From: Planctomycetaceae bacterium
GTDB taxonomy: Bacteria; Planctomycetota; Planctomycetia; Pirellulales; Pirellulaceae
Length of the DNA: 34,571 bases
Reading direction: 5' to 3'
Assembly (NCBI GenBank): GCA_027487375.1
Contig: JAIYDQ010000006.1
Location: 1 to 34,571, forward strand
Positions within the stretch are counted from its first letter, which is position 1; each line of letters opens with the position of its first letter. Both the position numbers and the translations under genes were made by a program. Positions 1 to 34,571 of this stretch are shown piece by piece. The notes beneath the pieces were generated by a model that was given only the letters and a program-made list of their open reading frames with translations, made no database searches and was not told where the DNA came from.

Positions 1-24
1 ACACTTTCTGTACTAACGCATTTG

Positions 25-3000
25 TCAGTCGTTTTTGTTCGTCGATTTGAAATACTCGGGCGCAATCTTTCTCAGATGCTGAGCGACTTTATCGACCGCA
101 AACAATATCTGTTGGTTCGTGTGGGTCGAGTTGATGAAGAATCGAAGTCTTGTCGCAGACTCTTCCACTGCTGGGTAGAGAATGGGTTGAACGTTGACTC
201 CTGATTCAAACATTCGACGCGACAATTGCAACGCATGGAGTGAGTTACCGGTAATCACGGGTACGACTGCCGTATCACCGCTGCTGCCAGTGTTGAGGCC
301 GTGCTTCTTAGCTTCGGTCAAAAACAGTCTGGACGCTTCCTTTAGTCGAGTTACTCGCTCGGGATTCTCCTTCAACACTTTTAGCGATGCTATTGCAGCT
401 GCCGTATTTGGGGGCGACAGCCCGACGCTGAAGACAAACCCGGGAGTTGTGTACTTGAGATATTCAATAAGCGACTTTCTACCAGCGATATAGCCGCCAC
501 AGGATCCAAAGGATTTGCTCAGTGTACCCATCCAAATGTCGACGTCTCTTGGATCGACACCAAAGTGTTCGCCAATTCCGCGACCGGTCGCTCCCATCGT
601 TCCAATACTGTGGGCCTCGTCTACCATCAGCCAGCACTGATGCTTTTTCACGATTTCGATGAACTTCGGAAGATTTGGATAATCTCCGTCCATGCTGTAA
701 ACGCCTTCGATGATCACGAGAACACGTCGATAGTTAGAGCGTTGTTCTGTGAGAGCTTCGTCAAGAGCTTCCCAGTCGTTATGAGGGAATGGGCGTCTTC
801 TCGCACCAGACAGCATTGCTCCTTGCACGATACTATTGTGCGACAACGAATCGTGTAGGATTAAGTCAGGAGTATCCACGATATGACCAATGATTGTTTC
901 GTTGGTCGAATGCCCTCCGACCAGGACGATCGAATCATCGACTCCGATCCATTCAGCGATTCCCTTCTCAAGTTCGCGGTGAAGATCTTTTTCTCCACTT
1001 ACTAATCGCGACGCGGAGACGCTTGTTCCGTATTTGGCAACTGCGTCGATAACTGCTTGGCTTACTTCGGGGTCACCACTCATACCGAGGTAGTTGTAGC
1101 TTGCGAAGCTAATGTATTCTTTGCCATCGATTGTTGTCGTATCGCGAGTCAGACCTTGATGGACCGAGAAATAAGGATTCGGTACGCCCGTCATATCGAA
1201 TTGCATCATCGTTTGCTTGAGCCGACGATATTCCGGTAGTTGATCGAACTGGTATTCGTCAGGCGTAATCGTACGCGGGGCCTTCGGTGCATCGTCTTGT
1301 TCTGGCGCGAGATCCGAGATGACGCGATCTTTACCGAAAAGGCTTTCTAAAGCTTCTGCAATTTCTCGGATCGTTTCAATTTCTTGAAGCGTCTCTTCTG
1401 GTATTCGGCCTCCGAAAGCATTCTCGAGCGAGTGAGCAATCTGAAGTCGTTCTAAGCTATCGAGTCCTAAGTCGACGACAATGTTGGTGTCCAAGTCCAG
1501 TAACTTCGCTCGTTCTTGAGCGACCGCTTTGACGGCTCGTTTTACAATCTCAACAACATCGACGTCCGGGTCACGCGTCTTTTTCGCGATAACCGCGGTT
1601 GGTCGCGCGGTGGCTTTGGAAGGTCGACCGGCTAGCTGATCGACAGTTGCTGCGGCGATCATTGGGGCCGTTTGTGGTAGATCGTCTTCCCAGCTAACCC
1701 ATTTGGCGATCACACGGAGCGTGTCGTCTTTGAATCCTTGAAGACATGCGTGGCGTTGTATCTTGCCACTGGAGGTTTTCGGAAGTGATCCGCTTCGGAC
1801 AAGGATGACTGCATCTGGAGGTAGTTCGTGAACTTGAGTGACTGATTTTCGAATGGCTTGAATTACTGGTTCCCAATCATCTTCCAGGGAACGTTGCACC
1901 TCCAAAGCGATGATCAGTCGCTCACGGCCGTCGATATCATCAGAGAATGCTGCGGCAGCTGAAGACTGGATGGATTCGTGACATTCCTCGACTGTCTGTT
2001 CAATGTCTTGAGGGTAACGATTTACGCCACGGACAATAATCAGGTCCTTGACGCGACCAGCTACGAATAGTTGGCCGTCTTCGAAGAACCCAAGATCGCC
2101 CGTTCGCAAGAAAGGTCCCTGCCCATCCGCAGTCATCGCGTTAAACGTCTTCTCGGTGATATCAGGTTTTTCCCAATAGCCGGTTCCAGCGCTTGGGCTC
2201 TGAATCCAGATCTCACCGATCTGATCATCGGGCAGAATCGCGGATGTTTCCGTGTCGACGATTTCGACACGTTCATTTGGCGACGTTTGACCACAGCCAA
2301 CGAGTGCTCGCGAGTCAGGCGTGTTTCGTTCAACTGGTAGAACAACTCGAGCGGCAAGGTTACGTCCATCGAAGTGTCTTATCACGGGAACGTCTGCGTG
2401 AGGACCGGCTGTTACGATCAACGTGGTTTCCGCCATGCCATAGGTCGGAAGGTGTGACGAGTGCCGAAATCCAACCTTCTCAAACTTGCGGCTGAAGGCC
2501 TCGAGAGTACTCGCCCGTACCGGTTCAGCGCCATTAAATGCGACTCGCCACTTACTCAGATCAAGCCCCTTCATCTCCTCTTCTGTGACTTTATCAACGC
2601 AAAGCTGATAAGCAAAATTCGGTCCGCCTGACATGGTCACGTTGTACTTCGTGATGGCTCGAAGCCAACGCACCGGGCGTTGAAGAAAAGACATAGGGCT
2701 CATCAAAGCAAGTGGCAATCCCAAGAAAACAGGGCTCAGGATGCCGCCGACCAAGCCCATATCGTGGTAGGTAGGTAACCAGCTAGCGCCAATCTCGTCA
2801 TGTACCTGACCAAACAGGTAGGCGATCATCTCACAATTCCGCATGATGCACTCGTGCGTAAGGACGACACCCTTGGGCGTACCAGTAGATCCGGACGTGT
2901 ATTGCAAAACTGCAACATCTTCCGCGTCGATGGTGACTGGTGAAAACTGAATCGCCATCGATCGATCGACTCGGTCGCTTGAGATGAGCTTCATCGTCGA

Positions 3001-3465
3001 CATGTCTTCGCGAGTCGCATCGTCCTTCATGATCTGCGTGGCGGTGGTTTCCACAGTCAAACCAAATTTCGCAGCGCAGTCTTGCGCGATCCCTTGAATT
3101 CGCGACCCTTTTCGGTTGCGCCGTGGTGGGAATGCGGGGACTGCTGTGCAACCTGCATAAAGGCAACCGAAGAAACCAATGATGAAATCCAGTCCCGGCG
3201 GGTACATCAAAATTCCGCGATCACCTGGATTGGCTACTTTCAGAATCTCAACTGCCAAAGCGCGCGCAGCGTGATCCAGCTCGGCATAGCTAAGCGTTTC
3301 GTCTTGGTCCGTCTCTCCGTCGGTGAACCAGAACGCAGGGGACGTTGGCTGGACATTTGCCCAATGCCGCAAGCTATCCACCAGGTGCGTTCGCGGAAAG
3401 AACTTCGGATTCACCAGACTCAGGTCGAGTGGGCGGTGACGATTGTCAAGAACGTTGGCATTCAT
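25..3465 (-). CDS. Fatty acyl-AMP ligase / ACP / alpha-oxoamine synthase fusion protein
   Basis: The 1146-residue protein has three recognisable parts. Residues 1 to about 600 are an ANL-superfamily adenylating domain: P-loop YTSGSTGTPKG at 189-199, RTGDLG near 454, and LPKTSSGKIQR with the usual catalytic lysine at about 568. The early HDMGL segment and overall form fit the fatty acyl-AMP ligase branch. Residues about 640-715 are an acyl carrier protein, with phosphopantetheine serine S670 in GLDSLE. Residues about 740-1146 are a fold-type I PLP enzyme of the oxoamine synthase group (AONS, KBL, SPT), with DEAHS at 949-953 and Schiff-base lysine K984 in TLSKSFGS. The family logic is that a fatty acid is activated as acyl-AMP, loaded on the ACP, then condensed with an amino acid with loss of CO2. 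The amino acid and the product are unknown; a sphingoid-type base is one option. No signal peptide is seen. It is divergent from hpf. Confidence 0.9.
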   Translation of the reverse strand: MNANVLDNRHRPLDLSLVNPKFFPRTHLVDSLRHWANVQPTSPAFWFTDGETDQDETLSYAELDHAARALAVEILKVANPGDRGILMYPPGLDFIIGFFGCLYAGCTAVPAFPPRRNRKGSRIQGIAQDCAAKFGLTVETTATQIMKDDATREDMSTMKLISSDRVDRSMAIQFSPVTIDAEDVAVLQYTSGSTGTPKGVVLTHECIMRNCEMIAYLFGQVHDEIGASWLPTYHDMGLVGGILSPVFLGLPLALMSPMSFLQRPVRWLRAITKYNVTMSGGPNFAYQLCVDKVTEEEMKGLDLSKWRVAFNGAEPVRASTLEAFSRKFEKVGFRHSSHLPTYGMAETTLIVTAGPHADVPVIRHFDGRNLAARVVLPVERNTPDSRALVGCGQTSPNERVEIVDTETSAILPDDQIGEIWIQSPSAGTGYWEKPDITEKTFNAMTADGQGPFLRTGDLGFFEDGQLFVAGRVKDLIIVRGVNRYPQDIEQTVEECHESIQSSAAAAFSDDIDGRERLIIALEVQRSLEDDWEPVIQAIRKSVTQVHELPPDAVILVRSGSLPKTSSGKIQRHACLQGFKDDTLRVIAKWVSWEDDLPQTAPMIAAATVDQLAGRPSKATARPTAVIAKKTRDPDVDVVEIVKRAVKAVAQERAKLLDLDTNIVVDLGLDSLERLQIAHSLENAFGGRIPEETLQEIETIREIAEALESLFGKDRVISDLAPEQDDAPKAPRTITPDEYQFDQLPEYRRLKQTMMQFDMTGVPNPYFSVHQGLTRDTTTIDGKEYISFASYNYLGMSGDPEVSQAVIDAVAKYGTSVSASRLVSGEKDLHRELEKGIAEWIGVDDSIVLVGGHSTNETIIGHIVDTPDLILHDSLSHNSIVQGAMLSGARRRPFPHNDWEALDEALTEQRSNYRRVLVIIEGVYSMDGDYPNLPKFIEIVKKHQCWLMVDEAHSIGTMGATGRGIGEHFGVDPRDVDIWMGTLSKSFGSCGGYIAGRKSLIEYLKYTTPGFVFSVGLSPPNTAAAIASLKVLKENPERVTRLKEASRLFLTEAKKHGLNTGSSGDTAVVPVITGNSLHALQLSRRMFESGVNVQPILYPAVEESATRLRFFINSTHTNQQILFAVDKVAQHLRKIAPEYFKSTNKND

Positions 3466-3904
3466 GTGCTAGTAGAGCGCCGAAGCGACGGTCCAACAGT
3501 AAGAAAATGTAACAATAAGGCGTAATATTCTTTGCAACTTAACAAATTTAGCTAACCAAACCAGTCGAAAGGACTGATCCGCACCTCAGTATAGCCAAAT
3601 ACCAAGTCCACTATTCGCCTACGTATTCAGTGTATCGGTCGCTACCGACGGCACAGCCCCCACGGTCTCTCTACAGAGGAACATTTAGGATAACCGGATT
3701 AGATTCCATTTCCGACCGCTGACTGCGGATTTTCAGGCTTTCGCCCATCGTCCGGTAATGCGAACCCAAGGGACAACCCATACAAAAATATCTTTAGCAC
3801 AATTCACCCCCAGTTTCCCCGGTAAGGGATTTGTGGCAAACGGGTTACTACACTACAATTCGCACATCGCTAACATCGATTCCCCTCTACAGCGGAGTTT
3901 TTCT
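3466..3904. other. Divergent intergenic region between the FAAL fusion gene and hpf
   Basis: About 440 bases hold no convincing gene. The ORF track extends the hpf frame upstream to an ATG at 3758, but those extra 49 residues do not resemble the family and overlap a candidate promoter at 3831-3859. The 147-residue plus-strand ORF ending at 3525 is a shadow of the fusion gene. No clear promoter for the fusion gene could be picked on the minus strand. Confidence 0.6.
3831..3859 (+). promoter_or_regulatory. Candidate sigma70-type promoter of the hpf-pts-rng operon
   Basis: TTGTGG at 3831-3836 and TACAAT at 3854-3859 are separated by 17 bases. The -10 box matches the consensus at five of six positions and the -35 box at three. 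Transcription would start near 3866, about 40 bases before the GTG start of hpf. This was read by eye and has not been tested. Confidence 0.4.
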
Positions 3905-4237
3905 GTGCAAGTCAACGTATCAGCCCGTCACGGCCACCTAAAACAAGAAGACCAATTGCTGATTACGGAAAAGGCAGAGAAAGTCCGGAAGTTTTACGAC
4001 AGAATCAATTCGATAGCGGTCGTTGTAGATATGGAACATGCAGAAAAGCCGCATGTGGAAGTCAACGTGTCCGCTGAAGGGACCGAAGACTTCGTTTCCA
4101 CAGCAACGGCCCCAACCGTATTGGCGGCGTTAGATGCTGCAATCCACAAGGTGGAACAGCAAGTTCGAAAGCACAAAGACAAAGTGACCGAACACAAGGG
4201 TGTCGGCCTTAAACACTCTGGTGAAGTCCAAGAGTGA
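3905..4237 (+). CDS. hpf: Ribosome hibernation promoting factor, short form (HPF/YfiA family)
   Basis: The 110-residue product starts MQVNVSARHGHL and matches the short ribosome-associated inhibitor family, which binds the 30S decoding region and silences or protects ribosomes in slow growth. The later EVNVSAEGTEDF and the basic helix QQVRKHKDKVTEHKG fit the family. I chose the GTG at 3905 over the upstream ATG at 3758 for three reasons: homology begins there, GGAG lies seven bases upstream (3894-3897), and a promoter-like pair lies just before it. The C-terminal dimerisation domain of long HPF is absent. It is the first gene of a five-gene plus-strand run and lies 32 bases before the EIIA gene. 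The hpf-ptsN pairing is also known from the rpoN loci of Proteobacteria. Confidence 0.85.
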   Translation: MQVNVSARHGHLKQEDQLLITEKAEKVRKFYDRINSIAVVVDMEHAEKPHVEVNVSAEGTEDFVSTATAPTVLAALDAAIHKVEQQVRKHKDKVTEHKGVGLKHSGEVQE

Positions 4238-4269
4238 TAGTTCGATCGTCTTATTTTTTTGGTTAATCA

Positions 4270-4746
4270 ATGAAGTTCTCTGATTTTATAGCTCCCCAAG
4301 CTCTGCTTCCCGTTCTGGGTTCTACTACTAAAGAGAGTGTTATCGGCGAATTAGTCGACGCGCTCGTGTCCTCTGGAGACGTTCAAGCCAGTGATCGCGA
4401 CGATATAATTCGCGCAATCATGAAACGCGAAGAACTCGGGAGTACCGGGATTGGCCGAGGCGTCGCTGTTCCACACACCAAGCACGTGGGCGTGGGAAAA
4501 CTGGTCGGTACCGTGGGTGTCAGCCAGGAAGGGATCGACTTCGATAGCCTTGATGGGCATAAAGCCGAGCTGTTCTTCTTGCTCGTATCTCCTCCAGATC
4601 GTCCAGGTGACCATCTTCGAGCACTTGAAAACATCTCGCGACAGTTGAGAAACGACACATTTTGCCGTTTCTTGAAGCAGTCCAAAACGGGCGATGATAT
4701 CACTCAGCTCCTGAAAGAAGCTGATGACAATCATTTTGGTTCCTAA
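4270..4746 (+). CDS. ptsN: PTS EIIA domain protein, PtsN (nitrogen)/fructose type
   Basis: This 158-residue stand-alone EIIA domain of the mannitol/fructose/Ntr class should accept a phosphoryl group from HPr on a histidine. The active site is visible as GIGRGVAVPHTK, with H69 as the likely phosphorylated residue, and the downstream LFFLLVSPPDRPGDHLRAL segment is typical of the fold. No EIIB or EIIC domain is attached or found in the window, so a regulatory role like that of PtsN is more likely than sugar uptake. It sits between hpf (32 bases upstream) and HPr (53 bases downstream). No strong ribosome binding site precedes the ATG. Its target cannot be told from sequence. Confidence 0.87.
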   Translation: MKFSDFIAPQALLPVLGSTTKESVIGELVDALVSSGDVQASDRDDIIRAIMKREELGSTGIGRGVAVPHTKHVGVGKLVGTVGVSQEGIDFDSLDGHKAELFFLLVSPPDRPGDHLRALENISRQLRNDTFCRFLKQSKTGDDITQLLKEADDNHFGS

Positions 4747-4799
4747 AATTCCAATCCTGCTCCTTCGCGTTCACCGCCTCGGAGCCTGGAAAATCGATC

Positions 4800-5084
4800 A
4801 TGAGCCAATTTTTATCAACAGCGACCGTGGTCGTACGCAACCCGCAAGGCTTGCACATGCGGCCTGCGAACCTGTTGGTTACAGCGGCGGGTAAGTTCAC
4901 CAGCAATGTAACCATCGTTCGCGAAGGCCAGGCTGTCGATTGCAAAAGTATCCTCGGTATACTTACTCTGGGTGCCGTCCAAGGTAGTCAACTTGACTTG
5001 CGCGCTGAAGGTCCAGATGCTGACTCGGCAATCGAAACTATTGTCGACCTATTTCAACGTGGATTTGACGAACCCACGGAGTAG
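4800..5084 (+). CDS. ptsH: Phosphocarrier protein HPr
   Basis: This 94-residue protein is of normal HPr length with a short N-terminal extension. The active-site histidine H19 lies in NPQGLHMRPA. Serine S50 in CKSILGIL occupies the place of the regulatory serine that HPr kinase modifies in other bacteria, so kinase control is possible, although no hprK is present here. HPr takes phosphate from enzyme I and passes it to EIIA proteins. The gene lies between the EIIA gene and enzyme I with gaps of 53 and 50 bases, consistent with one operon. Confidence 0.93.
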   Translation: MSQFLSTATVVVRNPQGLHMRPANLLVTAAGKFTSNVTIVREGQAVDCKSILGILTLGAVQGSQLDLRAEGPDADSAIETIVDLFQRGFDEPTE

Positions 5085-5134
5085 GTCGTTTCCCCTTTCC
5101 GCTAACCCCTTGCACAAAGTAATCGAAAACCAGC

Positions 5135-6883
5135 ATGCTGGAATTGCAGGGCATTGCGGTATCTCCGGGAGTTGCGATTGGGCAAGCTCTGGTCTTTGAC
5201 CGCGAAGGTTATCAAATCTCGCGGAGCCGAGCCGCTACCGTCGACGCCAATCAAGAATGGCTTCGTCTGAAATCCGCAATCGATTCTGCTGCGGCCAAAT
5301 TAGAAGCTTCCGCTCAAATAACAGCCGATAAACTCGGAGCTCGATTGGGCGGGATTTTTTCGGCTCAGCTTCAAATGCTTCTTGACCGGCGATTGCACGA
5401 TGAGCTGGAGCAATTGATCCAAAAGCAAAGTTATTCTGCTGAGTTTGCAGTGAGCGAGGTTTTGAATGGCTACGCTGCAGCATTTCGCAGAGCCGGATCC
5501 AGCTTTCTTGCAGAACGCGCAGCCGACATTCGCGATATCGAACGCCTTCTTTTGGAAGGACTAACCGGCGTACCGACGCAAACTCTTCGGGAGATCACTA
5601 ACCCCGCAATCATCGCCAGTCATGACCTGACTCCCGGCGAAACTGCGGTTCTTGATCCGCGAAAAATACTTGGCTTGTGCACCGAAACCGGAGGCCCTGG
5701 TGGCCATACTGCGATCGTTGCACGAGGGCTTGAGATCCCTGCTGTGGTTGGAATTGGACCGTTTTTGCATCTATTGCGCGCGGACGATTCAATCATCGTG
5801 GATGGTCATCTGGGACGAGTTATTATCAATCCAGATGACGATACGCGTGAACGTTACTTGGCTCGCCGCGAACATCGCCAGTCGATAGCTCGTGAATTAA
5901 CCGAACTTCGTGACCTTCCCGCGTGCACCAGTGACGGCATTCGGGTGGAGTTGATGGCGAACATTGAATTCCCCACCGAAGGCCAATCTTGCTTGGACCG
6001 CGGGGCTGATGGAGTGGGACTCTATCGAACCGAATTTCTCTATCTTGGAAGCGAAGCAGATCCAAGTGAAGAGGACCATTTTCAAGCATATGTTCAAGTC
6101 GTCCGTGACATGGGTGGAAAGCCAGTCGTGATGCGGACGCTCGATCTCGGAGCAGATAAAATGGGGATGACTCCCTATGCTCATCAGGAAAACAATCCGT
6201 TCCTGGGATTACGAAGTATCCGACTGTCGCTACGTAATCCAGCTCTGTTTCGAACGCAAATCCGAGCGATGCTGAGAGCTGCCTCGGAAGGAGACATTCG
6301 GATTATGTTTCCAATGATCACGACTTTGGATGAACTGCGTACCGCGCGATTTCTCCTTAGAAGTGTTGCAGAGGACCTTCGCGAAGAAGGTCATGTCGTG
6401 CGAAACGACATTCCAATCGGCATGATGGTCGAAGTCCCAGCGGCCGTCGTTATGCTCGATCGATTCATTGCAGAAGTCGACTTCGTTAGTATTGGTACAA
6501 ACGATTTGACTCAGTACGCGCTCGCCGTAGACCGAGGCAATGAAGCAGTTGCCGACCTCTACCAAGCGTGCGATCCAGCGGTTCTCCGACTTATTCAAAA
6601 AACTTGGGAAATTGCAACCCAGCATCAAGTTTCAACCAGTGTCTGTGGAGAAATGAGTAACCATCCAGCCCTCGCACTACTTCTGGTAGGCATGGGCATT
6701 CGTGTACTCAGCGTCGCCCCTTCTGCGATTCCTGTCCTCAAGAAAGCAATTCGCTCCGTCACCATCGGTCAATGTCAAGCGATGGCATGGCGGGCAATGC
6801 GTCTGGATACAGCCAAAGAAGTCGATGCGTTCCTCCAAAATCAACTTGCCGGTTTAGTCCCCGAGATGGTTCTCCAGGCCTAA
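5135..6883 (+). CDS. ptsI: Phosphoenolpyruvate-protein phosphotransferase (PTS enzyme I)
   Basis: The 582-residue protein has the full enzyme I layout: an N-terminal swivelling phosphohistidine domain with GGPGGHTAIVARG (H191), then the PEP-binding TIM barrel with RTEFLY, MRTLDLGADK, MMVEVPAAV and VCGEMSNHP, whose cysteine is the catalytic acid. It transfers phosphate from PEP to HPr in the cytoplasm. No GAF domain is present at the N-terminus, so it is not the PtsP form. It follows ptsH by 50 bases and precedes the RNase E/G gene by 47. Because no permease genes are nearby, it probably feeds a regulatory relay. Confidence 0.94.
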   Translation: MLELQGIAVSPGVAIGQALVFDREGYQISRSRAATVDANQEWLRLKSAIDSAAAKLEASAQITADKLGARLGGIFSAQLQMLLDRRLHDELEQLIQKQSYSAEFAVSEVLNGYAAAFRRAGSSFLAERAADIRDIERLLLEGLTGVPTQTLREITNPAIIASHDLTPGETAVLDPRKILGLCTETGGPGGHTAIVARGLEIPAVVGIGPFLHLLRADDSIIVDGHLGRVIINPDDDTRERYLARREHRQSIARELTELRDLPACTSDGIRVELMANIEFPTEGQSCLDRGADGVGLYRTEFLYLGSEADPSEEDHFQAYVQVVRDMGGKPVVMRTLDLGADKMGMTPYAHQENNPFLGLRSIRLSLRNPALFRTQIRAMLRAASEGDIRIMFPMITTLDELRTARFLLRSVAEDLREEGHVVRNDIPIGMMVEVPAAVVMLDRFIAEVDFVSIGTNDLTQYALAVDRGNEAVADLYQACDPAVLRLIQKTWEIATQHQVSTSVCGEMSNHPALALLLVGMGIRVLSVAPSAIPVLKKAIRSVTIGQCQAMAWRAMRLDTAKEVDAFLQNQLAGLVPEMVLQA

Positions 6884-6930
6884 GCTCAGCGCAACTCCAA
6901 AACAATTAACAAGGACAATTTTTACGTATC

Positions 6931-8619
6931 ATGAAGAAGGAAATGCTTATCAACGTATCGCAATCCGAAGAATGTCGGATCGCGCTACTGGAGGATGGAC
7001 AGCTCGAAGAGCTCTACACCGAACGATCCAGTCAAAACAACTGGGTCGGCAATATCTACAAAGGCAAAATCGTCAACATCGAGCCTAGTATCCAAGCCGC
7101 ATTCGTCGACTTTGGCGTCGGACGAAATGGCTTCCTCCACATCAGTGACGTCGAACCACAATACTTTCGACAAGGTGGATATGACCCTGCGGACATCATG
7201 GACGATTCCCGCAACGACTTGGATGACGATTCCAACGATGAAGAAGGGAGTGATCGAAACGGCGACGAACAAGATGACGATAGCGATTCGCCTCGCAATA
7301 AAAAGCCAGGCGGACGGGATGAAGGGCGTGGACGCGGGCACGGCAAGGGGCAACTGAAAAGTGGTCGCCCTCGCTTCAAGCCACCAATTCAAGAAGTCTT
7401 CAAGCGCGGCGATGAAGTTCTAATCCAAGTCATCAAAGAAGGAATTGGAACCAAAGGTCCAACCCTTTCAACATACATATCCATTCCTGGTCGCTACTTG
7501 GTATTGATGCCCGCCCTTGGACGAGTCGGTGTGTCGAGAAAAATCGAAGATGACGATGCGCGCAGAAGACTTCGCCGAGCAATGCTGGAACTGAATCCAC
7601 CTAAAGGTGTCGGATTTATTGTGCGAACAGCTGGCCAAGAACGAAGCAAGAAAGAACTCGCTCGCGATGTGACTTACTTGCTTCGGCTTTGGAAAGTCAT
7701 TGTCAAGCGTATCGAAAAGAATGCTGCACCATGTGACATCTACGAAGAGAGCGACATGCTCATTCGAACAATCCGCGATACTTTCACCGAAGACATCGAT
7801 CGAATCATCGTCGACCAAGAAGAGGCTCACACACGAGCCAAAGAGTTCTTGGAAATGGTCATGCCGCGCTTTGTCGATCGCTTGGAACACTACGATGGAC
7901 GCGAACCCTTGTTCCACAAATATAAGCTCGAGCAAGAGATCGCTCGCATCCATCAACGTGTCGTTCCTCTTCGCACCGGCGGTTCGATTGTCATCGATCA
8001 AACCGAGGCGTTGGTCGCCATCGATGTTAACAGCGGTAACTTCCGCGGCGATAGCTCGGCCGAAGAAAACGCATTCCAAATGAACGTTCATGCAGCCAAA
8101 GAAATTGCGCGTCAACTTCGCTTGCGAGATCTCGGCGGCGTGATCGTGAACGACTTTATTGATATGCATAAAGACAGCCATCGTCGAAAAGTCGAGAAGA
8201 CGCTCGCCGATGCAATGCGACGTGATCGCGCAAAGACGAAAATTTTACGAACCAGCCCTTTTGGGCTCATCGAAATGACTCGTCAAAGGATCCGACCAAG
8301 CTTCAAGAAAAGCGTCTACGAAGACTGCCCGTGCTGCAAAGGCCGCGCACTTGTGAAGACACCTGAAAGTATGTCACTTGAAGTATCACGACTGATCATG
8401 CTCGCATGCGAAATTCCGCAAGTCAGCAAAGTATCCGTTCGTGTCCATGAGAACGTCGCCGCCTATCTCAATAACAAGAAACGCCGTGAGCTAATCCAGA
8501 TGGAAGAGTTAACCGGTGTCAGCTTGTTGATTCTCGGCAGCGATGCGCTCTATCCAGAACATTGTGAACTCGAGTGTCGCGATAAAGATAACAGCTTGAT
8601 TCCAATCAACGTTTCGTAA
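6931..8619 (+). CDS. rng: Ribonuclease E/G family endoribonuclease
   Basis: The 562-residue protein has the RNase E/G catalytic core. An S1-type N-terminal region (NIYKGKIVNIEPSIQAAFVD) is interrupted at about residues 85-145 by an acidic then Gly/Arg-rich insertion. The nuclease region has AIDVNSG (D365) and NDFIDM (D408), matching the magnesium-binding aspartates of E. coli RNase E, and CPCC at 466-469 matches the zinc-link CPxC. The long C-terminal scaffold of RNase E is missing, so the length is closer to RNase G. It would cut single-stranded AU-rich RNA and 5S/16S precursors. It is the last gene of the hpf-pts run, 47 bases after ptsI. Whether to name it rng or rne cannot be settled by motif. 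Confidence 0.92.
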   Translation: MKKEMLINVSQSEECRIALLEDGQLEELYTERSSQNNWVGNIYKGKIVNIEPSIQAAFVDFGVGRNGFLHISDVEPQYFRQGGYDPADIMDDSRNDLDDDSNDEEGSDRNGDEQDDDSDSPRNKKPGGRDEGRGRGHGKGQLKSGRPRFKPPIQEVFKRGDEVLIQVIKEGIGTKGPTLSTYISIPGRYLVLMPALGRVGVSRKIEDDDARRRLRRAMLELNPPKGVGFIVRTAGQERSKKELARDVTYLLRLWKVIVKRIEKNAAPCDIYEESDMLIRTIRDTFTEDIDRIIVDQEEAHTRAKEFLEMVMPRFVDRLEHYDGREPLFHKYKLEQEIARIHQRVVPLRTGGSIVIDQTEALVAIDVNSGNFRGDSSAEENAFQMNVHAAKEIARQLRLRDLGGVIVNDFIDMHKDSHRRKVEKTLADAMRRDRAKTKILRTSPFGLIEMTRQRIRPSFKKSVYEDCPCCKGRALVKTPESMSLEVSRLIMLACEIPQVSKVSVRVHENVAAYLNNKKRRELIQMEELTGVSLLILGSDALYPEHCELECRDKDNSLIPINVS

Positions 8620-8909
8620 AAGAAAGCCAGCTTTAAATCGCGCGGGCGATCGATAACGGTTTTTGATTTCAATCTTGCTTGTATTCGATGAATTGGTGGA
8701 CGTACTTCTGTCCGGTGCGATGATTTAAATCGGATGGGAGTACGAGTGCAGCCAAAGAACGTTTCGTCGATCGACCGCCAACATACTGTAGGTTGGTGTC
8801 GAGTGACCGGCAAGTGGTCTGATCCCGTAACGATTCACTTCAATCATCAATTTCTCCGTACTGTGTACGCCAGCGTTGAGAAGTTGCGTCGTAGATATCA
8901 AAGCTCTGC
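8620..8909. other. Convergent intergenic region after rng
   Basis: About 290 bases lie between two convergent genes. A short hairpin, ATCGC-GCGG-GCGAT at 8637-8650, is followed after ten bases by a run of five T and might end the rng transcript, but it is weak. GATTTAAATC at 8722-8731 is a perfect palindrome with no known role. Small ORFs here lack supporting features. Confidence 0.4.
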
Positions 8910-9686
8910 TCATCGGATAAACATACGACGATAAATTAAGTGCCAAACGTCGATCTCTGATAAGCTACCTTTGGGAGAGTGGGACGTCACATCCCACTCG
9001 CAAAACTGACGGAGCATTTTGAGGAACTGTTCGCCTGATTCAAAAGTTTGTTCGCTTGGATAATCACCGTAGTCAGAACGCACATACCGACCATTTTTCC
9101 AGTAGATATTCGTGCCTCCCTCTTTATGCGAACTTCGAAACGAGGCGCCTCGTTTCATTCCATCAACGATGGCATGTTGAATTGCGTCAACAGATTTTAA
9201 TTGCTGTTCTTCGTTGAGCGCTTCATCGCATCGCTTGTGGTAAAGCTGCGGTGATCCTCCGGTAACGAGCTCTCGATTTGTTGCAGAAAACTCTTGCGTC
9301 CAAAGCCGAAACCAACTTTCTGATGACTTACGATGATACTCGGCGTAGGCGGAGTCTTGTCCTGTCCACGATACGTCCATCTGCAATGAATAACTATTCA
9401 ATGCAGGAAATGCATCTTCAAAAGTAAGCATGAATCTATAATTTGCACCCAGTACAGTCGCATTTCCAAGAAATCGCAATTTTTTATCATCCTTAGCCAC
9501 CGCGGCGAACGTTCCATCAACCACCGCTGGAGTAAAAATCACTCGAATATCTCGTTCAAGCAGTGACTTTACCTTATGGGGAGGACGAGAATCGCAGAAA
9601 TACAGAAGGTATGCCGCATGAGTCGCGGACTCCTCGGGATGGTTTTCCGATGATGGTAGTGATGATGAATCGATCGTCTGCTCCAA
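8910..9686 (-). CDS. Hypothetical protein, 258 residues
   Basis: I do not recognise this protein. It has no signal peptide or membrane segment. It starts with a Ser/Glu-rich stretch and continues with mixed alpha/beta-looking sequence rich in aromatic residues (for example SESWFRLWTQEF and GGTNIYWKNGRYV). A tryptophan- and arginine-rich C-terminus ends in YRRMFIR. It follows the 433-residue membrane-anchored gene by 38 bases on the same strand, so the two are probably cotranscribed and may work together. Coding appearance and length make it a likely real gene, but no function can be offered. Confidence 0.65.
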   Translation of the reverse strand: MEQTIDSSSLPSSENHPEESATHAAYLLYFCDSRPPHKVKSLLERDIRVIFTPAVVDGTFAAVAKDDKKLRFLGNATVLGANYRFMLTFEDAFPALNSYSLQMDVSWTGQDSAYAEYHRKSSESWFRLWTQEFSATNRELVTGGSPQLYHKRCDEALNEEQQLKSVDAIQHAIVDGMKRGASFRSSHKEGGTNIYWKNGRYVRSDYGDYPSEQTFESGEQFLKMLRQFCEWDVTSHSPKGSLSEIDVWHLIYRRMFIR

Positions 9687-9724
9687 TCCTTAAAAGATGC
9701 CAATACATAGATTGAAATCAAGTC

Positions 9725-11026
9725 TCAGGGAGATCTCATTCTTTTTGTATCGCTGATTATCTTTCCAAAATGTTCCTGATGTTTACCGGAAGCTAGTTCC
9801 GCATTGAAGGCATCGGCAATAGTCTTGATTAGCTTTGGATAGACTTGGTTGGTGGGATCGTAAGGTAAGTAAAGGTGTTTACTAAAACTGATTCGTTGAT
9901 CTGACTCTCGGTAGACGATGTCGAGTTTGGTTGTTGCGTCACCGATTAGGATGCGCCGGCCAGTGTATTCCCCTGTTTCGTCTGACAGAATGTTGGAGCT
10001 ATTCCAACCCAATTGGCTCAAAGCGAAATCGAGAAACACCGATTGCATTGATGGCTCCACAGGATAGAGGTTGTAGTACCCATCTTGAGTATTGAGCTTC
10101 CCCAACCAAGGTGGTGCCGGGTTTTGAGATGGATCGAAGGCCTTTAGTTGCAATTTGTCTTTACCGGTTGGTTGCTTGATCCATTCAAAGTAAGTTCCAA
10201 ACCACTCGCGATTGATTTGTTCCGTATTGATCATGCGAGTCGCCGTGTCGTCATACTTCACAGCGTAACCTCTATCCGCCTCAAAATCATAGACCACGAT
10301 CGCATGCTCGGAATCTGGTAAATCCTCGGTCGCTAAGTTTGAAGAGGAGCAATATCCATGGTACACGATCGACTTTCTATCTGGGGCTAACGCAATCGCC
10401 CCATGAGCATCAGGAAAGCTACAGCCGTCAATCCACTCCTTGCTTTGATTGAAGAAGTGTTTCTTACCACTATGAATATCGAGCACTAGTTGGCCGCTTA
10501 CAAGCAGCAAGCTACCTCCGGAAAGCAATGGCAGATCCTCCATGCCATCTGTGTCGCCTACCATAACAACGTCGACTTTTTCACTAGGCTGTCCATCGTC
10601 GCCATCAAGAAATTGCAAGCTCGCGAAATCATTGTCCTTCTCGACAAGTGGCTCTAGAACAGGCTGACCATCCTTCAGAGAAATTAGGTATAAGCTTTGG
10701 CTTCCGGCGATAAGTGTCGGTTCGGATGCGTCAGCGAGAGCGTACACACGCCATAAAAATGGTAGCCCCGTATTTGTTTGAAGGTTATCCGGAAATCGAA
10801 TCGGTTTGTCTTTGAACCAAATCGAATATCTCACGGTGGTTTGATCGACAATACCATAGTTGACGTTGAAGGTCTTCCCTGTGCTCGCATCTGCACGAAT
10901 CGTAAACGGTCCATACTGCGTTTGCTTGGACGACGTGACAACTCGATTTAATCGATAAACGAAAAACACCAAAGTCGCGACAATCGCCAAGAAGCTCGCG
11001 AGAACAATAGCCAAGAATATCTTCAT
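9725..11026 (-). CDS. Hypothetical membrane-anchored protein, 433 residues
   Basis: The N-terminus has one strong hydrophobic helix at about residues 4-26 (LAIVLASFLAIVATLVFFVYRL), followed by a polar domain probably outside the membrane. The rest has beta-rich stretches that read like repeated blades (TLIAGSQSLYLISLKDG, SGGSLLLVSGQLVLDI, AIALAPDRKSIVYHGYC), suggesting a propeller-like fold, but no repeat family could be named. It lies 157 bases after the hydroxyproline epimerase gene and 38 bases before the 258-residue gene. Its leader contains two competing GC-rich hairpins at 11060-11100. Function unknown. Confidence 0.7.
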   Translation of the reverse strand: MKIFLAIVLASFLAIVATLVFFVYRLNRVVTSSKQTQYGPFTIRADASTGKTFNVNYGIVDQTTVRYSIWFKDKPIRFPDNLQTNTGLPFLWRVYALADASEPTLIAGSQSLYLISLKDGQPVLEPLVEKDNDFASLQFLDGDDGQPSEKVDVVMVGDTDGMEDLPLLSGGSLLLVSGQLVLDIHSGKKHFFNQSKEWIDGCSFPDAHGAIALAPDRKSIVYHGYCSSSNLATEDLPDSEHAIVVYDFEADRGYAVKYDDTATRMINTEQINREWFGTYFEWIKQPTGKDKLQLKAFDPSQNPAPPWLGKLNTQDGYYNLYPVEPSMQSVFLDFALSQLGWNSSNILSDETGEYTGRRILIGDATTKLDIVYRESDQRISFSKHLYLPYDPTNQVYPKLIKTIADAFNAELASGKHQEHFGKIISDTKRMRSP

Positions 11027-11059
11027 GGATTTTCACACATCGATTAACGCTGCCTCAAC

Positions 11060-11100
11060 TGGGGGCATGGTCGCCATTGCACCCCCAAAAATCGTTGGGG
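11060..11100 (-). promoter_or_regulatory. Two mutually exclusive GC-rich hairpins in the leader of the 433-residue gene
   Basis: TGGGGG (11060-11065) can pair with CCCCCA (11082-11087), supported by an inner CATGG/CCATTG pairing. The same C tract can pair instead with TTGGGG at 11095-11100 across a six-base loop. Both lie 33 to 75 bases upstream of the start codon at 11026. No T run follows on the minus strand, so a plain terminator is unlikely. Confidence 0.3.
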
Positions 11101-11183
11101 ACGTGTTAGGAATCAGAGTTCAAAAGTAAGTATCGGGTAGCGAGTCTTATGCAAGAGAAATCATTGTCGTTCACGAAATCCAA

Positions 11184-12155
11184 TTATTCGTTAGCGATCC
11201 CTTCACGAAACGGATCGCGCGGATCAAAAACGAGATTTACTCGAGCCGTTACAAATGCTTCTCCGGTAATCGTGGGGCTGACTGAACCTTTGGCTTTGTC
11301 ATCCCATACAAAGCTGCCGATGAAATGGCTCCCTATGATACTCCGCTGAAACAGTGTTTCGCCTTCCAACAAAAGACCGTCACCTGCCAAGCATGCGAGT
11401 CGAGCGCTCGTGCCAGTCCCGCATGGAGATCGATCGTATGCTTTTCCTGGGCATAGTACAAAGTTCTTGGAATAGATCGTCGGCTTGGTTATTAATTCGG
11501 GCTCATTTGCATGAGAAGTGTCTGGGGCAAGCAAGATGATGTGATCCACATCAGGGAATCCACTTTCGTTGATGGCGATCCGAATTTTCCAGCTGACATC
11601 AGTCAGTTGATCAAGGTTTTTTTGATCCAAGCAAAACGGATGATCGTTTACCAAGTAAAACCAGTTTCCGCCCCAGGCTACATCGCCTTTCACTTTTCCA
11701 ACGCCAGAGATTTGGAGTTCAACATCATTCGCTATTCGAAATGATGGGACATTGGTTATCGAGACCGATCCATTTGGATGTAGTTCGGCGGAGACAATGC
11801 CTACTGGAGTTTCAATGTGATGAACTCCAACGCCGATCTTCCCGAGATAGGCAAGTGTTGCGATTAATCCAATGGTTCCGTGACCGCACATACCAATAAA
11901 CTTGACGTTATCAAAAAAGATAACTCCGGCAACGCACGATTCGTTACTCGGTTTCACAAGCAGCGCGCCAACCAAGTAGTCCGTTCCTCTCGGCTCGTTG
12001 ATGACGGATCGCCGAAAGCAATCGTGATGCTGTCGGAGGATTTCCAATTGCTGGGCGACGCTGCCCGTGCCTAAGTCAGGTCCTCCTGAGAGAACCACTC
12101 GAGTTGGCTCACCACCCGTATGCGAATCAATAACTTGCACTTCAGTGTTGGCCAT
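11184..12155 (-). CDS. Proline racemase family protein, probable 4-hydroxyproline 2-epimerase
   Basis: The 323-residue protein has the two catalytic cysteines of the family: C90 in GMCGHGT and C245 in DRSPCGTGTSA. Together with SHTGGEPTRVV near the N-terminus these favour 4-hydroxyproline epimerase over trans-3-hydroxyproline dehydratase, which lacks one of the cysteines. The enzyme would convert trans-4-hydroxy-L-proline to cis-4-hydroxy-D-proline in the cytoplasm. It lies 64 bases after a DUF885 gene that follows a DapA-family gene. In known hydroxyproline pathways a DapA-type deaminase acts two steps after the epimerase. The D-hydroxyproline oxidase and the semialdehyde dehydrogenase are not in this window. 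Proline racemase activity remains possible. Confidence 0.85.
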   Translation of the reverse strand: MANTEVQVIDSHTGGEPTRVVLSGGPDLGTGSVAQQLEILRQHHDCFRRSVINEPRGTDYLVGALLVKPSNESCVAGVIFFDNVKFIGMCGHGTIGLIATLAYLGKIGVGVHHIETPVGIVSAELHPNGSVSITNVPSFRIANDVELQISGVGKVKGDVAWGGNWFYLVNDHPFCLDQKNLDQLTDVSWKIRIAINESGFPDVDHIILLAPDTSHANEPELITKPTIYSKNFVLCPGKAYDRSPCGTGTSARLACLAGDGLLLEGETLFQRSIIGSHFIGSFVWDDKAKGSVSPTITGEAFVTARVNLVFDPRDPFREGIANE

Positions 12156-12219
12156 TCACTTACGGTTTTCGATGTTCAAGTGGACGAGGTTTCAATATGT
12201 GAAGAATTGATTGTTGGAA

Positions 12220-14010
12220 CTAGTTCGTTGCATTTCGTGGTTGCGTCAATCGTTCACGGACCAATTCCGGAAGGTATTTCACTGGTATCGAGCCGTTTTC
12301 GAGGACAGCTTCGTGATAGCGACCGAGATCAAATGCATCGCCTTGCTCGCGTTGTATCATTTCACGAAGACGATAAAAGGCCATCCTACCGGCGAAATAC
12401 GTGCTCAACTGAACCGAGCTTTGCTTGGCTCGGACAATCTTCAGGAGCGCCTCGCCGTCCGATTGATAGGCCTCGCGAGTAAGAAAGTTGAAGGCTTCTT
12501 GATCGGTCATTTGCGTGCGATGCATCTTGTGATCAAGAATCGCATTACCAACAGCGCGGAGATAAAACTTCAGCTGATTCAACCGCAACGGTAATGAGCC
12601 ATCTCCATAACCTTGGTCCAGCATCATTTGCTCGGTATACACCGCCCATCCTTCAATATAAGTTCCCGATTGAAGCACGCGACGAATTAAAGAGGGGGTT
12701 CGATTCGAGTATTGTAGTTGCACGTAATGCCCGGGGTAAGCTTCGTGAATCGAAAGGATCTGCAGCATGTGATTGTTGTACTCTTCTAAAAAGCTATCAA
12801 CACGTTTTTGATTCCACTGTTTGGGTGGAGGGCTGATCGCGTAGTAGCTGAAACCGTCGGGGTCTAGTGGTAGGGCAGAATCCAAGTATGCGAGCGAGTT
12901 ACCTCTTCGGAATTCTGGCATCTCGATAACTTGGCAACGATCCTTTTCCGGGAGTCGAAGAATATCACGAGCGGTTATGAAGTCTTGAATGTCTTTCACT
13001 GATTTTCTAGCATCAGCAATCAGTGCAGAGGGTTGGCTATGTTCCTGACTGACCGCTGATACGACTGCTGCGACCGTCTTGCGTCGTCCTTCCGCGTTAT
13101 CTGCCGGGAGAGGCCGACCGGGGTAATACCGACTCCATAGTTGCCGAGCCACAACGTACATTTCATTTTGAACACGCTCGAACTCGATTAGCGCATCGCG
13201 AAGTACTTGGTCTGCTGAAAGTTGAACATCTAGCACTAGCTGCAGTTTTTGGTCAAATTTGTCTTTCCCGAGTCGCCATTCTCCTTTTGCTTTAGGCAAA
13301 ACATCGTTCTCCAAAAATAGCTGATAACTCTTAAGCGATTCGATTGCTTGCGGAGTAGATTGACGCATCAAGTTGCGTAGTGACTCGACACCGATTAGCT
13401 CGTAGATTCCATTTTCATAAAAGTCGATCGCTCCTTTGTTTTGCGAGATGGCCGTTTCAAGAATTGATCTTGGTGGATTTACAATAGTTGCCCGAGCCGT
13501 CCCAACGATTCGCGGAATTTCTTGAATCCTCGCAATTGCATTGGTAACGTTTTTTTCAAGTGGCAATGTAGATTGCGCAAGTAAAAGATATACGCTGTCA
13601 TTAATGTAGTTTCCGTACACGCGAGGGTCTTCTGCGAACGGGTTTGTATTCTCGTTTAGCCATATATTTCGCTTTAGTTCATCACGCCATATTTCATAGT
13701 CAATCTTCTCGACTCTGTTCAGCGAATCATATTGCACATGTTGTTCGAGCTTCTGCAGTTGATGACGAAAATGGTCAAGCCATTTTTGACGGGCCTCGGG
13801 AGACACGTCATCCAGCTTGCCATCGAAACGATGATCCCCAAGCAAGGTTGCGTCGAGCGGTCGAAGCGCGAAGCACTCATCAAGATATGTTTGAAATAAT
13901 GTGGTGAGCTTTACGCTTTCGCCTTGACCCAAACAAGCGTTTGCTAAAAACACATTTGCCAGAAGCGTTAAGAATAGGACGCCATGAAAGCTGAGCTTGT
14001 GCATAATCAC
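12220..14010 (-). CDS. Exported DUF885 family protein, putative metallopeptidase
   Basis: The 596-residue protein has a signal peptide (FHGVLFLTLLANVFLANACLGQ) and the DUF885 fold marks: HEAYPGHY at about 422-429 and EGWAVYTE at about 453-460. In this family the two histidines and the downstream glutamate are thought to bind zinc, and peptidase activity has been suggested. A cysteine at position 26 could be lipidated, but the preceding residues are not a clear lipobox. The gene sits between the DapA-family gene (39 bases upstream) and the hydroxyproline epimerase (64 bases downstream). A role in freeing hydroxyproline from peptides is a reasonable inference. Confidence 0.85.
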   Translation of the reverse strand: MIMHKLSFHGVLFLTLLANVFLANACLGQGESVKLTTLFQTYLDECFALRPLDATLLGDHRFDGKLDDVSPEARQKWLDHFRHQLQKLEQHVQYDSLNRVEKIDYEIWRDELKRNIWLNENTNPFAEDPRVYGNYINDSVYLLLAQSTLPLEKNVTNAIARIQEIPRIVGTARATIVNPPRSILETAISQNKGAIDFYENGIYELIGVESLRNLMRQSTPQAIESLKSYQLFLENDVLPKAKGEWRLGKDKFDQKLQLVLDVQLSADQVLRDALIEFERVQNEMYVVARQLWSRYYPGRPLPADNAEGRRKTVAAVVSAVSQEHSQPSALIADARKSVKDIQDFITARDILRLPEKDRCQVIEMPEFRRGNSLAYLDSALPLDPDGFSYYAISPPPKQWNQKRVDSFLEEYNNHMLQILSIHEAYPGHYVQLQYSNRTPSLIRRVLQSGTYIEGWAVYTEQMMLDQGYGDGSLPLRLNQLKFYLRAVGNAILDHKMHRTQMTDQEAFNFLTREAYQSDGEALLKIVRAKQSSVQLSTYFAGRMAFYRLREMIQREQGDAFDLGRYHEAVLENGSIPVKYLPELVRERLTQPRNATN

Positions 14011-14049
14011 CTTCAGAAAGTTGGGCGAATCGGCTTGGCGATCACCAAA

Positions 14050-14964
14050 TTACTTTATTAGTTTGGGTTTCGATTCAATTCCGTCATGAATGATCTTAAG
14101 TATTCGAGTTCTTTCCTCACCTGTTAGGATCATACGAGGCGCACGCACCCACTCGGATCCTAGTTTGCACTCTTGAACCATGAGTTTAATGTACTGAATA
14201 AATTTTGGATGGACATCCAGGTGAAGCAAAGGAGTAAACCAACGATACCATTCGCGTGCTTCTTCCCATCTTCCCTGTCGCGTAAGATCCCAGAGGTGTT
14301 GGTTCTCGGCTGGAAAGGCAATACCACTACCTGCTACCCAGCCATCGATCCCAAGGATTGATGCTTCAAGCATCAGGTTATCGACACCCGTGAAGAGTGC
14401 GTATCGATCTCCGACAGTGTTTCGCAAATCGGTAATGCGTCGCGTGTCGCCGGAGCTTTCCTTGATCGCTACTAGGTTTGGGAGGTCCGCTAGTTTCTCA
14501 AACATAGCAGGAGTAATGTCATTAGCATAACTGATAGGATTGTTGTAAACCATAATCGGTAAAGCTGTCGATTTTGCAACCGATCGAAAGTGCGTCAGTG
14601 TCTCTTCCGGGTCGGCACGATACAGCATGGCCGGGAGCAGCATTGCGCCGTTTGCGCCCAGCTTTTCTATGTCATGCATAAATCGGATGGCTTCAGCGGT
14701 GCTTGTTTCGGCAACACCACTCAGTAAGGGTATGCGACCGTTTACCACTTGCACCATCGCCTTTACGACAATTCTTTTTTCTTCAGGAGTCATCGGTTGG
14801 TTTTCGCCCAGCGATCCTAAACAAATCAAACCGGTGATACCCGATTGAATCAAGATTTCAGCGTGCGCTTCTGTTGCAGCTATATCGATTGAACCATCTC
14901 TGTGCATCTGAGTCGTAATCGCGGGAAAAACACCTTGCCATTTCGGATTCGTACTGGATCTCAT
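14050..14964 (-). CDS. DapA-family lyase, possibly 4-hydroxy-1-pyrroline-2-carboxylate deaminase
   Basis: The 304-residue TIM-barrel protein is of the dihydrodipicolinate synthase/N-acetylneuraminate lyase family. The Schiff-base lysine K168 lies in VAIKESSGD and the catalytic tyrosine Y140 in MVYNNP. The substrate loop is GSLGEN rather than the usual GTTGE. The YNNP signature and the neighbouring hydroxyproline epimerase point to the deaminase of the hydroxyproline pathway, which makes alpha-ketoglutarate semialdehyde. Dihydrodipicolinate synthase or another aldolase is still possible. It differs clearly from the second DapA-family gene at 25231-26145, which has sialic-acid lyase signatures. 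It lies 165 bases after the sulfatase gene. Confidence 0.82.
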   Translation of the reverse strand: MRSSTNPKWQGVFPAITTQMHRDGSIDIAATEAHAEILIQSGITGLICLGSLGENQPMTPEEKRIVVKAMVQVVNGRIPLLSGVAETSTAEAIRFMHDIEKLGANGAMLLPAMLYRADPEETLTHFRSVAKSTALPIMVYNNPISYANDITPAMFEKLADLPNLVAIKESSGDTRRITDLRNTVGDRYALFTGVDNLMLEASILGIDGWVAGSGIAFPAENQHLWDLTRQGRWEEAREWYRWFTPLLHLDVHPKFIQYIKLMVQECKLGSEWVRAPRMILTGEERTRILKIIHDGIESKPKLIK

Positions 14965-15129
14965 TCGCTATTACCTATTCGTTCGGTTTTGATTTCTTAA
15001 AATTGTATGATGTAAATGTGGAACTCTGCTTAATGAATTCGGCGTTCGATTGGAAGGACGCACAGAAATCAGCATGTAGACCTGGCGGTAGCAACTTGCA
15101 ATGCTGATGCATGGAGTACCAAAAATTCA

Positions 15130-16599
15130 CTACGGATTCGCGACTTTTGGAAATTGCCGCCTGAGTTGTACCTCGGCTTCGAGAAGAATTGAAGCCGCAG
15201 ATGCATCGTCGATTAGGTTGCGAGTTTCTGCAGGTTCGTCGGCTTCTGAATAAAGTTCTCGAGCAATTGTCTCGCCCGATTTCCAATCCCGCCACTCGGT
15301 ATAGCGAGCGTTCGATGTACGCACACTAACTCCCATTGATTCGGGTTGCTTGGATGGAGTTCGATCATAGTAAGCAGGTCGAGGGTGCTGGGTAAAGGCA
15401 GCCTGCTTAACAGATACAGATGGATCTCGGAGTACCGGCACAAGACTAGTACCTTCTAACCCAGGCGATGTCGGGAGTCCACAAAGCTCGACGAGAGTCG
15501 GGAACAGATCGACTAATTCTGCAAGGGACGAAGTTTGTTGACCTTTGTGCGTAATGCCGGGGGCGTGGACAATCATGGGGACGCGGGCATCGAGTTCGAA
15601 GTTCGAAGTTTTTCCCCAGAGAGTGTGTTCGCCAATGTGATAGCCGTGGTCGCTTATAAAAGTCACGATCGTATTGTCAGCGACCCCGCTTTTTTCTAAT
15701 GCATCTAATACCTTGCCAACCTGAGCATCCATGTAGCTGATATTAGCGAAGTATCCGTGGCGCATCTCCGCGGCTTGTTCGGCAGAAGGTACCTTTTGTC
15801 GAGCAACCGGTCCGAGCACTTCTGTGCTTTCGTGAAACGCAACAGCCGGGGCTCCGTCAGGTCGTTGGGAAGTCAGTTTCGGTAACTGGTTGCGATCGTA
15901 CATGTCCCAGTAGCGCTTTGGAGCGTTGAACTGAGCGTGGGGCTTCCAGAATCCGACGGCAAGAAAGAAAGGACGATCTTTGACTTCATTCAGAACACGA
16001 ATTGCTTCCGCAGCAACACGGCCATCGTAATATGCCTCATCAGGAACATCTCGGCACTCGCAGATTCCAACCTCGCCATAGCCAAAGCCGGACGTTGTTT
16101 TTGCAAAATTGGGGGGCATTGGGCCGGTCACTTTCGCAATGTCCTTTCCATGGTTAGCAAAATGGAGAAACTCGGGTGCGCTCCAGGATGTCGGGTCACC
16201 TTCTACCTTTGTATGCCAGTTGTGAAAGATTTTTCCCGTGCATCGTGTGTCGTAGCCGTGCTGCTTGAACCAAAGCGGTATCGTAATTACGTCAGGGTTT
16301 GGTTCTCGAAAGTGTATGCCGTTGTTCCATATTCTCAGTGTGTCTGGACGCCGACCGGTAAGTAGTGAGGACCGCGACGGGTTGCAAACTGCTTGTTGGC
16401 AATAGGCACGATCAAATTGCATACTTCGCTTTGCAAGGCGATCGAGATTTGGTGTCTTTGCCGCCGAACCATAGCTTCCCAACTCAGTTCGCAAGTCATC
16501 TGCCATGATGAACAGCACGTTCGGCTTTTTACTTTCGTTAGCGAGAGAGCACACACCAAGAAAGGAAACGAAGGTTAGCGCAATAGCGAGATATCTCAT
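15130..16599 (-). CDS. Secreted sulfatase, iduronate-2-sulfatase-like
   Basis: The 489-residue protein starts with a signal peptide ending near LGVCSLANESKKP. The sulfatase signature CNPSRSSLLTGRRP has cysteine C72 as the site converted to formylglycine. PNVLFIMADD gives the metal-binding aspartates and ISDHGYHIGEHTLWGK the further active-site residues. The overall pattern resembles the iduronate-2-sulfatase-like group (IWNNGIHFREPNPD). It would remove sulfate esters from sulfated glycans outside the cytoplasm; the sugar cannot be told. It is the first gene of the minus-strand run leading into the hydroxyproline genes. A formylglycine-generating enzyme must be encoded elsewhere, since none is in the window. 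Confidence 0.92.
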   Translation of the reverse strand: MRYLAIALTFVSFLGVCSLANESKKPNVLFIMADDLRTELGSYGSAAKTPNLDRLAKRSMQFDRAYCQQAVCNPSRSSLLTGRRPDTLRIWNNGIHFREPNPDVITIPLWFKQHGYDTRCTGKIFHNWHTKVEGDPTSWSAPEFLHFANHGKDIAKVTGPMPPNFAKTTSGFGYGEVGICECRDVPDEAYYDGRVAAEAIRVLNEVKDRPFFLAVGFWKPHAQFNAPKRYWDMYDRNQLPKLTSQRPDGAPAVAFHESTEVLGPVARQKVPSAEQAAEMRHGYFANISYMDAQVGKVLDALEKSGVADNTIVTFISDHGYHIGEHTLWGKTSNFELDARVPMIVHAPGITHKGQQTSSLAELVDLFPTLVELCGLPTSPGLEGTSLVPVLRDPSVSVKQAAFTQHPRPAYYDRTPSKQPESMGVSVRTSNARYTEWRDWKSGETIARELYSEADEPAETRNLIDDASAASILLEAEVQLRRQFPKVANP

Positions 16600-17301
16600 A
16601 ATAGGTTTTCAACGAGTGATTGGGAGGAATCGTTTTATGAAATGCGAAGTGACATTTGACAGTTTGTATAGGACGTACCGGAATCGTGAAGCTTCAAGCG
16701 GCAAACGCTAAATGGCAATCACTCTCGACGTTGATTAAATCCTGAACACGGAACAAGGAATACTTAAGGACGAAGTGATGCCTGATTTCTTTCGGATTTC
16801 GACGCTCCTTGTTCAATATTCGAAAGTGATTCTGATCTCGCAAATACAAAGTAAGTACCATTGGGCTAACGCCAGAGAGCGAACACGTCAGATATTCCAA
16901 CGACTAATCGTCAGCTTACTTCGTTAAAACCTGAAAAGATACCACGGAGACGTATTTCTAAAGGCGTTCTCACGGCACGATGGAAGATTCATTCACCAAG
17001 AATATTTGGTGGGACACCAAACCTTTTTTAATGCAGTGGAACGATCCAACTCCTTGCAAACTGACACGCGCTTAATTACGGAAGGATCATTCCACTCCAT
17101 TTTTGAGTCGGATGATAGTTCACCCACTATTTAGAAGTTTTTACTATTGGCTGAAGTGGATTATCCAATCAAGGACTAGTTGAATAGAGAAGTGATAGAT
17201 CTTAGACTTTGCTCGGAGGGCGGCAGGGGGCGGTATAAGTCGTTTGCTGCGAATTCAGGTGTATTGCTACAAACTATTTCTTACACGAAGGTGTCGCCCA
17301 A
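16600..17301. other. Intergenic region between the sulfatase and DUF4328 genes
   Basis: About 700 bases lack a supported gene. They contain an attenuator-like hairpin set with a T run at 16994-17029 and a 9-bp inverted repeat (GAACAAGGA at 16751-16759, TCCTTGTTC at 16806-16814). They also contain a short imperfect direct repeat, CGAAGTGAT at 16771 and CGAAAGTGAT at 16821. The region may hold a leader RNA or a small RNA on the plus strand. A 24-codon ORF at about 16637-16711, preceded by GGGAGGAA, was not accepted as a gene. Confidence 0.5.
16994..17029 (+). terminator. Intrinsic terminator with an overlapping competing hairpin (attenuator-like)
   Basis: TTTGGTG (17005-17011) pairs with CACCAAA (17015-17021) across a three-base loop, followed by CC and six T (17024-17029), the form of an intrinsic terminator on the plus strand. 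An upstream CACCAA (16994-16999) can pair with the same TTGGTG across GAATAT, which would break the terminator. No plus-strand gene lies just before it, so it ends a leader or a small RNA. It is 272 bases upstream of the DUF4328 gene. Confidence 0.55.
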
Positions 17302-18048
17302 ATGGGATCAGATTTTTCGAGCAATCCTTACACGCCGACTTCAGCATCGCCACTATCGAACATCCGGCTCGATGAACAAGGGGCATCAGCCTTGTTGTCG
17401 AGAAACTTTACGTATCAAAATGGATTAATGTGCAAGTTGACCTGCGTGCTTTTGGGAGTCTGTATTTTCGCGTGTGTTTTGAATATCGTGTCGAGCTTTC
17501 TGCAACTGGGCTTGTTACAGGGGCCTGCGTTCACGGACGAACAGGCATCTGCGAATGATCTTCGCGAACAAGCGGCAGGGGTGTTTTATATCGTTGTATT
17601 TTTGTTTACTGCAATTGTTTTTTCGACATGGATCAACCGCGCGCATCACAATGTCCGCGGTTTTGGTGCTCAATCCATGACGATCACTCCCGGTTGGGCT
17701 GTCGGGTACTTTTTTATCCCTATACTCAACTTGTTCAGACCTTACAAAGCGATGTCTGAATTGTGGCGAGCAAGTCAGTCGCCTGGAGATTGGATCTCCA
17801 ATAGTTCCGGTTTAGTACCCGCTTGGTGGACATTGTGGCTCCTCAACTTCATCTTAGGTCGTATTTCTCAGCAGGTTGGAAACGCAGCAACAACGATCGA
17901 TGGATTGATAGCTTCAACTTGGTGGAGCATCGCAGTCGCAGTGATGACGATTCCACTTGCGATCGTCGCCATGGGAATGGTGAAGGGAATACAGAAAATG
18001 CAAGACGATTGGTCAAACGGTTCCGGGGTAGCTACACAGATTCAGTAG
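17302..18048 (+). CDS. DUF4328 domain membrane protein
   Basis: The 248-residue protein has about five hydrophobic segments, near residues 43-70, 92-112, 128-146, 170-190 and 206-228. The DUF4328 signature is seen around ITPGWAVGYFFIPILNLFRPYKAMSELW (shortened here as TPGWAVGYFFIPILNLFRPY). The N-terminal MGSDFSSNPYTP tail supports the chosen start. The domain has no known function; members are small integral membrane proteins. It lies 46 bases upstream of the phosphohexomutase gene on the same strand, so cotranscription is possible. A structured leader precedes it. Confidence 0.85.
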   Translation: MGSDFSSNPYTPTSASPLSNIRLDEQGASALLSRNFTYQNGLMCKLTCVLLGVCIFACVLNIVSSFLQLGLLQGPAFTDEQASANDLREQAAGVFYIVVFLFTAIVFSTWINRAHHNVRGFGAQSMTITPGWAVGYFFIPILNLFRPYKAMSELWRASQSPGDWISNSSGLVPAWWTLWLLNFILGRISQQVGNAATTIDGLIASTWWSIAVAVMTIPLAIVAMGMVKGIQKMQDDWSNGSGVATQIQ

Positions 18049-18094
18049 TTTATAATGCGGTTTTGCTGATTCGCCTTTCGAAACAAAGCCATTT

Positions 18095-19924
18095 ATGCCA
18101 ACTATGACCGTCCCCCAAGCACTCGACTCCATTTCGCAAGCGGCCAAAGACAATCTTCTAAGTCCCGGTGCTGTTGAGAATGTAACACGTTGGCTGAAAG
18201 AAGATCGATACTCGGACTATCTTCCTAAGGTCCTCGAGCATATCGAGGCCAAGAAGTGGAAAGCACTGGACGATGCTTTCTGGACCGTGATACCTTTTGG
18301 GACTGGTGGTCGCCGGGGGCGAATGTATGAGATTGGCTCCAACGCGATCAATGATCGTACGATCGGAGAGAGCGCACAAGGGTTGGCAGACTACGTCAAA
18401 TCGGTCAAGGAAGCAGGTGCAACACTTCGCTGTGCGATCGCTTACGACACTCGACATCGCTCACGCCATTTTGCCGAGCTTTGTGCATCGATTATGGTTG
18501 CCAACGGATTTGAAGTGTTCTTTTTGTATTACTACCGCGCAACTCCTCAATTGTCGTTTGCCGTAAGAGCCAAGGAATGCGATTGCGGGATCATGGTTAC
18601 TGCCTCTCATAACCCGCCAAGCGATAATGCTGTAAAGGTTTATTGGAGCACGGGTGGCCAAGTAATGCCGCCTCATGACGCGAAAATCATCGACCGCGTC
18701 ATGAGCTGTCAGACAATTCATACGGTTCCGTTTGATAAAGCTTTGAGCGAAGGCAAGGTCAAGATCATCACGAAAGAGATCGATCGCGATTACCTGCAAG
18801 CTGCCGTTCAGTTCTCATGGAAAGGTCCACGCGACATTCGCATTCTCTACTCGCCACTACACGGAGTCGGCGGGTTTGCGGTGATGCCGCTTTTGAAAGC
18901 AGCGGGCTTTACCGATGTTGTTGCCTACGCACCGCATTGGGAGCCAAGTGGCGATTTCCCCAATGTTCCCGGGCATGTAAGCAATCCTGAAAACACCATC
19001 GTTTTCGAAGCTCCCATTGAAAATGCAAAGCTCATCAAAGCCGATATCGTGATCGCAACAGATCCCGATTGCGATCGGCTTGGGTGCGCCGCGCCGTTGA
19101 CGACTGACTTGAACGGTCCTTGGGCAACGCTCAATGGGAACCAATTGGGTGCGATTCTGGCTGACTATGTTTTAAGCAAGATGGAAGAGGCGGGGACTCT
19201 TACTCCGAAACATTACATCATCAAGACACTCGTTACGACCGATTTGACTCGGTTGGTAGCAGAGCATCATGGAATTCGATGTGAAGGAAATATTCACGTT
19301 GGCTTTAAGTGGATTGCTGGTTTGACTGATGCAGTTGGCCCAGAGTACTTTGCTTTTGGTACTGAAGAGTCCCATGGATACACGATCGGGACTTATGCTC
19401 GGGACAAGGATGGAGCGGTTGCTTGTTTGCTCATGGCCCAACTTGCCGCCGATTGTAAGAGTAAGGGAATCTCGCTTCATCAGTACTTGGATAAACTATT
19501 CCTGACTCATGGTTACCACATGGAAGACCTGTTGAATGTCCAGATGGAAGGTAGCGAGGGAATGGTAAACATGAAACGCCTCATGCAAGCCTTCCGTACC
19601 ACTCCACCCAAAACTGTTGGTGGCTTGAATGTCGCTGCGATCCGCGATTACAAGGATCTTTCGCGAAAAATAATCGGCGGTGATAAAGACGGCCAAGTCG
19701 AACAAATGGATGCACCGAAGACGGATATGATCGTTCTAGATCTGGCTGAGCCTGGGAACTACGTTGCCGTTCGTCCCTCGGGGACCGAGCCGAAGGTTAA
19801 GTTCTACTTCTTCAGTCGCCTTTCTCCCGCTGAATCGGTGGATCTGCCGGCCGCGAAAGATCGCCTTCAAAAACGACTGGCAACGTACCGTAGCGACATC
19901 CAAGCGTACGCAAAATCCCAATGA
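18095..19924 (+). CDS. Alpha-D-phosphohexomutase (phosphoglucomutase/phosphomannomutase)
   Basis: The 609-residue protein is a four-domain phosphohexomutase. The phosphoserine loop is VTASHNPPSDNAVK with S171, the magnesium loop is DPDCDR at 323-328, the sugar-binding loop is GTEESHGY and the phosphate-binding loop is RPSGTEPKVKF near residue 563. It interconverts hexose 1- and 6-phosphates, probably glucose or mannose, in the cytoplasm. The length fits the PgcA-like branch with an extended N-terminus. The substrate cannot be fixed by motif. It follows the DUF4328 gene; after its stop lies a nested palindrome. Confidence 0.92.
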   Translation: MPTMTVPQALDSISQAAKDNLLSPGAVENVTRWLKEDRYSDYLPKVLEHIEAKKWKALDDAFWTVIPFGTGGRRGRMYEIGSNAINDRTIGESAQGLADYVKSVKEAGATLRCAIAYDTRHRSRHFAELCASIMVANGFEVFFLYYYRATPQLSFAVRAKECDCGIMVTASHNPPSDNAVKVYWSTGGQVMPPHDAKIIDRVMSCQTIHTVPFDKALSEGKVKIITKEIDRDYLQAAVQFSWKGPRDIRILYSPLHGVGGFAVMPLLKAAGFTDVVAYAPHWEPSGDFPNVPGHVSNPENTIVFEAPIENAKLIKADIVIATDPDCDRLGCAAPLTTDLNGPWATLNGNQLGAILADYVLSKMEEAGTLTPKHYIIKTLVTTDLTRLVAEHHGIRCEGNIHVGFKWIAGLTDAVGPEYFAFGTEESHGYTIGTYARDKDGAVACLLMAQLAADCKSKGISLHQYLDKLFLTHGYHMEDLLNVQMEGSEGMVNMKRLMQAFRTTPPKTVGGLNVAAIRDYKDLSRKIIGGDKDGQVEQMDAPKTDMIVLDLAEPGNYVAVRPSGTEPKVKFYFFSRLSPAESVDLPAAKDRLQKRLATYRSDIQAYAKSQ

Positions 19925-19990
19925 TTTTGAAGCTTCTCGCTAAACGCACTGTTTTCGCATTCAAAAACATAACGAAAATAGTAGCGTTTT

Positions 19991-20051
19991 CGTGCTCGTA
20001 CTCGTGCTCGAACAATCGATTTCGAGCACCGTTTCACTGAGCACGAGCACG
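19991..20051. repeat. Nested palindromic element built from GTGCTCG/CGAGCAC words
   Basis: The inner stem is GTGCTCGAA (20004-20012) with TTCGAGCAC (20021-20029) around an eight-base loop. The outer stem is CGTGCTCGT (19991-19999) with ACGAGCACG (20043-20051). A further CGAAAA/TTTTCG pair flanks it at about 19973-19992. The copied short words suggest a mobile or dispersed repeat of the kind common between planctomycete genes. It could also stop transcription after the phosphohexomutase gene, though no T run follows. Confidence 0.6.
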
Positions 20052-20247
20052 GATGTGGTCGGTACTGGCGATTGGCGAGAAGTGTCGTAGTTTTTAGCAA
20101 CGAGACGACCGGCAGATAGAGAAAGACTTTAGGCGTAGGCTTCCAGTCTGTGTCAACTGTTAGATTACGGGCGGGACGCCTATTCTACGAGTTTGATTAC
20201 AAATCTTGCTAAGTTAAAGGCGATTTTAGCCTACTTTGAAATTCTCA

Positions 20248-20277
20248 TTGCGTAGGCCGAACAATTCTCGATATAGT
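20248..20277 (+). promoter_or_regulatory. Candidate promoter of the MFS transporter gene
   Basis: TTGCGT at 20248-20253 and TATAGT at 20272-20277 are 18 bases apart, about 65 bases before the ATG at 20342. Each box matches the sigma70 consensus at four or more positions. Its overlap with the word GCGTAGGCCG (20250-20259) may be chance. Confidence 0.25.
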
Positions 20278-20341
20278 GCGTCTCAATCCATAGGAGCTTT
20301 CTTTCGCGATCGGCGATTTTCTACTTGAATTAACAAAAACG

Positions 20342-21727
20342 ATGCCAATCGCCTCGCCACTTTTAAATCCGCCCGTAGCAGATGATTCGCAGCTTGAGGG
20401 AGTCGTTGGGACTCATGCGGATCTGGGCGTGATTGGGTCGCCTTCGCTAGTTCATGGCGAGACCCCATCTGAGGACCTTGAAGAGTCTGGTGCTCAGGAA
20501 CCCTCTTTTAGTGCCCTCATGTGGTTGCGCCCCAATTTGCGGGCGAGCATGCTTGATGGCGGCTTTTTTGGGCTGACATTAGGATTGGGCGAAACGTTTT
20601 TGCCAGCTTTTGCCTTAGCCATTGGGTTAGGTGAGGTGGTTTCTGGTCTTGTGACTAGTTTGCCAATCTTTTTTGGTGGGATTGTTCAGCTGGTCTCGTT
20701 GCGAGCTTTATCTTGGACGGGTTCTTACAAGCGATGGATCGTTGCCGGGGTCACGCTTCAAGCGATGACTTTCTTGCCACTGATTGCGGCTGCAATTTAC
20801 GGTTCTATATCCGCTTGGGCTTTCTTTCTGATTGCATCGATCTACTGGGGATCCGGGATGGCAGCGGGGCCTGCTTGGAATGCTTGGATCGGACACGTCG
20901 TACCACAACCGATACGAGCTAATTTTTTTGCCAAACGAACGCGTGTCATCCAGTTGGCAACGCTGGTTGGTTTTTTGGTCGGCGGTGGTTTTTTACAGTA
21001 CACCAAAGGCATCGATGCAGTGCTGTGGGGATTCGCGACTTTGTTTGTCGTGGCAGGGTTGTCACGATTCGCTTGTTCGATTTATCTGATAAAGCATCGA
21101 ACATCCAAAGCCGACGACGATGTCCACCCTGAGCCTGCACGACTGTTGGAAACATGGCGAGGAATTAGTTCTAAGAGCCGCAGTCTGATCATTTACCTGA
21201 TATGCATGCAGGCCTGCGTGCAATTTTCTGGGCCCTACTTCGTGCCTTATATCATTAAGCAATTGAACTACAGCTATGCGGCTTTCGCAACCATCATTGC
21301 CGCTGCTTTAGTGGCTCGTGTTTTGGCGATGAATCTCTGGGGTAGGGTTGCACAGAAGTACGGTACGGATCGATTGCTTGTAATCGGAGGAATTGGGCTT
21401 TTGCCTTTAGCGTCCCTTTGGATTCTGTCGCCTTCGCTTTGGTGGTTGATCGTTGTTCAAATGCTGAGCGGGTTCCTTTGGTCCGCTTATGAGCTTGCGT
21501 TTTTCTTAATGTTTATGGAGGAACTCCCCCAAAAGCGACGAGCCACAGCGCTAACAATATTCAACTTCGGGAACTCGTTAACATGGTGTCTTGGCGCATT
21601 GGCCGGTGGATGGTGGATCGCACATTTTGGAACATCGATCGAATCCTATCACGGCATTTTCGTGATTTCATCTTTATCCCGGGTCCTATGCGTTGGGCTG
21701 CTTTGGCGCGTCGTTGCTAAACGCTAA
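20342..21727 (+). CDS. Major facilitator superfamily (MFS) transporter
   Basis: The 461-residue protein has an acidic soluble N-terminal tail of about 55 residues, then about 11-12 hydrophobic helices in two halves separated by a polar loop (HRTSKADDDVHPEPARLLETW). Features such as AKRTRVIQLATLVGFLVGG and the helix-rich second half fit MFS permeases. The substrate is unknown. The gene converges on the sialic acid operon, which has no transporter of its own in the window, so sialic acid uptake is conceivable, but there is no direct sign of this and it is not an obvious NanT. Confidence 0.82.
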   Translation: MPIASPLLNPPVADDSQLEGVVGTHADLGVIGSPSLVHGETPSEDLEESGAQEPSFSALMWLRPNLRASMLDGGFFGLTLGLGETFLPAFALAIGLGEVVSGLVTSLPIFFGGIVQLVSLRALSWTGSYKRWIVAGVTLQAMTFLPLIAAAIYGSISAWAFFLIASIYWGSGMAAGPAWNAWIGHVVPQPIRANFFAKRTRVIQLATLVGFLVGGGFLQYTKGIDAVLWGFATLFVVAGLSRFACSIYLIKHRTSKADDDVHPEPARLLETWRGISSKSRSLIIYLICMQACVQFSGPYFVPYIIKQLNYSYAAFATIIAAALVARVLAMNLWGRVAQKYGTDRLLVIGGIGLLPLASLWILSPSLWWLIVVQMLSGFLWSAYELAFFLMFMEELPQKRRATALTIFNFGNSLTWCLGALAGGWWIAHFGTSIESYHGIFVISSLSRVLCVGLLWRVVAKR

Positions 21728-22324
21728 TCGCATCTCTTGTTAGCATAATCTTTCTACTAGGGATATAACCGAAAAGAAGCAAAACACCAAGCTTGCCCGA
21801 TCATTAAGACCAACTAGAGGATTCGCGGTCAGATGTACACTGAGTCTTCGAAGCCGATGTCGTTGGGTTACATTGTTTGTGTGTCCCTAGAGCCTTTGCT
21901 GGGGGCCTTTGCTCTACCGACAAGCGAGTAGCTCCTTTGCTCTGGTTCGGAACTTGTTTCGTTGGTGAAGTTATCAGCTTGGTGTGGCTTCGGCGACCAT
22001 CAGGTGCCTGCAATGGTTCTGAATATCTTTCTACAGCTGCGTTTTAACTCGCGCCAAGTCGTCACATTGATAGCAAGTCACTCAAAGATCGGAGCGGTAA
22101 GAAGTGTTGTGCGTTTCATATGTCGGATCGAAGTGCTATTGCTGTTTTCTGGTGCACTGCGAGACCTGCTGACGGACTCTTTGTTTGTCGATGCAAATAA
22201 GTGCGGAGGCCGACGAGTCAGAGTCGTTAAAGATTTCGAAGGCCACTATAAGGAAAAGGAGGTAAGAAAAGAGTCTGTTACCTGGCACGCAAAAGTTTCA
22301 CGGGCTTTGTCTATAGAATGAGTC
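21728..22324. other. Convergent intergenic region between the MFS and sialidase genes
   Basis: About 600 bases hold no convincing gene. CCTTTGCT occurs three times, at 21893-21900, 21906-21913 and 21934-21941. A hairpin at 22260-22283 may end the sialic acid operon. The 119-residue plus-strand ORF at 21962-22321 has an unusual composition and no family resemblance, and is probably not coding. Confidence 0.5.
22250..22283 (-). terminator. Possible terminator of the sialic acid operon
   Basis: Read on the minus strand, AGGTAA pairs with TTACCT across a twelve-base loop (22260-22283), followed by the pyrimidine tract CCTTTTCCTT (22250-22259). It begins about 41 bases after the sialidase stop. 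The stem is short, so confidence is low. Confidence 0.3.
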
Positions 22325-23479
22325 TTAGGGCGTGGTAATCCAGTCAAGATTTAAGCGAGCACAATCGATGTCATTATCGTCTTCGTATAGACACAGCACT
22401 GTGCCGTCTTGTAGTACGGCAAGATCGGAGTAGGCGGCTTTTCCTGGATCAATTGTCTTGCTGATGGACCAGGACTTACCGTCATCGCGACTGAGTTTGA
22501 TGCAAAGATTTTCGCGTTTGCCTCTGCCTTTCGGGATTTCCTTTCCTTGCGCATCGATTGGCCGCGTGTGTGGATTCGAGAATAGCAATACGCCCGAAGG
22601 ATGCCATAGCAAGCTTGCCATACAGCGTGGTTCCCACAACTCGGGGTGAAACTCAGGCTTGCTCCATGAGGTCGCTCCGTCAGCACTGATCGTGACGAGC
22701 TTACGATTCGGTTGAGATTCATTTCGAGAGATCATCATCACACGTCCATCAGCGAGTGTTGCGAGGATAGACTCGTTGGGGTTTCCGAATTCCCCTTCAT
22801 TGGGAATAGCGATATCTCCGGCTTGCCATGTCTTGCCGTGATCATCACTGTAGATCGTGCCGCAGGCTGATGGTGCGTGATCACCGATTCCGCCAAATGC
22901 TATCCAGATCGGAACCACAAGCCGCCCATTCTTGAGCTGGATACCGTGGCCGGGGCCAGTCGCGATAACTTTCCAATTGTAAGTGTTACGAAACGTCTCA
23001 AACGAAGAGGTTATCTCGACGGCATTGCTCCAAGTTTGGCCGTCATCGACGCTGCGCATCGAAAAGCATCGTGCATAATTGACGCAATAAAGGAACTCGA
23101 TTGCTCCTGTTTCGCGATCGATGATCGCCACTGGGTTATTCACTGTTTGCTCATGCTCGCCACCCGTTACTTTACGTGGGTTGCCTTCGATGCGAGGACC
23201 GTCATGGGCGATCCGTTTCGATTCTTCCCAAGTCTTCCCGCCATCTGTGCTGCGACGCAAATGGATCTCGATCTCGCCCCAATCGGAGCTATTGTTCTTC
23301 CGTGCTTCGGAGTATGCGAGCACAGTTCCCTTGGGGGTGACAACAATACCTGGGATGCGATACCGTGCGATCCCATTTAGCCCTTGCGGGAAGACGGGTG
23401 TTGTTTCAAGCAGAGGCTCCGCGTAAGCAACATTCCAAAAGAAAGTTACGAGAAGAAGCGACGTTAGCAAGTGTTTCAT
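22325..23479 (-). CDS. nanH: Exported sialidase (neuraminidase, BNR/Asp-box family)
   Basis: The 384-residue protein has a signal peptide cleaved near AYAEPLLE. It has the sialidase YRIPGIV motif with R41, the likely first arginine of the carboxylate-binding triad. Five Asp boxes are visible: STDGGKTW, SVDDGQTW, SDDHGKTW, a degenerate SADGATSW, and SRDDGKSW. This is the six-bladed propeller of the GH33 type, and D66 in SSDWGEIEI is a candidate acid/base. It should release terminal sialic acid from glycans outside the cytoplasm. It is the last gene of the gntR-nanM-nanA operon, 42 bases after the FAD oxidoreductase gene. Intramolecular trans-sialidase activity cannot be excluded. Confidence 0.9.
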   Translation of the reverse strand: MKHLLTSLLLVTFFWNVAYAEPLLETTPVFPQGLNGIARYRIPGIVVTPKGTVLAYSEARKNNSSDWGEIEIHLRRSTDGGKTWEESKRIAHDGPRIEGNPRKVTGGEHEQTVNNPVAIIDRETGAIEFLYCVNYARCFSMRSVDDGQTWSNAVEITSSFETFRNTYNWKVIATGPGHGIQLKNGRLVVPIWIAFGGIGDHAPSACGTIYSDDHGKTWQAGDIAIPNEGEFGNPNESILATLADGRVMMISRNESQPNRKLVTISADGATSWSKPEFHPELWEPRCMASLLWHPSGVLLFSNPHTRPIDAQGKEIPKGRGKRENLCIKLSRDDGKSWSISKTIDPGKAAYSDLAVLQDGTVLCLYEDDNDIDCARLNLDWITTP

Positions 23480-23521
23480 AGAAGAATCTCGTGTCGTGTG
23501 AAGAGGAATAAAAGATCTCGA

Positions 23522-25240
23522 TTACTTTGTTGGCTTCCACTGCAAAACTTGGCCGTCTGCGGAGAGCTTGGACCGTAGCTTTTCGTAATCAAGTGACTGC
23601 ACCGGTAGGTCTTCGTCGATCGACAAGCAAGCGGCGGTCGCTGCACTTTGGCTAGTGATCATCAAAACTGGTTCCATGCGGATGCTGGCGAAGGCCGTAT
23701 GGCTCGCGCTGAGTGCGAAGGTTACGAATAAGTTCTCGCATTCGCTCTGAAACGGTACGATGGCATCGTATCCGATGTTGTATGGACCGAATCCACCGCG
23801 GGAACTAGCGAGCTTGCCTTCGCGACAAACGGAACCGTCCTTTATGATGCGTCGAATCTCATGCACATCGGTACCATAGCTGCCAAGGCCGATCGACTTG
23901 GTCGCGATTTTCCTGCCAAAAGTGTGATGTTCGGTCATGACGAGATCGCTTACCATACGACGGGCCTCGCGAATATAGAGTTGATGTGGCCAACCGCCTG
24001 TTTCAGGAAACTCGTCACTTGGTAAACCGAACCGCTGCATATCCTCACGAACTTTCCTAGGCACGCGTTGATCGGTTGCTAGGAAGTGAAGAAGCCCACG
24101 ATGGTAGTTCTCGTGCGCTTTGGCGATTAACTCACGTTCGGCATAGCTCGCACTTGGCCATGCGTGGCTCGCGCCTGGTAAGTTGCTGCCAAAAGTTGCC
24201 GTATTGAAATCCCATTTATTGTTGGGAAGCGGATCATGTTTGGTGAACCAACGCAAGTCCATATCATCCCCGTTATGCAAGCATGCTTGAATAAACCGCC
24301 CCACAATCTCGTATTGTTTGGGATCATAATCGGCCGGCGGGACGATTGGTAAACGATCGGAAGCTGTAGTCAGGCAAAGTCGAAAGCAGTAGGCCTGTAC
24401 GCCAGGAGCAGGATCACCTGGCTTGCCTGGCCCTTCAAGTTCGATCAGCGGCAGCAAACCACTTTCAGGACGACCGACGATAACATAGGGATCAAGTGGA
24501 AAGTCTCGATCCCAGACACCTTGGCCTCCAATGACCCGTCCGTTGGCTAATGGCACGAGATGTCCAGAACGCGGTTTGTACTTTGCGTCATACTGGATTC
24601 CATTGAGCGACTCGCCGTACTTATCATTGCCTTCTCGCATTAAAGTGAAGCTTACACCAGCCTTCGCCATCAAGTCCCCTTCATACGTGCAGTCGATAAA
24701 CATCTTCGCACGAATCGTATCGCCGTTCTCCAAATTGATTGCTGTGATACGCGGACTATTCTTGGTGACCGACGCTAACTTAGCATCACGCAGCACCGTC
24801 ACGCTTGCTTCAGCAACCATTTCATTAAAGACGCGCTCCGCTTGATGCGGTTCAATTGCATACGCACCTCCCGTTGCTGGGCCCCCTTCGTTTTGGAATG
24901 GCCGATCCCATTCGAGCTTCTTCCCGTACTTACCTACAAGTCGCGTGAAGTACTCGCGAGCGATACCGCCTACACTGCGCGGATCACCAATGTCAACCGC
25001 ACTGAGACCGCCGCTTGTCATGCCGCCAAGATGACGCCCCGGTTCCGCAAGGATGACATGCTTACCCATCCGCGAGGCTTGCACTGCCGCCACCACGCCT
25101 CCTGAAGTGCCACCGTAGATGCAGACATCGTATTCATAAACTCGTGCGAAGGTCTGCTGATGGAACGTCGTAATCAAAAGGACGATGAGCATGTATTGGA
25201 AATACATTACAAAGAATGAAGGATGAACTTTCATAACCAT
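23522..25240 (-). CDS. Exported FAD-dependent oxidoreductase (PF12831-type)
   Basis: The 572-residue protein starts with a hydrophobic signal segment (about residues 9-33), then the FAD-binding motif YGGTSGGVVAA (42-52) and EPGRHLGGMTSGGLS, typical of the FAD_oxidored family sometimes annotated as xanthan lyase. The C-terminal FVTFALSASHTAFASIRMEP also fits. The annotated ATG overlaps the nanA stop by ten bases, and a second ATG two codons later gives an ATGA overlap, so the two are translationally coupled. The substrate is unknown. Its position between sialic acid lyase and sialidase suggests that it oxidises a sialoglycan, a sialic acid form or a linked sugar in the periplasm-like space. 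Confidence 0.85.
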   Translation of the reverse strand: MVMKVHPSFFVMYFQYMLIVLLITTFHQQTFARVYEYDVCIYGGTSGGVVAAVQASRMGKHVILAEPGRHLGGMTSGGLSAVDIGDPRSVGGIAREYFTRLVGKYGKKLEWDRPFQNEGGPATGGAYAIEPHQAERVFNEMVAEASVTVLRDAKLASVTKNSPRITAINLENGDTIRAKMFIDCTYEGDLMAKAGVSFTLMREGNDKYGESLNGIQYDAKYKPRSGHLVPLANGRVIGGQGVWDRDFPLDPYVIVGRPESGLLPLIELEGPGKPGDPAPGVQAYCFRLCLTTASDRLPIVPPADYDPKQYEIVGRFIQACLHNGDDMDLRWFTKHDPLPNNKWDFNTATFGSNLPGASHAWPSASYAERELIAKAHENYHRGLLHFLATDQRVPRKVREDMQRFGLPSDEFPETGGWPHQLYIREARRMVSDLVMTEHHTFGRKIATKSIGLGSYGTDVHEIRRIIKDGSVCREGKLASSRGGFGPYNIGYDAIVPFQSECENLFVTFALSASHTAFASIRMEPVLMITSQSAATAACLSIDEDLPVQSLDYEKLRSKLSADGQVLQWKPTK

Positions 25241-26145
25241 GAGAAGAATCCCATTTGATCGAGATCGCGATGAAGCTCTGCTTGTTGATCGTTGGTAAGG
25301 CCAGCAATAGGCAATCGCGGCGGCCCGACGTCGACACCGCGAAGCTTCATGACAGTCTTTGCGGCAGCCATGTAACCATACGAGGCAAGAAGCTTAATGA
25401 GTCGAACGGCTCGCATTTGCTCATCGCGAGCGGCTTGCAGATCGTTTACCGCGAAGGCTTGCATGACTCGGCGATAAATCGGGGCAGCAAAGTTATAGCT
25501 GCTACCAACTGCTCCTATTGCACCGAGCGACAATGCTGGAAGCAGCATCTCATCGAACCCGAAAGGTATGTCGAACTTGCTGTTGGAATGACGGCGACAA
25601 AGTTGATACTCCATCAAGTTGCTGCTCGTAAACTTGATGCCGGAAAGGTTGGGGATTCGAGGTGTGGCTGCTTCGAGAAACTCTGAAGGCCAAATGTTGA
25701 TTCCAGTCATCGTCGGAATCTCGTAATAGTAGAAAGGCAATTCTGGTGCAGCCGAGGCGATCTTAGACATGCTCTCGACAAGAGTTTGAACATTTCCAGG
25801 CTTGAAGTACGAGGGTGCGACGGCGCTGACCGCCGCAACGCCGAGTTGCTGAGCTTGCTTAGCGAGGCTGACCGAATCGTCCAAGCAATTGGAGCCTACA
25901 TGCACGATTAATTGGAGGTCCGTCCCTCGAACAACTCGACTCCAGCGATCCGCAAGCTGCAGTCGTTCATCAAGGGTAAGTGAGCTGCTTTCTCCGGTCG
26001 TGCCGCCAATGAATGCATATCGCACACCGTCAGAATGAAGCATTGCAAATTGCTGCTGGACGATGCTGAGGTTGAGTGACCCATCCGCGTGAAAGGGAGT
26101 ATGAGTCGCAGCAACGAGACCGTGGATTCGGAATGACGATGACAT
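25231..26145 (-). CDS. nanA: N-acetylneuraminate lyase (DapA family)
   Basis: The 304-residue TIM-barrel protein carries GGTTGES at 47-53, Schiff-base lysine K171 in SGIKFTSSN, and the catalytic tyrosine in YYYEIPTMTG (about Y141). The EIP-x-TG segment and FGFDEMLLPALSLGAIGAVGS are typical of sialic acid lyases rather than dihydrodipicolinate synthases. It cleaves N-acetylneuraminate to N-acetylmannosamine and pyruvate in the cytoplasm. It lacks a signal peptide, unlike its operon partners. It lies 42 bases after the mutarotase gene and overlaps the FAD oxidoreductase start. The enzymes for later steps (nanE, nanK, nagA, nagB) are not in the window. Confidence 0.9.
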   Translation of the reverse strand: MSSSFRIHGLVAATHTPFHADGSLNLSIVQQQFAMLHSDGVRYAFIGGTTGESSSLTLDERLQLADRWSRVVRGTDLQLIVHVGSNCLDDSVSLAKQAQQLGVAAVSAVAPSYFKPGNVQTLVESMSKIASAAPELPFYYYEIPTMTGINIWPSEFLEAATPRIPNLSGIKFTSSNLMEYQLCRRHSNSKFDIPFGFDEMLLPALSLGAIGAVGSSYNFAAPIYRRVMQAFAVNDLQAARDEQMRAVRLIKLLASYGYMAAAKTVMKLRGVDVGPPRLPIAGLTNDQQAELHRDLDQMGFFSWL

Positions 26146-26187
26146 AGTAAATTCAATTTATAGTTGATGATTCGAGACCGAATGGAT

Positions 26188-27255
26188 TCACTGAAGCGGA
26201 TTCAATGGAAGGCTCCAAACTTCCGGCGTGCGGACGCGTGGTCGTACTTCTCCGCTTGGAACTACGTAGTCATTCTGCCAGACAACTGTGGATGCAGTTG
26301 CCCTTGAGAACGGACCGTTATCTTGCACCGTCCATGAATCACTTGCCACGTCGTAAACAAGCCCATCGCGAGGAAACCCAGGGTGAGCATTTATGGGGTT
26401 GAATGCTACGTTCACGCCGTCATCGCCGCTGTAGACAATCAGCTTAGAACCAATCGATGCGGCAGGAGAAGGTGCCGCGACTGCTGATCGAGGGAGATCG
26501 GATATTCGTGTCCATCCCTCGTTGGATTTATATCGATATGCATCGCGAAGATAAGTTCGCACGGGCTTTTGCGCTGAATTCGAGGAAAGGCTGGTGCCAC
26601 TGAATAGATAGAATGCGTCATGACTTGCACCTGCAACGGCAAGCATTCGTTCGGGGCCGGGCCATGTTGGTAGCTCCTTCCAAGCGAGTTCCTTCGCGTC
26701 GAGATCAAGCGACCAAAAGTTGTGCATGGCGGTTGTAGAAGGCGGCATTTCTATGCCACCGGCGATGTAAACAATTCGTTGCACTAAAGCTCCACAAGTG
26801 TTTGCACATGGGATCGGCAATGAAGGAAGCGGTTTTGTGATAATCCTTCCATCAACCCACTCTAAACAGAAACTGTCGGAGTAGTGACGAGTCGCATCAC
26901 TTCCTCCAAAGCACATGAGACTATTGTTGGCGCTGATAGCGAGCCCGTAGCCTCTTGGCCTTGGTAATCGAAACTCCGATTTCCATTTGCCATTAGGTGT
27001 ATCGAGAACAAAGATTGTGTCGTGCCATACTTTTTGAAAGACATCCGACCATTTGTCTTTGGGGATGTTTGCACCCCCCGCGACAATCAATGCTCCGTTG
27101 CTAGTACCCGCAAACATACCTGCAAAGCCCTCATCGTTCGGTAAAGATGGCAGCTTCGACCAACCAGATGAAACAGGCTCAGCGGCGACTATCTCAATCG
27201 ATATCGTCACCACAAGAGTAACCGCGTAAAGAGTCTGGGCTTCAAAAAATCTCAT
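26188..27255 (-). CDS. nanM: Kelch-repeat cyclically permuted mutarotase, N-acetylneuraminate epimerase (NanM-like)
   Basis: The 355-residue protein has a signal peptide ending near IVAAEP, then kelch-type blades recognisable by GG-containing motifs (LIVAGGANIPKDK, CFGGSDATRHY, YIAGGIEMPPS, LIVYSGDDGVN). This pattern is the permuted mutarotase family, whose E. coli member NanM speeds the alpha-to-beta change of free sialic acid. It would act outside the cytoplasm on sialic acid released by the sialidase. It is the second gene of the operon, 62 bases after the GntR regulator and 42 before nanA. Confidence 0.88.
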   Translation of the reverse strand: MRFFEAQTLYAVTLVVTISIEIVAAEPVSSGWSKLPSLPNDEGFAGMFAGTSNGALIVAGGANIPKDKWSDVFQKVWHDTIFVLDTPNGKWKSEFRLPRPRGYGLAISANNSLMCFGGSDATRHYSDSFCLEWVDGRIITKPLPSLPIPCANTCGALVQRIVYIAGGIEMPPSTTAMHNFWSLDLDAKELAWKELPTWPGPERMLAVAGASHDAFYLFSGTSLSSNSAQKPVRTYLRDAYRYKSNEGWTRISDLPRSAVAAPSPAASIGSKLIVYSGDDGVNVAFNPINAHPGFPRDGLVYDVASDSWTVQDNGPFSRATASTVVWQNDYVVPSGEVRPRVRTPEVWSLPLNPLQ

Positions 27256-27317
27256 CCTTTTCGGATTCCGTTATGAAAGTGCAGTAGAAACCGCATGCAT
27301 TAGATTGAGACTGGTTG

Positions 27318-27935
27318 TCATCGCGAATCTCCAAAGAGTGTATCTTTACCGGATCGGATGTGTCGACGAATCATCGAGTCGGCTCCTTCTGGTGATGCAT
27401 TGCGTAGTTCGCTAAGGAGTTTAACGTGCCGATTGTAGGTGGCTTTCCGAGTAGGTGCGATTACCGAAATCTGATGAAACATACTTAGCCTCACAACACG
27501 ATCGAAACAACTGATCAGTGCTTCACAATCAGCGAGCGCAACGAGTGCTTGGTGAAATTCAAAGTCTTCCGACCAAATCGGATGACCTGAATCGGCCGCC
27601 TTATCGGCCTTCGTCGCAAGTAATCTTAGTTTCGGAAAGGCCTTTTTAATCTTCTCGCCACAGTAAATCCGCGCACATTGGCATTCAATCGCTTCGCGCA
27701 GCAAGAGTTGACCGCGAACATCTTCAATACTCGGCGAAACAACAAATGTTCCTTGTCGATGACGTGTCGTCAAAAAGCCTTCGTAGGATAATCGCTGCAC
27801 TGCGTCCGATACTGGAATCAGACTTACCGCGAGCTGATCAGCAATCTTGCGACGATCCAACAAGTCACCGGGGCGAATCTCGCGTTCGAGCAACTGACTG
27901 AGAATGTGCTGATAAACCTGCTCGGACAAAATCAT
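27318..27935 (-). CDS. GntR family transcriptional regulator with FCD-type domain
   Basis: The 205-residue protein has an N-terminal winged helix (residues about 1-65: REIRPGDLLDRRKIADQLAV, then VQRLSYEGFLTTRHRQGTFVV). The helical C-terminal domain has FCD-type histidines (FEFHQAL, RHVKLLSEL, IRRHIRSG) that often bind a metal and ligand. It is the first gene of the sialic acid operon, and its promoter carries a palindrome over the -10 box, so it probably represses its own operon until sialic acid or a breakdown product binds. The effector is inferred from context only. Confidence 0.88.
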   Translation of the reverse strand: MILSEQVYQHILSQLLEREIRPGDLLDRRKIADQLAVSLIPVSDAVQRLSYEGFLTTRHRQGTFVVSPSIEDVRGQLLLREAIECQCARIYCGEKIKKAFPKLRLLATKADKAADSGHPIWSEDFEFHQALVALADCEALISCFDRVVRLSMFHQISVIAPTRKATYNRHVKLLSELRNASPEGADSMIRRHIRSGKDTLFGDSR

Positions 27936-27975
27936 GAATGTGCTCGAACATTAGGAACATTTGCTAGCATGTTGC

Positions 27976-27987
27976 GTAACATGTTAC
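27976..27987. promoter_or_regulatory. 12-bp perfect palindrome, candidate GntR operator
   Basis: GTAACATGTTAC is its own reverse complement. It spans the candidate -10 box (TAACAT on the minus strand, 27981-27986) and lies 41 bases before the gntR start codon. GntR/FCD regulators commonly bind short GT-N-AC palindromes. Binding here would block RNA polymerase. Confidence 0.6.
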
Positions 27988-28008
27988 AAAGCTGTTCGAA
28001 GATGTCAA
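27981..28008 (-). promoter_or_regulatory. Candidate sigma70 promoter of the gntR-nan operon
   Basis: On the minus strand a perfect TTGACA (28003-28008 on the plus strand as TGTCAA) is followed after 16 bases by TAACAT (27981-27986). Start of transcription would fall near 27974, about 38 bases before the ATG. The -10 box sits inside the palindrome. Confidence 0.55.
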
Positions 28009-28124
28009 GCAATCTAAGCACCGCTTCAAAGTCACATTGATAACCTTGGACTGATGCGAGTGACGAAAATGTGTAGACTACGGAAGGTAGACCGAGTACT
28101 GGCTTACAGGAAGACAATTTAAGA

Positions 28125-30296
28125 ATGGAAAGCTCGATAGCAAAAGAATTCGACTTGAGAAAGGCGATCATCGCTATAGCGGAGGCGCTAGGAGTGGAAA
28201 CACGGCAAGTGGAGTTGGCTGTCAGTTTGCTTGATGCAGGCAATACCATCCCATTCATAGCTCGGTATCGCAAGGAAGCAACACGTGGTCTAGATGAGAT
28301 TGCCTTGAGAATCATCGAAGATTCAATCGAGAAAGCGAAGGAACTCCACGCAAGAAAGCTAACGATTCTCAAATCCATCGAAGAGCAAGGATTACTCACA
28401 TCGATGCTTCGGCAACAGATTATAGATTGTCAGGACCTGCAGACTCTGGAAGCGATCTATCTTCCTTACAAGCCCAAACGACGAACACGCGGGACGATAG
28501 CACGCGAGCGAGGGCTTCAACCACTTGCGGATATTCTCTTAAAGCAATCCGCGATTGGAGTTTCTAGGAACGAATTGCTGAAGCGATTTGTATCTTTAGA
28601 AGCTGATGTTCCGGATGAGTCATCGGCACTTGCAGGAGCATTAGATATTGTCGCCGAGCAGTGGTCCGAGGATGTCGAGACTCGGGTTTGGTTGTCAGAT
28701 CAAGCTATGAAGTATGGTCAGATTTCCTCCAAAGTGAAACGTGGTAAGAAGGAAGAGACTGAAAAGTATGAGATGTACGTCGACCATCAAGAGTCTGTAG
28801 CGCGAATTCCATCACATCGTTTTCTTGCCATGAAAAGAGGTCAGGACGAAGGGATCTTGCGAGTTGAACTTGGTTTGGATGAAGATCGCATTGTTCGTCA
28901 ATTGCAGTCACGATTTGTTGTGAATCCGCGATTTGGATTCAATCGCGAGTTGCTTGAAACGGTTATCGATTGTTACGATCGACTTTTGCTACCAGCGACC
29001 GAGTCCAGTGTGTTACAGGCACTAAAAGATCGCTCTGACGAAGAAGCAATCGCAGTTTTCGGAAAGAATCTTCGAGAACTTCTATTAGCGCCCCCAGCAG
29101 GGCCTCGGGTCACATTGGGAATCGATCCGGGGTTTCGGACGGGTTGTAAGTTAGCGGTCGTTGATGGTACCGGGAAGTACCTTGCACACACGACGATTTA
29201 TCCGACTCCGCCCACAAGTGATACCGCTACTGCAAGTAAGACTGTGCTTGGTTTGGTTGCCAAGTATGGAATCGAGTTGATTGCGATAGGTAACGGAACA
29301 GCTTCACGGGAGACGGATGCTTTTGTTACCGATCTCATACGCAGTCATGGCCTACGAGTCACTAAAGTAATTGTCAGCGAGTCGGGTGCGTCGATCTACT
29401 CCGCGAGCGAACTTGCTGCGAGCGAGTATCCGAAGTTAGACGTTACCGTCCGTGGTGCAATCAGTATTGCCCATCGTCTCCAAGACCCATTGGCGGAGCT
29501 TGTAAAGACGGACCCGAAGTCGATTGGCGTTGGCCAGTATCAACATGATGTGAATCAAACTCAGCTACGTAAGTGCCTGGAGAGAGAAGTCGAGTCGTGT
29601 GTAAATCGCGTTGGCGTTGACTTGAATACGGCGAGCGCTTCTCTGTTGTCATATGTTTCGGGGATTGGTCCTAAGTTGGCTGAGAAGATAGTGAGCTATC
29701 GAAATGAGAATGGCGAGTTCAAGCAAAGAACGGAGCTAACCAAGGTACCAAAGCTGGGTGCTAAGGCATTTGAGCAAGCAGCTGGATTCTTGCGCATACG
29801 TGATGGCAAGCAACCGCTGGATAACTCGGCAGTCCATCCGGAATCCTATTCATTGGTCGAACGCATGGCAAAGTCACTTGGACTGGCAACGTCAGCACTT
29901 GTCGGTAACAGTGAGCTTTCAAAGAAGCTGCGGCCGGAAGACTTTGTCGAAGCACAGTTTGGTCTACCGACGGTAATCGATATTCTTGAAGAACTCTGCA
30001 AACCGGGGCGAGACCCGAGAAAAGAATTCAAAGCAGCCCAATTCTCTGAGGCAGTCAAGACAATTGATGACCTGAAACCCGGTTTGGTCCTCGAAGGCGT
30101 TATCACCAACGTCACGCACTTCGGGGCGTTTGTAGACATCGGCGTTCATCACGACGCTTTGATTCACATCTCGCAGTTGTCGAAAGCGTTCATCAAGGAT
30201 CCTAACGAAGTTGTCTCGGTTGGCCATGTTGTGAAAGTAAAGTTCCTTGAGGTGGATGTCGCTCGAAAACGTATCTCAGCGAGCAAGAACTTCTAA
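28125..30296 (+). CDS. tex: Tex family S1 RNA-binding transcription accessory protein
   Basis: The 723-residue protein matches Tex in full: an N-terminal helical region (RYRKEATRGLDEI near 47-60), a YqgF/RNase H-like domain starting at GIDPGFRTGCKLAVVDG (about 331), and a helix-hairpin-helix segment (ASASLLSYVSGIGPKLAEKI, about 505-530). A C-terminal S1 domain (LEGVITNVTHFGAFVDIGVHHDALIH, about 650-720) completes it. Tex binds nucleic acids and associates with transcription. It reads away from the gntR operon across a shared 190-base region. The 155-residue minus-strand ORF over its start is a shadow. GGAAG lies a dozen bases before the ATG. Confidence 0.95.
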   Translation: MESSIAKEFDLRKAIIAIAEALGVETRQVELAVSLLDAGNTIPFIARYRKEATRGLDEIALRIIEDSIEKAKELHARKLTILKSIEEQGLLTSMLRQQIIDCQDLQTLEAIYLPYKPKRRTRGTIARERGLQPLADILLKQSAIGVSRNELLKRFVSLEADVPDESSALAGALDIVAEQWSEDVETRVWLSDQAMKYGQISSKVKRGKKEETEKYEMYVDHQESVARIPSHRFLAMKRGQDEGILRVELGLDEDRIVRQLQSRFVVNPRFGFNRELLETVIDCYDRLLLPATESSVLQALKDRSDEEAIAVFGKNLRELLLAPPAGPRVTLGIDPGFRTGCKLAVVDGTGKYLAHTTIYPTPPTSDTATASKTVLGLVAKYGIELIAIGNGTASRETDAFVTDLIRSHGLRVTKVIVSESGASIYSASELAASEYPKLDVTVRGAISIAHRLQDPLAELVKTDPKSIGVGQYQHDVNQTQLRKCLEREVESCVNRVGVDLNTASASLLSYVSGIGPKLAEKIVSYRNENGEFKQRTELTKVPKLGAKAFEQAAGFLRIRDGKQPLDNSAVHPESYSLVERMAKSLGLATSALVGNSELSKKLRPEDFVEAQFGLPTVIDILEELCKPGRDPRKEFKAAQFSEAVKTIDDLKPGLVLEGVITNVTHFGAFVDIGVHHDALIHISQLSKAFIKDPNEVVSVGHVVKVKFLEVDVARKRISASKNF

Positions 30297-30845
30297 CGTC
30301 GATGTAGGTTTATTGCCTTGAAGATTTGAAATGAATCCGTGCCGATTGACGGAAGCAAGCTCCAGAGCGTAGGCCGGAATGGTGGGCGTTTATCGGTTGG
30401 GCCAACGAATTTCGCGACGGCTTTATCAACTCGCGAGGCTTACAACACTTTTGTTTTTCGCTCGCTACGGAAAATCGCAATCACGTCTGATAACGTGAAC
30501 CTCGGAGGCATTGATGGCGTGAAGTATCGGGGGCGTCCTTCTGAGCAAGGCGTTCATAGATCGGCGATTGCATGGTTGCGATCGGAAATTTGCGATTAGA
30601 AAGTCGATTTGTCGAAGGAACGTCGCAAGCGACAAGCGGGGCGAGTTTCTCGCGTTGGGTGAAGTTAGTACGGAAATTGATTGGCCGCCCAAACCAATCC
30701 GAGCAAGCATCGGGGGAACCTAAGTTAAGATTCGTGAAACTCGCCCGATTGTGACGGTTGCGACAATTGAATACTTTAGGGAGACCGCGTCAGTTGCGGG
30801 AATTTTTCTCAAGTTGTCAGGGAAACAGTTCTAAGGAGCTACTCT
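30297..30845. other. Intergenic region between tex and the metalloprotease gene
   Basis: About 550 bases contain only short overlapping ORFs in conflicting frames with no family resemblance. Visible elements are one GCGTAGGCCG word (30367-30376), a tight GTCGC-AA-GCGAC inverted repeat near 30623-30634, and the AAGGAG ribosome binding site at 30833-30838. A possible TTGTGA-17-TACTTT promoter near 30754-30782 is too weak to list separately. Confidence 0.45.
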
Positions 30846-33800
30846 GTGGTAGTCTTAAAGACTCGAGATTTCGCCCAATTCGGTTCATTGCGAAGGTTTT
30901 TGCCTATGTTTTATAGTCGTTTCTTCCCTACCGGACACTGTTTCGCGGCGTCCTCATATCGCCGTCTCGCGGCAATCTGTGGGTTGGCATTCTTAGTTTC
31001 CTGCCCAGATTTGATAGTCCATGCAGCGGACGAGCCGGAATATCCTCCCTTTGAGAAGGTGGTCGAAGGGTTCGTGAAGTCCGAATCGAAGTCGCCTGAC
31101 GGACTGACGCTTGGAAACATTTGGACACGAGAGAAAGACTCGCAAATGTATCTCGAGCTTCCCAAGGATTTCGCCAACAAGCGATATTTCGTGGCCCTCA
31201 CGGTCAGCAGTGGAAATGAGTTCGCAGGGCTTCAGTCGGGCGATTATTACGTTTACTGGCGGATGTATAACAAGCGTCTTGCGTTGATTCTCCCGAATGT
31301 CGAAACTCGCTCAAACGGGGAGCCGGAATCGAAAGCGTCGGTTAAACGACTCTTTACGGACACCGTGCTGCTTGACGTTCCTATCATCACGATGGTCCCT
31401 CGCGGTGGACCGTTGGTAGATGCAGATGCATTGTTCGTGAATCAAGCGACGAAGTTTTTCGGTCCTGGGACTCGAATTACCGATCCCATGTTGACCAAGA
31501 TCGTGAAAGCCAAAGCCTTTTCCAAGAATGTGGAGATCGCTTTTGAAGTCGTTGGTCAAGGTGGTCAGCTACAAACGCTTCACTACTCGCTAAGCGAAGT
31601 CCCTGAAGATAATGGTTATCGCCCACGTAAGTCGGATGAACGAATCGGTTACTTTGCGACTTCGTATACAGATTTGGGCGCTTATGACCGCGATAAAACA
31701 AAAACGAGGTACGTCAATCGATGGCGATTGGAGAAAAGAGATCCAAGCCTGAAGATCAGCCCTCCTGTAACGCCAATTCGGTTTTACATTGAACACACTA
31801 CACCAGTGCGATATCGACGTTGGGTCAAGCAAGGTGTTGAGTATTGGAACAAAGCCTTTGAAAAGGTTGGCTTTGCAGATGCAATCGAAGTCTACTATCA
31901 GGACGCTCGCACCGGAGCCTTTATGGATTTGGATCCTGAAGATGTTCAGTACAACTTTATTCGTTGGCTGAACAATAACCAAGGTACTGCAATCGGCCCA
32001 AGTCGTGTGCACCCGATGACTGGTGAGATCTTGGATGCGGATATCATCTTGACTGATGGTTGGATTCGGAGCTTTAACTTTAACTTCCAAAAGATGATGC
32101 CAGATGTTGCGACAGAGGGCATGTCGGGTGAAACACTGGCTTGGCTATCGGATCACCCATCTTGGGATCCTCGCGTCCGATTTGCTGCTCCTGAAAACCA
32201 GCAGTTTGTTGCTTCGGAGATCACTAAAAATGCGAACCTGCCTTGGAATGGACATCCAGCTACCAAGGTCGATGGTCGAATGATCGGTAACGAGTTGTTT
32301 GATGGACTAATTGGTCGCGTTAGTCAGCTCAATGGCATGTGTCTCGCCGCACGTGGGAAGCAGCTCGATATAGCTATGGCTCGAATGGCCTTGGATCTAC
32401 TGGAAGAGGCGGAAGCGGAACCCGCTGAGAAGCCAGAAACCAAGCCTGAAGACAAAGAGAGTGAGAAAAAGAAGGAAGAATCAAAAGATTCAAAGCCGGA
32501 GGCAAAGGCTGCTGAAGATAAGAAACCTGAAGATAAAAAGCCGGATGACAAGAAACCTGAAGAAGGCAAGGACGAGAAGAAGGACGAAAAAGCAGCTCCT
32601 TCTGCCGATGCTAAAAAGAAACCGGACGCACCGAAAGAAGATATGCTCGATGGGATGCCCGAGTCTTTCATCGGGCCATTGTTGGCTGAGTTGGTCGCTC
32701 ACGAAGTCGGACATACGCTTGGTTTGAGGCACAACTTCAAGGCGTCTGCCACATACACGATCGAACAGATCAATTCAGAGGAGGTTAAGGGTAAGAAACC
32801 ACTTGCTGCATCCGTGATGGACTATCTTCCGATCAATATGACCTACAAAGCCGGTGAAGTTCAAGGCGATTGGACGATGATCGGTATCGGACCTTATGAC
32901 TACTGGGCGATTGAATATGGATACACGCCCGACGAGGCAAAGCTCCCGGAGATTCTTAAGCGCGTTGCTGAACCTGAGTTGCAATACGCAACAGATGAAG
33001 ACACATCCGGTCCCGACCCACTAGCTCGTCGTTATGACTACAGCAAAGATCCATTGGCATACGGCAAGAATCAAGCTGAAGTCATCAAGGCTTATCGAAA
33101 GCGATTGCTCGACAAGTTCGTCAGTGATGGAGATAGTTGGGCAAAGGCTCGTAAGGGCTATGAGCTTACGCTTGTCAAGCAAATGGATTCCTTGCAGATG
33201 GTGGCGAACTGGGTAGGCGGAGCTTTTGTTAATCGTGACAAAAAGGGTGATCCGCAGAACCGACAGTCATTGATTCCTGTCGATGCAGAGGTTCAACGCA
33301 AGAGTCTCGAGTTTGTTTACCAAAATGCATTTCGTGATGAAGCATTCGGTTTAACCCCCGAGCTCATGCAGCGGTTGACGATCGATAAGTGGTGGGACGA
33401 CGGAATGAACGTGATGGACGATTCTACCTTCCCGATTCACGATCGAATCCTTGCAATTCAAGCGAGCGTTCTTACGAAACTGATGAGCCCCACCACTTTG
33501 CGACGCGTTCTAGACAACGAGCAGATGATTCCTTCTGACAAGGATGCTTTGGTGCTCCCTGAATTGATGGACGGGTTGCAAAAGGAAATTTGGTCCGAGC
33601 TTTCCAAGAAACCGGAAGGCGAAGTTACGGCACGCAAGCCACGAATTAGCTCGTTGCGTCGCAATTTGCAACGCGAACACATGGAACGGTTGATTGACTT
33701 AGTCATTACGGATTCTGGCAACGCCGCCATGAAGCCGATTTCGACCCTCGCGATGATGCAACTGCGGGATTTGAAGCGGCAAATTGATGGGGTTGTGGAA

Positions 33801-33971
33801 GCTCGAGCAAGCCTAGATTCTTACTCGGTGGCACACCTAACCGAAGCCTCTGCAAGGATCGCGAAAGCTATCGATGGACAGTTTATCTACAACTTGCCTA
33901 AGAACTTCGGTCGGAACACGCCAACTTTGTTGATCTTGGGCCAACCTGAAGATTCAGAGCAGAAAAACTAA
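30846..33971 (+). CDS. Large secreted zinc metalloprotease, DUF4953/DUF5117-like, metzincin type
   Basis: The 1041-residue protein has a long basic N-terminus and then a signal segment (RRLAAICGLAFLVSCPDLIV, cut near HAADEPE). The zinc site HEVGHTLGLRH (H619, H623, H629, with E620) is the metzincin HExxHxxGxxH, and SVMDY (M658) is a good Met-turn. Residues about 519-600 are a Lys/Glu/Asp/Pro-rich insertion just before the zinc helix. Family resemblance is to the very large zinc-dependent metalloproteases with DUF5117 and DUF4953 parts. I kept the GTG start because AAGGAG lies seven bases upstream; an ATG at 30906 is the alternative. Substrate unknown. A hairpin follows the stop. Confidence 0.88.
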   Translation: MVVLKTRDFAQFGSLRRFLPMFYSRFFPTGHCFAASSYRRLAAICGLAFLVSCPDLIVHAADEPEYPPFEKVVEGFVKSESKSPDGLTLGNIWTREKDSQMYLELPKDFANKRYFVALTVSSGNEFAGLQSGDYYVYWRMYNKRLALILPNVETRSNGEPESKASVKRLFTDTVLLDVPIITMVPRGGPLVDADALFVNQATKFFGPGTRITDPMLTKIVKAKAFSKNVEIAFEVVGQGGQLQTLHYSLSEVPEDNGYRPRKSDERIGYFATSYTDLGAYDRDKTKTRYVNRWRLEKRDPSLKISPPVTPIRFYIEHTTPVRYRRWVKQGVEYWNKAFEKVGFADAIEVYYQDARTGAFMDLDPEDVQYNFIRWLNNNQGTAIGPSRVHPMTGEILDADIILTDGWIRSFNFNFQKMMPDVATEGMSGETLAWLSDHPSWDPRVRFAAPENQQFVASEITKNANLPWNGHPATKVDGRMIGNELFDGLIGRVSQLNGMCLAARGKQLDIAMARMALDLLEEAEAEPAEKPETKPEDKESEKKKEESKDSKPEAKAAEDKKPEDKKPDDKKPEEGKDEKKDEKAAPSADAKKKPDAPKEDMLDGMPESFIGPLLAELVAHEVGHTLGLRHNFKASATYTIEQINSEEVKGKKPLAASVMDYLPINMTYKAGEVQGDWTMIGIGPYDYWAIEYGYTPDEAKLPEILKRVAEPELQYATDEDTSGPDPLARRYDYSKDPLAYGKNQAEVIKAYRKRLLDKFVSDGDSWAKARKGYELTLVKQMDSLQMVANWVGGAFVNRDKKGDPQNRQSLIPVDAEVQRKSLEFVYQNAFRDEAFGLTPELMQRLTIDKWWDDGMNVMDDSTFPIHDRILAIQASVLTKLMSPTTLRRVLDNEQMIPSDKDALVLPELMDGLQKEIWSELSKKPEGEVTARKPRISSLRRNLQREHMERLIDLVITDSGNAAMKPISTLAMMQLRDLKRQIDGVVEARASLDSYSVAHLTEASARIAKAIDGQFIYNLPKNFGRNTPTLLILGQPEDSEQKN
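32403..32645 (+). repeat. Low-complexity Lys/Glu/Asp/Pro-rich coding stretch in the metalloprotease
   Basis: About 80 codons are dominated by K, E, D, P and A, with recurring KKPED/KKPDD/KKPEE units. It is in frame and lies some 20 codons before the zinc-binding helix. Repeated units of this kind can gain or lose copies by slippage. It is probably an unfolded linker. Confidence 0.8.
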
Positions 33972-33989
33972 ACAGCCGATTGGGCTCAC

Positions 33990-34014
33990 GCGAGGAGAAG
34001 GCTCTTTTCCTCGC
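33990..34014 (+). terminator. Hairpin after the metalloprotease gene
   Basis: GCGAGGAGAA pairs with TTTTCCTCGC with one G-T wobble across the five-base loop GGCTC, 18 bases after the stop codon. The stem is long and stable, but the following bases (CGTTAAGTTTGG) are not a clean T run, so termination is likely but not certain. Confidence 0.55.
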
Positions 34015-34230
34015 CGTTAAGTTTGGTCAGATCCTGATGCGGGATGTTGTCCGCTAAGGAAATGCTGATGTTTAGGTTTTAGCTACGGCTACAAAAAATT
34101 CTTTGTCCTGGTTTGTAGGCTTGGTGCGACGGCGTTGTGCAATGTTTGTTGAGAGGTAGGAATCAGCCGAGCATTCATTTGACTCTGGCCAAAACGCATC
34201 AAGGGCTGGCGAGGGGCTCTTTTTGTCGAA

Positions 34231-34571
34231 ATGACATTGAATGATTTAGTCAAGACGTGCTACAAAGCCATTGGATTGGTTTCGAAAAAACAGAAATTTT
34301 TTATTCGGATAATGCACACGCTTCGTGGCATGGCTTTGTGGCCTGGATTGCCTAGTCTTTGGATTCGCGGCGAGCTCTATTCGTTGGCGATTGCGAGTTT
34401 GTTTGGTGTCGTGCTGAATCTGGCGTTGCTCGCGACATTTTACTGGACAGAGTGGCTCTCTGTGGTACTACTCCGGTCCATGTGGTTTGGGATTGCTGCT
34501 GCTTCGTGTTGGTCGCTGGTTAAGACGATTATTCTGCCCGTTCAGATTTATCCAGCGAGACCCACGCAAGA
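34231..34571 (+). CDS. Hypothetical integral membrane protein, N-terminal part (runs off the window)
   Basis: This frame is open from the ATG at 34231 to the end of the window (113 codons) and is missing from the ORF track because it has no stop. It begins MTLNDLVKTCYKAIGL, and residue 28 is a second possible start (MHTLRGMALWPGLP). Two hydrophobic segments follow: GELYSLAIASLFGVVLNLAL, extending to about residue 73, and SVVLLRSMWFGIAAASCWSL. The motif WPGLPSLWIRGELYSLAIA suggests an ordered membrane protein, but I cannot name a family. An in-frame TGA at 34080-34082 limits the upstream extension. No function is offered. Confidence 0.7.
   Translation, partial: MTLNDLVKTCYKAIGLVSKKQKFFIRIMHTLRGMALWPGLPSLWIRGELYSLAIASLFGVVLNLALLATFYWTEWLSVVLLRSMWFGIAAASCWSLVKTIILPVQIYPARPTQ

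Follow-up and report, generated by a model that had tools for sequence, protein, structure and literature searches.

What does an exported FAD oxidoreductase do in an operon for the use of sialic acid? Bacterial sialic acid use is described as hydrolysis, import, a lyase, and an epimerase and kinase; the known exception involving redox chemistry is that anhydro forms are converted by NAD-dependent enzymes. The operon studied here lies in a 34,571-nucleotide stretch of a Planctomycetaceae contig, which we refer to as the window. The initial annotation had placed five genes on one strand, with short gaps and one overlap, and all five are indeed present on the minus strand, with intergenic gaps of 62, 42 and 42 bases. 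These genes, an insert within the flavoprotein and the adjoining transporter are:

27318..27935, minus strand: GntR/FCD regulator, NanR-like by position (Pfam GntR 55.8 bits, FCD 48.1 bits)
26188..27255, minus strand: NanM-like kelch protein of the sialate mutarotase family (Pfam NANM 129 bits against a cut-off of 45; N-terminal signal sequence)
25231..26145, minus strand: N-acetylneuraminate lyase, NPL type (DHDPS/NAL family; nearest solved relatives are NALs)
23522..25240, minus strand: exported FAD oxidoreductase (PF12831, 310.7 bits, residues 38-559)
24499..24588, minus strand: family-specific insert of the flavoprotein, at about residues 218-247 (49-row alignment, orthologs against paralogs)
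22325..23479, minus strand: exported GH33 sialidase (BNR_2 116.9 bits; 1EUR E=1e-33; six catalytic residues)
20342..21727, plus strand: MFS transporter adjoining the operon (Pfam MFS_1)

The lyase, sialidase and NanM-like mutarotase of the window make up a standard nan gene set. The sialidase carries R41, D66, E236, R252, R322 and Y350, equivalent to R68, D92, E260, R276, R342 and Y370 of the Micromonospora viridifaciens sialidase (1EUR; the automatic alignment shifts the catalytic Asp by one column), and the Arg triad, acid/base Asp and Tyr/Glu nucleophile pair place it in GH33. The lyase has GIKFT, YYYEIP, GTTGE and GFDE motifs, with the Schiff-base Lys and a NAL-like active site, and its best PDB matches are the NALs 6h4e and 5afd and human NPL (6arh), with E-values of 1e-59 to 1e-72. 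It scores below the NCBIfam nanA equivalog cut-offs (156.8 against 281 bits and 136.7 against 382 bits), which seem suited to the clade of E. coli-type enzymes, and we therefore class it as NPL-type rather than E. coli-type. This agrees with Almagro-Moreno and Boyd (2009, PMC2693436), where the NanA proteins of planctomycetes, Verrucomicrobia and Bacteroidetes are placed next to those of eukaryotes. The regulator has a weak match to the NCBIfam NanR subfamily, below the cut-off and over the FCD domain. A homolog of the NanM-like protein, 62% identical, lies between the genes for an RraA-like aldolase and an MFS transporter in a cluster of Chthoniobacter flavus (L086). The MFS protein adjoining the window's operon was considered as its nan transporter, but this is unsupported, as tblastn with the MFS protein from the nan operon of Chthoniobacter did not match it.

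The flavoprotein spans the entire PF12831 profile (positions 1-416 of 416), far above the curated cut-off of 27 bits. Sialic acid operons are known to contain oxidoreductases of the NanOx/YjhC type, which convert 2,7-anhydro-Neu5Ac and Neu5Ac2en (PMC7535918, PMC7315737); membership of that type was rejected, since the protein belongs to PF12831 and neither Pfam nor NCBIfam gave a match to the Gfo/Idh/MocA family. Its export, as the initial annotation proposed, agrees with a predicted Sec-type signal sequence (judged by eye) that is also consistent across orthologs, and the sialidase and NanM-like protein have N-termini of the same kind. Twin-arginine export was set aside, as the motif occurs in one separate-gene ortholog only among those examined, and nearly all of the signal sequences lack twin arginines. 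The overlap of its reading frame with that of the lyase is 10 bases long (ATGGTTATGA) and shrinks to 4 bases (ATGA) when translation begins at the second ATG, and since the start lies inside the last codons of the lyase, translational coupling of the two genes is plausible.

Structure prediction, which the initial annotation had listed among its checks, gave a good AlphaFold model (pLDDT 85.6) with a predicted FAD-binding Rossmann domain (GGTSGG at residue 43), but the fold assigns no function. The core resembles many flavoproteins with two dinucleotide-binding folds, the matches from Foldseek and VIA-align including Thi4, TrxR, GidA and urocanate reductase (Z 16-18). These matches mainly cover the flavin-binding core (Foldseek whole-chain TM of ~0.2-0.3), neither program found a good whole-chain match to a solved structure, and a PDB sequence search returned weak Rossmann matches only, with no close solved structure. 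The conserved H70 is a possible covalent carrier of FAD. The orthologs share a specific insert, in which R235, W243, D244, R245 and D246 are invariant, while the paralogs are gapped there. Such a shared insert supports a single function for the ortholog group, though not any named substrate.

When a single genome from each species was scanned, this group, at 66-77% identity, extended over Verrucomicrobiota, Planctomycetota and Lentisphaerota and stood cleanly apart from paralogs at 35-48% identity, mostly from Bacteroidota. Most of its hosts are environmental or sludge genomes; the isolates carrying it are Chthoniobacter flavus, Roseiconus nitratireducens and Rhodopirellula sp. SM50. Inside the window's own family the gene is rare: among 60 relatives including the window genome, close orthologs (72%) occur in only two others (G009 and G048), paralogs at 45-50% identity occur in many, and NPL-type lyases occur in about half, with no close FAD ortholog nearby. 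One genome of the same genus has a sialidase-NanM-lyase operon that lacks the FAD gene altogether. The window's FAD gene branches within Prosthecobacter-type Verrucomicrobiota (SH-aLRT 99) and sits apart from the planctomycete orthologs, including the one from its own family, which argues for its lateral gain. The lyase and sialidase of the window are 69-70% and 73% identical, respectively, to those of a Prosthecobacter MAG, while tex, which flanks the operon, has its nearest match in the window's own family (among 12 relatives searched). Judging from these sequence affinities, lateral gain of the whole operon, or of a large part of it, is most likely. Given an operon that looks laterally acquired and a same-genus operon that has no FAD gene, we consider the flavoprotein to be an accessory rather than an essential step.

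Could it then be a chance neighbour, one of the common secreted flavoproteins of planctomycetes that happened to land in a sialic acid operon? The large size of PF12831, of which the window genome has about a dozen substantial copies, and the same-genus operon would fit such an origin, and the abundance of PF12831, BNR and sulfatase genes in PVC genomes counts against reading a functional link into a flavoprotein beside a sialidase. However, tblastn of the flanks found a sialidase-like gene at 18 of 43 ortholog loci and at 0 of 40 loci of the 35-48% paralogs (p=1e-6). That the majority of ortholog loci have no sialidase inside the flank searched speaks against a role tied to GH33, though some of these contigs are short. 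No sialidase or nan gene was found in the examined flanks of the window genome's other PF12831 copies. Furthermore, five orthologs carry a sialidase and the FAD_oxidored domain on one polypeptide, with the sialidase N-terminal (L084, L099, L102, L105 and L109; Golvesin_C is present in four of them), and the Roseiconus ortholog (L089) has a BNR domain at its C-terminus. As the linked state requires ~11 changes and the N-terminal fusion ~5 on the FAD tree, the sialidase link recurs and does not stem from one inheritance. The association, which the initial annotation had allowed might prove random, is thus non-random across PVC genomes, and chance is a highly improbable explanation in light of the recurrent fusions, the linkage and the co-occurrence described below. 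Comparison across loci also gives good support to the earlier suggestion that the exported enzyme acts on the same material as the operon.

A close sialidase is found in 27 of 37 genomes that bear an ortholog, compared with 10 of 57 relatives lacking the FAD gene; for an ortholog of the RraA-like aldolase the counts are 25/37 and 2/57. The two groups are imperfectly matched in phylogeny. For this reason, the test was repeated within 97 relatives of Chthoniobacter flavus, where the FAD gene occurs in three genomes; each of the three carries both RraA (present in 5 of the 97, p=7e-5) and a sialidase (present in 16 of the 97, p=0.004). The initial annotation had proposed testing how often PF12831 proteins sit beside nanA/nanH; the sialidase does show an association, but for the lyase no significant enrichment was seen, with 22 of 37 ortholog genomes and 26 of 57 relatives carrying it (p=0.21). 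On these gene counts, the partners that matter for the flavoprotein are the sialidase and the RraA-like aldolase. RraA genes lie near those for sialidase, NanM, MFS or lyase in many of these genomes (L080, L086, L104, L165, L179, L194-L196 and L200), the gene orders being FAD-RraA-NanM-MFS-NAL in Chthoniobacter flavus (L086) and RraA-NanM-BNR-FAD-FAD2-BNR in L200. No RraA ortholog was found in the window genome, a draft that is 87% complete. We also considered RraA as a replacement for NAL and rejected this, as lyases are about as frequent with RraA (15/25) as without it (7/12).

Sulfatases, beta-helix proteins and other BNR genes adjoin several to many of the orthologs, which suggests a broader glycan role for the family. 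In line with this, the flavoprotein might oxidize whichever sugar carries the sialic acid, or a different sugar of the same glycan, such as GalNAc, galactose or a sulfated sugar, and ortholog loci that have no sialidase do exist. The repeated fusions specifically with GH33-like domains speak against an underlying sugar, and the strong co-occurrence with RraA is easier to account for with an alpha-keto acid; we regard such a substrate as unlikely. The sialic acid moiety, or a related nonulosonic acid, would be the most likely substrate, as far as gene neighborhoods can indicate.

Which acid, then, would the enzyme act on? In most of the sialidases linked or fused to the flavoprotein, the first carboxylate-binding Arg is replaced by His (HIPG), while the remaining two Arg of the triad are conserved along with the Asp, Glu and Tyr. 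This pattern, with the other five residues intact, is seen in the fused domains of L099, L102, L105 and L109, whereas the window, L061, L084 and L108 sialidases retain the Arg. The substitution suggests that part of the family may handle a sialic-acid-like substrate with altered recognition, and thus that the linked substrate may differ from Neu5Ac. A further alternative is that the flavoprotein serves another nonulosonic acid (Kdn, Kdo, or an acid of the pseudaminic or legionaminic type) derived from polymers of bacteria or algae, and that the window's R-type sialidase and its NAL were recruited secondarily. The frequent direct pairing of H-type sialidases with RraA fits this idea, as does the mostly environmental or sludge origin of the hosts, but the window sialidase is canonical, and several loci have an NPL-type lyase and NanM within the operon. 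We consider this alternative rather unlikely, if somewhat less so than an underlying sugar; it overlaps with our preferred reading, the substrate being what differs. The sulfatase and beta-helix neighbors of many orthologs keep both of these alternatives viable.

Taken together, our comparisons suggest that the flavoprotein probably acts, together with GH33, on a sialoglycan or on a released sialic or nonulosonic acid. That it represents a distinct secreted family of PVC flavin oxidoreductases working with GH33 on such acids is only slightly less probable. In the mechanism we propose, a GH33-type sialidase would bind or release a sialic or related nonulosonic acid outside the cytoplasm, and the flavoprotein would dehydrogenate the acid while bound or just released; as NAD is unavailable outside the cytoplasm, the exported enzyme would use bound FAD. 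After import of the oxidized product, the NPL-type lyase would cleave it to pyruvate and an amino sugar, a reaction that the RraA-like aldolase may also carry out in many relatives. Net oxidation of the acid is a serious candidate for the chemistry, albeit one that we put at a little under even. The wider proposal, that PVC bacteria oxidize sialic or other nonulosonic acids by an unrecognized route built on a secreted, GH33-fused and RraA-paired FAD family and on H-type GH33 proteins with altered carboxylate recognition, is more tentative still.

The flavoprotein could also be a flavin counterpart of NanOx/YjhC, converting extracellular 2,7-anhydro-Neu5Ac or Neu5Ac2en, formed by the sialidase, back to Neu5Ac via a 4-keto intermediate. 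Such a redox-neutral conversion has a precedent in the chemistry of YjhC, where NAD is regenerated in the reaction (PMC7315737); fusion to a sialidase would channel the product of the sialidase to it, and the downstream lyase needs plain Neu5Ac. However, no feature of the window sialidase was identified as being of the intramolecular trans-sialidase type, the flavoprotein is unrelated by profile to Gfo/Idh/MocA enzymes, and the co-occurring RraA would be left unexplained. We therefore find a redox-neutral conversion of anhydro or 2,3-ene forms doubtful. Returning to our preferred reading, an activity of the flavoprotein in sialoglycan breakdown is, on this genomic evidence, a plausible undescribed enzyme step. 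If it is true, sialic acid use would gain an extracytoplasmic redox step from a sialidase-fused, secreted flavin enzyme, which would also suggest the existence of sialic or nonulosonic acids beyond the reach of ordinary sialidases and lyases. With its clear signature, natural fusions and named isolates, the ortholog group is a defined and testable family.

How does this family compare with known systems? Searches of the literature on PF12831, golvesin fusions, RraA with sialic acid, and FAD oxidoreductases with sialidases found no description of the ortholog family, and a sialidase-flavoprotein fusion was likewise not found in the literature searched. NPL-type NanA catabolism in Bacteroidetes, Verrucomicrobia and Planctomycetes, and hence an NPL-type lyase, is already known (PMC2693436), but the available text of that study describes no flavoprotein or RraA partner. 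NanOx/YjhC is likewise an oxidoreductase of sialic acid operons and handles sialidase products; it uses NAD and acts after import, whereas the window flavoprotein is a PF12831 protein of FAD type and is exported. The flavin-dependent glycoside 3-oxidases of the GMC superfamily, which oxidize intact glycosides ahead of bond cleavage (PMC10646112), share the feature of glycoside oxidation by a flavin, but belong to another flavoprotein family and have no sialidase partner. Finally, compared with PF12831 at large, the ortholog group of the window is set apart by its own conserved insert and its linkage to GH33.

A second PF12831 protein, a paralog with about 30% identity, is found after the FAD gene (the exported flavoprotein gene of the sialic acid operon and its orthologs) or within clusters of NAL (the NPL-type lyase), an MFS transporter, NanM and the RraA-like aldolase, and the pathway may therefore include more than one flavoenzyme. 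The paralog occurs at the first two loci below, and also at L179, L195 and L200:

L060:6722-8569, second PF12831 paralog
L061:8290-10278, second PF12831 paralog
L060:8514-13126, in G009, one of two relatives' genomes with a 72% ortholog: after the FAD pair, a cytochrome c/PSD1 protein of planctomycete type, and DUF1501

The cytochrome c/PSD1 protein and DUF1501 that follow the pair are a candidate for the electron acceptor in G009, where it should be noted that both genes are very common across planctomycetes.

Two protein families of ~500 aa each also adjoin the FAD gene or are fused with it, the first at L086, L095, L098, L106, L107, L111 and L116, and the second (C9) at L081, L093 and L096; a Pfam scan gave no match in the scanned members of either. 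A beta-helix family is likewise beside or fused to the gene (L086, L094, L101). Verrucomicrobiota, Planctomycetota and Lentisphaerota carry a GH33 sialidase subfamily in which His replaces the first Arg of the carboxylate-binding triad (L080, L086, L094, L099, L102, L104-L107, L109, L160, L161, L163-L165, L167, L169, L178), often with an RraA-like aldolase gene nearby.

Elsewhere in the window are:

11184-14964 (-), consecutive genes for a 4-hydroxyproline epimerase-like protein, a protein with DUF885 and a second member of the DHDPS family
15130-16599, sulfatase, beside this row
25-3465 (-), fusion protein that joins an AMP-binding, a phosphopantetheine-carrier and a class I/II aminotransferase domain

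The row at 11184-14964 is possibly a cluster for hydroxyproline (collagen peptide) use. Its DHDPS-family protein is no further sialate lyase but a separate paralog (24% identical). The fusion protein resembles an alpha-oxoamine synthase assembly protein.
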